The translations under genes were made by a program, and so were the position numbers. A model generated the notes under the pieces. It searched no databases. It was not told the DNA's origin and saw nothing but the letters and a program-made list of their open reading frames with translations. Below, one piece after another: positions 1-55,255 of a stretch of 55,255 bases of DNA (positions are counted from its first letter, which is position 1; every line of letters begins with the position of its first letter). The stretch is from Actinomycetota bacterium (GTDB lineage: Bacteria; Actinomycetota; Acidimicrobiia; Acidimicrobiales; Ilumatobacteraceae): contig SYCI01000109.1 of assembly GCA_005787035.1 (NCBI GenBank), positions 1 to 55,255 on the forward strand, read 5' to 3'.

Positions 1-582
1 GTTCAGCGGAATCGACTGGATGCCCGACGAACCGGTACCGATGACAGCAACCCGCTTGCCGGTGAAGTCGACGCCCTCGTGCGGCCAACGCCCGGTCACG
101 TAGACGTCGCCGCCGAATCGGTCGGTGCCCGGAATATCAGGCTCCTTGGGAACCGACAGACAGCCGGTCGCCATCACGTAATGACGACAGGTGATCTTCT
201 CGCCGGTCGATGTATGGATCGTCCACTTCTTGGCGGCGTCGTCCCACGCGGCTTCTTCGACCTTCACCTCGAAGTCGATGCCCGAATAGAGGTCGTGCTT
301 CTTCGCGACATATTGCGCGTAGCGGAGGATCTCGGGTTGGGCCGCGTGCTTCTCCGACCACGTCCATTCGTCATGGAGTTCGGGGTCCCAGGTGTACTGA
401 TAATCGGTCGTCGCGATGTCGCAACGAGCACCTGGATAGCGATTCCAGTACCACGTGCCGCCCACGTCGTCGCCGGCCTCGAGGACGCGCGACGTAAAGC
501 CCTTCTCACGGAGTTCGTGCAACAAGTACATGCCGGCGAAACCGGCTCCGACGACTACCACATCGACATCGGACTTGCCCAT
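1..582 (-). CDS. Flavin-containing / Baeyer-Villiger-type monooxygenase (N-terminal part, truncated by window edge)
   Basis: Reverse-strand reading from ATG at 582 gives MGKSDVDVVVVGAGFAGMYLLHELREKGFTSRVLEAGDDVGGTWYWNRYPGARCDIATTDYQYTW...: Rossmann GxGxxG plus GGTWYWNRYPGARCD typical of BVMOs; open to the window edge. Confidence 0.9.
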   Translation of the reverse strand, partial: MGKSDVDVVVVGAGFAGMYLLHELREKGFTSRVLEAGDDVGGTWYWNRYPGARCDIATTDYQYTWDPELHDEWTWSEKHAAQPEILRYAQYVAKKHDLYSGIDFEVKVEEAAWDDAAKKWTIHTSTGEKITCRHYVMATGCLSVPKEPDIPGTDRFGGDVYVTGRWPHEGVDFTGKRVAVIGTGSSGIQSIPLN

Positions 583-679
583 GGCTCAGTTCCCCCCGCA
601 CCCGACCCCCACGGCCGGATGCTGGTACAACTCTCGCAGATCGGGTCACCCGCACTCAACACGGGCCGACCCCACCGGA

Positions 680-2392
680 CTATTCGCCGATCAGTTCCTT
701 GCGCAGTTCACGCTTCAGGAACTTGCCACTGGCGTTGCGCGGAATCGGCTCACCCCGGAACCAGAAACGGGCCGGGATCTTGTGCTTGGCGAGGCTCTGG
801 GCGAGGAACGCCCGCAGATCGTCTTCGGACACCGACTTGCCGGGCTGAAGAACGATGCACGCCGCAACTTCCTCACCGAGGCGTTCGTCGGGGATGCCGA
901 ACACCGCCGCTTCGGCGATGGCGTCGTGGCGGTAGATCACGGCCTCGACTTCGGAGCAATACACGTTCTCACCACCACGGATGACCATGTCCTTCGCGCG
1001 GTCGACGATGTAGATGAAGCCGTCCTGGTCGATACGGGCGATGTCGCCGGTGTTGAGCCAGCCGTCCTTGATGGATTCGGCAGTGGCCTCGGCTCGATTG
1101 AGATAGCCCTTGATGACCACGGCACCCTTGACGCAGAGAATTCCGGTGATGTTGGGATCGCGCGGAAGTTCACGCCCCTCTTCGTCGACCAACTTGGTCT
1201 CGAGCGTCGGTACGGCCGGACCGCACGACGACGGCTTGGTGGTGTACCAGAGCGAGGTGTTGGCAGTGATGATGCCGTGGGTCTCGGTCATGCCGTAGCC
1301 CGTGGTGGGCGTACCGGTCTCGAGTTCTTTGTCGATCTTTTCGACGAGGTCGGGCTGCACCGCGGCACCGCCACCGCTGATGGCGGCGAGCGACGACGTG
1401 TCGCGCTTCTTCCAGTCGGGGTGCATGAGGAGTTCGCGTCCCATGGTGGGTACACCCGAGAAGTTGGTGCACTTCTCGCGCTCGATGAGTTCGAGCGCAC
1501 GACCCGGATCCCACTTGTACATGAGGACCACCGTTCCGCCGACGAGTGTGGCCGGATGCAAGATGCAGTTGCAGGCCGTCACGTGGAAGAGCGGAGTTGG
1601 TGCCATGAAGACGGGCGGCAAGGCCGGCGGTGCCGGCGGTGCGGCGGCGAGATCACCGGCGGCCACGGCCTTGGCGATACCGGCCGAAGCGGCGGCGGTC
1701 ATCGAGGCGATGTTCATGACGTTGATGACAGAGCCGCGATGGTGCAACTGCGCACCCTTCGGGAAGCCGGTCGTTCCCGAGGTGTAGAAGATCGTCGCGT
1801 CGTCATCGGGATCGATGTCGGCCGGCGGGAGCGCGCCCGGGTCGGCCTTGGCCATCACGTCGGTCCAGCGCACTCCGCCCGCCGGAAGATCGCGCTCACT
1901 TCGCACCGAGATCACCGGAATGTCGCGCTTGGTGGGGACCTGCTGGTAGCGCTCGAGGCGCTCGTCGTCGACGATCAGCACTTTGGGTTCGCTGTCGCCC
2001 AGCGCGTAGTCCATCTCGACCGGAGTCCACCATGCGTTCATGCCAACGCTGGCCGCACCGATCGAAACCGTCGCCCAGTAGGTGACGACCCACTCCGGAT
2101 AGTTGCGGGTGGAGATCGCCACGCGATCACCCCGCTTCACGCCGTTGTCGACGAGATATTGAGCGAGCTTGCGCACCTGCGCGTGAACCTCGTTGTAGGT
2201 GTACGACTCGTCTTCGTAGACGATGTACTTCTTGTCGCCGTGCACCGCGGTCATCTCCCAGACCACGCGCATGTTGGGCGGAGCGGCGGCGAAGGTCTTG
2301 AGTTGTTGACCCCTCACCTCGATCGTCGTGACCGCAAATGGCGATCCGGGTCCCTCGATTTCCTGACGGGCGGCGATGTAGTGCTTGATCAC
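680..2392 (-). CDS. Acyl-CoA synthetase / AMP-dependent ligase
   Basis: YTSGTTGFPKGAQ, GYGMTETHG and GWLNTGDIARIDQDGFIYIVDRAKDMVIRGGENVYCSEVE motifs; start could be 2392 (GTG) or 2428. Confidence 0.92.
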   Translation of the reverse strand: MIKHYIAARQEIEGPGSPFAVTTIEVRGQQLKTFAAAPPNMRVVWEMTAVHGDKKYIVYEDESYTYNEVHAQVRKLAQYLVDNGVKRGDRVAISTRNYPEWVVTYWATVSIGAASVGMNAWWTPVEMDYALGDSEPKVLIVDDERLERYQQVPTKRDIPVISVRSERDLPAGGVRWTDVMAKADPGALPPADIDPDDDATIFYTSGTTGFPKGAQLHHRGSVINVMNIASMTAAASAGIAKAVAAGDLAAAPPAPPALPPVFMAPTPLFHVTACNCILHPATLVGGTVVLMYKWDPGRALELIEREKCTNFSGVPTMGRELLMHPDWKKRDTSSLAAISGGGAAVQPDLVEKIDKELETGTPTTGYGMTETHGIITANTSLWYTTKPSSCGPAVPTLETKLVDEEGRELPRDPNITGILCVKGAVVIKGYLNRAEATAESIKDGWLNTGDIARIDQDGFIYIVDRAKDMVIRGGENVYCSEVEAVIYRHDAIAEAAVFGIPDERLGEEVAACIVLQPGKSVSEDDLRAFLAQSLAKHKIPARFWFRGEPIPRNASGKFLKRELRKELIGE

Positions 2393-2523
2393 CCTCCCAT
2401 CGTGGCCGAGCGGGTGTCGGAACCGCAACGCAGGAACTCGGTTTCCGCCGAAATCGACCCCTAACGGACCCTTCGTCGGCGACCCTCCGATCTTCTACGC
2501 TGACAACCGAGACGGGGGTCGAC

Positions 2524-3738
2524 ATGGCATACGGAGCCGAGCGGATCGAGAGCGAGCCGGTCAGGGACTGGGTGAGCGACTGGGACTGGCTGGACGACGG
2601 TTGGGGCGAGAACGCCATCGAGATCTGGAACGACGTCCGCGAACAGTGTCCGGTGGCGAGCACCGAGCGTTACGGCCGGGCCTTCATGCCGGTGACGATG
2701 GAGGCCGTGCGTACCATCGCCCACGACACCGAGAACTTCTCGTCGATCTGGGTGGCCGTGGCCCGGCCCGATGCCCCGCGACGCCCGGCACCGCCCATCA
2801 CCAGCGATCCGCCTGATCATCTCGGACATCGACGTCTGATCCTTCCTGCGTTCAATCCGAAGGCGATGGCGGCGATCGAGCCCGAGATGCGCAGCTTCTG
2901 TCGGCGGCTGATCGCCGACATCGGCGACTCCGCCACTGCCGACGCGGCCGAGCAGTACAGCCAGCACATTCCGGTGCACGGCATCTGCATCGTCACCGGG
3001 CTACCCGAAGAAGATGCCGATCTCTTCCGCGACTGGATCTACCGAAACTTCCAGTTGGCACCGAAGGACAACGCCATCCGCGCCCAAGTCGCCACCGAGA
3101 TGACCGAGTACATCGACGTGTTGCTCAAGGATCGACTGAAGATTCCCCAGGACGATCTGCTCACCGTGGTCGCCAACGCGGATATCGATGGCCAGGAAAT
3201 CGACTGGGACGTGAAGGTGGGTTACATCCGCCTCCAGATCATCGCTGGCATCGACACGACGTGGAGCGCCATCGGTTCGGGACTCTGGCACTTCGCGCAA
3301 CACAACGATCAGGTGCAGCGTTTGATCGCCGTGCCCAACGAACACGACCTCTGGTCGGAGGCGACCGAGGAAGTGCTCCGCTACTACGCACCAGTCACGA
3401 TGGCGCGCAAGGTCATCAACGACGTCGAGGTGTCGGGCTGCCCGATGCACGCCGGCGATCAGACCCTCGTGACGTTCCCGGCCGCCAATCACGATCGGAA
3501 GGAATTCGAACGCGCCGACGAGTTCATCCTCGACCGCAAGAACAACCGGCACGTGGCTTTCGGTTTGGGTATTCACCGGTGCGCCGGTTCGAACCTGGCG
3601 CGGCTGGAGATGATCGTGGCGTTCCAGGAATGGTTGCGCGCGTTCCCGAAGTATTCGCTCGATCCGAGCAAGAAGGTCACGTGGGCGAACGGACAGGTCC
3701 GCGGCCCGCGCATCCTCCCCGTCCTCACCAACGGCTGA
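2524..3738 (+). CDS. Cytochrome P450
   Basis: Heme motif FGLGIHRCAGSNLARLE, ExxR-like EEVLRYYAPVTMARKV, I-helix AGIDTTWSAI. Confidence 0.93.
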   Translation: MAYGAERIESEPVRDWVSDWDWLDDGWGENAIEIWNDVREQCPVASTERYGRAFMPVTMEAVRTIAHDTENFSSIWVAVARPDAPRRPAPPITSDPPDHLGHRRLILPAFNPKAMAAIEPEMRSFCRRLIADIGDSATADAAEQYSQHIPVHGICIVTGLPEEDADLFRDWIYRNFQLAPKDNAIRAQVATEMTEYIDVLLKDRLKIPQDDLLTVVANADIDGQEIDWDVKVGYIRLQIIAGIDTTWSAIGSGLWHFAQHNDQVQRLIAVPNEHDLWSEATEEVLRYYAPVTMARKVINDVEVSGCPMHAGDQTLVTFPAANHDRKEFERADEFILDRKNNRHVAFGLGIHRCAGSNLARLEMIVAFQEWLRAFPKYSLDPSKKVTWANGQVRGPRILPVLTNG

Positions 3739-3750
3739 GTCCTCGGCGAC

Positions 3751-6564
3751 TCAGGCGAAGTCGAGAGCGCCGCGGTCGACGGCGCGAGCCAAGTCGAGAC
3801 GCGACGTCGTATTCGTCTTGGCGTAGATCCGAGTCAGGTACACCTCGACGGTCTTCACGCTGTAGTGCAGTGATGACGCCACCTCTTTGTTCGTCATTCC
3901 CTGGGCCACCAACTTGACGATCGCAACTTCGGCGTCCGTGAGGCCGTCCGCTCCGTTCTTGGGCGAACGTGGCACCGACACGCCCAGGCGACGAAGTCCG
4001 GCCAGAGCGTGTTGACGCCACGGCATGGCCCCGAGCGTGTCGAACACGTCGCGGGCACGCTCGAAGTTGTCGCGAGCGTCCACTCCGCACTCGGCCAACA
4101 TCAACCGGCCGCGTCCGACTTCGAAGGGATAGTTCGCTCGTTCGCCGATCTCGACCGCCCGCGCCAGCGAATCGACGTCACGGCAAACCGTCCCGTATCC
4201 GAGATTGGCCCGACAACCGACATACGAGAGGGTGGATTCGGCCCACCCGGAACGCAACTCGGCCGCGACACGACCCGCATCCTCCGAGCGCCCAGCGGCC
4301 AGGTGGCAATACGCCAACTCTTCGAGGATCAGGTGACTCTGACCGTGGATCGAGAGCCGACGTCGAGTGTCGAGGAGACTCTCGAGGCGTTCGATCCCCT
4401 TGTCCGGATCGCCGCACGCACGGTCGACTCGAGACAGTACCGAGTCGACCGTGGGCTTCATGCCGTGCGCCGGGGTGAACATGGTGCGCGCCAGTTCACG
4501 AGCGGCCCGCACATCTCCTCGTTCGACGAGGATCAAACAGGGGTTGGCACGAAGAAATGCCTCGACGATGCGAATGCCCTGCGACTCCATCTGCCACAGA
4601 AGATCGTCCGAGTAGCTGAGGGCGTCGTCCCACTGGCCATGAACGACCTGCAGCGTGCAGACCGACGTCTCGAGCAGAGCACTCAAACTCAGATTCGACC
4701 GCGCTGTATCAGTGGAGTCGACGCGATCGATCGCCGCCTGCACCGCCTCCATGTCCTCACACGTGAGATGAACCATCGCAAGGAACGAATCCGTGGCGAA
4801 CCGCACCGGCTCACTCGCCAGGGGACGAAGATCATCGAGGATTCTGATCCCCCTCTCGACAACATCGAATCGATCGATCGTCGACGCATGGAACAAGTCA
4901 TGAGCGAAGGTGACCGTCTCCTGCGTGCCGATCGCCGGCTCGAAGTCGAGGAAGTGATCGCAACGACCCGGCTCCTGCGTCCCCAACTGGGCGCGGAAGT
5001 GCTCGTACTGCGCCTGCACACTCAAGGGCAACTCGACGACTTCGCCTTGACTTTCGATGAACGAAATAGCGCCATCGAGATCGCCAGAGATGTACAGGCT
5101 GTTCACGACGTCGCTGATCGTGCGGTCGCGTAGACGCCCGGGTTCGAGTCCTGCCAGCGCCACCTCGGCTGCCTTCACCGTCTCGATCGGACGCGACGCT
5201 CGGAACAGCGCATGGGCGCGTTCGGCGGCCAACGTAGCGGCCTGCGGTGAACCGTCCGTCACCAAATTCGCGGCTCGCTCGAACCACGACGCCGCCACCA
5301 AGGGTGCAACCGATGCGACGCGATGTCCGGCGTCCACGAGAATTGAGATCGCCCGTTGATCACCACGCTCGGCGCTGGCTGCGACGTGAGCGGCGAGGTC
5401 CGAACTGTCGACATACGCTCCGCGCTCTCTTTCGGCCATGAAGAATTCGGCGATCGATCGATGGAGCCGGCGCTGCTCGGCCGGACCGATGTCGTCATAC
5501 AACGCATCACGCAACAGCGAATGCGTGAACGTGAAACCACTTCGACCGTCGTGGCGCAACAGGCCCGCCGACACCAGGCGATCGAAGCACTCGCGGACAT
5601 GAGTCTCCGGAATTCCACTCACTGCAGCAATCGTGGCGAGTCGTGCGACTTCGATTCGACCGAACGCCGACAACACGCGAGCGACCTGAGTATCGACGCT
5701 TCCCACTTCGAAGAAGCGGTGGATGAGCGAAGTGTGTGAATGAGGAATCCGCTCGCTGTTCACGAGGTGAGCTCGTGACGACGAACGACGAATCCGATCG
5801 CTCTGGATCAGGCTCCGCACGACTTCCAACGTGAAGAATGGATTGCCCCGCGAACTCTCGAACACGAACGATGTCAATTCGTCGTCGGGCATGGTGCCCA
5901 GAAGTTCGAGAACGACCGACCGTGTCTCTGACATGTCGAGCGCCGTGAGATCGATCACCGCACCCTGATCGGCCCGCTCGAGAAATCCGACCACGTCCGG
6001 AACACGCGTCGATACGTACGCGCCATGTATTCGAGCTGTGCCGAGGAGCAAGGTCCGGGTGCGGCTGAACGTGCGCGAGAGCCGAGTGAGCAACGCCAAC
6101 GAATCGTCATCGGCGAGATGCAGATCATCGGCCACGATCACCAGCGGCGACTGCGCGGTGAGCCCGCGAACCAGTCGATCGGCGAGTGTGACCACACTGT
6201 TGCGCCGTCCCGATTCGCCACCGGTCGATCGGCCGATTTCAGCCCTGATCTCGCCAACCAGATCGGAGACGGCATCGGGCCGGTCACCCGGCAGATCGTC
6301 GACGAGCCCGCTCAAGAGCGCATACGGAACGCCGGAGTCGAAGGTGCTCGACTGCGTGGCCACCACCATCGCGCCCATCGCAGCGGTCCGGGCCCCGACC
6401 TCGGCCACCAGACGTGACTTCCCGAGCCCCCCGGCACCCAGAACGAGAGCGGCGGCGCCACGACCCACTTCGGCCTGTTTGAACAGACCGATGATTCTGG
6501 CCAATTCGGCCTCGCGCCCGATCAATGGCGTGCGCGAGGCGATGTCGTCGACTCGCCCGGTCAC
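3751..6564 (-). CDS. Large LuxR-family (LAL/MalT-like) transcriptional regulator with N-terminal AAA/NACHT-like ATPase
   Basis: Walker A-like GAGGLGKSRLV near N-terminus; C-terminal LuxR HTH LTDAEVAIVKLVAQGMTNKEVASSLHYSVKTVEVYLTRIYAKTNTTSRLDLA. Confidence 0.92.
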   Translation of the reverse strand: MTGRVDDIASRTPLIGREAELARIIGLFKQAEVGRGAAALVLGAGGLGKSRLVAEVGARTAAMGAMVVATQSSTFDSGVPYALLSGLVDDLPGDRPDAVSDLVGEIRAEIGRSTGGESGRRNSVVTLADRLVRGLTAQSPLVIVADDLHLADDDSLALLTRLSRTFSRTRTLLLGTARIHGAYVSTRVPDVVGFLERADQGAVIDLTALDMSETRSVVLELLGTMPDDELTSFVFESSRGNPFFTLEVVRSLIQSDRIRRSSSRAHLVNSERIPHSHTSLIHRFFEVGSVDTQVARVLSAFGRIEVARLATIAAVSGIPETHVRECFDRLVSAGLLRHDGRSGFTFTHSLLRDALYDDIGPAEQRRLHRSIAEFFMAERERGAYVDSSDLAAHVAASAERGDQRAISILVDAGHRVASVAPLVAASWFERAANLVTDGSPQAATLAAERAHALFRASRPIETVKAAEVALAGLEPGRLRDRTISDVVNSLYISGDLDGAISFIESQGEVVELPLSVQAQYEHFRAQLGTQEPGRCDHFLDFEPAIGTQETVTFAHDLFHASTIDRFDVVERGIRILDDLRPLASEPVRFATDSFLAMVHLTCEDMEAVQAAIDRVDSTDTARSNLSLSALLETSVCTLQVVHGQWDDALSYSDDLLWQMESQGIRIVEAFLRANPCLILVERGDVRAARELARTMFTPAHGMKPTVDSVLSRVDRACGDPDKGIERLESLLDTRRRLSIHGQSHLILEELAYCHLAAGRSEDAGRVAAELRSGWAESTLSYVGCRANLGYGTVCRDVDSLARAVEIGERANYPFEVGRGRLMLAECGVDARDNFERARDVFDTLGAMPWRQHALAGLRRLGVSVPRSPKNGADGLTDAEVAIVKLVAQGMTNKEVASSLHYSVKTVEVYLTRIYAKTNTTSRLDLARAVDRGALDFA

Positions 6565-6609
6565 TTCCCCTCCCCGCCGGCAACCCTAGATCGGCGGGAA
6601 CCCTACCAA

Positions 6610-6623
6610 TAGGGGAATCCCTA
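6610..6623. promoter_or_regulatory. Palindromic candidate operator TAGGGGAATCCCTA (with an extra CCCTA half-site at 6601-6605)
   Basis: Inverted repeat in the divergent LuxR/transporter intergenic region; near-identical palindrome recurs at 13375-13388. Confidence 0.6.
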
Positions 6624-6693
6624 CTACCCCCGGCCGGCCCGACCGCCAAGACTGTTGGCGATGGCGATCACCGCCATCGGAGGGGTAGACGGA

Positions 6694-6882
6694 ATGACGC
6701 GGATCGTTCTCGATCTCGTGGGCGACGTACGGAGAGACCATGCTCCGACGCCCGTCCAGGGATCGCTCACGATCGAGGATGGCACGGTGAGTCCCTTCGT
6801 GGGCTGGGCCGAATTACTCGTCCTTCTCGAAGCGTCCATCACCACCACTCACGACACGACGCGCCCGGATTCGACTCCGTGA
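6694..6882 (+). CDS. Small hypothetical protein (62 aa)
   Basis: ATG at 6694 preceded by GGAGGGG; MTRIVLDLVGDVRRDHAPTPVQGSLTIEDGTVSPFVGWAELLVLLEASITTTHDTTRPDSTP; lies in the regulator/SBP gap in the direction of the transporter operon. Confidence 0.5.
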   Translation: MTRIVLDLVGDVRRDHAPTPVQGSLTIEDGTVSPFVGWAELLVLLEASITTTHDTTRPDSTP

Positions 6883-6900
6883 CGCAGGAGGGGAAACACA

Positions 6901-8198
6901 TGAAACGACTCACGAGTACGTGGCGACTCGCCGCGGTTCTGAGTGCTTCGGCTCTCATCGCCGTGGCCTGCGGTGGCGACGACGACTCCGGCTCGGCTCC
7001 GGCCAGCGAAGCACCCGCGGCCAGCGAAGCGCCGGCGGCGAGCGAGGCACCCGCGGCCAGCGAAGCGCCGGCCAGCGACATCGATCGCACCGGACAGACC
7101 ATCAAGGTGGGCTACGTCAACAACGACGCGCTCTCCACCGCGTTCCGTATCGGTGGCCAGACGGCCATCGACTTCATCAACGCCAACGGCGGAATTCACG
7201 GCGCGACCATCGAAGTCGTCGAGTGCAACGCCGACGGTTCGCCCGAAGGTTCCATCAACTGTGCCAACAAGTTGATCGAAGAGGGTGTCGCGATGGCCTA
7301 CACCGGACTCGACGTCGGATCCGATGCCGCCATTCCGATCTACTCGAGCGCTGGCATCCCGTACATCACCTCGAACGGTTGGGGTCCCGTGCAGGAGAAC
7401 GATCCGATCGCCACGATCCTTCACGCTGCATCGGGTTCGTACTTCCTCAACCCGCTCTCCTACTTCAAGGATCAGGGCATCTTGAAGACCGGCACATTCT
7501 TCGCCGACAACCCCGCCGGTCAGGCCTACCAACCGATCATCCAGGAATACTCCGAGAAGCTCGGAATGGAGACTCTCTCGGTCATCGTCGATTCGAACAC
7601 TCCCGACTTCACGACGGCCATCGCGACCCTTCAGTCGCAGGGGGTCGAAGCGCTGTGGGGCATCATGACCGAACCGAATTGCATCGGCTTCGTGACGGCC
7701 GCTCGACAGATCGGCTTCACCGGTCCGATCTTTGCCGGGTCGTGCTCGTTCTACATCGGCGTCCTCCAGGATCAAGCCATCGGCACGCTTACTCAAGCCG
7801 ACCTGTATCTCTACGACGCGTACGCCGATGCGCCGGCCGACATCCAAGCTCGTCTCGACGAATACGCCAAGGTGATGACTGACGCTGGTCACGCCGACGA
7901 ACTCGGCGGATTCGCTCAGGCCGTGTACGGCGCGTGGATGGAACTCAAGAACGTCCTCGAAGCGATTCCGGGCGACCAGGAGATCACTGCTGAGTCGATC
8001 TTGGCCGCGATCAACGGTGGTTCGACGTTCCCCGGTTGGTTCGGCCCCGACCTGAAGTGCGGCTCCAAGATCTGGCCGGATGCAGCTCAGGCCTGCCACG
8101 CAACGAATGCTGTGTACGAGGTCATCAAGAACGACGACGGCACATTCGGTCGCAAGTTGGTTGGCGACTTCAAAGACGCCGCCTCGATGCTCGGCTGA
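6901..8198 (+). CDS. Branched-chain amino acid-type ABC transporter substrate-binding lipoprotein
   Basis: MKRLTSTWRLAAVLSASALIAVACGGDDD lipobox; periplasmic-binding fold sequence (TIKVGYVNNDALSTAFRIGGQTAIDFINANGGIHGATIEVVECNADGSPEGSINCANKLIEEGVAMAYTG). Confidence 0.9.
7002..7073 (+). repeat. Four tandem 18-bp units encoding ASEAPA-type linker
   Basis: GCCAGCGAAGCACCCGCG x4 with minor variation, directly after the lipobox. Confidence 0.85.
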
Positions 8199-8211
8199 TC
8201 GACGCAGGAGT

Positions 8212-8251
8212 AGCCCGGTCGGCCGACCGCGCCGACCGGGCTATTTTCTTT
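8212..8251 (+). terminator. Hairpin terminator/attenuator between SBP gene and permease gene
   Basis: AGCCCGGTCGGC (8212-8223) / GCCGACCGGGCT (8231-8242), 12-bp perfect arms, followed by ATTTTCTTT. Confidence 0.85.
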
Positions 8252-8264
8252 CACGAGGGGGAAC

Positions 8265-11042
8265 GTGCAGCAGTATCTGTTATTCGTCTTGATCGGCCTC
8301 GGGGCCGGAACGATCTACGCGGCACTCGCCGCGGGAGTCGTGGTCGTCTACCGCGGCACTGGGATCATCAACTTCGCCGCTGGCGCCATGGGCATGTGGA
8401 GTGCGTACGCCTTCGCCGAGATGACCGACAACGGCGACCTCATCCTCCCGGTTGCGATCGTTCCCCACCGAGTCCATCTCATGGACGATCCGCCGTTCAC
8501 TTTGGCCCTCATCGTCGCGTTGGCGTCAGCGGCCCTCATCTCCATGCTCTGCCACTTTCTCGTTTTCAGGCCGCTTCGAACCGCGCCGATTCTCGCCAAA
8601 GTGGTTGCGACGGTTGGTGTCCTCATCACTCTTCAATCGCTCGTCGTTCTGCAGCTGGGCAGCGACGGACGTGTGGTCAGCCCGATCCTTCCGAGTGAAA
8701 CGGTCACCCTCGGAAGCCTGTCGTTCCCGCGCGATCGACTGTGGCTCGCCGGAATCGTTTCGTTGGTCGGAATCGCGCTGTGGGCGTACTTCAAGTTCTC
8801 GAAGATCGGTTTGGCCACTCGCGCCGGCGCCGAGAACGAGCAAAACGTCTCGCTGGCCGGATTCTCGCCGCAGTTCCTCGCCGGACTCACGTGGCTCCTC
8901 TCCGGTTTGACCATCGGTCTGGTGCTGGTTCTCGCGTCGCCGACGACTCCACTCAATCCCGCTAACTACACACTTGCGGTGGTTCCGGCTCTCGCCGCCG
9001 CTCTCATCGCACGGCTGCAGTCGATCGGCATCGCCGTGATCGCCGGACTCGGACTTGGCTCGTTCCAATCGGTGATCCAGTTCACGAGTTCGAAGTCGTG
9101 GTGGCCGTCCTGGGCGAAATCCGGCATCACCGACGCGGTTCCGTTCATCGTGATCGTGGTCGTGCTCTTCTTCGTCGGCCGATCGTTGCCCAACCGTGGC
9201 TCGATGAAGGTCGATCCACTCCCGAAAGTTCGCATTCCAACCGGAAGCAACTGGCGCATCGCGCTGTGGGGCGCGATCGGAATCGTCGCGATGGCGCTAC
9301 TCGGTGGTGGCTACCGATTCGGTCTCATCACCAGCCTCACGATGTCGATGATCACCCTGTCGGTTCTCGTGCTCACCGGACTCGTCGGACAGATCTCGCT
9401 CACCCAGGCCGCCCTCGCCGGATCGTCCGGATTCATCCTCTCCAAACTCGCCGACGGCGCCGGCATCCCGTTCCCGTTCTCGGGAATCATCGCCGTCGTC
9501 ATCACGATGTTCATCGGCGTGATCATCGGAATTCCCGCTCTACGTATTCGTGGCGCGCAGTTGGCCATCGTCACTCTCGCGAGTGGCGTAGCCCTCGAGA
9601 AGTTCGTGTTCCGTAACGCGAGTTTCACGCCCACCGAAGGCAACAAGATCCCCGACCCCGAGATCTTCGGGCTCAACCTCGCCGTTCGCGAAGGACGCAA
9701 CATCGCTCGGGTCGAGTTCGGTGTTCTGGTGGTCGTCGCACTGATGTTCGCGGTGTACGTGGTCACCAACCTCATCCGAAGTGGCACCGGCCGACGATTC
9801 CTCGCCGTGCGTTCCAACGAACGAGCCGCTGCGTCCGTGGGTATCAGCGTCGCATCGACCAAGCTCCAGGCCTTTGCCATCGCCTCCGCACTGGCCGGAA
9901 TGGGTGGGTGCTTCATCGGTTACGGACGCGGACAGTTGTCAGCCGAAAGCTTCACGTGGCTCGTCGGTGTCTCGATCCTCGTCTACGCGTATCTGGGTGG
10001 CATCACGACGATCTCCGGTGCGATCTTCGGCGGAATCATCGCTCCTCTCGGTCTCACGTTCGTGATCGTCGACCGCAATCTCAGCCTCGGCAACAGCTAC
10101 TCGCTACTCGCCGGCATCGGCCTCATCAACCAAGCGGTGTTCAACCCGACGGGAATCACTGGTGCGGTTCGCGACAACGTTGCGCGGCTCCGATCTCGCT
10201 GGAAGAAGAATGTGGCCCCCACCGATTCCGCTGTCGCAGCAACTTCGGAAGTCGCCCCGTCCACGCGTGTGGAGCGCCGCGCCATCACCTCCACCACCGA
10301 CATTTTGCGCACGCACTCGTTGTCGGTGCGGTACGGCGGTGTCGTCGCCAACGACAGCATCGACATCACGGTCAAGACCGGCCAGATCGTCGGGCTCATC
10401 GGCCCCAACGGCGCCGGGAAGACGACATTCATCGATGCGATCACCGGATTCACACCCTTCACTGGTCGCGTCGAGTTCGCTGATCACGACATCACGGGTC
10501 AGAGCCCTCACGGCGTCGCGCGACTCGGCCTACGACGCACCTGGCAGTCGGTCGAACTGTTCGGCGACGTCTCGGTGGCCGACAACCTGCGCGTCTCGAT
10601 GGAACGATCGAGTGTCACCACCGTCGCTCGAGACCTCCTTCTCCCCGCGCGCCGCGATGATCGGGCGCGTATCGACTCGGTTCTCGAGCGGGTCGGATTG
10701 GCCGGGATCGGCGACATGGCACCGGGTGAACTCTCACTCGGTCAACAGAAACTCCTCGGTGTGGCGCGAGCCTTGGTCGCCGAACCGTCGCTGCTCCTCC
10801 TCGATGAGCCGGCCGCCGGACTGTCGACATCGGAGACCGAATCTCTCGGACACACGATCGTCGATATCGCCAACGGCGGGACGTCGATCCTCCTGATCGA
10901 TCACGACATGGATCTCGTGTTCGCCACGTGCGACTTCATCTACGTTCTCGACTTCGGTCGGATCATCGCAACGGGTACGCCCGAGCAAATCAGCAACGAC
11001 CCAGCAGTGCTCGAGGCTTACCTCGGACAGGAGGATGCATGA
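8265..11042 (+). CDS. LivH-LivM-LivG triple-domain fusion (ABC permease + permease + ATPase)
   Basis: Single 925-aa ORF: LivH-like membrane domain, LivM-like membrane domain, linker, then ABC ATPase with GLIGPNGAGKTTFIDAITG, LSLGQQKLLGVARALVAEPSLLLLDEPAAGL; GTG start. Confidence 0.92.
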   Translation: MQQYLLFVLIGLGAGTIYAALAAGVVVVYRGTGIINFAAGAMGMWSAYAFAEMTDNGDLILPVAIVPHRVHLMDDPPFTLALIVALASAALISMLCHFLVFRPLRTAPILAKVVATVGVLITLQSLVVLQLGSDGRVVSPILPSETVTLGSLSFPRDRLWLAGIVSLVGIALWAYFKFSKIGLATRAGAENEQNVSLAGFSPQFLAGLTWLLSGLTIGLVLVLASPTTPLNPANYTLAVVPALAAALIARLQSIGIAVIAGLGLGSFQSVIQFTSSKSWWPSWAKSGITDAVPFIVIVVVLFFVGRSLPNRGSMKVDPLPKVRIPTGSNWRIALWGAIGIVAMALLGGGYRFGLITSLTMSMITLSVLVLTGLVGQISLTQAALAGSSGFILSKLADGAGIPFPFSGIIAVVITMFIGVIIGIPALRIRGAQLAIVTLASGVALEKFVFRNASFTPTEGNKIPDPEIFGLNLAVREGRNIARVEFGVLVVVALMFAVYVVTNLIRSGTGRRFLAVRSNERAAASVGISVASTKLQAFAIASALAGMGGCFIGYGRGQLSAESFTWLVGVSILVYAYLGGITTISGAIFGGIIAPLGLTFVIVDRNLSLGNSYSLLAGIGLINQAVFNPTGITGAVRDNVARLRSRWKKNVAPTDSAVAATSEVAPSTRVERRAITSTTDILRTHSLSVRYGGVVANDSIDITVKTGQIVGLIGPNGAGKTTFIDAITGFTPFTGRVEFADHDITGQSPHGVARLGLRRTWQSVELFGDVSVADNLRVSMERSSVTTVARDLLLPARRDDRARIDSVLERVGLAGIGDMAPGELSLGQQKLLGVARALVAEPSLLLLDEPAAGLSTSETESLGHTIVDIANGGTSILLIDHDMDLVFATCDFIYVLDFGRIIATGTPEQISNDPAVLEAYLGQEDA

Positions 11043-11749
11043 GCCTTCTCGACGTCCACGAACTTACGAGCGGACACGGCGACGTTCCGGCCGTGCACGA
11101 CGTGTCATTGCGTGTGGAAGCGGGCGAGATGGTCGCTCTTCTCGGCGCGAACGGCGCCGGCAAGACGACCATTCTTCACACCGTGGCCGGCCTTCTTCCC
11201 ACCATGTCGGGCCAAGTGTCGCTCGACGGAACCACCATCAGTGGGCTCGCATCGCACAAGATCTCTCGACTCGGTTTGTCGCTATTGCCCCAAGATCGCG
11301 GGATCTTCTTCCAATTGACGGTGGCCGAGAACCTCCGTCTTCACCAACGCAGCGATGCGAGCGTGCAAGTCGACGACATCGTGAGGTACTTCCCCGCGCT
11401 CGCCAATCTCATGTCACGCAAGGCCGGGTTGTTGTCGGGCGGCGAGCAGCAGATGCTCGCCCTGGGTTGCCGCATCATCGCCGGGCCACGCTTGCTCCTC
11501 ATTGACGAAATGAGCCTCGGCTTGGCACCGATCATCTTCAAGCGAATGCTGCCCGTGTTGAGTCAGATATCGAGCGAGAAGCAGATCGGCGTTCTATTGG
11601 TCGAACAGCACGTGCACCTTGCACTGAAGGCATCCGATCGTGCGTACGTTCTCAACCGTGGTCGAATCACGTTCGATGGAGCAGCGCACGAACTAGCGGC
11701 GCGACCCGAGTTCCTGGAGAGCAGCTACCTCGGTGGGTCAGCTGGCTGA
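11039..11749 (+). CDS. livF: LivF-like ABC transporter ATP-binding protein
   Basis: LLGANGAGKTTILHTVAG, LLSGGEQQMLALGCRIIAGPRLLLIDEMSLGLAP; ATGA overlap with the upstream fusion gene. Confidence 0.92.
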   Translation: MSLLDVHELTSGHGDVPAVHDVSLRVEAGEMVALLGANGAGKTTILHTVAGLLPTMSGQVSLDGTTISGLASHKISRLGLSLLPQDRGIFFQLTVAENLRLHQRSDASVQVDDIVRYFPALANLMSRKAGLLSGGEQQMLALGCRIIAGPRLLLIDEMSLGLAPIIFKRMLPVLSQISSEKQIGVLLVEQHVHLALKASDRAYVLNRGRITFDGAAHELAARPEFLESSYLGGSAG

Positions 11750-11766
11750 CGCCCCACCTTGGGGCG
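11750..11766. terminator. Short hairpin between convergent genes
   Basis: CGCCCCA-CCT-TGGGGCG; no clear T-run. Confidence 0.4.
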
Positions 11767-11769
11767 GAC

Positions 11770-13290
11770 TCAGATGATTCCGTCCCACAGTGCCAGTTCA
11801 TCGGCGCGCGGGTTGGACGCAACGGAGCAGGCTGAATCGAACAACAGCGTGGTGCGCTTGTTGGTGTCGTAGCGATCCCAGGCCGGCAATCCCGCGTGGT
11901 GCGGATTGCCCTTGGTGATGAACGAGACCCACGACTGGTGCACCGCATCGGCAACTGCTTGCGGGGCGTCGGGGCCGGCGAGGAACGCCGCCGCCGGGTC
12001 GGAGACGGTGTTGAACACGAAGGCCAACTCGAGCGCATGGCACGCACCGAGTGCTCCGCCAAGTAGCGGCGTGCGCCAGTCGAATCGATACGACCACACA
12101 TCCTTCGTGTGAGCGAGCTGGGCCTCGGCCAAACGGATGGCCGGCACCGTGAACATGCGGTCGGTGTCGAAGGCGGCGCTGATGACGTGGGCCGGTGCAT
12201 CAGGACGATGACCGCGGTACGTCTTGAGAGCGTTCTCAGCCTTCTGCGCATCACCGAACGTGGCAACGGCCATGCCGTTCACGAGTTCGTCCGAGAACAT
12301 GTCGGCCATCGCCACCACGAACACGAGCGACTCCTCGAGCGTCGTACCGACGAGAATCGGAATCCCGGCGGCCGACCCGGCCGCGATCGCATCGATCGGG
12401 CGTTGAGGCAACACGTCCGTGAAGTAGGTCGGTTGCAGCGCCATGCTCGCGACGGCCGCTTCGCCAAACACGTTGGGGTCGCGTTGCGTCTGGATCTCGG
12501 TGGTCATGTCGACCTGGGCCGCGAGGAGCACCTGCGGGTCGAGTGCAGCCAGCGCCGCCGAATCGCCCGGCTTGACTCCGACTCGTGCCAAGAGATTCTT
12601 CGCGATCTTGGTGGTGGTGGGCGCACTGATGCCGTTGTGGCCGGCGCCGCTCTGCGGAATCGCCTGTTGGAAGAGACCCTTGGCCTTCGGCGACGCGAGC
12701 AGGCTGCCGACACTCATGCCACCCGCAGATTCTCCGCCGATCGTGACGCGATTCGGGTCGCCACCAAAGGAAGCGATGTTCTCCTGAACCCAACGCAACG
12801 CTGCAATCTGATCGAGGAGACCGAGGTTGCCGGAATCGGGGAACTCGGGGAACAGTTCGGCGAGGTTCCAGAAACCTTGTGCGCCGAGGCGGTAGTTGAT
12901 GGTCACGCAGACGACACCGTTCTTCGCGAACGACGATCCGTTGTAGACGGGTTCGATACTGCTGCCGCCGAAGAACGCGCCACCATGGATCCAGACGAAC
13001 ACCGGGAGCTTCGATGCTCCCGGGTCGGGAGTCCACACCGTGAGGTTCAGACAATCGTCGCCGGCGGGCGGAAGCGGTTGACCGAACGGCGGCGGGAGCG
13101 GCGGTTGGAAACTGATGAGACCGTTCTTGGTGCCATCGCGAACTCCGTCCCACGCCGGTGCGGGCTGCGGAGCCTTGTAGCGGTTGGCGCCTCCGGTTGG
13201 CGCGGCGTACGGAATGCCGCGGAAGACATGAACGCCGTTCTCGGATCCGCCTTCGATGCGGCCCGACTTGGTGGAAACAATGACCCCCAT
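11770..13290 (-). CDS. Type-B carboxylesterase/lipase
   Basis: VFRGIPYAAPTGGANRYKAPQ, WIHGGAFFGGSS, VTIGGESAGGMS nucleophile elbow, NLGLLDQIAALRWVQENIASFGGDP. Confidence 0.95.
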   Translation of the reverse strand: MGVIVSTKSGRIEGGSENGVHVFRGIPYAAPTGGANRYKAPQPAPAWDGVRDGTKNGLISFQPPLPPPFGQPLPPAGDDCLNLTVWTPDPGASKLPVFVWIHGGAFFGGSSIEPVYNGSSFAKNGVVCVTINYRLGAQGFWNLAELFPEFPDSGNLGLLDQIAALRWVQENIASFGGDPNRVTIGGESAGGMSVGSLLASPKAKGLFQQAIPQSGAGHNGISAPTTTKIAKNLLARVGVKPGDSAALAALDPQVLLAAQVDMTTEIQTQRDPNVFGEAAVASMALQPTYFTDVLPQRPIDAIAAGSAAGIPILVGTTLEESLVFVVAMADMFSDELVNGMAVATFGDAQKAENALKTYRGHRPDAPAHVISAAFDTDRMFTVPAIRLAEAQLAHTKDVWSYRFDWRTPLLGGALGACHALELAFVFNTVSDPAAAFLAGPDAPQAVADAVHQSWVSFITKGNPHHAGLPAWDRYDTNKRTTLLFDSACSVASNPRADELALWDGII

Positions 13291-13374
13291 GATGATCCCC
13301 CTCGTTCGCGCCTTGGGGCGCGGCTAACAGTCTTGCTCATGGCGAGTGTTGCCGATTCCGCCGTCCCCTTCCAG

Positions 13375-13388
13375 TAGGGGTTCCCCTA
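13375..13388. promoter_or_regulatory. Palindromic candidate operator TAGGGGTTCCCCTA
   Basis: Inner part of 18-bp AGTAGGGG-TT-CCCCTACT (13373-13390), about 90 bp upstream of the esterase start; matches 6610-6623. Confidence 0.6.
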
Positions 13389-13418
13389 CTTCCTTCCGCC
13401 CTGAATGGGTGCGAAACC

Positions 13419-13434
13419 CCGGCAAATTTGCCGG
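13419..13434. other. 16-bp perfect palindrome CCGGCAAATTTGCCGG
   Basis: Lies between VOC stop (13448) and esterase start (13290); terminator or operator. Confidence 0.6.
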
Positions 13435-13447
13435 TCTGGTTCCCCAA

Positions 13448-14203
13448 CTAGCTGTTCTTGGCGATGAAGCGGACTCCGCCGATCGTGACGCCGTCCCCGT
13501 CGCACGGCAGTCCACGCTCGGTTGCTCGTCGCATGACTTCGGCGACATCCCGCACGTTGATCTCCACGGCGTCGAGGCCCTCGCCCCTCGGACCCGCGGG
13601 AGTGAACCTCACGCAGAAGTCGACCGGGCGGATCTTGTGCATTCCACAGTTACGACCAATGGTGACGGGCAGATCCATGAGCCGACTCCATCGAGCCGAC
13701 ACCGCTTCCGGATCGACACAGCTCACATCGGCCTGACCGAGCGATAGCGACAACGACGTGTCGACCGCGTCACGCCACGTGGGGCCGGCCGGATGCCACG
13801 CGTCGGGTGGATCTTGTTGATCGATCTCCACGAACGTTCCGCCGGTGTCAGCCGGATGTAACTGCATGTCGGTGTAACCCGGTGCGCTGTAGTCGGCCAC
13901 GATGCGGATCCCCATCTCGTCGACGCGACGGCGATGCGCAGCGAAGTCGTCGGTTTGGAAGATGAGCATGTAGCCGCCGTCGCCAGCGCGCTTGTTGAGA
14001 TAACGCTCGGCTGTGGTGCCGGTGGTGATGGGCGCGACCACTTCGAGGAACTGATCGCCCACGGGGATAACGGCGTTGTGGAGTCCGAGAGTATGGATGT
14101 GCGGATCGTTGAACCCCACGCGCAGGCCGAACACCGCGCACAGGTGATCGGCCACGGTGTCACGTTCGCGAGCCACCAAGCAGATCTGGCGCAGACGAAT
14201 CAC
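13448..14203 (-). CDS. VOC/glyoxalase-like family protein
   Basis: LRQICLVARERDTVADHLCAVFGLRVGFNDP...GLHNAVIPVGDQFLEVVAPIT...GTFVEIDQQDPPDAWHPAG; likely GTG start at 14203. Confidence 0.75.
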   Translation of the reverse strand: MIRLRQICLVARERDTVADHLCAVFGLRVGFNDPHIHTLGLHNAVIPVGDQFLEVVAPITTGTTAERYLNKRAGDGGYMLIFQTDDFAAHRRRVDEMGIRIVADYSAPGYTDMQLHPADTGGTFVEIDQQDPPDAWHPAGPTWRDAVDTSLSLSLGQADVSCVDPEAVSARWSRLMDLPVTIGRNCGMHKIRPVDFCVRFTPAGPRGEGLDAVEINVRDVAEVMRRATERGLPCDGDGVTIGGVRFIAKNS

Positions 14204-14254
14204 CCGCCCAGTATGACTGAGCTCGACCGACCCGCGGCGACCTACGCTCGCGGC

Positions 14255-15358
14255 ATGTCGAATCCGCAGCCGATGATCCCCGAGCAGATCGCCAACATCA
14301 CCACCGACTGGCTCAACGAAGCCCTCGGACCCAATCCGAACGTGGGCCGCATCGCTTCGTTCACCGCCGAACGTCTGGGCGAGGGCGTGGGCATCCTCGG
14401 TGAACTCGCGCGACTTCACATCACCTACGCCCCCGGCGAATCCGGCCCGTCCACGATGATCGCGAAGTGTCAGTCACCCGCGCCCGAGAACCGCTTCCTC
14501 GGCGAAGTGATGGGCTTCTACTTGCGCGAGATCAACTTCTACAAAGAGGTCGCCACCTCTCTCAACATCCGTGTGCCCCACCCGTACTACGCCGACTCGG
14601 GTGCGAACGGCCTGCCGTTCATTCTTCTCATCGAAGAAATCGTCGGCGCACGATGCCCCGATCAGATCACCGGCATCACCGTCGACGAAACGCGCCGCAT
14701 CCTCGACGTGGTGGCCACTCTGCACGCGCGCTTCTGGGACTCCCCCGATCTGGAGACCATGTCCTGGCTTCCACCCATGAACAATCCGCTGTACAAGTCG
14801 GGCCGCGACATGGCCATCGCGCGTCTGCCCGAGTTCCGCAGCAAGTTCGCCGACCGCGTGTCACCGGCGTTCATGGACGTAATCGAGCGTGCGTGCAACG
14901 AGTACCCGAATCTTCTCGATCATCTCGCCGCGCTCGACCACCTCACCTTCACGCATACCGACTGTCGCGCCGAGAACTATCTCTTCGGCGGATCGGCCGG
15001 GGCCGACACCGTGACCATGATCGACTTCCAACTCTCCACGCGCCACATGGGGCCATGGGACGTGGCCAACCTCGTGACCGGCTCGCTCTCGCCCGAACTC
15101 CGACGCACCTGCGAGATGGATCTGCTGCGTTCGTACTTCGACAAGGTCGTGTCACTCGGCGTGAAGAACTATTCGTTCGAGCGCTGCTACCTCGACTACA
15201 AGCGCAGCCTGCTCCAGTTGTGCACGGCCCAAGTGATCACGAGCGATCTGCAAGGTGGAAATGAACGGGGCACTCTTCTACTCGAGAATCTGCACATTCG
15301 CCCGGTGCTCGCCGCCGAAGAGCACGGCGTGGGCGACCTCCTCGACGAGTTCTGCTAG
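14255..15358 (+). CDS. Phosphotransferase (aminoglycoside/ecdysteroid kinase-like fold)
   Basis: LTFTHTDCRAENYLFGG catalytic HxDxxxxN-like loop and TMIDFQLSTRHMGPWDVANLV. Confidence 0.85.
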   Translation: MSNPQPMIPEQIANITTDWLNEALGPNPNVGRIASFTAERLGEGVGILGELARLHITYAPGESGPSTMIAKCQSPAPENRFLGEVMGFYLREINFYKEVATSLNIRVPHPYYADSGANGLPFILLIEEIVGARCPDQITGITVDETRRILDVVATLHARFWDSPDLETMSWLPPMNNPLYKSGRDMAIARLPEFRSKFADRVSPAFMDVIERACNEYPNLLDHLAALDHLTFTHTDCRAENYLFGGSAGADTVTMIDFQLSTRHMGPWDVANLVTGSLSPELRRTCEMDLLRSYFDKVVSLGVKNYSFERCYLDYKRSLLQLCTAQVITSDLQGGNERGTLLLENLHIRPVLAAEEHGVGDLLDEFC

Positions 15359-16227
15359 TTGCTGGGGGCGAATGCCTCCAGCATGTCCCACGGCCAGCCG
15401 AGTTCGGGCTGTGGATTGAGAGCCGACAACAGAACACCCGTTGCTCCGGCATCGATGTGTTCCTGCATCCGCGCGCGAACCTGCTCATCGGTTCCCCACG
15501 CCGTGTAGGCGTCGACCAGGCGATCACTCCCCCCATCACTCCAGTCGCCGTCGCCGAAGCCTTGCTTGCGCCATTGGCGGTGGTACGCCGGCAGGGGCAG
15601 GTAGATGGAAATCGCCATGCGACCGGCCGAACGGGCCGCCGTTGCGTCGGTCGTGACGCAACAAGGAAGCACCACATACAGCTCTTTGTCAGGCCCCAGG
15701 ATTCGGCGCGACTCCGCCGTGTGATCGGGCGTCTGCATGTATGACGTGATGCCATCGGCCACTTCACGAGCGACACCCACCATCTTCGGTCCGTGCGCGG
15801 CGAGGAAGATAGGAATCTGGGGCGGAACGGGTGGAGTGTGCAGAATCGACACGTTGCGGATTCCGGTGATGTGCGTGCGCGCCAACTCGACCGGGTCCTG
15901 CCATGTGAGTCCACGCATTTCGGCGGCCGGAGGATGCGATACGCCTAATCCGTGAATGAAACGACCACCCGAGAAGTCGGCCAGCGAGCGCGCCGCCTGA
16001 GCCGACGCAATCGGGTCGCGCCCATACATGTGTGCGACTCCGGACGCCACCTTCAAAGTGGAGGTGTTGTTGAGGATGAATCCGGCCGACACGTACACCT
16101 CGCGACCGAAGATGTCGGGCAGCCAAACCGACTGGTGTCCGATCGCTTCGAGGCGTTGAACGTGTTCGATCAGCTGACTCGGCGAAAAGAAGTCGGCTGG
16201 TGTCATGACTCCGACAACGGGTGACAT
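15355..16227 (-). CDS. LLM-class (luciferase-like, probably F420-dependent) oxidoreductase
   Basis: MSPVVGVMTPADFFSPSQLIEHVQRLEAIGHQSVWLPD...GGRFIHGLGVSHPP...IPIFLAAHGPKMVGVAREVADGI. Confidence 0.88.
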   Translation of the reverse strand: MSPVVGVMTPADFFSPSQLIEHVQRLEAIGHQSVWLPDIFGREVYVSAGFILNNTSTLKVASGVAHMYGRDPIASAQAARSLADFSGGRFIHGLGVSHPPAAEMRGLTWQDPVELARTHITGIRNVSILHTPPVPPQIPIFLAAHGPKMVGVAREVADGITSYMQTPDHTAESRRILGPDKELYVVLPCCVTTDATAARSAGRMAISIYLPLPAYHRQWRKQGFGDGDWSDGGSDRLVDAYTAWGTDEQVRARMQEHIDAGATGVLLSALNPQPELGWPWDMLEAFAPSN

Positions 16228-16241
16228 TGGTTCCTCCTGGC

Positions 16242-17006
16242 TCAGTTGCGGGTGAATCGAGGTGCGCGTCGTTCGGCAGTAGCACGAACACCCTCGGCGA
16301 AGTCGCGCGTCGCGCGAAGTCGTTCCTGCTCGCTGCGTTCGAGTTCGGTGGCGGCCGCCACTCGGTCGGCGATGTCGCCACGCAAAGTGGCCCGAATCGA
16401 CTCCACAGCCATCGGCGCCGACCCGGCGATCTCGGCCGCAAGGGCCCAGGCGGCCGATTCGAGATCGTCGGGCCCCACACATCGATCGACGAGTCCGATG
16501 GCCGCAGCCTCCTCTCCGGCGAGACGCCGACCGGTGTACAGAAGTTCAGCCGCTCGCTGCTCTCCGACCAGACGCGGCAACGTCACCGACAATCCGAAGC
16601 CATGATGAAATCCGAGTCGAGCGAAGTTGGCACTCAGACGTGACTCGGGTGAGGTCACCCGGAAGTCGCACGCGAGAGCGACTCCGAGTCCGCCACCGAT
16701 CGCTGCGCCGTGGACGACTGCGACGACCGGTTTGCGTGTACGGAAGAGTCGGACGGCCGCTGAATAGAGATCGCCGGTCTCGTCACTTTTCGAAGACTGG
16801 GAGAAATCGGCACCGGCACAAAAGTGTTTGCCCTCGGCCGAGAGAAGAATCACACGAGTGTCGTCGACGTCGTCGAGGTCCTCCCACGCGTCGGCGAGTT
16901 CGGCGATCATGGTGGCCGAGAAGAAATTGTTGGGTGGACGGCAGAAGACCACCTCGGTCACGTGATCGCGCGTGGTCCCGATCCGCACATACGGGGATTC
17001 CTTCAT
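16242..17006 (-). CDS. Enoyl-CoA hydratase/isomerase family protein
   Basis: KHFCAGADFS, VVHGAAIGGGLGVALACDFRVTSPESRLSANFARLGFHHGFGLSVTLPRLVG. Confidence 0.92.
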   Translation of the reverse strand: MKESPYVRIGTTRDHVTEVVFCRPPNNFFSATMIAELADAWEDLDDVDDTRVILLSAEGKHFCAGADFSQSSKSDETGDLYSAAVRLFRTRKPVVAVVHGAAIGGGLGVALACDFRVTSPESRLSANFARLGFHHGFGLSVTLPRLVGEQRAAELLYTGRRLAGEEAAAIGLVDRCVGPDDLESAAWALAAEIAGSAPMAVESIRATLRGDIADRVAAATELERSEQERLRATRDFAEGVRATAERRAPRFTRN

Positions 17007-17767
17007 GGCGTGATCGATCGTCCGAGCACGTTGCGCCCGAACAAGTCGGCCAGGACCCGCCAGTGACGTTCTTCGGAGCGCGCGTCGTGTTGGGGGCGGT
17101 CGGTGAACGCGAACCCGTGATGTTTCCCCCAGTACCGCTCGACTCGACCCGCCACGTCGCACTCCTGCATCGAGGCTTCGAACCGATCGACCATGTCGAG
17201 CGGGACGTAGTCGTCGTGTTCGGCCGCAGCGACGTAGATCTCCCCCGTGATCTCGGGGAGTCGAAGATGTGGAGAATCCTTCTTGTCCACGTGAAGTCGG
17301 ACCCCGTAGAAAGAAGCGGCCGCCTTGACGCGGTCCGCATGCTCGGCCGCATTCCAGATCGCGAACGGTCCGCTCATGCAGTAGCCGACCAAACCAGCGG
17401 TGCGTGAATTGGCAGCGGCATCTCCGTCGGCGTGGCGGAACAGCGCACCGACGTCACGCCCCGCCATCGCATTGCCAACGTTCGACATCAGCTCGCGCAT
17501 CCGCTCGAACGATTCACGGCTCGTGAAGTCGAGCTCGAAAGCCGGAGTGGTCCGGTAATAGAGATTGGGCAGCATCACGTAGAAGCCCCAACTCGCAATT
17601 CGGTTGGCCATCTGATGCAACAGCGGACGTTTGCCGGGAGCATCCATCAGAAACACCACCACGGGATGTGGGCCCGGTGCAACGGGCCGAGCCACATGAG
17701 TCCCCATGGTGCCTTCACCGGTCTCGATGTCGACGTGCGTCTCGACGATCCGTTCCCCCTGGCCCAT
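17003..17767 (-). CDS. Dienelactone hydrolase family protein
   Basis: GLVGYCMSGPFAIWNAAEHADRVKAAASFYG nucleophile region, GKHHGFAF His region; ATGA overlap with the downstream enoyl-CoA hydratase. Confidence 0.9.
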   Translation of the reverse strand: MGQGERIVETHVDIETGEGTMGTHVARPVAPGPHPVVVFLMDAPGKRPLLHQMANRIASWGFYVMLPNLYYRTTPAFELDFTSRESFERMRELMSNVGNAMAGRDVGALFRHADGDAAANSRTAGLVGYCMSGPFAIWNAAEHADRVKAAASFYGVRLHVDKKDSPHLRLPEITGEIYVAAAEHDDYVPLDMVDRFEASMQECDVAGRVERYWGKHHGFAFTDRPQHDARSEERHWRVLADLFGRNVLGRSITP

Positions 17768-17846
17768 GAACGGCACCCTAGTCCTCCGGCTGGAGCAAGT
17801 CGACATGCATGTCGACTTTGCCGACCTCGACGACTACGGTGACGGC

Positions 17847-18719
17847 GTGGCCCATTCCACCTCCGTTACCGCGGGAATCCATCTGCCCCAAGCGGGACCT
17901 GCTGCTTCGGGCTCGGCCGTGCAACGAGCCGCTCAGCTCGCCGAGGAACTCGGTTACACCGACGTCTGGGTCAGCGACCACTTGGCGGTCCCCACCGGAG
18001 CGCCTTATCCCCCATCACCTTGGATCTACGAACCGTTCATCACTCTCGCCTGGGCCGCGGCCGTGACATCACGTGTCCGCCTCGGTACGACGGTTCTCGT
18101 CCTGCCAATGCGTCATCCGCTCGTCGTGGCCAAGACGGTCGCATCACTCGACCGCTTCAGCGAAGGTCGCGTCATCCTCGGGCTGGCGGCTGGTTGGCTC
18201 GAAGCTGAATTCGACGCGCTCGGAGTTCCATTTCGCGAACGGGGTGCTCGAACCGATGAGGGAATCGCCATGTTGCGTCGTCTCTGGACGACCGATCACA
18301 TCACCGACGAATTTCCGGTGCACGACTCCAGCTACGCATCGATGCGAGCTCTTCCTCAACCTGCTGCTCATCTCCCCATCTGGGTCGGCGGTCACGCCGA
18401 GCCCGCCCTGGCGCGCGCTGTACGCGTGGGAGACGGCTGGCACGGTGCATTTCTCTCGGCCGAGCAAACCAAATGGCGCGTCGAAAGGCTTCGACGCGAT
18501 CGGCCCGAAGCCGACTTTCCCATTTCCATGCGCACACGATGGGACGCACTCGAGGAAAGCGCCGACACGATCCTTGGCGAACTCGACGATTACATCGCGG
18601 CCGGCGTCACCCACTTGGTCCCCGAGCCACGTCAGCGCAATGCAGATGATTATCTCCGTTCCATGGAGAAGCTCGCCGAGCTCATGTCGCGTGCCGGCGT
18701 GGAGTTCGCATCGCCATGA
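17847..18719 (+). CDS. LLM-class F420-dependent oxidoreductase
   Basis: GIHLPQAGPAASGSAVQRAAQLAEELGYTDVWVSDHLAVPTG, SEGRVILGLAAGWLEAEFDALGVPF; start uncertain. Confidence 0.9.
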   Translation: MAHSTSVTAGIHLPQAGPAASGSAVQRAAQLAEELGYTDVWVSDHLAVPTGAPYPPSPWIYEPFITLAWAAAVTSRVRLGTTVLVLPMRHPLVVAKTVASLDRFSEGRVILGLAAGWLEAEFDALGVPFRERGARTDEGIAMLRRLWTTDHITDEFPVHDSSYASMRALPQPAAHLPIWVGGHAEPALARAVRVGDGWHGAFLSAEQTKWRVERLRRDRPEADFPISMRTRWDALEESADTILGELDDYIAAGVTHLVPEPRQRNADDYLRSMEKLAELMSRAGVEFASP

Positions 18720-19408
18720 GCCGACGACAACCGCTCACACGAGGTGGCTGGGAGCCGACCGGGACCTCAGCCGATCGCCGATCCGAGCTTGCGCGCTCAT
18801 CGGGTGAGCGGGCCACGGCCACTCGCCAGAAACTCCTCGATGCCGCTCGGGCGGCGTTCAGTCAACACGGATATGTCGAAACGACGGTCGACCACATCGT
18901 TCAACTCGCCGAAGTTTCGCGCGGCACCTTCTACACATACTTCGAGTCCAAAGTGCACCTGTTCCGTCATCTCTCATCGTTGATCGATGAGCGCGTCGCC
19001 CGGGACGTCGTCGGATTCGAACGCTCCACCGGAAACGACCCGGTGGCAAACCTTCGTATATCGACCGCGAACTACCTGACCCTCGTACGTGCGAATGCCG
19101 ATCTGTACCGGCTCGTCGAAGAGGCGGCGGCGAACGATCAATCGATACACCGGGCTCGACTCGCGTCGCGTCGCCGGCACGTTTCTCGTGTGGCCCGGCT
19201 CATTCGTAAGTGGCAATCCGAGGGATTCGCCGATCCGAGCGTGGACTCCGACACCACGGCGGCAGTGTTGGTAGCGATGCAGTCCGGATTCGCCCAGTCG
19301 ATGTATCTGGGTGGCGAGGCCCACGACGAATTGAGCGCCGTCGACATCATCACCAACATCTGGATTTCCTCATGCGGGCTCTCGCGACGTCGTCGTTCAC
19401 GGCCATGA
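18716..19408 (+). CDS. TetR family transcriptional regulator
   Basis: ATRQKLLDAARAAFSQHGYVETTVDHIVQLAEVSRGTFYTYFESKVHLFRHL; 4-bp overlap with upstream LLM gene. Confidence 0.92.
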   Translation: MSRRQPLTRGGWEPTGTSADRRSELARSSGERATATRQKLLDAARAAFSQHGYVETTVDHIVQLAEVSRGTFYTYFESKVHLFRHLSSLIDERVARDVVGFERSTGNDPVANLRISTANYLTLVRANADLYRLVEEAAANDQSIHRARLASRRRHVSRVARLIRKWQSEGFADPSVDSDTTAAVLVAMQSGFAQSMYLGGEAHDELSAVDIITNIWISSCGLSRRRRSRP

Positions 19409-19418
19409 ATCCGACGCC

Positions 19419-20657
19419 ATGACTTCTCTCGACGAAGCAACAGTGAACCAGGAGTTCACCGCATGGATCACGGACAACTGGGATCCGTCGTTGTCATTGC
19501 TTGCTTGGCGCGATCGGCTCGTCACATCGGGCTGGATGGTGCCGTCGTGGCCAACGCGGTGGTTCGGCCGCGGTCTTCCGGCGTGGACGGATCGCGTCGT
19601 AGCGGATGTCCTCCGGGAGGTGGGGGCACCCGGGACACCCATCGGCAGCGGAATGAGTCTTGCCGCGCCGACGATTCTCGAACACGCCTCGGAGCAGCTC
19701 AGCGATGAGCTCATCCGTCCGACGATCTCGGGGGAATTGTCGTGGTGCCAACTGTTCAGCGAACCCGGGGCCGGCTCCGATCTGGCGTCTCTCACCACCT
19801 CGGCCGTTCTCGATGGAGATGAATGGGTCCTGAACGGACAGAAGGTCTGGAACACGAGCGCTCACCACGCCGACCTCGCGATCGTCGTCGCCCGCACCAA
19901 CTGGGACGTGCCCAAACACCGAGGCATTTCGTATTTCGTCCTACCCATGAAACAGACCGGTGTCGAGGTACGGGGCATTCGACAGATGAATCGCCACTCG
20001 TCATTCAACGAGGTCTTCTTGACTGATGCGCGATTGCCGCGTCATTACTTGGTCGGCGAGGAAGGAGACGGGTGGCGAATCGCTCGAACCACATTGGCGC
20101 ATGAGCGAACCTTCGCCACACTTCGCCGACCGTCGTACCGATCGCGAGGTGCCGGTCGAGCCGTCATCGAAGCCGAGCAGGAAGCCGAGGAGCACTTCGC
20201 CACGTACGTCTGGTACCCGCAACGCGCCGGTCGAGCCGACCTTCTCGTCGACCAGGCTCGTCGGCACGGACGCTCCGACGATCCGATCGTTCGTCAGCGG
20301 ATTGCCGATGTCATCTCGTTCCAGCGCGCCAACGAGTGGACTCTGCTTCGTGCGCGCGCCGCGCGGGCGCTCGGCCGTCCCCCCGGATCAGAGGGATCGA
20401 TCGGCAAATTGGCCGCGTCCGAACTTGCTCGTCGCTGCGCACTCGCCCATTCGGCCATTGCGGGAGCTCAGGGTCTCCTCGTCGAGGGCCCAACATCGAA
20501 CGATGCGATCGTGGCCGAGGTGCTCGTGTCGACACCCGCCCAGTCGATCGCCGGGGGTACCGATGAGATCCAGCGCAACATCATCGGCGAGAACATTCTC
20601 GGTCTCCCCCGGGAACCGACCAACGATCACGACACCCCGTTCGGGCGCGCTCGCTAA
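19419..20657 (+). CDS. Acyl-CoA dehydrogenase
   Basis: CQLFSEPGAGSDLASLTTSAVLDGDEWVLNGQKVWNTSAHHADLAIVVART...SIAGGTDEIQRNIIGENILGLPRE. Confidence 0.95.
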   Translation: MTSLDEATVNQEFTAWITDNWDPSLSLLAWRDRLVTSGWMVPSWPTRWFGRGLPAWTDRVVADVLREVGAPGTPIGSGMSLAAPTILEHASEQLSDELIRPTISGELSWCQLFSEPGAGSDLASLTTSAVLDGDEWVLNGQKVWNTSAHHADLAIVVARTNWDVPKHRGISYFVLPMKQTGVEVRGIRQMNRHSSFNEVFLTDARLPRHYLVGEEGDGWRIARTTLAHERTFATLRRPSYRSRGAGRAVIEAEQEAEEHFATYVWYPQRAGRADLLVDQARRHGRSDDPIVRQRIADVISFQRANEWTLLRARAARALGRPPGSEGSIGKLAASELARRCALAHSAIAGAQGLLVEGPTSNDAIVAEVLVSTPAQSIAGGTDEIQRNIIGENILGLPREPTNDHDTPFGRAR

Positions 20658-21949
20658 GTGTTGGGAATCGTCTCAGAAGTCGGTGCCACCGATTGATCCG
20701 AGGGGAAGAGGGATCGCAGCGTGGCGACGGCCGCGAGCGTCAGTGCGAGCACGAGCGCGAACGTCGCGAGCGCATGGTAGCCCACGGCCTTGCGAATGAA
20801 GCCGCTCGAGAAACCGGCGATTCCGCCCAGGAAACTCATCGACATGTCGGCCGCGCCTTGCACGGACACTCGCGCCTTCTCGCTCACTGAGTCGATGAGA
20901 AGACTCGACCCGCCGATGAGTCCGAAACTCCAACCGATACCGAGGAGCCAAAGGGCCGGGAACAACAGCAAGTAGCCGTCACCGGCCAGCGCCGATAATG
21001 CGGTGGCCGCGGCCAGAAGCACGCCACCCACTTGGATCGTGCGGATGCGACCCCGCGAGTCGCCGAATCTTCCGACCAATGGACTGAATGCGTACATCCC
21101 TGCGATGTGAAGCGACACGACGTACGAACTCAACTCTTCGTGGCCGTGGGCTTTCAGATGAACAGGAGTCATGGTCATGACCGCGACCATCGTCATCTGC
21201 GACACGACCATCGACGCGAGAGCGAGCGCCCCACGTCGGGTGCTCACCGCTTCGGCCAGAGCCAGACGGATTCGGATCGGGGCGACTTCCCCTGACGCAC
21301 CCCCACCGAGTTCGCGGGCGAGTAAGAGCGGGTCGGGCTTGAGTCGGGTCCACGCATTCACGAGCGACACCACGAAGAAGACGGCCGAGAACACCCAGGG
21401 CCCCGTGTACTTGTTCCAGCCGAAGATGTGCTCCCCCGCCGCTTGAGCCGGCAGCACGAGGATGGGTCCGAACACGGCACCGAAGGTCGACGCGAACAAG
21501 ATCCGACTCATCGCGGTGGCCCGCTCTTGGGCCGGAGCGAGGTCGGTGGCGGCGTATCGGGACAGCAGGTTCGACGCCTGTCCGCTTCCGTATACGAACA
21601 AGCCGATCAGAAACAGCCAGAGCGTCTTCGTCTCGGCCCCCACACCGGCCACGAATCCGCCGAAGATCGCCAGCAGATAACCGAGGCGAAGACCATCGCG
21701 ACGTCCCCGCCGCGACATACGTCGAGAGAGATACTGCGACATGAACGCAGTTCCGAGCGTCACCGTCGCCGTGGCGATACCGCCCCACGGCGTGTCCTGA
21801 CCGAGGATGCGCTGGACGACGAAGGCGCCCACGGTGACGGCCGACGAGAGTGCAGCGGCAGCCGCCAGTTGTCCGAGGACCAGCACTCGAACCGTTCGGC
21901 GTTGGATGGCGATGATGTCGATGTCGAATCCTCGCACATGAGTGTTCAT
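20654..21949 (-). CDS. MFS transporter
   Basis: Multiple hydrophobic segments, RRMSRRGRRDGLRLGYLLAIFGG loop, SPLVGRFGDSRGRIRTIQVGG. Confidence 0.85.
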   Translation of the reverse strand: MNTHVRGFDIDIIAIQRRTVRVLVLGQLAAAAALSSAVTVGAFVVQRILGQDTPWGGIATATVTLGTAFMSQYLSRRMSRRGRRDGLRLGYLLAIFGGFVAGVGAETKTLWLFLIGLFVYGSGQASNLLSRYAATDLAPAQERATAMSRILFASTFGAVFGPILVLPAQAAGEHIFGWNKYTGPWVFSAVFFVVSLVNAWTRLKPDPLLLARELGGGASGEVAPIRIRLALAEAVSTRRGALALASMVVSQMTMVAVMTMTPVHLKAHGHEELSSYVVSLHIAGMYAFSPLVGRFGDSRGRIRTIQVGGVLLAAATALSALAGDGYLLLFPALWLLGIGWSFGLIGGSSLLIDSVSEKARVSVQGAADMSMSFLGGIAGFSSGFIRKAVGYHALATFALVLALTLAAVATLRSLFPSDQSVAPTSETIPNT

Positions 21950-21988
21950 CGACCACTCGCTCTCAGCGAGCCGGACCGAATCTCTCGA

Positions 21989-22528
21989 CTACGGAGCCTT
22001 CGATTCCGTCAGAAGTCGAAGGACACGCGGATCCTCGGGATCGATGATCGAGGCGAGTCGGCGCGCTGCCGTTCCCCGATCGAGAGCACCAGATGCGTCC
22101 ATTTCGTCGATGTCGACCCAATCCTTCGGGCGATCGAACAGAGCTTTGAAGACGGCCAGGTCTTCGGCGGCGAGCACTTGGATGTGCCGATGGGCGAAGG
22201 GAACCGACCGACACCGCGAGGCGACGTCGCTGTGGAAGCCACTCGTCGAAAAGAAGAGGTCGATCGGCGTCGAGTCCCACCAGAGCCGCACCTGGCCGTC
22301 CCTGATCACCGCACGGCGATCGGTGACACCGTGACGAACACCGTTCGGCAGTGACGTGAAAACTCGATCAACACCGTGTGACTCCACGAAAACATTGACA
22401 TCGACATCACGGGTCGCGCGCGGCTCGGACGTCGCGTACGCCAGGGCGATGGCTCCTCCGATCGCCCACTCGATGTCCGCTTCGTCGAGAGCGTCGGCAA
22501 GGGCAACGATTCGTTCGACGAGGTTCAC
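21989..22528 (-). CDS. Nucleotidyltransferase-fold protein, AbiEii/MNT-like (candidate toxin)
   Basis: From GTG 22528: MNLVERIVALADALDEADIEWAIGGAIALAYATSEPRATRDVDVNVFV (GG..DxD), third acidic TPIDLFF; GTGA overlap with the XRE gene. Confidence 0.75.
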   Translation of the reverse strand: MNLVERIVALADALDEADIEWAIGGAIALAYATSEPRATRDVDVNVFVESHGVDRVFTSLPNGVRHGVTDRRAVIRDGQVRLWWDSTPIDLFFSTSGFHSDVASRCRSVPFAHRHIQVLAAEDLAVFKALFDRPKDWVDIDEMDASGALDRGTAARRLASIIDPEDPRVLRLLTESKAP

Positions 22529-22815
22529 GAAAAGCGAGCCTTGGCGAGCGCGCGCGGTCGATAGGGCAGGGCTTCGGCGAGCATCAGAACATCCACGAGT
22601 TTCTCCGCTTGCGATGTGGGGTCGAGCACCCTCACGAAGTGGGTTTCGAACCCGATCGCTTCGATGATTCGGCTCGCCGCGGCCAACGAAGGTTGCCGAC
22701 AATCGCGTTCGTAAGCACTCACCACCGTGACCGGCAATCCCGTGCGTCGGGCGACCTCCGCCTGAGTCAGGTCAGCCTCGAGACGAAGTTCCCGCAGGGT
22801 GCGCCCACCGATCAC
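22525..22815 (-). CDS. XRE-family HTH protein (candidate antitoxin/regulator)
   Basis: TLRELRLEADLTQAEVARRTGLPVTVVSAYERDCRQPSLAAASRIIEAIG. Confidence 0.85.
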   Translation of the reverse strand: MIGGRTLRELRLEADLTQAEVARRTGLPVTVVSAYERDCRQPSLAAASRIIEAIGFETHFVRVLDPTSQAEKLVDVLMLAEALPYRPRALAKARFS

Positions 22816-22833
22816 GAGCCCATGGTAGCCCCA

Positions 22834-22853
22834 TGTAAGCGGATCCGCTTACA
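22834..22853. promoter_or_regulatory. 20-bp perfect palindrome TGTAAGCGGATCCGCTTACA, candidate operator of the XRE/nucleotidyltransferase operon
   Basis: Self-reverse-complementary over 20 bp, 18 bp upstream of the XRE start codon. Confidence 0.7.
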
Positions 22854-22932
22854 ACTGGATCGAGTCGCCCGACGACTTCGATCAGCGAGACGTCCTCGGT
22901 GCGACCACGGGCCAATAGGCCGGAGTTTTCGG

Positions 22933-24147
22933 TTACTCGATGCGCAGGCCGGAGATGGCGCGGGCGATAACGAGCTGCTGGATCTCGCTCGTGCCCTCGA
23001 AGATGGTGTGAATCTTCGCGTCGCGGTGCATGCGCTCCACGTGGTACTCGCGCGTGTAGCCATAACCACCGAGGATCTGAATCGCCTCTTCGGTCACGCG
23101 AACGGCAGTCTCCGATGCGTAGTACTTGCTCATCGAGCCTTCGCCGTTCTTGAAGCCGCCGTTGCGACCGAGCCACGCCGCACGCCAGATGAGCAGACGG
23201 GCGGCGTCGATCTGGGTGGCCATGTTGGCGAGCTTGAACGCAATGGCCTGATTCATGATGATCGGCTTACCGAAAGCCACGCGCTCCTTGGCGTAATCGA
23301 GCGCGATCTCGTAGGCGCCACGCGCGATACCGAGCGCCTGCGCGCCCACCGAAGGACGCGTGGCCTCGAAGGTCTTCATGGCCGGCTGGGCCTCACCGGT
23401 GCGTCCGGCTTCGCGCGCCCGTGCCAACTTGGCGTCGAGTTTCTCCTTGCCACCGAGGAGACAACGTCCGGGGACGCGAACCTCGTCGAGCACCACTTCG
23501 GCGGTGTGCGACGCCTTGATGCCGTGCTTCTTGTACTTCTGACCCTGCGAAAGACCCTTCGTTCCGGGCGGCACGATGAACGAGGCCTGACCGCGACCCT
23601 TCAGCGTCGGATCGACGGCCGCCACGACCACGTGCACATCGGCGATACCGCCATTGGTGATCCAGGCCTTGGTGCCGTTCAGCACCCACTCGTCGTTCGC
23701 TTCGTCGTACACCGCGCGCGTGCGCAACGACGACACATCCGAGCCGGCATCGGGTTCACTCACGCAGAACGCGCCGAGCTTCACGTCGTCGGCGGTGCCA
23801 TAACACTGGGGCACCCACTCGATCACCTGCTCGGGTGTTCCGTTACCGCTGATACCGGCAGCGGCCAGACCTGATCCCATGATCGCCATGCCGAGTCCGG
23901 CGTCGCCCCAGAAGAGTTCTTCGATGGCCACCGGCAACGTCAGACCACTCGGGTCGCCCATCGCATTCATCATGAAGTCGATGCCGTAGAGACCGATCTT
24001 GGCGGCCTCTTGCACGATCGGCCACGGGAACTCTTCACGGTCGTCCCACTCCTCCGCGTTCGGGCGCATGACGTCCTTGGCGAACTCGTGCACCCAGTCC
24101 TTCAACTGGAGTTGGTCATCGTTGAGAGTCAGATTGAACTCGGCCAT
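22933..24147 (-). CDS. Acyl-CoA dehydrogenase
   Basis: LGAFCVSEPDAGSDVSSLRTRAVYDEANDEWVLNGTKAWITNGGIAD...IQILGGYGYTREYHVERMHRDAKIHTIFEGTSEIQQLVIAR. Confidence 0.95.
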   Translation of the reverse strand: MAEFNLTLNDDQLQLKDWVHEFAKDVMRPNAEEWDDREEFPWPIVQEAAKIGLYGIDFMMNAMGDPSGLTLPVAIEELFWGDAGLGMAIMGSGLAAAGISGNGTPEQVIEWVPQCYGTADDVKLGAFCVSEPDAGSDVSSLRTRAVYDEANDEWVLNGTKAWITNGGIADVHVVVAAVDPTLKGRGQASFIVPPGTKGLSQGQKYKKHGIKASHTAEVVLDEVRVPGRCLLGGKEKLDAKLARAREAGRTGEAQPAMKTFEATRPSVGAQALGIARGAYEIALDYAKERVAFGKPIIMNQAIAFKLANMATQIDAARLLIWRAAWLGRNGGFKNGEGSMSKYYASETAVRVTEEAIQILGGYGYTREYHVERMHRDAKIHTIFEGTSEIQQLVIARAISGLRIE

Positions 24148-24224
24148 GACCCTATGTTACCCACGGGTAACCCAGGTGCCCACTCGGCTGAACTTCGACG
24201 GGGCGGGCTGACAGACTCGCCGAT

Positions 24225-25265
24225 GTGGCTCCCGCTGAGAAGACGTCGTCGATCAGCCTGCGCGGCGTTCTGTCCGCCCTCGCGCTGGCGATCGGAACCA
24301 TGCACCTTCTCGTGGCCCCCGGTCGGGCTCACGATTGGTCGTGGGAAGGAGCGGCCTTGGCGGGCGTCGGCGTCGTGCAGATCGTGCTCGGGTTGGGCAT
24401 GGTGGTGGCCGGTCGCCGTTGGCTCACCGCAGGCATCGCCGCCGCGCTCGTTCCGAGCGCCGTGTTGGTGATCGTTCGTACGACGGGTTACCCCTTTGGC
24501 CCCCTCGACGGATACTCGCCGAACATGACGAGCTACGAGTACGTGTTGATCGCCGGCAGTGTCGTGCTCGCGTCGTTGATCGGCGGAGCACTCCTCGCCG
24601 GACCCGAGTCGATGGGTGCCACCGGCCTGCGATTCGACAATCTCGCTCCGATGATCGTCGTCGCCGCGGCCATCCCCGGAATCGCCGTGTCGGGCTGGGT
24701 CGATGATGCATCACACGTCGCCGGGTCCCGACACGTGCACACGTCGGCACCAATGCCGATCAGCCTGACGGCGAACGAGCGCGCATCGCTCGGCGCGCAA
24801 CTCGAGAAGGCGCGCGCCATCACCACCGAGTTTCCGAATTTGCGAACAGCGCTCAACTCGGGCTGGGTCACAGTCGGGTCGCCAGCGCGCGGGGTTGGCC
24901 AGATGGTCGTGATGCCGGACTCCCCCGAATCAGACCCAACTGCGCCGTTTGCTCTCTTGTTCGCCGGAGCCGAGGACGATGCTCCGATCGTCGGTCTTCA
25001 GTACACGGTCTGGGATGCCGACGAGCCGCCCCTCGATCTCTTCACCGGCCAGCAGAACATGTGGCATCTGCATCCCACGTCGTGCGTCGTCGACGGAACG
25101 GAAGGTCAAGTCGAAGTGCCGCTCGACGATCCGATCACCGGCGCCGATTGCGGTCTGGTGGATGGTCGGCTCTCGGACCACTCATCGTTCATGCTGCGGG
25201 TGTGGGCCGTGCCGGGCTGGGAGAACCCCGCCGGAACGTTCGCTCACGATCATCCCGACGTCTGA
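24225..25265 (+). CDS. Hypothetical membrane protein with extracytoplasmic C-terminal domain
   Basis: About five hydrophobic segments (LRGVLSALALAIGTMHLLVAPG...), then soluble region with NMWHLHPTSCVVDGTE and HSSFMLRVWAVPGWENPAG; GTG start. Confidence 0.7.
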   Translation: MAPAEKTSSISLRGVLSALALAIGTMHLLVAPGRAHDWSWEGAALAGVGVVQIVLGLGMVVAGRRWLTAGIAAALVPSAVLVIVRTTGYPFGPLDGYSPNMTSYEYVLIAGSVVLASLIGGALLAGPESMGATGLRFDNLAPMIVVAAAIPGIAVSGWVDDASHVAGSRHVHTSAPMPISLTANERASLGAQLEKARAITTEFPNLRTALNSGWVTVGSPARGVGQMVVMPDSPESDPTAPFALLFAGAEDDAPIVGLQYTVWDADEPPLDLFTGQQNMWHLHPTSCVVDGTEGQVEVPLDDPITGADCGLVDGRLSDHSSFMLRVWAVPGWENPAGTFAHDHPDV

Positions 25266-25278
25266 GGCGTCCGGCCGG

Positions 25279-25536
25279 TCAGTAGTCGATACCCGGAAAC
25301 TCCAGCACGAATTCGCGGATTTTCCCACCTCTGATCCGCTCTCCGTACCAGCCGCATTCGGTGCACTGAACAGGCCGATCGGGTTCGTTGCCGAACACGA
25401 TGCATCCGTGGAGGATCACCTCGCCTCTGCGTTCCCGCTCGCCATCTTCGGCGGTCGGCATTCCAATGAGCACGGGCACGACGGTGTCGAGGCCACAGCC
25501 CGGACACATCCACCTTTCCACCCGCTTCTTCGACAT
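25279..25536 (-). CDS. Small zinc-ribbon protein
   Basis: MSKKRVERWMCPGCGLDTVVPVLIGMPTAEDGERERRGEVILHGCIVFGNEPDRPVQCTECGWYGE: two CxxC knuckles. Confidence 0.65.
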   Translation of the reverse strand: MSKKRVERWMCPGCGLDTVVPVLIGMPTAEDGERERRGEVILHGCIVFGNEPDRPVQCTECGWYGERIRGGKIREFVLEFPGIDY

Positions 25537-25650
25537 GGATCCACCTCCACTTCTTGAACGAGGTCTCAGCATCCGGATGTGCGTCGCCACGGGAAATTCT
25601 GGCGCGAGATCTTCACCTATACGGTGAAAAATCATCACCAGAACAACGGG

Positions 25651-27681
25651 TCAGGAGGCTCGGCGGCCGCGGCCGCCGCGGGAGACCTTCTTCTTGTGCT
25701 CGAGGAAGTCGACCAACAAGTAGTCACCCAAGTTGTCGCTGCTCGTCAGGAAGGCGCGACCGCCATTGAGCGATGACATCTGCTCCACGAAACGCCGTAG
25801 GTACGTATCGGCATCGAGCATGAAGGTGTTGATCCGAATGTTTTCCTTGGAACAACGCACCGCTTCGCGCAAGGTTGCCTCCACGGTCAATTGCTGGGCT
25901 TCGTAGCCGTCGAAGTACGTGAACCAAGCGTCACCCTGCGGAGTGATGTGAGCAGTCGGCTCGCCGTCGGTGATCATGATGATCTGCTTGTTGCCGTTCT
26001 GACGCGCGAGCATCTTGCGGGCGAGACCGAGCGCGTGATGCATGTTGGTCCCCTGCATGCCCGGAATGGTCGCCTCCACGAGTTCGTCGGACTTGATCTC
26101 CCAGGCCACGTGACCGAACATCAAGATGCCGAGATAGTCGCGTGGATACTGCGACGAGATCAGCGATTGCAGGGCAACGGCGACCTTCTTGGCCGGCCCC
26201 CAACGATCGTCGCGGTACATGGAGTACGACGCGTCGAGCATGAGCACCGTCGCCGAACGGGTGAGGTGCTCGGTGCGTTCGATCTCGAAGTCGTCGGGCG
26301 ACAACCGCACCGGAGTCCCCGTGCCGCGACGATTGAGCGCGTTGCGGATCGTGCGGTGCAGATCGAGATTGAACGGATCGCCGTATTCGTAGGGCTTGGT
26401 GTCGTACGTGCGCTCGTGACCCTGACCCATCGGGCTGATCTGGTGCTGACCCAACTTGTCCTTGGCGAGCCGCGAGAAGAGATCTCGTAGTGCCTTCGAG
26501 CCGATCTGACGCATGCCCTTGGGCGTGACCTCGATCTTGCCCTCTTTCTGGCGGATCAGGCCCTCGCGCTCGAGTTCCTGCACCAACTTCGAGAGTCGGT
26601 CCATGGCGTTGGCGACGTCGTCACCCATGAGGTCGCGCACGCGATCCATGTCGGCCTCGGCGAGCTGCTGCGGTGACGACGGGTTGCGGAGCAACTCCTC
26701 CAACTGGTCGAGATCACCGAGATCACGCATGGTCTCCATGGCCTGCTCGAACCCCATCGGATCCTGGCCCTGCATGTCGTAGCCGCGCTCCCACGGCATC
26801 CCGGGGAACATCTGCTGCATGTTGGCGCTCAACTGCGCCATCTGCTGTTGGAGTCCCATGTCCTGCATGAGTTGCTGCGACAACTGCTCGAGTTGGGCGC
26901 GCTGCTCGGGGGTCATCGAGTTGAGCATCGCCTGCGCGGCCGCCATGCGCTCGGCGATCTGCTCGAGCAACTCATCGAGGGTCTGCGGGTTCTCGGGGAA
27001 GAAGTCGCCGAACTCCTTCATGAAGTCTTCGAATCCCGGATCCTCGCCGCGCTGTTGCTTGTCGATCATCTCGTTCAGTGCGGTCAGCATGTCTTTCATG
27101 CGCTGCATGTCCTGCGGCGTCATGTTCTCCATGGCGGATGACATCTGGTCGACCATCTGCTGGGCGAGTTGCTGGCGCAACTTGTCCATGAGTTGTTCGA
27201 AGCGCTGTTCGGCTTCCTTCGATTCGAAGTCGTACGCACCGAGTTCTCGGACCTTGCCGGCCAGATCTTCGGGCAGCATGTCGAGTCGGAAATGACGATC
27301 TTCGGCCGCACGGGTTGCGTTCTCCTGCCGACGATCGTCACCGCTCTTTTGCGCGTCGAGCACCGACTGATCGACGGCGTGGCGCTCTTCGTCCACGATG
27401 TCGTCGAGTTCGTCGGCGATCTCCTTGTACACGCCGCCGAGATCGCCACGCTCGAGGAGTTCCTGGCGACGCTCCTTCAACCGCTTGCGCATCTCCTGCA
27501 GGCCCATCATCCGCTCGCCGTTGGGATCGGTCGCCCCCCGGTTCATGAGACGGCGCAGAGCACCCCGGAGGTCTCCGTAGGCCAGCAGATCGTCGGCCAT
27601 CTCGTCGAACAACGACGAGTTCTCGATGTCGAAGCCCGTTTGCGTTCCGTCCCAGCGTGAGTAGGTGAAACGACCGGCCAT
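25651..27681 (-). CDS. VWA-domain protein (large, helical N-terminal half)
   Basis: VLMLDASYSMYRDDRWGPAKKVAVALQSLI (MIDAS DxSxS), IIMITDGEPTAH; Q/M-rich helical N-terminal region. Confidence 0.88.
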   Translation of the reverse strand: MAGRFTYSRWDGTQTGFDIENSSLFDEMADDLLAYGDLRGALRRLMNRGATDPNGERMMGLQEMRKRLKERRQELLERGDLGGVYKEIADELDDIVDEERHAVDQSVLDAQKSGDDRRQENATRAAEDRHFRLDMLPEDLAGKVRELGAYDFESKEAEQRFEQLMDKLRQQLAQQMVDQMSSAMENMTPQDMQRMKDMLTALNEMIDKQQRGEDPGFEDFMKEFGDFFPENPQTLDELLEQIAERMAAAQAMLNSMTPEQRAQLEQLSQQLMQDMGLQQQMAQLSANMQQMFPGMPWERGYDMQGQDPMGFEQAMETMRDLGDLDQLEELLRNPSSPQQLAEADMDRVRDLMGDDVANAMDRLSKLVQELEREGLIRQKEGKIEVTPKGMRQIGSKALRDLFSRLAKDKLGQHQISPMGQGHERTYDTKPYEYGDPFNLDLHRTIRNALNRRGTGTPVRLSPDDFEIERTEHLTRSATVLMLDASYSMYRDDRWGPAKKVAVALQSLISSQYPRDYLGILMFGHVAWEIKSDELVEATIPGMQGTNMHHALGLARKMLARQNGNKQIIMITDGEPTAHITPQGDAWFTYFDGYEAQQLTVEATLREAVRCSKENIRINTFMLDADTYLRRFVEQMSSLNGGRAFLTSSDNLGDYLLVDFLEHKKKVSRGGRGRRAS

Positions 27682-27747
27682 GACCGCACGCTAGTCCTCG
27701 CCCGACCGCCGGCGACCCTCGAGCCCGACCGGTAGCCTGACCCTCAC

Positions 27748-28293
27748 ATGAAAGTCGAGCGCACGTTCGTTTTCGTGGACCTCTCCGGCTTCACGAAGTA
27801 CACCGCCGCCAACGGTGACCTGTCAGCGGGCGAGATCCTCACGCGCTTTCGGGCCAAGGTGCGCGACGTCGCTGCCCAGTGCGGCGTGCGGGTCGACAAG
27901 TGGCTGGGTGACGGTTGCATGATCGTGGCCGTCGATCAGAAGCAAGCGGTCAGTTTCGCCCTCGACCTCCGCAAGCAATGCGCCGACGTCTGTGCGCCGC
28001 TCAAGCTCCGCACCGGAATCGCCACCGGACAAGTACTCATGTTCCAGGGCGAGGACTACATCGGCTCGTCGGTCAATCAGGCGTCGCGCCTCTGCGATGC
28101 GGCCGGTGACGACGAGATCCTCGCCGCCCGTCAGGACCTCTTGCCGACTCTTCGTGGAGTGCATCTGAAGAATCACGAGCCGGTCACCTTGCGTGGGCTC
28201 GGAGAGATCGACGTCGTGTCACTCGTGGCCGAGCGTTCACTCGGCGGATTGCACGACACCGGCGAACTCTGGACCCGCGGTCCGTTCGTCTGA
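27748..28293 (+). CDS. Class III adenylate/guanylate cyclase-domain protein
   Basis: FVFVDLSGFTKYTAANGD, VDKWLGDGCMIVA, IGSSVNQASRLCDAA. Confidence 0.88.
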   Translation: MKVERTFVFVDLSGFTKYTAANGDLSAGEILTRFRAKVRDVAAQCGVRVDKWLGDGCMIVAVDQKQAVSFALDLRKQCADVCAPLKLRTGIATGQVLMFQGEDYIGSSVNQASRLCDAAGDDEILAARQDLLPTLRGVHLKNHEPVTLRGLGEIDVVSLVAERSLGGLHDTGELWTRGPFV

Positions 28294-28296
28294 TCC

Positions 28297-29409
28297 GTGA
28301 TCGCCACCGGCGTCTCGCTCCCCTCGCTCGTCGCCCTCGGAGCCGCTCCCACCAGCGACGCCACCACGCCCGGTACGGGTAACGGTTTCCACACCCGCTT
28401 CGCCGACGATCTCGCCGCTCTCGCGGCGTCGGGGGTCGCTCACCTTCGACTCGGCTTCGATTGGTCACGACTCCAACCACGCGCCGCCATGGGGCACGAC
28501 CTCGATGGCCAGTGGGTCGAGTGGTACTCCGACGTCATCACCGCGGCCAATGCGGTCGGTATCGGTGTGTGGCCGACCTTGCTCGAACGAACACTGCCCC
28601 AATGGTTCGACGACGAACTCGGATTCGCCGACGCCAAGGCCGCGGGCCGTCATTGGCCTCGTTACGTCGAAGCCGTGGCCGACGCGTTCGGTGATCGAGT
28701 AACCGGCTGGTTCCCCATCGACAACCCCATCGCCTTGGCCGCCCGACGCGAAGCAGTCGACGCAGCGCGTCACGGCGAACTCGTGCACACCATGATCGTC
28801 GCCTGGCGCGATGCCTGGCGCGTCCTGCACGGCGGACCACCGGTAGCTGGTTCGTTCGGTGTGCGCACGGTGCGCCCGATCGATCACACCGTTCCGGCCG
28901 CCGAAGCCGCCCGACGAGAAGACCACTTGCGTTGGCGGACCTTCTTGCGTGGATTACGCGACGGCACATTGGTGATTCCCGGACGCGCCGATCGTCAACT
29001 CGCCGATCTCGCCGGGGCTATCGACATCGTCGGCGTCAAGATCCGCACCGACCTCGCCGACGATTCGGCGATCGATGACGAATCGTTGCGCCGTTGGGAA
29101 GAGCGCTCACTCGCGATGTTGCATCGCGTGGCCGAAGAAGGTCCCGACCGACCCATCTGTGTCGCCGCCTACCGGGTGAGTCGCGGTTCGATGGCCGAGA
29201 ACCGTCGTGATGCCGAGGTCCTCACCGAAGCCACCACACGCGCCATCGGTTCGGCGGCCAATGACGGAGTCCCGATCACATCGACGTTCTTCGAGCCCGG
29301 TGTGGCCGCCAGCAAGGCAACACAGGACTCGGCGTATCTCGACTGGGATCGCCGTCTCACGGCGGCCGGCGCGGTGTGGTCCGGCTCGTTCGGCGGCAGC
29401 GCTACTTGA
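28297..29409 (+). CDS. GH1 (beta-glucosidase-like) family protein, apparently lacking catalytic glutamates
   Basis: NGFHTRFADDLAALAASGVAHLRLGFDWSRLQP...YVEAVADAFGDRVTGWFPIDNPIALA...PICVAAYRVSRGSMAENRRDAEVLTEA; GTG start, 3 bp after the cyclase stop. Confidence 0.75.
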   Translation: MIATGVSLPSLVALGAAPTSDATTPGTGNGFHTRFADDLAALAASGVAHLRLGFDWSRLQPRAAMGHDLDGQWVEWYSDVITAANAVGIGVWPTLLERTLPQWFDDELGFADAKAAGRHWPRYVEAVADAFGDRVTGWFPIDNPIALAARREAVDAARHGELVHTMIVAWRDAWRVLHGGPPVAGSFGVRTVRPIDHTVPAAEAARREDHLRWRTFLRGLRDGTLVIPGRADRQLADLAGAIDIVGVKIRTDLADDSAIDDESLRRWEERSLAMLHRVAEEGPDRPICVAAYRVSRGSMAENRRDAEVLTEATTRAIGSAANDGVPITSTFFEPGVAASKATQDSAYLDWDRRLTAAGAVWSGSFGGSAT

Positions 29410-30328
29410 TCGCCGTCGGGGCCACCGGGCCTCCGACGGCCCGAGTGAACGGCAGCGGCGTAGCGGCGAGCAGGAAGTCGTACTGGCCATCGGCTGCGCA
29501 ATCGGCGGCCAGCGGATCGAGCAACCAGTTCTGACCCTGCACGAGTCCGATGTCGCGGATGTTGATCATGTGCACCGGCAGAAGCGCTTCGGGATCCTCG
29601 GGCGGGTAGCACTCGAACACGATCGTGTCGGTGGCCACGATCGCCACGTCGTTGTCGCGGATCCATTCGATGCTCTTCTGGCCGAGTCCGGGGGTCGGCG
29701 TGGAGTAGTGAATCTTGTTCCCGACGTTCAGCCAGTGCATGTGGCCGGTGCGGACACACACGACGTCACCGGGCATGACCTTCACACCACCCATGGCCGC
29801 CGCGGCATCGAGATCGTCGCCGCCGATCGCGTAGTTCTCGTCGAAGAAGTCGACACCTTTCAGGCGCGCGATGTCGAGCAGGATTCCGCGCGAGACGATC
29901 GGCCCCATGGTCTGGATTCCGAATTCGTGCGAACCGGCTTCATCGGTCGTGCTCATGGCGACGCCGTTGTAGAGCAAGTTGTCGTATCCCACGTGGGCGA
30001 GCGAGTCGAGATGCGTCGACGCTTGGATCCCCATCGACACCGCATCGTCACTCGAGGTGAAGTCGCCCGGGTCGCCGGTCATCGAATGATTCAAGGAGAT
30101 CATGGTGCGTTCCGGGTTGATACGCCCCGGAATGAAACCGAGCTGAGGTCCGTTCTCGTCGAAGGGATACGTGAGCGAGAAGGTCTTGCCCTGACGGGCC
30201 GCTGCCAGACCACGCCGCACAGCCGCATCGTCGATCAGGTTCAGGGTGCCGCGGCGATCGTCGGCCCCCCAGCGACCCCAGTTCGAGACCCGGGCCGCGA
30301 GTTCACGGAGATAGTCGGGCATGGTCAT
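29402..30328 (-). CDS. Cyclase family protein (kynurenine formamidase-like)
   Basis: NWGRWGADDRRGTLNLIDDAAVRRGLAAARQGKTFSLTYPFDENGPQ...HLDSLAHVGYDNLLYNG HxDxxxH-like motif. Confidence 0.88.
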   Translation of the reverse strand: MTMPDYLRELAARVSNWGRWGADDRRGTLNLIDDAAVRRGLAAARQGKTFSLTYPFDENGPQLGFIPGRINPERTMISLNHSMTGDPGDFTSSDDAVSMGIQASTHLDSLAHVGYDNLLYNGVAMSTTDEAGSHEFGIQTMGPIVSRGILLDIARLKGVDFFDENYAIGGDDLDAAAAMGGVKVMPGDVVCVRTGHMHWLNVGNKIHYSTPTPGLGQKSIEWIRDNDVAIVATDTIVFECYPPEDPEALLPVHMINIRDIGLVQGQNWLLDPLAADCAADGQYDFLLAATPLPFTRAVGGPVAPTAIK

Positions 30329-30338
30329 CGCGGTTCTC

Positions 30339-31382
30339 CTAGCCCAACACCAACTCGGCCATCGTGCGCAGAGTGTCGGGCGAGCCACCGATGAGGATCG
30401 TGGTCACCTTGCTCTCACGCCACGCGGCGATGTCGTCTTTGATCTTGGCCGCCGGACCCACGAGACAGATCTCGTCGACCATCGCATTGGGCACCGCCGC
30501 GATCGCCTCGGCCTGTTTGCCGTTGAGAAACAGATCTTGGATCTTGTCGACCGCGGATTCGTAGCCGAGTCGTCGGAACACGTCGGCGTGGAAGTTCATT
30601 TCCTGTGCGCCCATGCCGCCCACGTACAACGCCAGCGTGGGACGCAGCCGGTCGTAGGCGCGTTCGAGATCGTCGTCGATCGCCACAGTGGCGGTGGCGA
30701 GGATCTCGAATTCGTCGGCGGTCCGACGCGCGGTGGGCCGGGCAAAACCTTCGGCCAGGTGCGGCGCATACAACTCTTCGTGACGCGGCGCGTAGAAGAT
30801 CGGAAACCAGCCATCGGCGATCTCGGCCGCCAAGGCGACGTTCTTCGGGCCTTCGGCGCCGAGAAAGATCGGGAGGTCGGCACGAACGGGATGCGTCATC
30901 ACATTGAGCGCTTTGCCGAGGCCGAGACCATCGCGCGCCGGGATCGGATACTCGGGGCCGTCATTGGTGAGGCGTTCCTCGCGCGCCAGGATCTTGCGGA
31001 TGATCCCCACGTACTCACGGGTACGTGCGAGAGGTTTGTTGAAACGCTGCCCGTACCAACCCTCCACGACCTGTGGTCCACTCACGCCCAGACCGAGACA
31101 GAACCGGCCGCTCGACAGGTGATCCATGGTGATGGCGGCCATCGCCGTGGCGGTGGGCGTGCGCGCCGACAACTGGACGATGTTGGTACCGAGTCGCAAT
31201 TTGGACGTACCGGCTCCCCACCACGCGAGCGGCGAGATGGCGTCGCTCCCCCATGATTCGGCGGTCCAGACCGAGTCGTAACCGAGTGACTCGATCATCC
31301 CGAGTGTCTCGGGAACCCCGACCGGCATCGAACGACCCCAGTAGCCGATGTGCCAACCCAGTTTCAGATCTTTCGTCACCAT
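30339..31382 (-). CDS. LLM-class F420-dependent oxidoreductase
   Basis: LKLGWHIGYWGRSMPVGVPETLGMIESLGYDSVWTAESWGSDAISPLAWWGA...SSGRFCLGLGVSGPQVVEGWYGQ. Confidence 0.92.
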   Translation of the reverse strand: MVTKDLKLGWHIGYWGRSMPVGVPETLGMIESLGYDSVWTAESWGSDAISPLAWWGAGTSKLRLGTNIVQLSARTPTATAMAAITMDHLSSGRFCLGLGVSGPQVVEGWYGQRFNKPLARTREYVGIIRKILAREERLTNDGPEYPIPARDGLGLGKALNVMTHPVRADLPIFLGAEGPKNVALAAEIADGWFPIFYAPRHEELYAPHLAEGFARPTARRTADEFEILATATVAIDDDLERAYDRLRPTLALYVGGMGAQEMNFHADVFRRLGYESAVDKIQDLFLNGKQAEAIAAVPNAMVDEICLVGPAAKIKDDIAAWRESKVTTILIGGSPDTLRTMAELVLG

Positions 31383-31495
31383 GCCTCCCGTCCGCCCTTC
31401 GAGAGTAGTTGTGACCAACGTCGGCTCACTCACTCGCCTCGGCTCCGGTGGGACGAGGTCTGATAGAACCAAAGGACACGTCCGCCGGGGGAAAA

Positions 31496-32671
31496 ATGGA
31501 AATCGGATACACACCCGAGCAGGAGGCGATGCGCGCCGAACTGCGGAGTTACTACGAGAAGTTGCTCGACCAGGCCACGGTTGCCGAGCTGGGCGAGAGC
31601 CATGGCATCGGCAAGGTGCCCCGTCGGGTCTGGAAGCAGATGTGTGCCGACGGGTGGGCCGGGATCGGCTGGCCCAAGGAATACGGCGGTCAGGGTCGAA
31701 GCGCCATCGAACAGTTCATCTTCTTCGACGAGTCGATGCGCGCCGGCGCCCCGGTGCCGATGCTCAGCATCAACACCGTCGGCCCGACGATCATGAACTT
31801 CGGGACCGACGACCAGAAGGCGTTTTTCCTGCCCAAGATCCTCGCCGGTGACGTTCACTTCTGCATCGGATACTCCGAGCCCGGTGCCGGCACCGACCTC
31901 GCGTCGCTCCAGACCCGCGCCGGGCGCGACGGCGATCAGTACGTGATCAACGGCCAGAAGATGTGGACGTCGCTCTCGAGCGACGCCGACTACTGCTGGC
32001 TCGCGGTGCGCACCGATGCCGATGCCCCCAAGCACAAGGGGATCAGCATCCTGATCATGCCCATGAACACACCCGGCATCACGCTGCAACGCCTGAACCT
32101 CATCGGTGAACACGACATCAACGCCATGTTCCTCGACGACGTGCGCGTTCCCGTCGCCAACTGCGTCGGTGGCGAGAACAAGGGCTGGACCCTCATCACC
32201 AATCAGCTCAATCACGAGCGAGTGACGCTCTGCTCAACGGGAGTGGTCGAGCGCGCGCTCGCCGACACACTCGAATGGTCGAAGTCGACCAAGCTCCCCG
32301 ATGGTCGGCGCATAGCCGATCAGGAGTGGGTGCAACTCAACCTGGCCCGCGTGCACGCCAAACTCGACGTACTCCGTCTCATGAACTGGCAGTCGTCGTG
32401 GGAGGCCACCAAGGGCGTCCTCGATGTCGGTCACTGCTCCTCGATCAAGGTCTACGGCACCGAGTTCTATCTCGAGGCCTTCCGTCTCTTGTTCGAGATC
32501 CTGGGACCACCCGGATATCTGAAGAGCGGCACACCAGGGGCGATCCTGCGCGCCCGACTCGAGAACCTCTACCGCGGCATGTTGATCCTGACCTTCGGCG
32601 GTGGAACCAACGAGATGCAGCGCGACCTCATCACCATGTTCTCGCTCGGATTCCCGAGGGCGGCCCGCTGA
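31496..32671 (+). CDS. Acyl-CoA dehydrogenase (large-subunit-like)
   Basis: FCIGYSEPGAGTDLASLQTRAGRDGDQYVINGQKMWTSLSSDADY...GGGTNEMQRDLITMFSLGFPR. Confidence 0.95.
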   Translation: MEIGYTPEQEAMRAELRSYYEKLLDQATVAELGESHGIGKVPRRVWKQMCADGWAGIGWPKEYGGQGRSAIEQFIFFDESMRAGAPVPMLSINTVGPTIMNFGTDDQKAFFLPKILAGDVHFCIGYSEPGAGTDLASLQTRAGRDGDQYVINGQKMWTSLSSDADYCWLAVRTDADAPKHKGISILIMPMNTPGITLQRLNLIGEHDINAMFLDDVRVPVANCVGGENKGWTLITNQLNHERVTLCSTGVVERALADTLEWSKSTKLPDGRRIADQEWVQLNLARVHAKLDVLRLMNWQSSWEATKGVLDVGHCSSIKVYGTEFYLEAFRLLFEILGPPGYLKSGTPGAILRARLENLYRGMLILTFGGGTNEMQRDLITMFSLGFPRAAR

Positions 32672-33720
32672 TGGACTTCTCCTTCTCCTCCGATCAGAAC
32701 GAACTGCGCGCCCTCGCCAAGCAGATCCTCGGCGATGTGTGCACACCCGAACACGTGAAGTCGATCATGGCCACCGAGTCGGCCACCGATCTCACTCTCT
32801 GGAAGACACTCGCCGATGCCGGACTCGTCGGCATCGGTCTGCCCGAATCGGTGGGCGGTGCCGGACTCGGCATCACCGAAGTCGCCATCGTCCTCGAAGA
32901 GATCGGCCGCGTGGCGGCACCCGTTCCCGCCTTCGCCGTGATGGCCTTGGCCGCACCGGCTCTGGTGGGCAAGCCCGAACTACTCGCCGGTGTCGCCACG
33001 GGCGAGGTCATCGTCACCGCGGCGATCCACGAGCCCGTGGGTGACGCCTACGCCCCGGCCACAGTGGTGGCCGATGGTCGAATCACTGGCACCAAGGTGT
33101 GCGTGCCCCACGGACTCCTCGCCCAGCGCTTCGTGGTCACCGCCGCCGACGGTGTGTACGTGGTGGAGGCCGACGACCCGAACGTGCGCGTGATCCGCCA
33201 GGACACCACGAGTGGCGTACCCGATGCATTGGTGGAGTTCTCCGGGGCCAAGGCCGCCTGCGTGGGCGGACCGGCGGCCGTGGTCGACCTCGTGAACCGC
33301 GGTGCGGCGGGTGCGTGCGTGATGGTGGCCGGAGCCTGCGATGCGGCACTGCGCCTCACCGCCGAATACACCAAGTCCCGCCACCAGTTCGACAAAGCCA
33401 TCGCCACGTTCCAAGCGGTGAGTCAGCGCGCCGGCGATGCCTATATCGACACTGAAGCCGTTCGTCTCACGGCTTGGCAGGCGATTTACCGACTCGCCAC
33501 GGCCCAGTCGGCCGATGAAGCCGTGATGTCGGCCAAGTTCTGGGCGGCCGAAGGCGGCTGGCGTGTGATGCACGCATCACACCACCTGCACGGCGGTGTG
33601 GGAGTCGATCGCGACTATCCGTTGCACCGTTTCTTCCTGCTCCACAAGCAGCTGGAACTGCAACTCGGTTCCACCCAACCGAGCTTGGCTCGTCTGGGTC
33701 GACTGCTCGTGAACTCCTGA
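32671..33720 (+). CDS. Acyl-CoA dehydrogenase (partner subunit)
   Basis: MDFSFSSDQNELRALAKQILGD...AGLVGIGLPESVGGAGLGITEVAIVLEEIGRVAAPVP...HLHGGVGVDRDYPLHRFFL; start overlaps upstream stop. Confidence 0.93.
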   Translation: MDFSFSSDQNELRALAKQILGDVCTPEHVKSIMATESATDLTLWKTLADAGLVGIGLPESVGGAGLGITEVAIVLEEIGRVAAPVPAFAVMALAAPALVGKPELLAGVATGEVIVTAAIHEPVGDAYAPATVVADGRITGTKVCVPHGLLAQRFVVTAADGVYVVEADDPNVRVIRQDTTSGVPDALVEFSGAKAACVGGPAAVVDLVNRGAAGACVMVAGACDAALRLTAEYTKSRHQFDKAIATFQAVSQRAGDAYIDTEAVRLTAWQAIYRLATAQSADEAVMSAKFWAAEGGWRVMHASHHLHGGVGVDRDYPLHRFFLLHKQLELQLGSTQPSLARLGRLLVNS

Positions 33721-33730
33721 GTCGCGCGCC

Positions 33731-34414
33731 GTGTCGAACAACCCGAACCCGATTCTTCCGGCCGACCCCGATCTGCCGCTCATCCATACGCGCAACTACG
33801 AGGTTCGCGCTTACAAGGTGAACGACAACGAGATCCTGATCCGAGGGGCGGTGCGCGACGACAAGGCTCCGGGCCTGTACGTGAACGACGATCCCGAGCC
33901 GCTCACCATTCATCACATGGTGATCGAACTGAGGGTGTCGTATCCGATGATGGAAATCCTCGACGCCAACACCGAACTCAAGGAGTTCCCGCATCACGAA
34001 TGCCCCGGAATCGCCCCGCGCTACAAGCAACTCGTCGGGCTTTCGATCGCACGCGGATTCACTCACAAGGTGCGCGAGTTGTTCGGAGGTCCGCGTGGTT
34101 GCACCCACACCACGGCTCTACTTCAGGCCATGGGTCCGGTGGCCATCCAGTGCGGCTGGAGCATGCGGGTGATCAAGCTGAAGGAACTCGCGGCGAGTGG
34201 TGTCTCGCGCGAAGCCATGACTCCGGAGCAGCGCGACATGGCCCGCGAGATGGCCTTCAAGTCGAATCTCAACACGTGCCACATCTGGGACGAAGAGGGT
34301 GAGCACGTGCGGGTGATGCGTTCGGGTGGCGACATCGGTGCGCCGTTGTCGGTCACCAAGCGGCTGGGCAAACTCGGCCGTTCGCTCGACGACTGGGAGA
34401 AGATCCGCGGCTAG
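33731..34414 (+). CDS. DUF2889-like hypothetical protein
   Basis: HTRNYEVRAYKVNDNEILIRGAVRDDKAPG...CPGIAPRYKQLVGLSIARGFTHKVRELFGGPRGCTHTTALLQAMGPVA. Confidence 0.75.
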   Translation: MSNNPNPILPADPDLPLIHTRNYEVRAYKVNDNEILIRGAVRDDKAPGLYVNDDPEPLTIHHMVIELRVSYPMMEILDANTELKEFPHHECPGIAPRYKQLVGLSIARGFTHKVRELFGGPRGCTHTTALLQAMGPVAIQCGWSMRVIKLKELAASGVSREAMTPEQRDMAREMAFKSNLNTCHIWDEEGEHVRVMRSGGDIGAPLSVTKRLGKLGRSLDDWEKIRG

Positions 34415-35997
34415 CCGATGAGGCGAAGGGCTTCTTCCTTCGCCCACTTGTAGTCGGCCTTGCCCACCGGTGTTCGGACGACCTCGGGAACTTCGAAGAC
34501 GACCTTGGGGGTCTTGTAGTCGGCCACCAAGGTGCGTACGTGGGCGACCAATTCTTCGAGGGAGGCCGTGGATCCCGGCCGCAGTTGCACCAGAGCCGTC
34601 ACTTGCTCACCCCAGCGGACGTTCGGTGTGCCCACCACAACGGCGTCGAACACCGACGGATGCTGCTTGAGAGCCGCTTCGACTTCCTCGGGGTAGATCT
34701 TCTCGCCGCCTGAATTGATGCACACCGAGCCGCGGCCGAGCAACGAGATCGAGCCATCGGCTTCGATGCACGCGAAGTCGCCCGGGATGACCCAACGCTG
34801 TCCGTCGTAGGTGGGAAAGGTGGCCGCGGTTTTCTCGGGATCCTTGTAGTAACCGATCGGGATGTTGCCACTGCGCGCCAACTTGCCGACCTCGCCCACC
34901 GCGCAACGCCTTCCGTTCTCGTCGAGCACGGTGGTGTCGGGACCGGTCACGAAACGCGGCGACGACATCGAGGTTCCGTCATCGGGTCGGGCGCCGGCGG
35001 CACCGGTTTCGGAGGCTCCGAAACTGTCGAGGATCGCCACGTTGGGAAGCGCGGCACGGATCTGTTCGCGCACGCCCGAAGACAACGGTGCACCACCGTT
35101 GCCGATGGCGAACAGCATCGACAGATCGAACACCGGACGCGGTTCCACGAGCAACGACTCGGCCATCGGACGAGCCATGGCGTCACCGATCGTCGAGACC
35201 GAGTTGACCTTGGCGTCGGCCACCAGTTGCCACACATCGAGCGGATCGAAGCGCCTCTTGGTGTAGAGCACGAACGCACCACCCGATGTGATGGCGTTAC
35301 CCATGATCCACTGCCCGCCGCCGTGCATCATCGGGCCGATCGACATGAGACGGGCCCGGAACGGTGCAGCCGCGGCTTCCTCGCCGAGTTGCTCCACCCG
35401 CTCGATCGGACGATTCGCGCGCGCCGAGTTCATGGCGCCGAGGATCACGTTTTCGTGCCGCCACATCACACCCTTGGGCATGCCGGTGGTCCCGCCCGTG
35501 TAGAGGATGTACATGTCGTCGCCGGATCGACCGGGGAAATCGCGATCGGGCGATGCAGCGGCGAGGGCGGCTTCGTATTCGTCGCCCATCACCACCAGGT
35601 GGCGAAGGGCAGGCAGGGCATCACGCACGTCGTTCACGGCGGCCACGTATTCGGGAGCCACGATCACCGCCACGCAGTCGGCATTGTCGTAGAGGTACCG
35701 CAACTCGGCCTCGACGTAGCGGTAGTTGACGTTCACCGGAACGGCGCCGATCTTGCAGCATGCGTAGAACGACTCGACCCATTCGTGGCAGTTCTGCGCG
35801 TGGATTCCCACGTGCTCCCCACGTCGGATACCGAGGCTGGTCAGGTGATTCGCGAGACGCGTGGCGCGCTCGTCGAGTTGGGCATAGGTGTAGGCGACCT
35901 CGTTGGTGATGAGGCCCATTTCGTCGGGAATCGCATCGGCGATCACTTCGAGCACGTCGGCCAACTGCACCGCGCGGGGATAGGTCCTGTGGGCCAC
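34411..35997 (-). CDS. Acyl-CoA synthetase / AMP-dependent ligase
   Basis: YILYTGGTTGMPKGVMWRHE, DSFGASETGA, GRGSVCINSGGEKIYPEEVE. Confidence 0.93.
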   Translation of the reverse strand: MAHRTYPRAVQLADVLEVIADAIPDEMGLITNEVAYTYAQLDERATRLANHLTSLGIRRGEHVGIHAQNCHEWVESFYACCKIGAVPVNVNYRYVEAELRYLYDNADCVAVIVAPEYVAAVNDVRDALPALRHLVVMGDEYEAALAAASPDRDFPGRSGDDMYILYTGGTTGMPKGVMWRHENVILGAMNSARANRPIERVEQLGEEAAAAPFRARLMSIGPMMHGGGQWIMGNAITSGGAFVLYTKRRFDPLDVWQLVADAKVNSVSTIGDAMARPMAESLLVEPRPVFDLSMLFAIGNGGAPLSSGVREQIRAALPNVAILDSFGASETGAAGARPDDGTSMSSPRFVTGPDTTVLDENGRRCAVGEVGKLARSGNIPIGYYKDPEKTAATFPTYDGQRWVIPGDFACIEADGSISLLGRGSVCINSGGEKIYPEEVEAALKQHPSVFDAVVVGTPNVRWGEQVTALVQLRPGSTASLEELVAHVRTLVADYKTPKVVFEVPEVVRTPVGKADYKWAKEEALRLIG

Positions 35998-35998
35998 G

Positions 35999-37117
35999 TC
36001 AGCCTCCGAATCCGTCGAGCATGTCCTTGAACCCATACTTGTGATGAGGTCCGATCGCCATGTTCTCGTAGAGGCCGTAGCCCACGTGTCGGCGACCATC
36101 GCGATCGGTGTAGGAGAAGCGCGCCGAGTTGTCGACGATGCCGAAGAGACGCATCGCGCCTTCGGGAGTGGTGGTGTCGAGTTCGAAGTTCTGCACGACG
36201 AGCGGCCCTTGCCACATTCCGTGCCTCCAGTCGGCGTCGTAGCCGTAGCCGGTGCCGATGCCGATGTGCACCGGCAGAAGTGGCTCCACGTCGAGGCGGA
36301 ACTCGTAGCCGTCGTCGGCCACGACCCGGATGTCGGCGCCGGTCGAGAACCGTGACCCCGTTCGGTACTGCAGTTCGTGATCGGGACGACCGAGGTGTTC
36401 GATCCGGCCGTCGGGCCAGATGCGCGTGGCCTCTTCCATCACCCGACTTCCATCAGGATTCTCTTGCATGATGATCATGAGCGAGTGATCGTCGAAGCGA
36501 ATGGGCGTGTAGATCCAGAACCAGCTGAACGGGTTGGATGCACGGATGCCCGCCGGCTCGCTCTCACCCACCGGGCGCACACCCCACGACCGGTCGCGGG
36601 TCCCCCACCACTCATCGGGTGACAACTCGAATGTCTTGCCGCCCGCTTTCAGCACTCCCGACCAGCCGCCGGTTTGGGCGAGACGACACGTATCGAAGAT
36701 CACCCGCCCGTTCTCGCGGATGTAGTGGCGGGGTTCTTCGAACGCTGGCATGGCGCCGGTCCATTCGGCATCGATCGAGATGCCCCATTCGTTGTCGGCA
36801 CAGCGAACTCGCAGACGCCGGAGTGGTTCGAGGACCTCGATGCTGAGTGGCCCGACTCCGGGGTGGAGCCTGTCGGCGGCATCGAGGGCGCCGGACGCGC
36901 GGACGACGCGATGCTGGCCTTCGTGGAACACGAGCAGGTAGGCGTCGATGACGCCGAGGTTCGGATACACGCCGAGTCCGGCCACGAACATCGTGGTTCC
37001 CGACTTGTCGAAGCCGTTGAAGTAGTAGCGGTCGTAGAAGTTGCGGTCGCTGATGGCCGCGTGCCGCATCGGCTCGGAGGTCTGATGGATCGGGAAGTCG
37101 TCGAGATTGCTGAGCAT
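35999..37117 (-). CDS. Hypothetical protein of conserved type (DUF7064/7065-like guess)
   Basis: MLSNLDDFPIHQTSEPMRHAAISDRNFYDRYYFNGFDKSGTTMFVAGLGVYPNLGVIDAYLLV...; family name from memory only. Confidence 0.65.
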   Translation of the reverse strand: MLSNLDDFPIHQTSEPMRHAAISDRNFYDRYYFNGFDKSGTTMFVAGLGVYPNLGVIDAYLLVFHEGQHRVVRASGALDAADRLHPGVGPLSIEVLEPLRRLRVRCADNEWGISIDAEWTGAMPAFEEPRHYIRENGRVIFDTCRLAQTGGWSGVLKAGGKTFELSPDEWWGTRDRSWGVRPVGESEPAGIRASNPFSWFWIYTPIRFDDHSLMIIMQENPDGSRVMEEATRIWPDGRIEHLGRPDHELQYRTGSRFSTGADIRVVADDGYEFRLDVEPLLPVHIGIGTGYGYDADWRHGMWQGPLVVQNFELDTTTPEGAMRLFGIVDNSARFSYTDRDGRRHVGYGLYENMAIGPHHKYGFKDMLDGFGG

Positions 37118-37128
37118 CGTTCCTCCGA

Positions 37129-38061
37129 TCAGAGCGCGGTCACGAGTGGGGCGATGTCGGTGGCGAAAGCCGCCAGCTGGTCGCACAGTTCGTCGCAGCT
37201 GCGCGCCTTGAACCGAACCTGCAACTGATTGACCCCGGTTGCGGTTCCGGCGAGCACGCGCTCGGCGATCGATTGCGCCGAACCGGAGAGCGTCGCCTCT
37301 CCCACGTCCCACGAGGGCGATCCGACGTACATGAAGGGCGTGATGTGCCCGATCATGAAGTCGCCGGTGCGACCGTGCTTGGCGCGCTCGGATGTCACCA
37401 ACTCGACCATCTCGCCATTCGACGGACCCTGCGGTAGCCAACCATCGGCCAATCGCGCCGCGCGCTTGATGGCCACCGGACTCGAACCGGCGATCCAGAT
37501 GGGTGGGCGTGGCGATTGCACCGGACGCGGGCGAGCACCGAAGCCGTCGACGAATTCGTTCTCGAGTGCCGCAGCGAGTTCGGGAATGCCCGACTCGAGG
37601 GCCGAGCCACGACCATGGAAGTCGACACCGAGGTGTTGGAACTCGGCTTCCACGTGCCCGGCACCGATGCCGATGAGCGCGCGGCCACCACTCAGATGAT
37701 CGAGGGTTGCGAATTGCTTGGCCGCTACTCGTGGATGTCGGTAGGGCAACACGTACACATGGGTGAGAAGCCGGACCTTGGTGGTGAGGGCGGCGAGCCA
37801 CGACAACGTGGCGATCGGATCGGCCCAATGCGTTCCCATACCGCCCACCACCGATTCGGGCAACGACACGTGGTCGCACACCCCGACATAGGCGTATCCG
37901 TTGTCGTCGCACGCGCGCGCGAGACGGGCCAACTCGTCCGGACCCGCCGTCTTCTCCCAGTCGGCGACGAAATAGGAACTCTGGGCCTGGATGGGAAGTT
38001 GGATGCCGTAGATCCGCCGATCCTTCGGCACGGTGAACATCGGGGCACTCGGTTCGGGCAT
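37129..38061 (-). CDS. LLM-class F420-dependent oxidoreductase
   Basis: IYGIQLPIQAQSSYFVADWEKTAGPDELARLARACDDNGYAYVGVCDHVSLPE...SGGRALIGIGAGHVEAEFQHLGVDF. Confidence 0.92.
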   Translation of the reverse strand: MPEPSAPMFTVPKDRRIYGIQLPIQAQSSYFVADWEKTAGPDELARLARACDDNGYAYVGVCDHVSLPESVVGGMGTHWADPIATLSWLAALTTKVRLLTHVYVLPYRHPRVAAKQFATLDHLSGGRALIGIGAGHVEAEFQHLGVDFHGRGSALESGIPELAAALENEFVDGFGARPRPVQSPRPPIWIAGSSPVAIKRAARLADGWLPQGPSNGEMVELVTSERAKHGRTGDFMIGHITPFMYVGSPSWDVGEATLSGSAQSIAERVLAGTATGVNQLQVRFKARSCDELCDQLAAFATDIAPLVTAL

Positions 38062-38084
38062 GTCCGAACCTTAGGCGGTCGGGC

Positions 38085-39620
38085 TCAACGGCGAACGAGC
38101 CGCTCGGCACTTCCGATGACGTAGGTGATGACCACGGCGACGACAACCGAGGTGGTCGCAACGGTCCAGATCATCGAGTAGTCGAGACGGCCGCGGGATT
38201 CGTTCAACAAACCACCGAGACCGTTTCCGGTGGCGAGGTATTCGGCGATCATCACGCCGAGCAAGGCTCGCGGTGCGGCGAGCCGCGCTGCAGTCACGAG
38301 CGCGGGAACCGATCCTGGAAGTCCGACGTATCGAAGAGCTCGGAACCGACCGCCACCACTCACACTCACCACGTCGATGGCGGCCGGTGGCGTGGAGGCC
38401 AGCGCCTGGGAGATGGTCACGAAGGACGGGAAGAACGTGACCGAGATGCACACCACGACCGTGGCGAGGATGTCACGACCGAACACGAGGACGATGAGCG
38501 GGGTGAGTGCAGGCAGCGGCATGGTCTGGGAGATGAGCGCGAACGGCAGGACGCTCCGCCCGAGCGTCGGACGAAGCGAGAGGAGCGTCGCGAGTAAGAG
38601 CGCGGCCGCCAGACCACAGACGAGACCGAGTAAAGCGAGCGGAAGCGTCGCTCCGTAGGCGTCGAACAGCCGACTACGGGCGCCATCGGCTCGCTCCCCC
38701 GACGTGAGGTAACGCAGAACAGCGAGTGGCGACTTCGCCACCACCGGCGACATGTCGAGGGCCCGCAACACCAAGGCCCAGATGCCGAGCACCACGGCGG
38801 CCGACACCGAGCCGGCGAGAACGCGCGCCCACCACGGCCGGTCTTCCTGCGTGGTCAAGGCGGTGGAAACCGTGCTCGACAACGACGTGCGCGTGAGGCG
38901 TTGGGCGATCACGGCGAACGTTCCGTACGCCGCAGCGGCCACGATGGTGGCCACGAGGCCGATGCTCCAGAGACGGGCCGGATTGGCCTGACCGAGTGAG
39001 CCGAGCAGGTACGTGCCCAGACCCCAACGGGTTCCGCCGCCGAATTCGACGAGAAGAGTTCCGAGGAGTGCCGCCGGCGCTGCGACCTTGAAGGCGTTCA
39101 CGATGTGCGGCAACGCGCTGCGCACGCGGATCCAGCGGAGGACGTCGGTGGTGGATCCTCCGGCCACCATCACCACATCCACGAGTCGGCCGTCGACGGC
39201 CCGCATGCCGTTCACCGTGGCGGTGAACGTAGGGAAATACACCGCCATCGACGCGAGGATCACGCGCGGAGTGGTGCCACTGAACGCGAGGAGCAGAACG
39301 GGGACGAGCGCGATGAGCGGCATGGCGAACAGCGAGACTCCGATGCCGCGTACGAGGGTTTCGGCGGTGCGAAAGCGTGCGGCGAGCGAACCAAAGGCGA
39401 TGGCCACGGTGTTGCCGATGAGGAATCCGAGCCCCGCGCACTTGAGCGAGACCGACAGGTGCGGCGGGTAGTCGGAGCGATCGCTCCAGAACTGGCGGAC
39501 GATGTCGGTGGGGGCCGGCAAGGCCCCACTTGCCACGAGCTCGAATTGGCCGACGAGTTCCCACACCGCGAGAACGACGGCAACGACGAGCGCGCCACGC
39601 AACAGACGCGACCACGACAT
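38085..39620 (-). CDS. ABC transporter permease, two fused SsuC/ThiX-like permease domains
   Basis: Two EAA-like loops in one 511-aa ORF: STTDVLRWIRVRSALPHIVNAFKVAAPAALLGTLLVEF and GGRFRALRYVGLPGSVPALVTAARLAAPRALLGVMIAEYLATGNGLGGLL. Confidence 0.88.
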   Translation of the reverse strand: MSWSRLLRGALVVAVVLAVWELVGQFELVASGALPAPTDIVRQFWSDRSDYPPHLSVSLKCAGLGFLIGNTVAIAFGSLAARFRTAETLVRGIGVSLFAMPLIALVPVLLLAFSGTTPRVILASMAVYFPTFTATVNGMRAVDGRLVDVVMVAGGSTTDVLRWIRVRSALPHIVNAFKVAAPAALLGTLLVEFGGGTRWGLGTYLLGSLGQANPARLWSIGLVATIVAAAAYGTFAVIAQRLTRTSLSSTVSTALTTQEDRPWWARVLAGSVSAAVVLGIWALVLRALDMSPVVAKSPLAVLRYLTSGERADGARSRLFDAYGATLPLALLGLVCGLAAALLLATLLSLRPTLGRSVLPFALISQTMPLPALTPLIVLVFGRDILATVVVCISVTFFPSFVTISQALASTPPAAIDVVSVSGGGRFRALRYVGLPGSVPALVTAARLAAPRALLGVMIAEYLATGNGLGGLLNESRGRLDYSMIWTVATTSVVVAVVITYVIGSAERLVRR

Positions 39621-39622
39621 GG

Positions 39623-40417
39623 TCAGTGCTGACCGCCCGAGTGCAGCAGGTCGGAGAGATGATCGGCCAACGCGTGGAACTCCGGGGTGCGGAGGATTTC
39701 GGGTGAACGCGGCCGGTCGAAAGGAATCTCGACCACTTCGACGATGCGGCCCGGACGGGCTGACATCACGGCCACTCGGTCGGCGAGGAAGATCGCTTCC
39801 TCGATGGCATGAGTGACGAGCACGGTGGTGGGCCGGAGCGCCGACCAGATGCGCTGGAGTTCGAGGTTCATGGCGCGACGGAGAATTTCGTCGAGGGCGC
39901 CGAAGGGTTCGTCGAGAAGAAGGAGTTCGGGTTCGGTCACGAGCGCGCGAGCGATGGCCGCGCGCTGACGCATTCCACCAGACAACTGACCCGGCAGGGC
40001 CTTTTCGAAACCCGATAGTCCGACGAGCGAGATGAGTTCGGCGATCTTGGTCTCGTGTTCGGACACCGACTTGCCCATCACTTGCAGAGGAAGGGCGATG
40101 TTCTTCCAGACCGATCGCCACGGCAGAAGGGCCGGATCCTGAAAAGCGACGCCGAGCCGTCCGGCCCGACGCATCTCTTCTGGTGTGTGTGAACCGATGC
40201 GGAGACTGCCCGCATCGGGGTGTTCGAGACCGGCCAGGAGGCGGAGCAGCGTGGACTTACCGCAACCGGACGGGCCGATCAGGGCTACGAAACTTCCGAC
40301 CGGCGCGCTGAGTGACACGCGGTCGAGTGCTTGCACCGTGCTGTCGCGCAACGCGAAGGTGCGCTCCACGTCGGAGACGTGGAGCGCACCTTCGGACAAG
40401 ACGGACGAGTCCGACAA
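39623..40417 (-). CDS. ABC transporter ATP-binding protein (SsuB/TauB-like)
   Basis: [58 protein letters not shown]. Confidence 0.94.
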
Positions 40418-40419
40418 AC

Positions 40420-41448
40420 TCAGATCTCCTCGAGCAGAGTCGTGTCGAACATGTCGCGGCTTCCCTTGACACCGATCTCAGCAAGCGCGGCCAGATTGGC
40501 CTCGATCGACTCTTCCGACATCGAGAAGATCCCGCCGTCGGCCTCGATGATCGGCTTCTGGGCGTTGTTGAAGAAGATTTCGTTCTCGATGGTGCGTCCG
40601 GTGCCCTTGAAGTAGGTGTCGGCGAAGGTCGGCGGGTACTTGTCGGGGTCCTTGAAGTTCTCCTCCCAGCCCTTGCGGCTGGCGCGGAGCCACTTCACGA
40701 TCGTCTCCCGCTCGTTCTTCAGCGCATCCTTGGTCACGACGACGGTGTCGTTGTAGACGGTGAAGCCGTAGTCGTACAGAAGGAACGACGTGGCCTTCTC
40801 GCCCGCCTGCTCGATCGTGTACGGCACGTTGGTCGTGAAGTCGATCGAGGCGTCGATCTCGCCCTTGACGAGCGGGGTCGGGTCGTAGGCGTAGGGAACG
40901 ATGTTCACTTCGGCCTTGTCGACACCGCTGAGCTTCAACATGGCCTCGACCGCGATCGTGTTGGCCGGCGGAACAGCGAGGGTCTTGCCCACGAGATCCT
41001 GCGGCGAATTGATCGGGTTCTTGGCCAGGCTGACCACACCAATGGGGTTCTTCTGGTACTGCGTACCGATGATCACGAACGGAGCACCGTCGTTGACGAT
41101 GGCGTTGATGGTGCTCTCGGGTGTGGTGAGGGCGAGTGGCGCGCCACCCGACAGCAGCGTGCTCTCGGGGATCACGTCGGGACCACCCGACAGGTAGTTG
41201 AGGTCGATGCCCTCAGTGGCGTAGTAGCCATTGGTCATGGCGATGAAGTAGCCCATGAACTCGGCGTCGTTGATCCATGCCGCTTGCATGGAGAACTTCG
41301 CCAGATCGCCCGAACCGGCTGTGCCGCCCGAACCGCTGGACTCGTTGTCGTCGCCACCGCAGGCGGCGAGGATGGCGGGAAGTCCCACCACGCCCGCACC
41401 AGCGGCTGACAAACGCATGATCATTTGTCGCCGTGTTAACGGTCTCAT
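40420..41448 (-). CDS. NMT1/THI5-like ABC transporter substrate-binding lipoprotein, Tat-type signal
   Basis: [32 protein letters not shown] (RR + lipobox); [43 protein letters not shown] typical of the family. Confidence 0.9.
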
Positions 41449-41512
41449 TGTGAACCTTTCTTCGAGGTTTCCCTCGTTGTTGTGTTGGTGGTTGGTGGTG
41501 GTGCTCCGGGGC

Positions 41513-42268
41513 TCAGAGCGGTTTGAGTCCGAGGATCTCGCGTAACTCGGCGACGATGCCGAGGTGTTCGAATTCGGTCCCGGGAACCATCTCCCAATAC
41601 ACCCGTCCCCTTTGACGGTTCGATTGGTCGATGTGCATGGCGCGGGTGGGCGTGACCACCCAATCGACAGCGACGTCGTGCCGTTCGGCCGGCATGACCT
41701 CGTTGACGAACTGACAGTCGTGCACCACATCGGCGACGACCGAGAACTGATCGGTGAGTCCGAGTTCGCTCAGAACCGCCCACTCGAAGTCGAAGTATCC
41801 GTGACCCTTACCGAAGCGGACACCATTGCTGCTGACGGCACTGCCGCCGGTCACGAGGAGCGCGAAGGGCCGACTGCACTTGAGCGTGGCAAGCGGCAGA
41901 TGCTCGGCGTAGCGGTCGAAACCGTCGAGCGTGGCCGCGTAGCGGTGATCGCTGGCGGGGATCTTGGCCGGATCGAGACGGTAGAAGCCACGGATGATGC
42001 CGTACGTGGTCATCACGAACGGAACACCGGCCTTGATCATCTTGTAGCGGAGATCCTCGAGACAGTTGTCGGGGGTGATGAACACCTGTCGATCGCCCCG
42101 ATTCTTGAAGGCATCGAGTTCGAGCACGCGGTCGGCGCACTTTTCGCTGCCCTCGAAGTCGCAGATGAAACTGGAGAAGTCCCAGTGGAAGCGCGAATCG
42201 GGACGGGCGACCTTGGCCAGTTCGGCCCAAATGCGCTCGCGATAATCGTCGGTCGTGGTGATGGTCAC
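41513..42268 (-). CDS. 5-formyltetrahydrofolate cyclo-ligase-like family protein (COG0212-like paralogue)
   Basis: ALLVTGGSAVSSNGVRFGKGHGYFDFEWAVLSELG...VVHDCQFVNEVMPAERHDVAVDWVVTPTRAMHI; GTG start overlapping upstream stop (GTGA). Confidence 0.8.
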   Translation of the reverse strand: MTITTTDDYRERIWAELAKVARPDSRFHWDFSSFICDFEGSEKCADRVLELDAFKNRGDRQVFITPDNCLEDLRYKMIKAGVPFVMTTYGIIRGFYRLDPAKIPASDHRYAATLDGFDRYAEHLPLATLKCSRPFALLVTGGSAVSSNGVRFGKGHGYFDFEWAVLSELGLTDQFSVVADVVHDCQFVNEVMPAERHDVAVDWVVTPTRAMHIDQSNRQRGRVYWEMVPGTEFEHLGIVAELREILGLKPL

Positions 42269-43188
42269 CGAACTCTCCTGAGTTTCTTGGCCGGGTTGGA
42301 ATGACTGTCGGTTGCGGGTGACCAGACGTCGATCATCCGCGCGTTGGTGGCGATGTGGCTCAGCAGGCAGTCCGCCTGCGCCTCGACCATTTCGTCGACG
42401 ACCTGGCACTCGTGCACCACGGCCACGACGGGCACGTTGCTGTGAACGATGCCGAGCTGGAGCATCATCATCCATTCGAGCGCGAGGTAGCGCTGACCAC
42501 CACCGATGTGACGACCATCGGAAGTGACCGCGGTGGCACCGGTGACGAGAAGATCGATGGCGCCGACGTTGCGTAGATCGCCCGGGCCGAGACGACGACC
42601 GTACTTTTCCATGCCGTCGAGGGTTGCCGCGTGCTTGGCATCGGCTTCGTCGATCTTGTTGCCGTCGAGATGCACGAAACCGCGGCGCAAGCCGTAGGTG
42701 GGAACCAGGATCTTCTTGCCCGCGCGAATAGCGGCGAGTCGCAGACGCTCGACGCTGTTGTCGGGTGCGCAGAAGATCGTGCCGGCCGATTTCCACTCGG
42801 TTAAAGCGACCACTCTCTTGGTGGCCTCTTCGCCACCGTTGAAATCGGGAACGAAGTCGTGCAGATCGAGATCGAATCTCGAGTCGGGGCGGGCTGCGTC
42901 ACGAAGTCGCTCCCACACCACTCGACGCACGCGCTCTTCCTGATTCACGAAAGTGCCACGGCCTTGCTCGGCCGACAGCAAGCCGTCGCGCACCATCTCG
43001 TCGATCGCCCGGCGCAACGTGCCGCGACTCACGCCGAACATCTCCATCAGGCGAGGTTCGGTGGGCAGTGGCGAGGCGTCCGACAGTGACCGCTCGAGGA
43101 CGAGGGTCGTCAGACGATGACGAACCTTCTCGTACAGCGGCGCGTCGTCGGCCACCGCTTCGCTCTCCCCCGTACTGGCCAGCGCCAT
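42265..43188 (-). CDS. GntR-type HTH regulator fused to a 5-formyl-THF-cycloligase-like domain
   Basis: N-term LYEKVRHRLTTLVLERSLSDASPLPTEPRLMEMFGVSRGTLRRAIDEMVRDGLLSAEQGRGTFV; C-term collinear with the neighbouring cycloligase-like protein (ERLRDAARPDSRFDLDLHDFVPDF, GGGQRYLALEWMMMLQLG). Confidence 0.85.
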   Translation of the reverse strand: MALASTGESEAVADDAPLYEKVRHRLTTLVLERSLSDASPLPTEPRLMEMFGVSRGTLRRAIDEMVRDGLLSAEQGRGTFVNQEERVRRVVWERLRDAARPDSRFDLDLHDFVPDFNGGEEATKRVVALTEWKSAGTIFCAPDNSVERLRLAAIRAGKKILVPTYGLRRGFVHLDGNKIDEADAKHAATLDGMEKYGRRLGPGDLRNVGAIDLLVTGATAVTSDGRHIGGGQRYLALEWMMMLQLGIVHSNVPVVAVVHECQVVDEMVEAQADCLLSHIATNARMIDVWSPATDSHSNPAKKLRRVR

Positions 43189-43206
43189 GGGCGGACTATA
43201 GATCAG

Positions 43207-43222
43207 ATTCGTCTATACGAAT
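43207..43222. promoter_or_regulatory. Candidate GntR operator ATTCGT-CTAT-ACGAAT
   Basis: Perfect 6-bp inverted repeat, GT-N4-AC core, 18 bp upstream of the GntR-fusion ATG; TATAGT -10-like hexamer close to the start codon on the minus strand. Confidence 0.65.
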
Positions 43223-43265
43223 TGTTTCGGGCCGATGACGATCTCGTGCCTGCTCAGGGGCGATC

Positions 43266-43292
43266 TGGCGCTCCCAACGGGATGCGAACCCG
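43266..43292 (-). pseudogene. Degenerate tRNA-Glu 3'-end fragment (att-site scar)
   Basis: CTGGCgCTCCCAACGGGATgCGAACCCG matches the 3' part of tRNA-Glu at 45270-45297 in 26/28 positions; no 5' half or anticodon arm follows. Confidence 0.7.
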
Positions 43293-43321
43293 CCGGTCCG
43301 GCGGACCGCAGTTCGGAAGGC

Positions 43322-45220
43322 TCAGTTCAAGATGAAGGAAGTAGTGCTTGCCGGGCCGACGCCGTACTCATTGCGCCACACCACGGACACAGAGTGACTC
43401 GATCCCGACTCGAGTCCGCTGACCCAACAGAACCCGAATCCTCCGACATTTCCGGACTCGGCGCATTCAACTGCCGTCCCATCGACCGATACCTCGGCGC
43501 TGAGGACACTGTCCGAAACCGAAGTCCAGATGACGAGCGCCGATGAACACCTGATGCACCATGCGTTGGCCAGGATGGCGACCGAACCCGGTGCCGGGGG
43601 CAGGGCTCCCCACACTGCGGTCAGCGAACCCGACCTCGACACCGAAGTCGTCAGTAGATCCTGGTCCGAGGTTTTCGACGCATCGCGGGTCCAACCGATT
43701 AACACGTAGCCGGAACGTAGGCAGTCAGTAGCTGTTGGCAACTGATACGTCCCGCGGAACTCGATCGTCCACGCCGACGAGTGTTCGCCGCAGGAACCGC
43801 CGGCGGGGTCGAGCGTGACTTGTCTCGTGGGCCGACCGTGTCGGGTCCGACAGTTGTTGGTGTCTGCCGGACCGAAGTTGATCGTCCGAAGAACCGGAAA
43901 CCCGTCGTTCAACGACGACCTGACGCACCACACAGAATCGAAATCCCAACCATTGTCGTCGGCGAGAAATTGACGCGAGCGCAACTCATCTGCGCTTGCG
44001 CAAACGTTGACTGGCCCGACATCGCAGTTCGGTCCGCCTTCCAGACCGAAACTGTTGACACTTACCACAAAGCCATAGTCGGCGCCGACAAGTGCTCCTG
44101 CGGCGCCTGAACTCTCCACTTCGCCGATGGCAAAGGAAGATTGAATGATCTGATCGAAAGCTGCACCAAAAAGTCCACCGACAGAATCAAGACCCACAAC
44201 CGACCCTGCGCTGTACGAGTCAGTGACGTAACTTGGTCCGATGCTAGTCAGATTGGTGTCGCCAACCAGCCCGCCGACCGCACCCTCTCCTCGCACATCT
44301 CCAACTGTGAATGAACGTGTCACTGTTACCGAGTAGAAGGTCCAACCAAGCAACCCTCCTACCGAATCGACCCCCGTGACGTCGCCGGTGGAATAGGAGT
44401 CGGTGAATTCCAAGAATGGAGCACTTGAGTAACCAACCAATCCACCTACAAGATTCACACCGTTAATCTCGCCCGTCGAGTATGACTGCTCGATCGGGTG
44501 TGGCACCTCTTCGATGGAGTATTCAGTCTCGCCGATAAGACCACCCACCTTGTTCGCGCCGCGAATATCTCCAGAGGAATGCGAATCCTCGATATTCACG
44601 GGGCCATCGGTGTCGCCGACCAAACCACCGGCATAATTGAGTCCACTGATGTTTCCGGCGGACGACGAGTTGGTGATCGTCAAGCTTCCACCCACCCGGC
44701 CAATCAATCCACCCACCCGGTCGTTAGCTGTCGTTACGTTGCCGGTCGTTTGCGAATTCGAGATCACAACTTCAAAAATGGACTCTCCGATCAAACCGCC
44801 CGTCTTGTCGACCCCCACGACATTGCCGTGGCGGATGACATCGACGATCTCAAGTCGACCATCAGGTAGATCGAACAACGGCGCCTCGGCGTCGGACTGA
44901 GTGTCAACGAATTCGAATCCGTGTCCATCGAAGGTGCCGAACCAGTTCCCACTCGGACCGACCCAGCCATCGAGATCGATGTCGTCCACCTGGAAGACCG
45001 TCAACCCATTGCAATCGTTGTCCGTCCCAAGGTCGTTCAGATCGGATGCCTCGGTTACCTCCACCCGCTCATCGACTGCGTCCCACAAGACGCAATCGCT
45101 TGGGGCCGAAGCTGCTGCACCGGAAGCCGACACGAATGTGGCCGCAAGCGACAAGGCGATGCCGTTGACGAGCACGCGTGAGCGGACTCTCAGTCGACCT
45201 GCACCACGAAGACGAATCAC
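43322..45220 (-). CDS. Secreted GLUG-repeat surface protein with C-terminal InlB-type repeat-like and FnIII-like regions
   Basis: Repeats such as VGGLIGRVGGSLTITNSSSAGNISG, VGGLVGYSSAPFLEFTDSYSTGDVTG; VTLDPAGGSC...YQLPTATDCLRSGYVLIGWTRD; N-terminal signal peptide. Confidence 0.85.
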   Translation of the reverse strand: MIRLRGAGRLRVRSRVLVNGIALSLAATFVSASGAAASAPSDCVLWDAVDERVEVTEASDLNDLGTDNDCNGLTVFQVDDIDLDGWVGPSGNWFGTFDGHGFEFVDTQSDAEAPLFDLPDGRLEIVDVIRHGNVVGVDKTGGLIGESIFEVVISNSQTTGNVTTANDRVGGLIGRVGGSLTITNSSSAGNISGLNYAGGLVGDTDGPVNIEDSHSSGDIRGANKVGGLIGETEYSIEEVPHPIEQSYSTGEINGVNLVGGLVGYSSAPFLEFTDSYSTGDVTGVDSVGGLLGWTFYSVTVTRSFTVGDVRGEGAVGGLVGDTNLTSIGPSYVTDSYSAGSVVGLDSVGGLFGAAFDQIIQSSFAIGEVESSGAAGALVGADYGFVVSVNSFGLEGGPNCDVGPVNVCASADELRSRQFLADDNGWDFDSVWCVRSSLNDGFPVLRTINFGPADTNNCRTRHGRPTRQVTLDPAGGSCGEHSSAWTIEFRGTYQLPTATDCLRSGYVLIGWTRDASKTSDQDLLTTSVSRSGSLTAVWGALPPAPGSVAILANAWCIRCSSALVIWTSVSDSVLSAEVSVDGTAVECAESGNVGGFGFCWVSGLESGSSHSVSVVWRNEYGVGPASTTSFILN

Positions 45221-45266
45221 TGTAAAAGACTACAGAAGGACGCCTTGCTCATTGGAGCGCCCCGAA

Positions 45267-45358
45267 CCTCTGGCACTCCCAACGGGATTCGAACCCGTGC
45301 CGCCACCTTGAGAGGGTGGTGTCCTAGGCCACTAGACGATGGGAGCAAGTAGCGGACG
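45267..45358. repeat. 92-bp direct repeat, left copy (att site)
   Basis: Identical base for base to 51501-51592; flanks diverge immediately (a/t at left, g/a at right). Confidence 0.93.
45271..45346 (-). tRNA. tRNA-Glu (CTC), left copy
   Basis: GCTCCCATCGTCTAGTGGCCTAGGACACCACCCTCTCAAGGTGGCGGCACGGGTTCGAATCCCGTTGGGAGTGCCA; anticodon loop CTCTCAA. Confidence 0.95.
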
Positions 45359-45418
45359 GTTTCTGCGCTCCGGAACGGGTCTCGACTCGTCCAAGGACTC
45401 AACCCTGAAGGGATTCCC

Positions 45419-46279
45419 ATGATCCTCCGCAGTTACGAGTTCCACCTCAGAGCGAAGAACCTGTCACCAGCCACCATCAAGGCAGCAAGGGAATACCTCT
45501 CCCCGTTCCTGGCCGTCCACGACCCTTACAAGACCACGATCCGCGAGGTGGAGGCTTGGTTGGCGGATATGTCAACCCGTTGTAAACCAAGCACTGTCTG
45601 GACCGCCTGGCGGCATCTCAAGGCATTCTTTGAGTGGCTCTCGCTTGAAGGGGATATCCCCACGAACCCGATGGAGCGCATTCGAAAGCCTCTGGTTCCG
45701 ACCACGGAGGTCAATGTCCTCAATGCCCAACAGTCAAAGTCACTGATCGAAGCGTGCCGAGGGAAGGACCGAGACTCTCGCCGTGACCTGGCGATGGTCT
45801 CAATCATGCTGGACACCGGGATCCGGCTGTCGGAACTCGCCAATCTGACAATTGACGACGTGTCCGAGGATGGAACTCTTCGCATATTCGGCAAGGGGCG
45901 GAAATGGCGAACCGTCGCCCTTGGTGGCACCTCCCAACGTCACCTCAGCGCATGGCTACGGTCGTCTGGCATCACCGAAGGCCCCCTCTGGATAGGGAGG
46001 AAGGGCCCGATGACAACAACTGGCATCAGGAAGATGCTTGCGCGTCGTGGGTCAACGGCTGGCTTGCGCCTACACCCGCACATGCTTCGTCACACATTTG
46101 TCGACAATTGGCTACGAAACGGTGGTTCCGAAGTTGACCTCGCCCGAATCGCTGGCTGGACCTCGACTCGAATGGCCGAGCGGTACGCAAGGCATCGTGC
46201 CGATGAACGGGCGATCCAAGCACACAGGAATATTTCGCCGATGGATGGGCTGTATTCAGCGGTTGGGAGAAAGGTCTGA
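45419..46279 (+). CDS. Tyrosine recombinase/integrase
   Basis: DTGIRLSELANLTIDDV, HPHMLRHTFVDNWLRNGGSEVDLARIAGWTSTRMAERYARH (R..HxxR..W..Y catalytic set); N-terminal SAM-like domain. Confidence 0.95.
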   Translation: MILRSYEFHLRAKNLSPATIKAAREYLSPFLAVHDPYKTTIREVEAWLADMSTRCKPSTVWTAWRHLKAFFEWLSLEGDIPTNPMERIRKPLVPTTEVNVLNAQQSKSLIEACRGKDRDSRRDLAMVSIMLDTGIRLSELANLTIDDVSEDGTLRIFGKGRKWRTVALGGTSQRHLSAWLRSSGITEGPLWIGRKGPMTTTGIRKMLARRGSTAGLRLHPHMLRHTFVDNWLRNGGSEVDLARIAGWTSTRMAERYARHRADERAIQAHRNISPMDGLYSAVGRKV

Positions 46280-46446
46280 ACCACTGAAATGAAGTTGTCG
46301 AGCCTCTAATCCACGCACTTAGACCCTTAGTTAAGACTGTTAGTTCACGCGACGCATAGGTGCGACTGGCCCCTCGCACTACACCCAAATTTGTGCGAAG
46401 TTGAGTGCCGTCAACACCACTGGTCCCACAACGAAGAGGTTGAACC

Positions 46447-47442
46447 ATGGCACTTATCAACTGCCCTGAATGCGAGAAACAAATCTCTGACAAAGCACCC
46501 GCGTGCCCAAACTGCGGAGTTCCGCTGGGCGACCCATCGCCGGCACCCACAAGCACTGGGACAGGGTCGATCGGATGCGCCGGTTGCAGACAATCCGATC
46601 GGGTCGTAAGAGTTGGCGCACTACAACTGACCCATCGAAAACACACACAAGAGGTTGGTGAAGTTGACCTTCAGACAAACGGAATCTCGGTGAGCGGGAA
46701 CTTTGCCCTCACAGATGATTTTGCACTTGTCTCATCGCCGTGGACTGGCCTCTCGGTCCAGGCTTCGTCGACCAGTGGCACGATTCAGACGTCGGGAACA
46801 AGCGAGTCCGGCCTCCTGCGGGCTATTGAGTACTGGATCCCCGTTCCTCTTCCTGGCGATCCCATCCCTACTGAGTTCGATGCGCAACTAAAGCGCTACG
46901 AGGACGCATTGGTATGTGAACGTTGCGCCACGGCGACGCTCGAAGGTGAGGCTGTCAAATTCGATCAACTCTCGCTGCGTGTCTTCGGGCCAACCGGCCT
47001 CACGAGGAGCCTGGAGTACCAATCTCTCGTCGCACATAACGCTCGAGCAAATTTCGGCGTTCTGATCAGGCGTAAGGGAACAAAGAACGCCACTCTTCAA
47101 CAACTTGAGGGAATTCACTCGACGATTTCAAACTCGTTTCAGTTCAACCCCGGTTTCGAAACTCGGCGACTTAGTGTTGATGACGTCGAAATCCGAATCT
47201 CTGCAGGAAGTAGTGGCTCTCAGGCAAAAGCCAAGGCAATGGGAGCCATGGGGAAAGCAAGTTGGTGGCCAACCACTGGAGTTGTTTCATCAATGTTGGA
47301 CTCGACTACCGGTGATGCCCTCTACTCGGTAGTTGCTACCGCCGACTACGAAAACTCTGCCCTCACTGCAATCGGTATTTCGGGCCGCTACAAAAAGCGC
47401 TTCGGAGAGTTGGCAGAGATTTTGAACACAAGCGTTAAGTAG
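46447..47442 (+). CDS. Uncharacterised zinc-ribbon protein (cargo)
   Basis: MALINCPECEKQISDKAPACPNCG zinc ribbon, further CxxC pairs CAGC and CERC; remainder not recognised. Confidence 0.7.
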   Translation: MALINCPECEKQISDKAPACPNCGVPLGDPSPAPTSTGTGSIGCAGCRQSDRVVRVGALQLTHRKHTQEVGEVDLQTNGISVSGNFALTDDFALVSSPWTGLSVQASSTSGTIQTSGTSESGLLRAIEYWIPVPLPGDPIPTEFDAQLKRYEDALVCERCATATLEGEAVKFDQLSLRVFGPTGLTRSLEYQSLVAHNARANFGVLIRRKGTKNATLQQLEGIHSTISNSFQFNPGFETRRLSVDDVEIRISAGSSGSQAKAKAMGAMGKASWWPTTGVVSSMLDSTTGDALYSVVATADYENSALTAIGISGRYKKRFGELAEILNTSVK

Positions 47443-47522
47443 GCCCTAGGAGTACAGCGACTTTGCAATTGGTGTAACGGGATCGTTAATCAGTCGACTG
47501 AACAACAAGTACGGTTCCGCCA

Positions 47523-48464
47523 ATGGGGATGTTTAAGAGCCGCAAGGAACCCCCTCGCCCGGCACAGGGCGGGGGGCGCACATCAAACTTCAGGGAACCA
47601 TCGATCCCTGGAACACATCCTGGACCACCCTTTCTCAAGACCCCATTCATCGCTTCCACAAAGGGGCCGGGATCAATTGACTCCATCGCGCACTACGTCG
47701 GCTTCGGTCAATCAATTCACAGAAACTTCAGTTCAGCCGATTGCGCTTCGGACCACATCTTTGTGGTCGACGCGACTCGAGACCTTGAATTTGCGCTTGG
47801 TTTCAGCGACGAACCACGTAGAGCCCTATTCACGAGCCAAACTGGCGACCCCCTAATGCTGGTGATTGATTGGACACCACCAATTGGTCGTTCACAGGTC
47901 GAGGTAGGAGAGCGCCTAAGAGAGACGTTCGGAGTTTCGGAGACGCCGATCGCAACGATTCATGGGATCCTGACAGCGGGAATGTCGATTTGGACACTCG
48001 CCTTAACCGCATCAAGCCTCTACGCACTCGGTGAAAGCGGGCAACCATCAATACAAGTGCCTCTCGCTGACATCTTCGGACTTCGACTATCGGGATTTGA
48101 ACTTGCTCTCAATTATGCAGGACACGATCAAAACTACGGGCTCCCGCAACCAGGAATGAAACTCCAGTACGAGTCACTCGCTTTCTTTCATGTGAGATAC
48201 ATAACAACTTGGACAGAATTCGCGACTGCAGTTGAAGAGGCGTGGATCAAGGTTTCGATTGCTGAACCTGCAAACAAAGTCTTTGGTGACTTGGGTTCTC
48301 TTTCCGTCTACTCGCGTTCGCACTATGGAAATCTCTTCACGAGCCACTTCCCTTTCCGAGAAGAGGGACTTAGACAAACTGCATCTAGTAAAGGCCTTCA
48401 AAGTGTCATTGAATCGTGGGCGCAACAGGAGTTAGAGGCGTTCCGTTTGCGAACACAAAAGTGA
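47523..48464 (+). CDS. Uncharacterised protein (cargo)
   Basis: 313-aa ORF in the same orientation and AT-richer composition as its neighbours; no recognised motif. Confidence 0.6.
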   Translation: MGMFKSRKEPPRPAQGGGRTSNFREPSIPGTHPGPPFLKTPFIASTKGPGSIDSIAHYVGFGQSIHRNFSSADCASDHIFVVDATRDLEFALGFSDEPRRALFTSQTGDPLMLVIDWTPPIGRSQVEVGERLRETFGVSETPIATIHGILTAGMSIWTLALTASSLYALGESGQPSIQVPLADIFGLRLSGFELALNYAGHDQNYGLPQPGMKLQYESLAFFHVRYITTWTEFATAVEEAWIKVSIAEPANKVFGDLGSLSVYSRSHYGNLFTSHFPFREEGLRQTASSKGLQSVIESWAQQELEAFRLRTQK

Positions 48465-48640
48465 TGGCCGTTGCGTCAACGCCCTTGACAGGTTCAGGCG
48501 TTCTAAAGACACCTCGTGGTAGTTGGCTAGAAATGTCGACACAGTTTTGATGAGCACTGATGTATTTCAAGTTCATTAATTGTTGACAGAGTTGCGCCGC
48601 AGGTTGACTGATGGGACTTAATCTCTAATTGCTCGGAGTT

Positions 48641-48670
48641 CCCTTCATGGTTGATGAGACTCACGAAGGG
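48641..48670. other. Imperfect inverted repeat upstream of 48718 ORF
   Basis: CCCTTCATG / CACGAAGGG arms with one mismatched pair. Confidence 0.3.
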
Positions 48671-48717
48671 CACGTCGACAGAACCCCTCCACGATCACGA
48701 ACTCTCCTTGAGCGTGG

Positions 48718-49182
48718 TTGATTTCGAGTGGTGAGCATCACCTCACTGAAATCACTCGGGTGTTCGTGGATGAGATCAAAATAGAGTTCAGAGAAATTAG
48801 AGATGTAAATGAGTTTTTCGTTGTTTCAACAAAATTTGAGTGGTTCGAATTTGTCAAAGAAGCGGGTTCGCTCGCTGTGACGTTGACTATTGCAACCCAG
48901 ACTGTCGTTGTGGTTTCTCCAGCCACGCCGAAGAATTCGAAGAAGGGCCTGTACTTCTCAGTCATACTTGACGCTGGCAGTAGCAAGGCTCCAGATCACT
49001 GGTACGGGAACATTTACCCAATAGGCCGTGAGCAAGTACGCGATGAACTCGATGGGCTACTCGGCGCGATGCCCGGTGAGCGATTCAAGATCTCTGGAAA
49101 GGTTCGGAAGTGGAACCTTGAGACTGGCGGCTACGGAGTCGTTATTGATATTTCTGCGGCGAGCCCAGTTGAGAGCATCTGA
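48718..49182 (+). CDS. Uncharacterised protein (cargo)
   Basis: 154-aa ORF, TTG start or downstream alternative; ...GERFKISGKVRKWNLETGGYGVVIDIS, beta-rich and OB-like by eye only. Confidence 0.5.
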   Translation: MISSGEHHLTEITRVFVDEIKIEFREIRDVNEFFVVSTKFEWFEFVKEAGSLAVTLTIATQTVVVVSPATPKNSKKGLYFSVILDAGSSKAPDHWYGNIYPIGREQVRDELDGLLGAMPGERFKISGKVRKWNLETGGYGVVIDISAASPVESI

Positions 49183-49312
49183 CGTACGGGAACTCCCAGT
49201 TTGGTGAGATTTATCTAAACACTTGGGCTGCGAAACCCCCAGATATACAGCATTCACCATCCACGATGCTCCGGTCGGGGCGTGTCTCACCCTTCTTCTA
49301 GGCTTAGTTGCA

Positions 49313-50650
49313 ATGGCTCGTACACCCTTCAAATTTGTTGATCTCTTCGCGGGAATTGGTGGCTTCCACGCAGCCCTTAGCGGATTCGGGGGGAAGTGTG
49401 TTTACGGCGTTGAGATCGACCCTGCAGCAGCCGCTGTGTATGAGCGCAACTGGGGGAAGTCAATTCTTGGAGACATCACCGAAGACGTCTCCGACTCGCA
49501 GTGTCTCGTGCCCGCCCACGACGTTTTGGCGGCCGGATTTCCCTGTCAGCCCTTCTCGAAGTCGGGCGCCCAACTTGGCATGGAAGAAACTCGAGGCACC
49601 CTTTACTGGAACATTCTTCAGATCATCCGCCACCGACAACCCGCTCTAGTCATCCTCGAAAATGTCCGCAACCTCGCAGGTCCACGACATATCCACGAAT
49701 GGCGGGTCATCGTCGAGACCCTCCGGGAGCAGGGATACAGGGTCGCAGATGTGCCAGCAGTGTTTTCCCCGCATCTACTCCCCCCTGATCTCGGTGGCCG
49801 ACCTCAAATCCGCGAACGAGTGTTCATCGTCGCGGTGAGAGAGGCCCCCGGAGTAACTGACCACAGACTTGATCTTCCACTCGTTGACAACCGCGCAGTT
49901 CGTGGATGGGATCCAGGGACTTGGGACTTGATCTCAGATCTCCCAATTGAACCGACTGAGGCTGGCCCGGAATGCCGACTCTCCAGTTCTGAGGGGTACT
50001 GGATCGACGCCTGGGACGACTTCGTCGTTGGCATGTGGGAGGAACGAGATGGACGTCGTCTGCCCGGCTTTCCACTCTGGGGAGACAACTGGGTCACCAA
50101 CTCGGCCCTGAAGATTCCAAAGGGAACTCCTACCTGGAAAGCCGACTTTCTTAGGAAGAACGCAGCGTTTTACACAGAGCACCAGAAATTCATCAACTCA
50201 TGGACGAAACGCTGGAAGTTCTACACCGAAGCATTTCCACCTTCACGACGGAAACTTGAATGGCAAGCGCAGGACACTCCTCGCCTCTGGGACACGGTCA
50301 TGCACCTGCGGCCATCCGGCATCAGAGCACGCAGAGCGACATACCTTCCCGCTCTGGTCGCCATCACACAAACTTCCATCATCGGACCGTTGAGGCGCCG
50401 CCTATCCCCTCGAGAGGCCGCAAGGCTTCAGGGCCTGCCAGATTGGTTTGACTTCGGAGCGCAGGCTCCAGCCGCCACCTACCGGCAACTTGGGAACGGC
50501 GTGAGTGTGGGCGCGGTATGGCACGTGGTGCGACAGGCGGTTCAGGCTTACGAAGAAACCCTCAAGAAGACGTGCCCAGGTCTAGTTCGATCGGTCCTAG
50601 GCGCTGAAGAGAGTCCTGACCCAGCATTACGACGGCTGGGTCCCTCCTGA
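49313..50650 (+). CDS. DNA (cytosine-5-)-methyltransferase
   Basis: FVDLFAGIGGFHAAL (I), AAGFPCQPFSKSG (IV), LVILENVRNL (VI), YRQLGNGVSVGAVWHV (X). Confidence 0.95.
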   Translation: MARTPFKFVDLFAGIGGFHAALSGFGGKCVYGVEIDPAAAAVYERNWGKSILGDITEDVSDSQCLVPAHDVLAAGFPCQPFSKSGAQLGMEETRGTLYWNILQIIRHRQPALVILENVRNLAGPRHIHEWRVIVETLREQGYRVADVPAVFSPHLLPPDLGGRPQIRERVFIVAVREAPGVTDHRLDLPLVDNRAVRGWDPGTWDLISDLPIEPTEAGPECRLSSSEGYWIDAWDDFVVGMWEERDGRRLPGFPLWGDNWVTNSALKIPKGTPTWKADFLRKNAAFYTEHQKFINSWTKRWKFYTEAFPPSRRKLEWQAQDTPRLWDTVMHLRPSGIRARRATYLPALVAITQTSIIGPLRRRLSPREAARLQGLPDWFDFGAQAPAATYRQLGNGVSVGAVWHVVRQAVQAYEETLKKTCPGLVRSVLGAEESPDPALRRLGPS

Positions 50651-51365
50651 CTTCCCATCCGAATACGAGCCCGTTACCTCCACAGGGATGACGCCAAAGG
50701 TCCGAGAATGGCTGTCGCTGGTGGTCGCTGACCAAGTTCTCCCTTCTAAAGAGAACGTCCGCAAAGTCCACTAGTTCTGCGGGATCAAGGACGCCATTCG
50801 CCCGATCGTTCTTTCGGCAGACAGCCCGGATCTCGTTGACTCGCCCTGTTTCGGCGGGGTGTCGCCCTGCGGCCACCTCACAGGACTGGAAACTGTAGGA
50901 GAAGGCATATCCAACTACTGCGTGGCGCGACGCAAGCGGATATCTCCGCATACGAAGGATGTCGTGAATCAGACTTCGATCCTTCAAGTACGGAGAAAGC
51001 GTCTTCTGGACATTGAAGTCGTTGTTTTTTCCGTTATCGCCAATGAACTGGATCCTCTTCAACTCGATCGCCCACTCCGGCCCAGCAGAGGTCCCAGCAG
51101 GTGAGCGGAAAACGATGTCGCATGAGGCGCCCTTGAGCGCGGGATACGGAACTTCGCGTGCGCAGGTCCCGCTGGGCTCAAAGTCGCTGGCGTAGGCAAC
51201 CTTCCACCACTCGACTAACTCCGCGCAGAGTTGTGGCTCAGTCATCGACGGCACCCCAGGCAGATAGGTCATCCCAGTTCGAGCACTCGACCCCACAAAC
51301 GTCGTGTTTTGGTCGACATATGCGAGGCCTTCAGCGACACGGGCGACGAGGGTTTGGAGGTTCAC
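50562..51365 (-). CDS. Putative type II restriction endonuclease (PD-ExK-like)
   Basis: CDIVFRSPAGTSAGPEWAIELKRIQF gives D...ExK; convergent with and overlapping the cytosine methyltransferase by 89 bp. Confidence 0.7.
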   Translation of the reverse strand: MNLQTLVARVAEGLAYVDQNTTFVGSSARTGMTYLPGVPSMTEPQLCAELVEWWKVAYASDFEPSGTCAREVPYPALKGASCDIVFRSPAGTSAGPEWAIELKRIQFIGDNGKNNDFNVQKTLSPYLKDRSLIHDILRMRRYPLASRHAVVGYAFSYSFQSCEVAAGRHPAETGRVNEIRAVCRKNDRANGVLDPAELVDFADVLFRRENLVSDHQRQPFSDLWRHPCGGNGLVFGWEVRRDPAVVMLGQDSLQRLGPIELDLGTSS

Positions 51366-51500
51366 GATTAGCAGCCACCTGCGAAGGACACCACTCTGCG
51401 CACAACAAGCGGTCTAGTCGAAATCACGTAGCATCGGAAGCGTTCACACAAAACCGTCTAACGACGAGGAGCGACGCGCAACCCGGAGCAAACGAGACAT

Positions 51501-51592
51501 CCTCTGGCACTCCCAACGGGATTCGAACCCGTGCCGCCACCTTGAGAGGGTGGTGTCCTAGGCCACTAGACGATGGGAGCAAGTAGCGGACG
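51501..51592. repeat. 92-bp direct repeat, right copy (att site)
   Basis: Identical to 45267-45358. Confidence 0.93.
51505..51580 (-). tRNA. tRNA-Glu (CTC), right copy
   Basis: Same 76-nt sequence as 45271-45346, CCA encoded. Confidence 0.95.
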
Positions 51593-51639
51593 AAACGCTA
51601 CCGCCCGAGGGCGTAGCCACCACCGGGTCCACATGCAAA

Positions 51640-51663
51640 ACGACCGGGCCGAAGCCCGGTCGT
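51640..51663 (-). terminator. Rho-independent terminator with UUCG tetraloop downstream of tRNA-Gln
   Basis: Minus strand ACGACCGGGC-TTCG-GCCCGGTCGT followed by TTTTGC. Confidence 0.85.
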
Positions 51664-51665
51664 CA

Positions 51666-51740
51666 TGGCTGGGGAGCAAGGAATCGAACCCTGAATAACA
51701 GAACCAGAATCTGCTGTGTTGCCAGTTACACCACTCCCCA
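51666..51740 (-). tRNA. tRNA-Gln (CTG)
   Basis: TGGGGAGTGGTGTAACTGGCAACACAGCAGATTCTGGTTCTGTTATTCAGGGTTCGATTCCTTGCTCCCCAGCCA; loop TTCTGGT. Confidence 0.95.
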
Positions 51741-51789
51741 AGGAGCAACGAGATTGTAGTGGCGACCTCTTCGGAGGACTACCGGACGA

Positions 51790-52524
51790 TCAGCCGATCC
51801 ATGCTTCGAGCCGGTCGAACCCGATCACCCGACCCGCGGCCACCCCGGCCGCCTCGGTGAAGTGCTTCTTGGCCGCCGTCCAGCCCTGTACCGGACTCGT
51901 GTCGGTCGCCGAGGTGTAAGCCGTCAGGCCGAGTTCCTCGGCCATCAGGCGAATGCGTAGTGAATGGAAGGGGTCGCTCACGAGAATCACCGAGCGCACT
52001 CCCCACTCGTCGGCCTTGGCGGCCACGTTCTGCAGCGTCTCCCACGAACTCCGACCGGTGTCCTCCCCCACGATCGCCGATTCGGGCACACCGTGAGCAA
52101 CGAGATACTTCTCGGACGTGCTCGCCTCGGTGAATCGATCACCGGGTTGATTACCTCCGGTCACGATCACCATCGGCGCGAGTCCGTCGGTCCAGAGCTC
52201 CACCACATGATCGAGCCGCGCCTCGAGTTGCGGCGACGGCCGACCGTCGTATTGCGCGGCGCCCATCACCACGATCGCGTCCACTGGTCGATCGTGATCC
52301 GCTAATCCGGTACGCCACACCTGCGCGAGAGTCACCGAGTAATACAGAACTCCAACGACCACCGCGCACAGCAGCAGTCCGACCGTACGACGCCAACCGC
52401 CGCGCCGCCACCAGCGAGGCACGCGAAATCTCGGCGACACGGGTTGCACCACACTCGGCGGGGTCGCATCCGGCGGACCCGGTGGCGGAGGCGGCAGCAC
52501 GAACTCGCCGCCATCGGACGACAT
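51790..52524 (-). CDS. YdcF/SanA-like (DUF218) family protein
   Basis: N-terminal TM; DAIVVMGAAQYDGRPSPQLEARLDHVVELW...VTGGNQPGDRFTEASTSEKYLVAHGVPESAIVGEDTGRSSWETLQN. Confidence 0.9.
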   Translation of the reverse strand: MSSDGGEFVLPPPPPGPPDATPPSVVQPVSPRFRVPRWWRRGGWRRTVGLLLCAVVVGVLYYSVTLAQVWRTGLADHDRPVDAIVVMGAAQYDGRPSPQLEARLDHVVELWTDGLAPMVIVTGGNQPGDRFTEASTSEKYLVAHGVPESAIVGEDTGRSSWETLQNVAAKADEWGVRSVILVSDPFHSLRIRLMAEELGLTAYTSATDTSPVQGWTAAKKHFTEAAGVAAGRVIGFDRLEAWIG

Positions 52525-52532
52525 GTTCGCGG

Positions 52533-53969
52533 TCAGCTCCCCGCCAGACGATCGGCCGCCGCGCGCAGACGCGTCAGCACGGCGTCCCGACCGAGGATCT
52601 CGAGCGCTTCGAACAACGGCGGCCCGATGGTCCGACCCGTCACCGCCACCCGCACCGGCGCCTGCGCCTTACCCAATTTCAGACCGAGCGTGGTTCCCGC
52701 TGCCTCCACTGCGGTCTTCAGCGCTTCGGCGTTCCATGGTGTGTCGGCCAGAACGTCGATCGATGTCTCGAGCATCGAGCGAGCTTCGGCGTTACCGAAA
52801 GTCTTGTCCCACGATGCCTCATCGACGATGGGTGCATCGAGGAAGAGGAAGTCCACGAGGTTCGGCACCTCGGCAAGAGTGACGATGCGCGTCTGCACGA
52901 GTTCGGCCATGGCACGAAACACGTCGGACCGGAACTGGTCGGCGCGCCACGGCACCGCATCTCCGCTCAACCACGGCGCGCAAGCGTCGATGAACGCCTC
53001 CACATCCATGGCCCGGATGTACTCACCGTTGAAGGCCGCGAGTTTCTTCAGATCGAAGAAAGCCGGCGAGTGGTTCACGTCCTCCAGACGGAAGTCGGCT
53101 TCGATCCGCGACCACGGAACGATTTCGGTCTCGCCCTGTGGCGCCCACCCCAGAGTCATCAAGTAGTTCACCATCGCATCGGCGAGGAAGCCTTCGGCGC
53201 GGTACTGCTCGAGCGCCACCTTGTCGCGGCGTTTGGAGAGCTTCTTTCGCTGTTCGTTCACCAGCACCGGCACGTGCGCCCACACCGGGGGTCGATGTCC
53301 GAGCGCTTCCCACAACATCTGCTGTTTCGGCGTGTTCGGCAGATGCTCTTCGGCGCGAACCACGTGCGACACGCGCATGGTCACGTCGTCCACGACGTTG
53401 GCCAGCAGGAACATCGGCGAACCGTTGCCCCGCAACAACACGAAATCCTCGATCGTCTCGTTGGCGAACTCCACCCGCCCGCGCACCAGATCGTCGACGA
53501 TCGTCATGCCCTCGGGCACGCGGAATCGCAGCACCCGACCGGGGCCGGGGCCAAGGTCGCGATCTCGCGAATAGCCGTCGTAACCCTGTTTGCCCGACGC
53601 CTTCGAGCGTTCCTGAATCTGCTCCGGTGTGAGGTCGCAGTAGTACGCCCGCCCCTCGGCGAAGAGTCGCTCAGCCGCCGCCACATGGTCGGCCGCGTAG
53701 TTGCTCTGGAAATACGGGCCTTCGAAGGTGGGGTCGTCGCTGTGCACACCGATCCAAGCGAGCGCGTCGATGATGCCCTGCGTCCATTCGGGACGATTGC
53801 GGGCTTCGTCGGTGTCCTCGATGCGCAGGACGAACTTCCCGCCCAGTCGTTTGGCCAACGCCCAGTTGTACAGAGCCGTGCGCGCACCACCCACGTGGAA
53901 GAAGCCGGTCGGCGACGGCGCGAACCGGAAACGCGGTCCTTCCGTAACGGGGGTCACTTGTGACGACAT
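52533..53969 (-). CDS. gltX: Glutamyl-tRNA synthetase
   Basis: [71 protein letters not shown]. Confidence 0.97.
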
Positions 53970-54021
53970 GCTCCACGAACGCTACCCGTGGGCCTCGCCA
54001 GCGAGGGGTAGCGTCGATGTC

Positions 54022-54747
54022 ATGGGACGACACTCCTTCACCCTCGGCGGCGAGCAACACCCCGGTCACCGGAGCGTCGCCGGCGGTCTCGCGCGCGCCG
54101 CGGTGTTCGGCATCAGCGATGGACTCGTCTCCAACGTGTCACTCGTGATCGGCTTCGCCGGCAGCGGTGTGGATTCATCCCTCGTGCGTCTTGCCGGCTT
54201 GGCGGGTGCCATTGCCGGTGGAGCGAGCATGGCCGCCGGCGAATGGATCTCCGTCTCGGCCCAGAACGAACTCGTCACCCGCGAACTGGAAATCGAGCGG
54301 CGTGAACTTCGCGTCAACACCGCGGCCGAAACTCACGAACTCGCCAAGATCTACGAAGGTCACGGCATCGAACCCGACCGCGCGGCCGCCGCGGCCGCCG
54401 ATGTGATGCGCCAGCCCGATGTCGCCCTCGCCGTACACGCGCGTGAAGAACTCGGAGTGGATCCGGGCGTTCTGCCCTCACCCTTCCATGCCGCGCTGTT
54501 GTCGCTCGTGTGCTTCGTCTTCGGCGCGATCCTGCCGGTGATCCCGTGGTTCATCGGTGGTGGTGGCGCCGCCAAGGTCACCTCCATCCTGATCGGCGTG
54601 GTGGCCGCGGCCATCGTGGGCGCGGTGATCGGACGTTTCGCCGAGCGGCGCATCGCTTGGTCGTCGATCCGGCAGGTGCTGATCCTTCTCGTGGCCTGCG
54701 GAGTGACGTACCTGATCGGCCAGTTGCTCGACGTCTCGGTCTCCTGA
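54022..54747 (+). CDS. VIT1/CCC1 transporter family protein
   Basis: AAVFGISDGLVSNVSLVIGFAG, AGAIAGGASMAAGEWISVSAQNEL. Confidence 0.92.
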   Translation: MGRHSFTLGGEQHPGHRSVAGGLARAAVFGISDGLVSNVSLVIGFAGSGVDSSLVRLAGLAGAIAGGASMAAGEWISVSAQNELVTRELEIERRELRVNTAAETHELAKIYEGHGIEPDRAAAAAADVMRQPDVALAVHAREELGVDPGVLPSPFHAALLSLVCFVFGAILPVIPWFIGGGGAAKVTSILIGVVAAAIVGAVIGRFAERRIAWSSIRQVLILLVACGVTYLIGQLLDVSVS

Positions 54748-54760
54748 TCGGTCTTCGCTC

Positions 54761-55123
54761 GTGACCCAACGCAACGTCCTCGGTGGAGACCTCGTCCCCT
54801 GCTCGTTCGATCCCCTCACGGGCTACTACCGGACCGGATGCTGCGAGTCACGCGGCGACGATCCGGGCATGCACGTGGTGTGTGCAGTGATGACCGACGA
54901 CTTCCTCGCGTTCTCCAAGAGTCGCGGCAACGACCTGAGCACCCCCATGCCGCAATACGGATTCGCCGGGCTCAACGACGGTGATCAATGGTGCCTGTGC
55001 GCATCGAGGTGGCAGGAGGCCTTCGAGGCCGGCTGTGCACCCCGAGTGGTGCTTGCCGCCACGCATGTGTCGGCACTGGAGTTCTGCGATCTCGACGCGT
55101 TGCGTCGACACGCCGTCGACTGA
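54761..55123 (+). CDS. DUF2237 family protein
   Basis: RNVLGGDLVPCSFDPLTGYYRTGCCESRGDDPGMHVVCAVMTDDFLAFSKSRGNDLSTPMPQYGFAGLNDGDQWCLCASRWQEAFEAG. Confidence 0.9.
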   Translation: MTQRNVLGGDLVPCSFDPLTGYYRTGCCESRGDDPGMHVVCAVMTDDFLAFSKSRGNDLSTPMPQYGFAGLNDGDQWCLCASRWQEAFEAGCAPRVVLAATHVSALEFCDLDALRRHAVD

Positions 55124-55142
55124 TTCGTCGGTGACTGTTCCT

Positions 55143-55255
55143 TCAGATCGACGACATCACGAGTGACGCGTCACCCGTGACCGCCGCTGCCAGACCATCG
55201 GCCGCCGGCATGAGTTGCTCGCAGAAGAACCGAGCCGAGGCCACGCGTTCGGCCA
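55143..55255 (-). CDS. C-terminus of a probable acyl-CoA dehydrogenase (truncated by window edge)
   Basis: Reverse-strand reading AERVASARFFCEQLMPAADGLAAAVTGDASLVMSSI*; short, so tentative. Confidence 0.45.
   Translation of the reverse strand, partial: AERVASARFFCEQLMPAADGLAAAVTGDASLVMSSI

Follow-up and report, generated by a model that had tools for sequence, protein, structure and literature searches.

Locus and gene content

The window, the 55,255-bp stretch of DNA analysed here, belongs to a fragmented draft assembly (166 contigs) of an uncultured bacterium. Within it, a 6.14-kb segment lies between two 92-nt direct repeats. Besides an intact tyrosine recombinase and a C5-cytosine methylase, this segment encodes a possible nuclease and three ORFs that were not recognised; the element unit is 6,234 bp. 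Each repeat copy contains a full tRNA-Glu(CTC) gene on the minus strand with encoded CCA, 12 bp of upstream sequence and 4 bp of downstream sequence. Right of the repeats lie tRNA-Gln, a DUF218 gene and gltX, conserved across the genus. On the left, a GntR-like gene common to genomes G004 and G022 extends to about 43.2 kb and is followed directly by a tRNA 3′ stub and then a low-GC segment of 2 kb. The features are:

43264–43292, minus: decayed 3′ stub of tRNA-Glu (27/29 match), probable edge of an older insertion
43293–45266, no strand: probable remnant of the older insertion, GC 0.58, containing the 632-aa ORF
43322–45220, minus: 632-aa repeat-rich ORF, weak GLUG match below cutoff
45267–45358, minus: left (integrase-side) attachment repeat, 92 bp; tRNA-Glu(CTC) at 45271–45346, 12-nt leader at 45347–45358, no conserved −10 box upstream
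45419–46279, plus: tyrosine recombinase, 286 aa, XerC/XerA-like (PF00589, 2.6e-27)
46447–47442, plus: 331-aa ORF, weak N-terminal zinc ribbon
47523–48464, plus: 313-aa orphan ORF, no confident fold
48718–49182, plus: 154-aa ORF, no family match
49313–50650, plus: C5-cytosine DNA methyltransferase, 445 aa, DruM2/type II-like (PF00145, 2.6e-67)
50562–51365, minus: 267-aa ORF, possible restriction nuclease, convergent with the methylase, D...ExK-like motif
51501–51592, minus: right attachment repeat, 92 bp; full tRNA-Glu(CTC) at 51505–51580, native upstream flank kept
51595–51600, minus: TAGCGT, putative native −10 box for the right tRNA-Glu; also kept in G011, G019 and further members of the genus
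51666–51740, minus: native tRNA-Gln(CTG) (ARAGORN; relatives), upstream neighbour anchoring the site

A repeat search placed the two copies in one 92-nt family, 100% identical at a spacing of 6234. Bases immediately outside the copies already differ on both sides, and an identical 92-mer occurring twice in one contig is far beyond chance. ARAGORN calls both tRNA-Glu(CTC) genes, and each scores 61.9 bits against the Rfam tRNA model. Genus relatives have one near-identical CTC match per genome at the tRNA-Glu locus. GC content between the repeats is 0.550, versus 0.635 in the flank (sd 0.006); 186 segments of 6.1 kb from positions 1–43200 range from 0.624 to 0.649, all above the island. A preliminary description made from the sequence alone had reported the perfect repeats with their complete tRNA genes, a tyrosine recombinase adjoining the left copy, AT-richer sequence between the copies and three unrecognised genes (the ORFs of 331, 313 and 154 aa, which have no assigned family). 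All of these hold, the repeat boundaries to the base.

The integrase gene begins 60 bp from the left repeat and is directed away from it. Its columns R136, K159, H221, R224, W247 and Y256 are conserved in a four-member alignment and presumably form the catalytic set, as in the family. A search of viral contigs with the integrase gave one weak match. No excisionase was found in the element. Pfam and PHROGs match only the integrase and methylase; structural, replication and conjugation genes were not found in the island, and the assignments prophage and ICE were rejected on that account.

The island cargo is probably a restriction-modification-like pair. The methylase half of the methyltransferase/nuclease pair proposed earlier is secure; the nuclease half is plausible only, and is suggested by the D...ExK-like motif and a 52–57% relative in G175, the one relative of this ORF among the family genomes. 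No HMM family or PDB match was found for it, nor was it found in any viral contig or plasmid. AlphaFold mean pLDDT is 35 for the possible nuclease and 32 for the 313-aa ORF, for which a search of 222 family genomes returned no relative. In the same set, the methylase has one (46% identity). It matches the PADLOC DruM2 and type II models closely. Druantia, suggested by the strong DruM2 match, was rejected because DruE and DruH are absent and the methylase alone matches.

Host site and probable older insertion

In G011 and G019, the nearest relatives, tRNA-Gln is accompanied by one tRNA-Glu only, the single-copy state that the preliminary description proposed to look for. In G019, 85 bp separate tRNA-Gln from tRNA-Glu, and the same distance is found in the window. 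Upstream of the right copy, and likewise in G011 and G019, both the TAGCGT box and its spacing are retained; they are missing from the left copy. The 12-nt leader of the left repeat is CGTCCGCTACTT. Of all the sequences collected, only the two window copies, G011 and G019 contain the 22-mer formed by the leader and the tRNA 5′ end; TAGCGTTT precedes it in the right copy, G011 and G019 and is absent only before the left copy. The right copy is thus probably the one with the host promoter, as proposed earlier, and only this copy is likely expressed, since the left lacks the conserved −10 box. The earlier statement that insertion leaves two intact tRNA genes therefore stands for the gene bodies and fails for the promoters.

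No relative was found with the empty form of the window's left junction, because the sequence left of tRNA-Glu differs between members of the genus. Alternatively, the second tRNA could have arisen by simple duplication in the host or by misassembly, with the island beside it by coincidence, as would be in keeping with an assembly in 166 contigs. This account is scarcely credible: the GntR-like flank and the tRNA-Gln/DUF218/gltX flank also lie close together in G022 and G004, and the insert differs in composition and brings an integrase of its own.

The best-supported reading of 45267–51592 is a tRNA-targeted integrative island, the attL/attR layout that the preliminary description put forward. 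Evidence for it comes from the tRNA-bearing repeats, the intact integrase, the foreign composition, cargo missing from nearly all relatives, the single tRNA-Glu in G011 and G019, and sister integrases at tRNA-Glu in four genomes. A contrary outcome raised earlier, that relatives keep the island genes as conserved core, was not borne out: the cargo genes tested are not core across 222 family genomes, with the limit that the absence of a gene from an incomplete genome is weak evidence.

Several genus or family members have tRNA-Gln and tRNA-Glu separated by 1.6–4.9 kb (L037, L039, L041, L042, L043, L048). Where ORFs were read, the spacer holds a PhoX-like gene or a transporter-like cluster. The spacers in G001, G003, G008, G021, G023 and G025 were considered as remnants of the window's element. 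This was dropped, as the spacer is a gene that looks like a PhoX-type phosphatase in G003 and G008, and a transporter-like cluster in G001. Raw tblastx comparison of the loci was too noisy to be used alone.

A third, partial tRNA copy at 43264–43292, absent from the preliminary description, matches the tRNA 3′ end at 27 of 29 positions (E 7.6e-6 genome-wide). Together with the low-GC segment beside it, this stub is a probable older insertion at the same tRNA. The region from 43.29 to 51.5 kb would then be stacked foreign DNA.

Integrase relatives and sister elements

Close integrases (59–67% identity) are encoded in four other family genomes, G187, G166, G107 and G018. All four have the arrangement seen in the window's element and adjoin tRNA-Glu(CTC) sequence. 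The five Glu-site integrases form one clade (100/100). The tree does not settle the order inside this clade, and hence does not rank a hairpin-bearing against a perfect 5′ half as the earlier state.

Wider kin, both in the order (36–45% identity) and among public genomes, mostly adjoin other tRNAs (Thr, Arg, Asn, Val, Ala, Pro and Met), with the tRNA directed to the integrase in some and reversed in others. This order-level survey is partial, with both ends readable in a minority of kin. The kin repeats that could be read have an edge at the anticodon arm and cover 3′ halves in G107 (54 bp), G051 (68 bp) and G505 (48 bp), and 5′ halves in G285 (38 bp) and G447 (39 bp). Crossover in the anticodon loop is therefore the likely norm of the integrase family. 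A CACAGCG(CTC)-like motif is repeated around attachment sites of distant kin (L227, L233, L171 and others) and may represent arm-type integrase sites.

G107 has a normal tRNA as its right copy and the insert CTGCCCGAAGGGCAG in the 5′ half of its left copy; the two share a repeat of 54 bp, with the anticodon arm at one end and CCAAT at the other. The empty site is seen in G024, a member of that genus. A 15-nt hairpin insert damages the 5′ half of the integrase-side tRNA in three of the four sister elements (G107, G166 and G187). The G166 insert equals that of G107, and the G187 insert differs by one base. Hairpin-bearing tRNAs score 30 bits in G107 and 32.5 bits in G166; none was detected in G187. 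This conserved hairpin spans three related elements in two genera (L169, L170 and L168, respectively). It was found in no other genome of the 222 family genomes searched, and its pattern in no viral contig.

The G018 locus was read from two contigs (L045, L044) overlapping by 124 bp. Its order is PhoX-like gene, 75-bp repeat, 2.8-kb element with integrase, 75-bp repeat, 17 bp, tRNA-Glu. The 75-bp perfect repeat is the 3′ end of the PhoX-like gene. A second tRNA was not found in the two contigs, which hold a single tRNA-Glu. At face value, not every element crosses over at the anticodon, since the G018 repeat lies upstream of its tRNA.

Among Glu-site elements, only the window has a perfect whole tRNA with the 12-nt leader. 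In relatives, the tRNA 5′ end follows GAAACC; in the window, host sequence begins at that point. The leader and tRNA start are specific to the host lineage (G011, G019), so host-lineage sequence was probably placed on the element side, by capture or by conversion.

Conversion gives one alternative history. An ordinary anticodon-site integration would have left a damaged integrase-side tRNA, and RecA-type conversion from the right copy would later have restored the tRNA and 12 nt. The hairpin-broken 5′ half in three of the four other Glu-clade elements is consistent with this, as is a window leader of host-lineage sequence joined to GAAACC at the point that the tRNA 5′ end occupies in relatives. 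Against it, conversion that extends beyond the end of homology is uncommon, and the distant kin G285 and G447 have a perfect tRNA 5′ half on the integrase side, which may therefore be the ancestral state. We regard this history as a real minority possibility. On this history, the circle itself would have no whole tRNA until its next excision. Gene conversion bears also on the earlier suggestion that perfect identity marks a recent or still mobile element: the identity is exact, and as a sign of recency alone it does not suffice, since conversion may also account for it.

Strand exchange within the 12-nt leader is a second alternative, in which a promoterless spare tRNA on the element would take the host promoter and the left copy would be the displaced original. 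The repeat begins two bases after the −10 box, and the repeat of the sister element in G018 ends 17 bp upstream of its tRNA, both of which fit. However, wherever repeat edges could be read in kin, exchange maps to the anticodon arm, and the repeats of G018 and the window have no positional overlap. Exchange in the leader is quite improbable.

Proposed mechanism

The likely overall explanation, in our view, is that the element used its tyrosine recombinase to integrate into the tRNA-Glu(CTC) gene beside tRNA-Gln and brought a whole tRNA with it. The two complete tRNAs at its ends apparently reflect uptake of the host's whole tRNA gene. The circular element would recombine with the host gene at the anticodon loop, as the repeat edges of kin suggest; the crossover point of the window's own element is unreadable because the copies are identical over the full repeat length. 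As the circle would carry a whole tRNA, both junctions would become full tRNA genes. The right junction would consist of host promoter, host 5′ half and element 3′ half, and the left junction of element leader and 5′ half with the host 3′ half. The right copy would supply tRNA-Glu, and the left would probably be silent. For the 5′ half and 12-nt leader of the element, the present host lineage is the most likely source; they would have been gained in an aberrant excision that carried host sequence along, or through gene conversion templated by the right copy. Whether the circle carried the whole tRNA or conversion came later, the working copy would stay on the right for the host.

Comparison with known systems and implications

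As a kind, the island is already known, a tRNA island; its whole displaced tRNA departs from the tRNA-plus-fragment pattern, which nearly all islands of this sort follow. Elements that reverse the orientation of their target gene were reportedly described by Zhao and Williams in 2002. As in the window, their integrase adjoins the tRNA 5′ end and is transcribed away from it, and the distant kin G285 and G447 share with them true 5′-half repeats. In these elements, the repeat is limited to the 5′ half and the promoter comes from the element, whereas the window repeat also spans the 3′ half and the host promoter (−10 box) remains on the full right copy. The attachment region of phage HP1 likewise has long phage/host identity covering a whole tRNA sequence; HP1 is a large phage with a different integrase.

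Islander-class tRNA islands share with the window a tyrosine recombinase, a tRNA target and direct repeats at both ends, and with its kin an anticodon-type attachment region (PMC4383910). Their displaced copy is a tRNA fragment, whereas in the window it is a whole tRNA. The usual signature of one full tRNA plus a fragment is thus absent, both copies being full. Islander rejects hits inside a full-length tRNA gene (PMC4383910), so islands of this layout would be filtered out. In tRNA-dependent lysogeny of mycobacteriophages, the common core is about 10 bp, the tRNA is not rebuilt and a separate tRNA complements (PMC10865867). What the two share is an integrase at a host tRNA, and a tRNA of matching isotype carried by the element; in the window, by contrast, the tRNA itself is the attachment repeat. 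Detection programs for tRNA islands expect a single tRNA plus a single fragment, and islands that duplicate the whole gene may be undercounted.

A broader proposal, which we consider rather unlikely, is that host sequence around tRNA-Glu is acquired again and again in this integrase clade, so that its elements come to carry a working host tRNA gene and can replace the resident gene. If true, the sequence taken up would be the 12-nt leader in the window and about 92 bp of upstream sequence in G018. G018 would then be the end state, a mobile element relocating and taking over a host tRNA gene, because the only tRNA-Glu(CTC) found there is the integrase-side copy with promoter and no second copy was found. 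Across the five Glu-site elements of one integrase clade, the integrase-side tRNA is hairpin-broken, perfect without a promoter, or the sole copy with a promoter. With this spread of states, the gain, breakage or replacement of host tRNA genes by elements becomes testable.
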